From assembly GCA_046760705.1 (NCBI GenBank), contig JBHIER010000104.1, positions 1 to 9,144 of the forward strand: 9,144 nucleotides of DNA. Reading direction: 5' to 3'. The number at the start of each line of letters is the position of its first letter. Positions within the stretch are counted from its first letter, which is position 1. The translations under genes were made by a program, and so were the position numbers. Below, piece after piece: positions 1-9,144 of the stretch. Below the pieces are notes generated by a model. It did no database searches, had not been told where the DNA came from, and saw nothing but the letters and a program-made list of their open reading frames with translations. The stretch comes from JBHIER01 sp046760705 [NCBI: bacterium]. Its GTDB lineage: Bacteria; JBHIER01; G020348925.

Positions 1-1
1 C

Positions 2-1090
2 CTCTCTCTCCACACTTACCTGCGCTATGCGCACGATTTTCAAACGGCCATACCCGGTGATCTAAAAGGGAAGATATACAACCTCTATCTTAATTGGAAA
101 GAAGTCGCCCACTCGGTGGATCTGCGATTGGGACGGCAGTATCTTGCGGCCGGTGTGGGGAAGGGGACGATGGATGGGTTAAAAATCAGTTTCCGTCGGG
201 GAAAGCGGTTTTCCTTTCTCGGATACCTGGGGACACAAGTCCCACTAAGAAAATCGACCCAGGTTAACAGTTGGTCGGAAAGTAAAATGTGGGGCGCATA
301 TTTTTGGACCAATTACCCCTGGGAGACGGAGGTGGGGATCAGTTTTGTGCGCAAGGAGAGGCAGAGAGATTCTTACCTCAGCCCTTACAGCGAAAAAGGG
401 ATAGCGCCAGACCCCCTGGTAGAACAACTGTTAGGGATATTGTTGAGGAGAAAGTTTGGCCGCCGGATAGAGACTTATGGGAGAATGGATTTCGATGCTC
501 TCTTTTGGGATTTCGGGCTGAGATGGGCTCAGATCGGAACCAGGTACCGGGCTCATAATAGACTTTTCCTCTTCTTCGAGTTTGACCGTCGCCGCCCTTC
601 GGTGAGACGGGGGTCTGTCTTCAGTGTCTTCAGACAGAAGGCCAATAGCGAGTTCAGATTGGGTGCGGACTATGCCGTAAACCAACATATGAGCCTGGTC
701 GGCGAATATGCGCTCGTTCTCTTCAGCCACGACAATGGACACAGAATACGCATTGGTACGAACCTCGGATCTACGTCTATAGGCTATGTGGGCAGACTTG
801 GTTACAGCGGAGACAGCCACGGCGCATACGGGAACGTTTCGTACCTCATCAATGATAAGCTCTCTGTCAGCGCCGGCGTCGACTATTCTCGATATGAATA
901 TGAGGAGGAAGTCTCCGGAAGATTTGATGCCCTGGGAGCCATGGCTCGGATAGTGTATCAACCCGTCAAGAATATTACTTTGAGCCTTGAAGGTCAAAAC
1001 TTAAGGAATAGATTGTACAGCCACGATACCAGGCTTTTGGCTCGGATTGATGTCAGATTCTTTCGAAGGCTAACAAAGGGAACGGAGTAA
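2..1090 (+). CDS. Outer-membrane beta-barrel (porin-like) protein, 5' end missing
   Basis: The frame is open from the first complete codon of the window to TAA at 1088-1090, giving 362 residues with the N-terminus and signal peptide outside the window. A GTG at 116 is in frame, but coding sequence clearly continues upstream of it. The protein shows many short stretches of alternating hydrophobic and polar residues with frequent Gly, Tyr, Arg and Asp, as in transmembrane beta-strands, and has no long hydrophobic helix and no Cys-rich heme motif. An LRLGRQ...G..DGLKISF segment near residues 40-65 resembles the start of porin-like barrels. The end (DTRLLARIDVRFF) looks like a final strand followed by a short charged tail. 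It stops 4 nt before a 14-heme cytochrome gene, which suggests it is the barrel part of an outer-membrane electron conduit. I cannot assign a named family; another porin or a channel unrelated to electron transfer remains possible. Confidence 0.75.
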   Translation, partial: LSLHTYLRYAHDFQTAIPGDLKGKIYNLYLNWKEVAHSVDLRLGRQYLAAGVGKGTMDGLKISFRRGKRFSFLGYLGTQVPLRKSTQVNSWSESKMWGAYFWTNYPWETEVGISFVRKERQRDSYLSPYSEKGIAPDPLVEQLLGILLRRKFGRRIETYGRMDFDALFWDFGLRWAQIGTRYRAHNRLFLFFEFDRRRPSVRRGSVFSVFRQKANSEFRLGADYAVNQHMSLVGEYALVLFSHDNGHRIRIGTNLGSTSIGYVGRLGYSGDSHGAYGNVSYLINDKLSVSAGVDYSRYEYEEEVSGRFDALGAMARIVYQPVKNITLSLEGQNLRNRLYSHDTRLLARIDVRFFRRLTKGTE

Positions 1091-1094
1091 CATC

Positions 1095-2180
1095 GTGAAG
1101 AGATTTTCCAAAGGGATTTTGGTTCTTTATTTGACGGCTGTTGTCGTTCTCTTGGTCTCGATGGTGCTGGCCATTCAAGACAGGAGCAAGGATTTCATTT
1201 TTTCCCACGAGCTGCATCTGGTGGATGTGGGCGCCGATTGTACCACCTGCCACGCAAGAGCTGAAGAGAGCCAAAAGTCTGGGGACAACAATTTACCCAC
1301 CAAGGAGAGCTGTTTGGAGTGTCATGACGGGGATATAGCTCCGGACGATTGCCAGGTGTGCCATAAGGATCCTGAGAACCCCGTGGCCTTTGAAAATCCA
1401 CTGCGGAGGATAATATTTTCCCACAAGAACCATGTGGCCAGGAAAATCGAATGTGTCGACTGCCACCAAGGTCTGGGGGAGACCGATTTCGCCAGCCCAG
1501 CCAACCTGCCTAAGATGGCCGACTGTCAGACTTGTCACAATGGGACGAAGGCTGAGGATGAGTGTACTCTCTGCCATCCCCAGCCTGTGCCCAAGCCGGT
1601 CTCTCACGATCTCTCCTGGATTAAGAATCATAAGGAGTACGCCCGGGAGGATATGGCCTCATGCGCTGGCTGTCACGATAGAGAGAACGATTGTCAGAGG
1701 TGCCACCAGGGGGACAACCTGGCTCAGATCACACACCCGCTGAATTATCTTTACACCCACTTTCTGGATATCAAGGGCAAAGAACGGGAGTGCGATGTGT
1801 GTCACGATCAACAAAGCTTTTGTGATGATTGCCATCAGGGAAGAGGCATTATGCCCCTTTCCCATTCTAGTCTGGACTGGGCCAACAGGACTTTGGGCGA
1901 TGGGGGTAAACACACCGACGCGGCCGTCAGGGACATAGAATACTGTGCCTCGTGTCACGACACCGAAGGGACCGATCCCAGTTGTTTGAGATGCCACGTC
2001 GACTTTGACGGTCGGAGGGGCAACGATGCCAACCCTCATGGACCAGGTTTTGGTGGTCGGATGGGCGAGGGGCCCTGGCACGATGACGACGGCTATCTCT
2101 GTTTCGATTGTCACACCAACACTCACAGGGCAGGCGACAGGTTTTGCGGCTACTGCCACGGAGAAGAGGATGAAGATTAG
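1095..2180 (+). CDS. Secreted 14-heme c-type cytochrome (c3/c7-like modules)
   Basis: The 361-residue protein starts at GTG 1095, supported by GGAG at 1084-1087 (7 nt spacing). Residues 8-26 form a hydrophobic segment after Lys/Arg, with a plausible signal peptidase site after VLA (residue 26), so the product is likely periplasmic; retention as an N-terminal anchor is possible. There are 14 CxxCH motifs, at residues 49, 73, 86, 120, 144, 157, 190, 200, 233, 243, 284, 297, 336 and 351. The first six form two triheme units, each headed by FSHxxH (36-41 and 108-113), the pattern of class III c3/c7 cytochromes. The rest fall into four diheme units, most of them preceded by His-rich segments that could supply distal ligands. 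The tail is acidic. Placed between a barrel gene and a heme lipoprotein gene, it is best read as a periplasmic electron carrier or the periplasmic arm of an outer-membrane conduit. The heme count is seen directly; the role is inferred. Confidence 0.93.
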   Translation: MKRFSKGILVLYLTAVVVLLVSMVLAIQDRSKDFIFSHELHLVDVGADCTTCHARAEESQKSGDNNLPTKESCLECHDGDIAPDDCQVCHKDPENPVAFENPLRRIIFSHKNHVARKIECVDCHQGLGETDFASPANLPKMADCQTCHNGTKAEDECTLCHPQPVPKPVSHDLSWIKNHKEYAREDMASCAGCHDRENDCQRCHQGDNLAQITHPLNYLYTHFLDIKGKERECDVCHDQQSFCDDCHQGRGIMPLSHSSLDWANRTLGDGGKHTDAAVRDIEYCASCHDTEGTDPSCLRCHVDFDGRRGNDANPHGPGFGGRMGEGPWHDDDGYLCFDCHTNTHRAGDRFCGYCHGEEDED

Positions 2181-3624
2181 AGATCTCGTCGCCGTTGCAA
2201 TATTGTCTCTCTCTTTTTTCCTCCTTGTGGCAGTTGGAGGATGCAGCAAACGCAAACTACCCACGGCCGTATCCGTCCACCCTCCCGATTGGTCGGAGGA
2301 ACACTCACCCAATTTTCACGGGAAGAAAGTTGAAAGGGACGGGTTGCCTTTTTGTGCACAATGTCACGGCTCTGATTACAGAGGGGGACAGAGCGGGAGT
2401 TCCTGTTATGAATGTCACCCCAACGGTCCCGAAGACTGCACCCTTTGTCACGGTGGTGTGGACAATGAGACCGGTGCCCCACCCTATGGGCTCAACGGTG
2501 ACTCCCTCACCTCTTACAAAGGCGTTGGTGCCCACTCCACCCATGTTCAGTCCGGCGATCTCAAGAAGGGGTTTGAATGCATCGAATGTCACCGGGAACC
2601 AGGGGCCGTGGACGACCCTGGCCATATCGACTCTTCCTTGCCGGCTGAGATTGTCTGGGGCCAACTCGCTCAGACTGAGGGTGCGACCCCGAGTTGGGAT
2701 GGGATTTCCACATGCAAAGATGTATACTGCCACGGGGAATTCGCCGGCGGTGAAACGACGTTCAATCCCGTATGGACCCAAGTAGATGGCACCCAGGCCG
2801 CCTGTGGCACCTGTCACAGCATGAATCCCACGACAAACGCGCACCCAGATCACCTCACCAGTTACGATTTTCCGTGCCAACTCTGCCATCATGGGTACGT
2901 CCCCGACGAATCGGTAGTAATCGACACTCATGTCAATGGCATAAAGGACGTGGTGACCGATCCATCTGTGGGGGGTAGTTTTAGCCAGGGAGTTTGCCTT
3001 GATGTCCTCTGTCACGGTGCACAAACGACGCCCGATTGGAGCACCGGTGGAACACTGACGTGTGTCAGTTGTCACGGTGGTGCAGACAATGAGACCGGTG
3101 CCCCACCGCCTGATTTGAACGGCCATACTGCTGCTTCCTTTAAGGGTGTGGGGGCTCATACCCCACATGTAACCGAAGGGGACCTCAGGACCGCTCTGGA
3201 ATGTACCGAGTGCCACAGGAAACCATCGGAGCTCAGCGATCCGGGTCACATCGATGCCCATCTTCTGCCGGCCGAAATCGCCTGGGGCCCTCTGGCTCAG
3301 ACCCTCAATGCGACTCCAAATTGGGATGGAAGCTCAACGTGCACTGATGTCTATTGCCACGGCAATTTCGCCTTTTCGAAAGAGGCGAGCGAAAACCCCT
3401 GGGTCTACCAGGACAGCCTGATCGTCGGGAACAATTACAGCCCAAGCTGGATCAAGGTGGGCGCTGGAGAAGCCGGTTGTGGGACCTGTCACGGTCTCCC
3501 TCCCCAGGGTCACATTCCTCAAACAACGTGCAGCAATTGCCACCGCAGTGTGGTTGACGAGAACAACCTCATCATTGATAAGACCAAGCACATAAACGGC
3601 CAAATCGATGTCTTCGGAGAATAA
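2170..3624 (+). CDS. Outer-membrane lipoprotein cytochrome c, 13 heme motifs (CxxxxCH/CxxCH family)
   Basis: I chose ATG 2170 (484 residues). It has GGAG at 2160-2163 and is followed by a lipoprotein signal: MKIRD, a hydrophobic stretch to residue 22, then VGGC with Cys25 as the lipidated residue. Ser follows the Cys rather than Asp, which fits transport to the outer membrane. The frame stays open upstream to 2005, but that part shadows the previous cytochrome gene. Ten CxxCH motifs lie at residues 62, 79, 90, 137, 212, 236, 298, 345, 437 and 454, and three CxxxxCH motifs at 182, 276 and 391. The CxxxxCH...CxxCH pattern and the recurring H(V/I)NG..DV (residues 254 and 474) match the domain first described in Geobacter sulfurreducens cytochromes. 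Residues 90-188 and 298-397 are duplicates. The gene overlaps its upstream neighbour by 11 nt, which suggests translational coupling. The likely role is the surface or outer-leaflet heme protein of a conduit with the upstream barrel; whether the domain faces out or in cannot be told. Confidence 0.92.
   Translation: MKIRDLVAVAILSLSFFLLVAVGGCSKRKLPTAVSVHPPDWSEEHSPNFHGKKVERDGLPFCAQCHGSDYRGGQSGSSCYECHPNGPEDCTLCHGGVDNETGAPPYGLNGDSLTSYKGVGAHSTHVQSGDLKKGFECIECHREPGAVDDPGHIDSSLPAEIVWGQLAQTEGATPSWDGISTCKDVYCHGEFAGGETTFNPVWTQVDGTQAACGTCHSMNPTTNAHPDHLTSYDFPCQLCHHGYVPDESVVIDTHVNGIKDVVTDPSVGGSFSQGVCLDVLCHGAQTTPDWSTGGTLTCVSCHGGADNETGAPPPDLNGHTAASFKGVGAHTPHVTEGDLRTALECTECHRKPSELSDPGHIDAHLLPAEIAWGPLAQTLNATPNWDGSSTCTDVYCHGNFAFSKEASENPWVYQDSLIVGNNYSPSWIKVGAGEAGCGTCHGLPPQGHIPQTTCSNCHRSVVDENNLIIDKTKHINGQIDVFGE
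2437..2733 (+). repeat. Internal duplication, copy 1 (diheme plus CxxxxCH module)
   Basis: This stretch codes for residues 90-188 of the lipoprotein cytochrome, running from CTLCH through CIECH to CKDVYCH. A hand alignment with the copy 624 nt downstream gives about two thirds identical residues and a single one-codon gap next to LPAE. DNA identity is high in places: 2461-2483 is identical over 23 bases to 3085-3107. Confidence 0.9.
3061..3360 (+). repeat. Internal duplication, copy 2
   Basis: This stretch codes for residues 298-397, from CVSCH through CTECH to CTDVYCH. It carries the same heme order as copy 1 and the same conserved segments (GADNETGAPP, KGVGAH, DPGHID, LPAEI.WG.LAQT, DVYCH). 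It is one codon longer than copy 1. Confidence 0.9.
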
Positions 3625-5065
3625 TAATAGAAGTCGGAACATATTGGGGGCGGTCTGGAGACGGTTCTATTCGATGAAGTTCGCCATCACTATTCTGATA
3701 CTCCTGGCCGTGGCCTCTATTGGAGCCATCATCTTAGGGGAAATCTTCCCGCCTGGTGCTCCGGCTGGAGCGGAGTTTTTCCGATCCAGATTGGGTGAGA
3801 CGAAATACAGCATATTCAAAGGCTTGGGGTTCTTCAATCCCTACCGTTCCTTCTGGTATGTGTCCCTCTTAGGTATCCTCTCGGTGTCCTTGACCGTCTG
3901 TTCGGTGAAACGTCTGGGAGGGATTTTGAAAATCGCCTTCGGGAAAAGTTTTAGGGCCTCGGCGTCGGAGATTCGGACATTAGAGAACAGCCGAGCTTTT
4001 ACTGCCGAGATGTCCGCTGAAAAGTCAGCCGAGCTGCTGGGAGCTGTGATGCGAAAGCGGCTCTATCGAGTGAATACCAGGAGCGACGGGGAGAGGCGTC
4101 TCATCTTCGCCCGCCGAGGAGGCGTGGCCCGATTGGGGTTCTTCTTTACCCACACCGGACTGGTGGTTGCTCTCGTGGGGGGATTGTTAACCAGTCTGCT
4201 CGGATACAGCGTCTACCGGTGGGGAGGGAAGGGTGATATAATGACAGCCCCAGATGGCGATTTTCAGGTGCAGGTGGATAAGTTTGAGATCTTGTACAAT
4301 GAGAAAGGACAGGTGAAGGACTATCTCAGTACAGTCACGGTTCTGGAGGATGGGGAACGATCGTTTACCAAGCTCATCGAGGTGAACCGTCCACTGCGGT
4401 TTCGTGGAGTCAATTTCTATCAGAGTTCCTATCGCTCAGATGCCAGAGATTTTGAGGAGGCGGTTTTGGCCGTCCGGGACTCGACCGGCAAGGTGATCAC
4501 CATGGTGAAGACGAAGATGGGGGAATCCATCACCATCCCTGAGACGCCATATACCCTTCAGCCGGTCGACTTTGTGGGCAACTTTATGATGAGGGGGAAG
4601 GAGGTCTTCTCCGACCCTCGATACAAAGAGTTTCGAAATCCGGCCGTCAAGGTGGGCCTGTATAACAATGAGGAACTCATTCAGGAGGGTTGGATCTTCA
4701 GCCCTGAATTGGCCCGCTTTCATCCTCTCCTACAGGAGTACGGACTGGAGCTGGTTAATGTCAAGCCGGTGTTTCAGACAGGGCTTCAGGTCACCCGAAA
4801 TCCGGGGACTCCTCTCATCTGGATCGGTTTGCTGGTGATGACGGTCGGGGTGTGTGCTGCTTTCTACATTTCCCACAGAAGGGTATGGGTCGTCGTGAGT
4901 CCTGCTGGCGGTGGGAAGTGTCACGTTGCTCTGGGCGGTCAGAGCAACAGAGACAAGATAGCTTTCAGAAGAGAGATCGACCAAATGGCAGAAAAGACTC
5001 AGCACGCCTGTCTGGCTGCCCGCGCGCGGGGCACAGATAGGCACAAGCAGGGAGAACGATCATGA
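3608..5065 (+). CDS. resB: ResB/Ccs1 (CcsB) cytochrome c maturation protein
   Basis: This is an integral membrane partner of CcsA in System II, which moves heme across the inner membrane and joins it to CxxCH cysteines of periplasmic apocytochromes. The 485-residue protein shows the family layout: TM1 about 24-46 after WRRFYSMKF, TM2 about 83-101, TM3 about 176-200 with FTHTG (His182), a large periplasmic domain about 203-400 containing EVNRPLRFRGVNFYQSSY, then TM4 about 402-421 followed by SHRRVWV (His423) and a soluble tail. His182 and His423 are candidates for heme-handling residues. ATG 3608 overlaps the lipoprotein gene by 17 nt and has no good ribosome site, so translation may be coupled. 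ATG 3674, with GGAG 14-17 nt upstream, is an alternative, but it would cut off the conserved Trp just before TM1. It is followed by ccsA with an ATGA overlap. The family call is firm; the exact start is less so. Confidence 0.94.
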   Translation: MSSENNNRSRNILGAVWRRFYSMKFAITILILLAVASIGAIILGEIFPPGAPAGAEFFRSRLGETKYSIFKGLGFFNPYRSFWYVSLLGILSVSLTVCSVKRLGGILKIAFGKSFRASASEIRTLENSRAFTAEMSAEKSAELLGAVMRKRLYRVNTRSDGERRLIFARRGGVARLGFFFTHTGLVVALVGGLLTSLLGYSVYRWGGKGDIMTAPDGDFQVQVDKFEILYNEKGQVKDYLSTVTVLEDGERSFTKLIEVNRPLRFRGVNFYQSSYRSDARDFEEAVLAVRDSTGKVITMVKTKMGESITIPETPYTLQPVDFVGNFMMRGKEVFSDPRYKEFRNPAVKVGLYNNEELIQEGWIFSPELARFHPLLQEYGLELVNVKPVFQTGLQVTRNPGTPLIWIGLLVMTVGVCAAFYISHRRVWVVVSPAGGGKCHVALGGQSNRDKIAFRREIDQMAEKTQHACLAARARGTDRHKQGERS

Positions 5066-5895
5066 CCTTGACACTCACGGATGTCACTTTTTTCTGGATT
5101 GCGTTTTGGTTCTATCTTTTGGGGTTCATCGGTTTCAGTGTATACTTGGCCTTTGAGAAGAAAGTGGTAAGCACAGTGGCCACCGCAGCCATGCTCATCG
5201 GTTTTGTGCCTCAAACTGTGGCCCTTATTATGAGATGGAAGCTGTCGGGACATCCACCCTTTACCAACATGTACGAATATATGGTCGTCATGTCCTGGAT
5301 GGCCGTGGCCTGTTTCATCTTTGTCATGGCCAGGTTCAAAAAGCCGATAGTCGGCTCTTTCATTGCTCCCGTCACCTTAATCCTCGTGGTCTGTGCCTCC
5401 CTTTTACCCAAAGAGATCTCTCAACAGTTGGTGCCGGCCCTGCAGGACTATTGGCTCTATATTCATGTCTCCCTGGCGGCGATCGGTGAAGGAGCCTTTG
5501 CCGTGGCCTTTGGTGTCAGCATTATGTATTTGATCAGGAGAAACGTCGGTCTGGCAGATTCGAGCCCCGTGGCCAGACGGTTTCCCTCCGCGGAGATCCT
5601 CGATGAGATCAACTATAAGGCGATCTCCATCGGTTTCCCCCTGTTCACTGTGGGGGCCCTGTTTGCCGGTGCCATCTGGGCCCATCGGGCCTGGGGGACC
5701 TTCTGGGGGTGGGACCCCAAGGAGGTGGGTTCGTTGATCATCTGGATTTTTTATCTCCTCTACTTGCACGCTCGATATCAAAGGGGCTGGAGAGGACGTA
5801 AGGCGGCCGTATTGTCGATCATAGGGTTCGCTATGGTTCTGCTCTCTTTCTGCGGGAATCTGTTCTTGGGAGGAGAGCATGCCTACACGTCTTAA
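5062..5895 (+). CDS. ccsA: CcsA/ResC cytochrome c maturation protein (heme handling, WWD domain)
   Basis: This polytopic inner-membrane protein is the heme-presenting half of the CcsBA synthetase. The 277-residue protein is about seven to eight hydrophobic helices with the signature WWD segment WGTFWGWDPKEV at residues 211-222. Histidines that fit the conserved family positions are His64 (SGHPPFTNMYE), His135 (YIHVSLA), His208 (WAHRAWG) just before the WWD segment, and His273 (GEHAY) near the C-terminus. The length matches stand-alone CcsA rather than the fused CcsBA form. ATG 5062 overlaps the resB stop (ATGA) and has GGAG at 5051-5054, 7 nt upstream. It is the last gene of the first block, directly behind two cytochromes that carry 27 heme motifs, which are its obvious local clients. 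Confidence 0.95.
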   Translation: MTLTLTDVTFFWIAFWFYLLGFIGFSVYLAFEKKVVSTVATAAMLIGFVPQTVALIMRWKLSGHPPFTNMYEYMVVMSWMAVACFIFVMARFKKPIVGSFIAPVTLILVVCASLLPKEISQQLVPALQDYWLYIHVSLAAIGEGAFAVAFGVSIMYLIRRNVGLADSSPVARRFPSAEILDEINYKAISIGFPLFTVGALFAGAIWAHRAWGTFWGWDPKEVGSLIIWIFYLLYLHARYQRGWRGRKAAVLSIIGFAMVLLSFCGNLFLGGEHAYTS

Positions 5896-5923
5896 TTCGT
5901 TAATTGTCTATGGATAACCTAGC

Positions 5924-5936
5924 GCGGCGGAGCCGC
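5924..5936. other. Short GC-rich hairpin after ccsA
   Basis: GCGGC at 5924-5928 pairs with GCCGC at 5932-5936 around a GGA loop. It lies 28 nt after the ccsA stop. No run of T follows, so it is not a standard intrinsic terminator; it could stabilise a 3' end or be part of a scattered intergenic repeat. Confidence 0.4.
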
Positions 5937-5951
5937 AATCGCACTTTGAGA

Positions 5952-6138
5952 ATAAGTATATCAGATGATCAGGGCATCAGTGGGAAGGGAACCAGATAAA
6001 CAGAATATCAGAAGATCAGGATATCAGTAGGGAGTGTACCAGCGGATCAGAATATCAGGATAAACCACGCTCCAAGGAGACAATACCTGATACCCTGATA
6101 ATCTGATATCCTGCCTACTGATCTAGTGATGTGCTGAT
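5952..6138. repeat. Inverted array of 8-bp-period ATCAG / CTGAT units
   Basis: The left half has ATCAG at 5960, 5968, 5976, 6007, 6015, 6023, 6046 and 6054, with degenerate units in the same 8-bp register (ATAAG 5952, ACCAG 5991, AACAG 5999, ACCAG 6038). Two 10-nt G-rich linkers (5981-5990 and 6028-6037) shift the register by one base, and each is followed by ACCAG. The right half has the reverse complement CTGAT at 6087, 6095, 6103, 6118 and 6134, with CTGCC at 6111 and GTGAT at 6126. The halves can pair: CAGGATATCAG at 6017-6027 is complementary to 6103-6113, and ATCAGTAGG at 6023-6031 to 6114-6122. The units are too short and too close together for CRISPR. The function is unknown. Confidence 0.85.
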
Positions 6139-6188
6139 ATGCTCTTTTAATTTGCTTTAATTTCTTGCCAAAAAAACAAAGATTTCAC

Positions 6189-6197
6189 TGGTAATAC
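6189..6197 (+). promoter_or_regulatory. Possible extended -10 promoter element for the Rieske operon
   Basis: TGGTAATAC reads as an extended -10 (TGn followed by TAATAC at 6192-6197), about 42 nt before the Rieske start. TTGCCA at 6165-6170 resembles a -35 box, but the spacer is 21 nt, which is too long for a standard sigma-70 promoter. The call rests on this match and on the AT-rich context only. Confidence 0.25.
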
Positions 6198-6224
6198 CAT
6201 AAAGAACAACGCCACCGAAAGACT

Positions 6225-6230
6225 GGAGGT
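6225..6230 (+). promoter_or_regulatory. Strong ribosome binding site that decides a TTG start
   Basis: GGAGGT lies 8 nt before TTG 6239 and 17 nt before the next in-frame ATG at 6248. The spacing favours the TTG as the real start of the Rieske protein. Confidence 0.7.
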
Positions 6231-6238
6231 AAGGTAAA

Positions 6239-6697
6239 TTGGCGGAAATGAACCCAGCAGAGGAATCTGTAACCCGTCGCAGATTTTTAGATTATGTCAT
6301 CGGGGGACTTTTTCTGCTGACAGGCTTGGGAGTTTTGGCTCCCGTTGTCTCCTTCCTCCGACCTCCGAGAAGGAGAACCGGAGCCGCCGGCTCTGAAAGA
6401 GTGGAGGTGGCTCCTCTCTCGGAGTTGCAGGTCGGAGCGGCAAAGGCGATCCAATACCAGGGAAAAAATGTGTTGGTCATCCACTCCAAAAGGGGAGTGA
6501 CTGCCCTCGATATGAAGTGCACCCACCTTGGTTGCATGATCGAATGGCTGCCGGATAAGGAGGTCGTATATTGTCCCTGCCACGGGGCGTTTTTTGATCC
6601 GCAGGGAAATGTCCTCTCCGGACCTCCTCCCAGGCCTCAACCAAACTTTAAGGTCGAGATTGCCGGTGAGATCATTTATGTAACGGGAGAGGCTTAA
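6239..6697 (+). CDS. Rieske [2Fe-2S] protein of a cytochrome bc-type complex (low-potential variant)
   Basis: The protein takes one electron from quinol at the Qo site of cytochrome b and passes it to a cytochrome c. It has 152 residues and starts at TTG (see the ribosome site at 6225). TRRRFLDY at residues 12-19, followed by a hydrophobic helix (20-40), looks like a Tat-type signal anchor, as is usual for Rieske proteins; a short Arg/Pro/Gly-rich hinge follows. Cluster ligands are Cys94 and His96 in CTHLGC and Cys112 and His115 in CPCHG; Cys99 and Cys114 can form the usual disulfide. After CPCHG come Ala117, Phe118, Phe119, so the Ser and Tyr whose hydroxyls raise the potential in high-potential Rieske proteins are both absent. 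The conserved SGPPPRP loop is present (127-133). The gene stops 2 nt before the cytochrome b gene. The size and the b6f-like neighbours suggest the petC/qcrA type. Confidence 0.96.
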   Translation: MAEMNPAEESVTRRRFLDYVIGGLFLLTGLGVLAPVVSFLRPPRRRTGAAGSERVEVAPLSELQVGAAKAIQYQGKNVLVIHSKRGVTALDMKCTHLGCMIEWLPDKEVVYCPCHGAFFDPQGNVLSGPPPRPQPNFKVEIAGEIIYVTGEA

Positions 6698-6699
6698 AA

Positions 6700-7416
6700 A
6701 TGAATCTGTGGTCGAAGATAGCCGGCTGGATTGAAGAACGAATAGATGTTAAATCTATCATCAACTTCTTGCCCATCATTTATGGCGAACTGGACAAACG
6801 ATTGGAGCTTAAGGAGGCTCTGGGAAAAGCTCTGAAGAAGCCGGTGCCCAAGCACGTCAATCTATTCCACTGCTTTGGCGGGATCACATTTCTGCTTTTT
6901 GTCATCGAGATCATCACCGGGGTTTTATTGGCTCTGTATTACAAACCATCTCCCGAAGAGGCTTTTGCCAGTGTAAAATTTATCACCAACGAAGTCACCT
7001 TCGGCTGGTTGATCCGGCAGGTGCACGCCTGGGGTGCTCAACTGATGATTCTCATGGTTATTTTACACATGCTGCGGGTCTTTTTTCAGGGAGCCTACAA
7101 ATCACCGCGGGAGTTGAACTGGATCGTGGGCGTTCTGCTTCTTTTTGTGACTCTGACTTTCGGTTTTACCGGCTATCTACTGCCCTGGGATCAGCTCTCC
7201 TTTTGGGGAACGACGGTCGGCACTGAGGTGGCGGGAGGGGTTCCCCTCATCGGAAATTTTATTCTCATCCTGTTGCGAGGGGGTGAGAATGTGACCGAAG
7301 ATACGCTGACCCGGTTCTATGCCCTGCACGTGCTGGTCTTACCGTGGATAACCGCCGGCCTCTTGGCTTTACATTTTATTATGGTCCGACGGCAGGGTAT
7401 TGCTGGCCCATTATGA
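6700..7416 (+). CDS. petB: Cytochrome b, N-terminal part (cytochrome b6-like)
   Basis: This quinol-oxidising inner-membrane subunit binds two b hemes. The 238-residue protein has four helices (about 59-81, 109-130, 141-161, 207-229). Heme ligand pairs are His109/His123 and His210/His225: 13 residues between the first two and 14 between the second two, which is the b6 rather than the bc1 spacing. HVNLFHCFGGIT places Cys58 where cytochrome b6 has the Cys that carries heme c(i). Other b6 signatures are FGWLIRQVHAWGA, SPRELNWI.GV, GFTGYLLPWDQ, LTRFYALHVLVLPW and the end RRQGIAGPL, which ends like chloroplast b6. The N-terminus is about 20 residues longer than plant b6. ATG 6700 has GGGAGAGG at 6685-6692. 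The complex is split into b6 and subunit IV by design, so the stop is not a frameshift. The symbol is by similarity; qcrB would be equally fair. Confidence 0.95.
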   Translation: MNLWSKIAGWIEERIDVKSIINFLPIIYGELDKRLELKEALGKALKKPVPKHVNLFHCFGGITFLLFVIEIITGVLLALYYKPSPEEAFASVKFITNEVTFGWLIRQVHAWGAQLMILMVILHMLRVFFQGAYKSPRELNWIVGVLLLFVTLTFGFTGYLLPWDQLSFWGTTVGTEVAGGVPLIGNFILILLRGGENVTEDTLTRFYALHVLVLPWITAGLLALHFIMVRRQGIAGPL

Positions 7417-7442
7417 TCTGAGAATTCTGGAGGCCTTATCTT

Positions 7443-7940
7443 ATGGAGGAACAGGAAAAATTGGCTGATAAAGGGAAAAACCAGAAATTGAATGAAGAAG
7501 GGATTCCCTTTTTCCCCAACCATATTCTTAAAGAGATCATCGTCATATACCTCGTTATGGGGGTCCTCCTCAGCTTATCGGTGCTGTGGCCTTTTTCGTT
7601 GCACGAGAAAGCCAATCCATTCTCTACCCCCGAAGGGATTAAACCGGAGTGGTACTTTCTGGCCGTCTATCAGGTTCTTAAATACATTCCCAAGGGCATC
7701 GGCATAGTTGGGATGGGTATTTTTGCTCTCCTTCTGATCCTCTGGCCATTCATTGACAAGACTCCAGGACAACCCGGAAGGAGGGGGCGATTGGTGATTG
7801 TCCTGGGTGCCGTGCTCATCGTCCTGTGGCTCTTTTTTACGGGCCTGGGCTACCTGTCGGAGTCAACCAGAACAATCTTTGGTCAAAAGTATGAATTTGA
7901 TATCAGAGGTGTGCCGCACAAGGTGAGGGAACCTGAATGA
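7443..7940 (+). CDS. petD: Cytochrome b, C-terminal part (subunit IV-like)
   Basis: The 165-residue protein completes the cytochrome b core. It has three hydrophobic helices (about 30-50, 88-104, 116-136), as subunit IV does. The Qo-site motif PEWY is at residues 68-71, in the context NPFSTPEGIKPEWYFLAVYQVLKYIP, which matches subunit IV and cytochrome b C-terminal domains. A charged N-terminal 20 residues precedes GIPFFPNHILKE, the usual entry to helix E. ATG 7443 has GGAGG at 7429-7433. The gene lies 26 nt after the b6-like gene and overlaps the following cytochrome gene by 4 nt (ATGA), which points to one transcript and coupled translation. The C-terminal tail (about 140-165) is soluble and somewhat longer than in plant subunit IV. 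Confidence 0.94.
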   Translation: MEEQEKLADKGKNQKLNEEGIPFFPNHILKEIIVIYLVMGVLLSLSVLWPFSLHEKANPFSTPEGIKPEWYFLAVYQVLKYIPKGIGIVGMGIFALLLILWPFIDKTPGQPGRRGRLVIVLGAVLIVLWLFFTGLGYLSESTRTIFGQKYEFDIRGVPHKVREPE

Positions 7941-9144
7941 GAAAAAACGTTGTCCTTGAACACATTGTGCTGGGTATTTTTTTTGTCGCCCCAATACTTT
8001 TTCGGACGGGGGTCGCTCAAGAGCAGCAGCCATCCTCTTGTATCGAATGCCATGAAGACGTCAAAGAAGAGTTTGAGACGAGCATTCATAGCCACATAGG
8101 TATCCAGTGTGTGGACTGCCACGGTGGTAATCCCGGGGATTTGGATCCGGACCGATCCATGGCCAGGTCTGCAGGCTTCAGAGGGGATTACCAGGATGAC
8201 CAGCCTCCTTTTACGAAAAGGGAGACGGTAGAGATGTGTGCCTCCTGTCATGCCGATCGGAAAAGGATGAAACCTTTCGGCATCCCCACCGATCAGTTTG
8301 ACCAGTACAAAACCAGCCAACATGGCATGGCCTTATACAGAAAGGGAGACGAGCATGTGGCTGCGTGCATCGATTGCCACGGCAACCATGACATCCTTCC
8401 GCCCAGCGATCCTAAAAGTAGAGTTTATCTTCTCAATATACCGCAGATGTGTGCCAATTGTCATTCAGATGAGGCTTTGATGAAGCTATACGACCTGTCC
8501 ACAGATAGTTATCAGAAATATATTGGTAGCGTTCATGGTGTGGCCCTCCTGGAGCGCGGAGAACGGGGAGCACCCGAATGCGCTCGGTGTCACGGGGCCC
8601 ACGGGGCTATGCCTCCCGGAGTGACCGAGGTGAGCAGCGTGTGCGGGCAGTGTCATCGGAATACCAGAGACTACTTCAATCGGAGTCCCCACAAAAAGGC
8701 TATGGATGAGAAGCTCATAAAGGAATGTGTCTCCTGCCATAACCACCATGCCATCTCCGCCTCGTCCCAGGGGATGTTCGATACCATCTGCATAAAATGC
8801 CACGAAGAGGGGACGTGGGCCTACGAGCATGGTCAGAAGATCAAAGCGATACTTGTGGAGGCAGAGGGGCGTGTTGCGGATGTCTTGAAGGACATGGAGA
8901 GAGCAGAGGTCCGAGGCATCGATATCGACACCGAGAAGGGGATCTTGGAAGAGGCGAAGACGAACCTCATTCAGGCTCTTCCTGTTCAACATACTCTTTC
9001 AGTCATCGAGGTGGAGAGATATACCACGAAAGCGAAGTCCGTGGCCCAGGAGGTCGATTCACGTATTCAGGCCATTTTCTCATCCCAGCGACGGCGCAGA
9101 TGGGCTCTGGGAGGAGTTTGGGTATTTATTCTCTTCACAGTTTT
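7937..9144 (+). CDS. Nonaheme c-type cytochrome with C-terminal membrane segment, 3' end missing
   Basis: The frame opens at ATG 7937 inside the stop of the subunit IV gene and stays open to the window end (402 complete codons). Residues 1-27 form a signal peptide (RKNV, hydrophobic core, TGVA before QEQ). Nine CxxCH motifs lie at residues 35, 58, 101, 144, 172, 215, 236, 264 and 285. A repeated pattern, S-x-H-x(8-17)-CxxCHxxH (SIHSH 49, SQHGM 128, SVHGV 198, SPHKK 250), alternates with hemes in an (M/V/I)CxxCH context. After residue 295 there is a heme-free, charged, probably helical stretch to about 384. Four Arg then lead into a hydrophobic segment starting at 389, likely a membrane anchor with its start on the cytoplasmic or periplasmic side undecided. 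By position it takes the place of cytochrome f/c1 as electron acceptor of the Rieske/b complex. The pattern resembles NapC/NirT- or c554-like multiheme proteins only loosely; a catalytic role is not excluded. Confidence 0.93.
   Translation, partial: MRKNVVLEHIVLGIFFVAPILFRTGVAQEQQPSSCIECHEDVKEEFETSIHSHIGIQCVDCHGGNPGDLDPDRSMARSAGFRGDYQDDQPPFTKRETVEMCASCHADRKRMKPFGIPTDQFDQYKTSQHGMALYRKGDEHVAACIDCHGNHDILPPSDPKSRVYLLNIPQMCANCHSDEALMKLYDLSTDSYQKYIGSVHGVALLERGERGAPECARCHGAHGAMPPGVTEVSSVCGQCHRNTRDYFNRSPHKKAMDEKLIKECVSCHNHHAISASSQGMFDTICIKCHEEGTWAYEHGQKIKAILVEAEGRVADVLKDMERAEVRGIDIDTEKGILEEAKTNLIQALPVQHTLSVIEVERYTTKAKSVAQEVDSRIQAIFSSQRRRRWALGGVWVFILFTV

Follow-up and report, generated by a model that had tools for sequence, protein, structure and literature searches.

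A candidate porin–cytochrome electron conduit upstream of a b6f-type quinol complex and its recurrence in Fibrobacterota

Gene content of the locus

The window, that is, the whole stretch of 9,144 nucleotides that was analysed, encodes nine proteins, the first and the last of them cut by its ends:

2..1090, + strand: barrel, outer-membrane beta-barrel, 5'-truncated (ORF open at the 5' end of the window)
1095..2180, + strand: cytP, predicted exported 14-heme c7-type cytochrome (GTG start; 14 CXXCH; PF14522, 1.6e-20)
2170..3624, + strand: cytL, lipoprotein cytochrome with 13 hemes, predicted to reside in the outer membrane (ATG start; 10 CXXCH and 3 CX4CH; TIGR01904, 86.7 bits, cut-off 27)
3608..5065, + strand: ResB, System II cytochrome c maturation (PF05140, 2.2e-77)
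5062..5895, + strand: CcsB/ResC, System II cytochrome c maturation (TIGR03144, 240.4 bits, cut-off 187.6)
6239..6697, + strand: Rieske iron-sulfur protein of a b6f-type quinol complex (PF00355, 1.3e-12)
6700..7416, + strand: cytochrome b6-type subunit (PF00033, 8.2e-66; NF040969 ExtP, 271.8 bits against a cut-off of 290)
7443..7940, + strand: subunit IV/cytochrome b C-terminal part with a PEWY motif at aa 68 (PF00032, 1.1e-15)
7937..9142, + strand: 9-heme cytochrome, open at the 3' end of the window (9 CXXCH; PF14537, 2.2e-11)

The first-pass annotation had placed a barrel, a 14-heme cytochrome and a 13-heme lipoprotein in one operon, and the ORFs, motif counts and gaps confirm them as a tight gene row: 4 bp separate barrel and cytP, and the next genes overlap by 11 bp (cytP/cytL), 17 bp (cytL/ResB) and 4 bp (ResB/CcsB). 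A longer cytL ORF (2005-3624, upstream TTG start) was discarded because the lipobox-bearing start is at 2170. An Rfam scan gave 0 matches.

The two multiheme cytochromes

All 28 cysteines of CytP sit in its 14 CXXCH motifs, compared with a mean of 0.144 and a maximum of 3 motifs in 2000 shuffled versions, and 13 further histidines are candidate distal ligands. The protein is laid out as a conserved core with 10 hemes (aa 1-252) followed by a 4-heme C-terminal extension. Its relatives align over aa 8-253 (best BLAST score 155 bits), with the heme sites invariant. Among solved structures, the CytP profile best matched 3ov0 (6.9e-24), which we take to be the c7-polymer 'wire', and also 6r2q_A (2.9e-7), presumably MtrCAB, though the entry label reads otherwise. 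CytP scored 34.4 bits on PF22113 (MtrC/MtrF domain II/IV; cut-off 30), and its structure prediction had a pLDDT of 39.3. Given the long hydrophobic, signal-like segment at its N-terminus (aa 8-26) and weak matches to the QrcA, ExtN and ExtO models, all far under their cut-offs (QrcA, 40.8 against 180 bits), a role as an inner-membrane-anchored carrier is possible, judging from sequence. A scan of viral contigs with CytP yielded no relative, and plasmid tblastn yielded five records (Rhizobium and Bradyrhizobium), all partial, at 25.6-33.3% identity.

In CytL, 26 of the 27 cysteines lie within heme motifs, the 27th being the lipobox cysteine (VGGC-S). The 10 CXXCH and 3 CX4CH motifs compare with means of 0.084 and 0.080 (maximum 2 each) in 2000 shufflings, and 17 further histidines are candidate distal ligands. 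The lipid-anchor cysteine and one CX4CH motif were invariant in 15 of 15 aligned lipoprotein rows, for several of which the start codon was picked by hand. A lipobox with serine at +2, together with the invariant anchor, favours the outer-membrane destination predicted at first pass. BLAST of CytL against the Fibrobacterota lipoproteins, run without that of L029a, gave E-values from 2e-15 to 0.003, partly driven by the heme motifs.

The barrel

The window barrel contains no cysteine and no hydrophobic-helix segment. Alignment to a full-length relative (L001, 8721-9962) bears out the loss of its N-terminus: about 62 residues are absent, which in the relative make up the signal peptide plus modelled strands 1 and 2, and the protein begins at strand 3 of 22. 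The relative was modelled as a signal helix and 22 strands, with modest confidence (pLDDT 59.6, pTM 0.50, three-row alignment). The barrel had been thought short next to MtrB-type barrels; this would be no oddity, the available text of PMC4245776 giving 18-22 predicted strands for Pcc barrels and 28 predicted motifs for MtrB.

When the window barrel was aligned with 12 Fibrobacterota barrels from equivalent gene trios (13 members in all, the contig-end fragments of L040 and L041 being omitted), nine columns were invariant, among them G105-R106 and D119-G120. Pair by pair, its sequence tie to these barrels appears weak: the best BLAST match reached 42 bits (E 1.9e-7), with E 0.02 for L033 and 0.23 for L035, the set searched comprising just 14 sequences. 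The Pfam match was likewise weak (PF13505, 1.4e-5, 25.8 bits, under the cut-off of 28.7), and no porin model attained its cut-off for the window barrel in Pfam and TIGRFAM-type profile scans. A PDB search with the barrel profile gave nothing at E<=10, and plasmid tblastn with the barrel gave no records. A fold search with the L001 model returned generic neighbours resembling OprD-family porins and TonB-dependent receptor barrels; the absence of MtrB among the best 50 matches listed bears on neither side.

Conservation of the trio in Fibrobacterota

Gene-order information on relatives comes from one phylum, Fibrobacterota. Strong CytP relatives (E<1e-20) numbered 14, in 13 of 100 genomes, and all 14 had a barrel directly upstream (3 of them cut by contig ends) and a CX4CH lipoprotein directly downstream; the genes of these trios mostly touch or overlap. 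CytP matched 50 Fibrobacterota genomes, 37 of them only weakly (1.2e-15 to 3.5e-4); the neighbour tally refers to the strong relatives, and the barrel profile matched just one of the 37 weak-match genomes (G093). The first-pass annotation had let the link between the three genes depend on co-folding and conserved gene order, and the trio does recur as a unit. Because the same three genes stand together in several other bacterial genomes, we regard the cassette as real, and this conservation is its decisive support. Judged by titles, we found no paper on such conduits in Fibrobacterota.

The distance matrices of barrel, CytP and CytL correlate across 13 loci (Mantel r 0.88-0.93, p 0.0002). Barrel and CytP trees show matching subfamilies, and the two trios of one genome split alike in both; common ancestry by itself can produce such agreement. 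Neither the barrel tree nor the Mantel test includes the contig-end barrel fragments of L040 and L041.

These data also bear on the possibility that chance alone has placed an ordinary substrate-specific porin beside cytochrome genes. The likeness of the model to OprD-family porins and TonB-dependent receptor barrels would fit such a porin, as would the window barrel's match to PF00593 (TonB-dependent receptor barrel; 0.0013, under the cut-off). However, the fold match is generic, the window barrel reaches no porin cut-off, and the barrel profile found 15 genes in 14 of 167 genomes, 14 of them within trios and one at a contig end, a count in which 12 of the 15 matches were profile seeds, mostly trio barrels. 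The suspicion that this family might occur without cytochromes therefore met no clear case outside a trio, with the contig-end gene and the seeding weighing on the other side, and we consider a chance neighbour very improbable.

Comparison with described conduits

Several features of Pcc clusters are present at the locus. The barrel gene adjoins that of a predicted periplasmic multiheme cytochrome, as in 14 of 14 Fibrobacterota loci; CytP, with 14 CXXCH motifs and a signal-like segment, would fit the range of 5-14 hemes for the periplasmic cytochrome; and CytL, with its lipobox and +2 serine, would fit the outer-membrane lipoprotein cytochrome found in most such clusters. The Geobacter OmbB-OmaB-OmcB cluster (Pcc) has the same gene order of barrel, periplasmic cytochrome and lipoprotein cytochrome according to the available text of PMC4245776, with 8 and 12 hemes in place of 14 and 13, a likeness in make-up only. 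For MtrCAB, the working principle is the same as that proposed here. The first-pass annotation recognised none of the three proteins as a member of a named conduit family. The MtrB/PioB and DmsE/MtrA profiles were not matched, while the CytP matches to PF22113 and 6r2q_A point the other way: the barrel scored 12.8 bits on the MtrB/PioB model PF11854 (E 0.044, cut-off 23), TIGR03509 gave no window match at E<=1 and none for any of the 13 aligned barrels, window included, at E<=0.1, and CytP did not match the DmsE/MtrA decaheme model TIGR03508 at E<=1.

The first-pass suggestion of a new type is not borne out, and a similarly composed cluster has already been published. Ignavibacterium album IALB_1839-1838-1837 is the closest described cluster by make-up, likened here by description rather than sequence: the available part of PMC4245776 (Shi 2014) describes a porin (1839), a 400-aa 14-heme periplasmic cytochrome (1838) and an outer-membrane cytochrome whose motifs are of the atypical CX3-15CH form (1837), and calls the porin and periplasmic cytochrome distant from other groups. 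It differs from the window in an extra periplasmic cytochrome (1840, hence IALB_1840-1837), and that text mentions no quinol complex. Ignavibacteria conduits are termed OmbB-like in the accessible text of PMC7399161. Apart from the MtrB/PioB models, the comparison with OmbB, ExtB/ExtE, ExtI, OetI and IALB_1839 was by description. OetABI of syntrophic sulfate reducers likewise combines a porin, a periplasmic cytochrome and an extracellular lipoprotein cytochrome, often with OmcX/OmcS-like cytochromes (PMC10553843, as far as available), and is likened to the trio by make-up only.

Geobacter ExtEFG shares with the trio a barrel (21-strand), a lipoprotein cytochrome and a 12-heme cytochrome termed periplasmic, and its unit includes a NiFe hydrogenase, as found near some Fibrobacterota trios; GSU2724 (ExtG), which has atypical heme motifs, is listed as an outer-membrane cytochrome in PMC4245776. 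Unlike in the window, the order is barrel, lipoprotein, 12-heme cytochrome, and the hydrogenase is Hox-like, whereas the small subunits beside the Fibrobacterota trios have twin-arginine-like N-termini by eye (ExtEFG details from the available text of PMC6148476). In Geobacter ExtHIJKLMNOPQS, as in the window, genes for a Rieske protein and cytochrome b accompany those for a barrel and multiheme cytochromes, but a rhodanese-like ExtH takes the place of the outer cytochrome, ExtKL are present, and the accessible part of PMC5877670 mentions no ResB-CcsB.

By analogy with ExtI, the barrel might serve a soluble oxidant as channel or anchor, the cytochromes acting as reductases of that oxidant with no threaded wire. 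The score of the window cytochrome b6 on the ExtP equivalog model points this way, although it misses the cut-off; against it, no rhodanese (ExtH-type) match occurs among the window's nine proteins, which start at the barrel, the CX4CH lipoprotein cytochrome is kept at every one of the 14 Fibrobacterota loci, and CytP co-diverges with the barrel. We rate this arrangement as improbable.

Proposed electron route and electron input

Trio recurrence, matching barrel and CytP subfamilies, the invariant lipid-anchor cysteine and CX4CH motif and the invariant CytP heme sites all argue for the conduit proposed at first pass. We consider it probable that the three genes encode a porin–cytochrome electron conduit in which electrons run from quinol out to an extracellular acceptor. 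The barrel would be the scaffold in the outer membrane; CytP, built as a string of c7-type heme modules, would enter it from the periplasm, and lipid-anchored CytL would serve as the electron outlet on the outer face. ResB-CcsB would attach the many hemes. The Rieske/b6/subunit IV/9-heme set would oxidise menaquinol in the inner membrane and hand electrons to CytP, so that flow would run from quinol to the outside, with a metal oxide, another cell or a soluble oxidant as candidate terminal acceptor. The machine type is already known, and the cassette is a further example of it with varying electron-input neighbours, adding a conserved conduit cassette, Fibrobacterota included.

In the window, the cassette lies upstream of ResB-CcsB, followed by the b6f-type quinol complex, whose 9-heme cytochrome is likely the electron exit. 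His 109/123 and 210/225 of cytochrome b6 are present, as is Cys58, which we take to be the heme c_i position. A match to this protein was found in four of 167 genomes, none of which carries the trio. The Rieske gene starts 343 bp past CcsB and may therefore begin a separate transcript, which weakens the tie of the trio to the quinol complex.

A Rieske/b6 complex normally oxidises quinol, and running it in reverse costs energy. This complex, with its PEWY motif, stands against the same conduit working inward, with an extracellular donor (Fe(II) or another cell) supplying electrons to the periplasm. On the other side, related conduits (Mto/Pio) serve Fe(II) oxidation elsewhere (PMC4245776, available text), a potentially H2-producing [NiFe] hydrogenase adjoins four Fibrobacterota trios, and three trios are near Rnf-type genes. 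We hold inward flow to be unlikely, and outward flow remains our preferred reading.

Pfam searches on chosen neighbours of the Fibrobacterota trios, with the remaining neighbours called by eye from ORF lists, identified Rnf-type, c554-type, ResB and CcsB genes in L033, RnfD-type, ResB and CcsB in L030, RnfD-type in L031, hydrogenase subunits in L037 and L038, a hydrogenase small subunit in L061 and NrfD in L059. ResB and CcsB lie about 6 kb downstream of the trio in the same gene row in L030 and L033; in L034 a ResB follows the trio at a distance of about 3 kb.

Tentatively, the trio could be a portable outer-membrane electron port, a family of its own with an exchangeable electron source. This source would be the b6f-type quinol complex in the case of the window and the product of Rnf-type genes for one subfamily from Fibrobacterota. 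In a further subfamily the barrel gene is directly preceded by a [NiFe] hydrogenase that looks exported, and electrons from H2 could pass from this enzyme into the heme wire, bypassing the quinone pool. Should this pattern hold true, bacteria would be coupling a single outer-membrane wire to alternative electron inputs, and quinone-independent H2-to-surface electron flow would become directly testable in the hydrogenase-linked form.

As a separate observation, PF09698 was present in one of the two genomes tried.

Heme content and conservation of the trio

The two cytochromes encoded downstream of the barrel gene, the exported cytP and the lipoprotein cytL, carry 14 and 13 heme motifs, respectively; these counts, proposed in the first-pass annotation, are correct and lie beyond chance when set against residue shuffles. 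Every cysteine of cytP falls within a heme motif, as does each cysteine of cytL except that of the lipid anchor, and cytL scored far over the cut-off of the CxxxxCH/CxxCH domain TIGR01904. CytP is of the c7 type, matching PF14522, and the best solved-structure match of its profile was 3ov0, which we take to be a polymeric c7 cytochrome. It also matched the MtrC/MtrF domain PF22113 slightly over the cut-off, and its profile matched 6r2q_A, presumably an MtrCAB entry (E 2.9e-7). Since many further heme proteins match cytP as well, we read both matches as probable general heme-module similarity.

Scanning named genomes yielded a sole relative, locus L001, on a contig of Fibrobacteria bacterium, and the genomes of the other relatives carry the Fibrobacterota label on that basis. 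Two trios are present in L001, each in the order barrel, cytP, cytL. CytP matches at E≤0.001 were present in 50 out of 100 genomes of that phylum, and strong matches (E<1e-20) in 13 of the 100, at 14 loci. In all 14, the cytP gene is immediately preceded by a barrel gene and immediately followed by one for a CX4CH lipoprotein; three of the barrels are cut by contig ends and were recognised through the barrel profile. Relatives align to cytP residues 8–253, the region with 10 of its 14 hemes, and contain 8–11 CXXCH motifs each; the 4-heme C-terminal extension (residues 253–361, window 1851–2177) is absent from all 14 Fibrobacterota relatives in the alignment. In BLAST comparisons with a small set of relatives, cytP reached 155 bits (E 9e-49) and cytL 66 bits (E 2e-15 to 0.003), and the barrel, within a 14-sequence set, 42 bits (E 1.9e-7). 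In that set, its pairings with the barrels of loci L033 (E 0.02) and L035 (E 0.23) were not significant, so the case for relating the barrels draws on the best pairs, shared invariant positions and the common gene order.

The barrel profile matched 14 of 167 genomes, in 17 rows corresponding to 15 genes if two genes are read as split over contigs. Fourteen of these genes sit in a trio and the remaining one (genome G093) lies at a contig end, a limited test of barrels apart from cytochromes, as 12 of the 15 are seeds of the profile. Barrel, cytP and cytL distances correlate across 13 loci. The barrel and cytP trees recover the same subfamilies, the two trios of genome G001 part alike in both, and long branches leave the placement of the window unsure in each. 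Shared descent alone could be sufficient for this agreement.

The barrel and known conduits

The AlphaFold model of the L001 barrel, built on a three-row alignment of window and L001 sequences only, comprises 22 strands in addition to a signal helix (pLDDT 59.6, pTM 0.50). Aligned to it, the window barrel begins at residue 63, the first residue of strand 3. The barrels of porin-cytochrome conduits have 18–22 predicted strands (PMC4245776), so the window barrel, described as short in the first-pass annotation, is probably of normal size instead. Foldseek against the PDB placed the FimD usher and OprD/Occ-type porins on top (TM-scores ≤0.5 by query length), and a second fold comparison scored TonB-dependent receptors as high as Z 19.2 and OprD-type porins as high as Z 17.3; in terms of the model, these neighbours are generic large barrels.

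The ombB-omaB-omcB cluster equals the window trio in make-up and gene order, and Ignavibacterium IALB_1839-1838-1837 resembles it in make-up, order, heme number and atypical motifs (PMC4245776). In ExtHIJKLMNOPQS, as in the window, a Rieske/cytochrome b set accompanies the barrel (PMC5877670), and in ExtEFG, as at the hydrogenase-linked loci, the barrel unit is accompanied by a hydrogenase (PMC6148476); both neighbourhoods thus have precedents. Model searches gave no match to the MtrB/PioB families at the required level, and in the portions of the literature accessible on Fibrobacterota conduits and on conduits with Rieske proteins or [NiFe] hydrogenases, we found no description of this cassette. 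The trio may represent a family separate from OmbB, ExtB/E, ExtI, OetI and the IALB proteins.

Gene organization and proposed electron path

ORF calling gave nine genes in the window, all on the + strand, which family models identify in order as the barrel (open 5'), cytP, cytL, ResB, CcsB, Rieske, cytochrome b6, subunit IV and a 9-heme cytochrome (open 3'). The first five touch or overlap (gaps of +4, −11, −17 and −4) and the last four nearly touch (+2, +26 and −4), so two transcripts are likely, separated by 343 bp between CcsB and Rieske. The putative link between the conduit and the quinol complex is one of neighbourhood. Within the intervening gap, at window 5948–6147, are ATCAG-type repeats at 8-nt spacing and an imperfect inverted repeat of 62 nt with 74% complementarity; an Rfam search gave no match.

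The window cytochrome b has two His pairs and a Cys at what we assume to be the position of the heme c_i ligand in b6-type proteins, and subunit IV contains PEWY; quinol oxidation by the Rieske/b6 complex is therefore plausible. Menaquinol would be oxidised by the Rieske/b6/9-heme complex, from which electrons would pass to cytP seated in the barrel and on to cytL on the outside. We consider it probable that the trio is an outward conduit, and infer its direction, its acceptor, cytP insertion and cytL surface exposure; we set our confidence slightly lower because the barrel E-values come from a set of 14 sequences and trio barrels supplied most of the seeds of the barrel profile.

Varying neighbours as possible electron inputs

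The trio is constant and its putative electron-input neighbours, of Rnf, hydrogenase or b6 type, vary between loci. The window b6 subunit matched proteins in 4 of 167 genomes; two of these matches are weak, and none accompanies a trio. RnfD-type genes lie downstream of the trio in loci L030, L031 and L033, which form one clade in the barrel and cytP trees; L033 has additional Rnf-type subunits and a c554-type cytochrome, and ResB and CcsB occur ~6 kb downstream of the trio in L030 and L033. These neighbours suggest ferredoxin- or NADH-linked input.

Of the 14 barrel-bearing genomes, 4 (G008, G020, G034 and G066) encode a [NiFe] hydrogenase whose large subunit is full-length (E<1e-146); in all four it lies directly upstream of the barrel, with 48–87 bp between the end of the hydrogenase match and the barrel match.

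Hydrogenase-barrel loci (genome:contig:positions)
G008:C28:37556-40278, locus L036/L062
G020:C52:286216-288947, locus L038
G066:C476:1589-4281, locus L037
G034:C54:40199-41868, locus L061

Small subunits were confirmed at L037, L038 and L061. The hydrogenase-linked L036–L039 fall within one clade, and L041, whose upstream region is cut off, is among them in the cytP tree. The position of the hydrogenase suggests electron flow from H2 to the conduit.

Locus L059 (5031–12005, G056:C12) may show yet another kind of input: genes for an 11-heme cytochrome, for small 4-heme proteins and for a membrane protein of NrfD type lie some kb upstream of a barrel. Adjoining the two trios of L001 is a gene (1864–5091) for a 1075-aa protein with 22 CXXCH motifs, whose neighbours, by eye, include sensor kinase- and response regulator-like genes.
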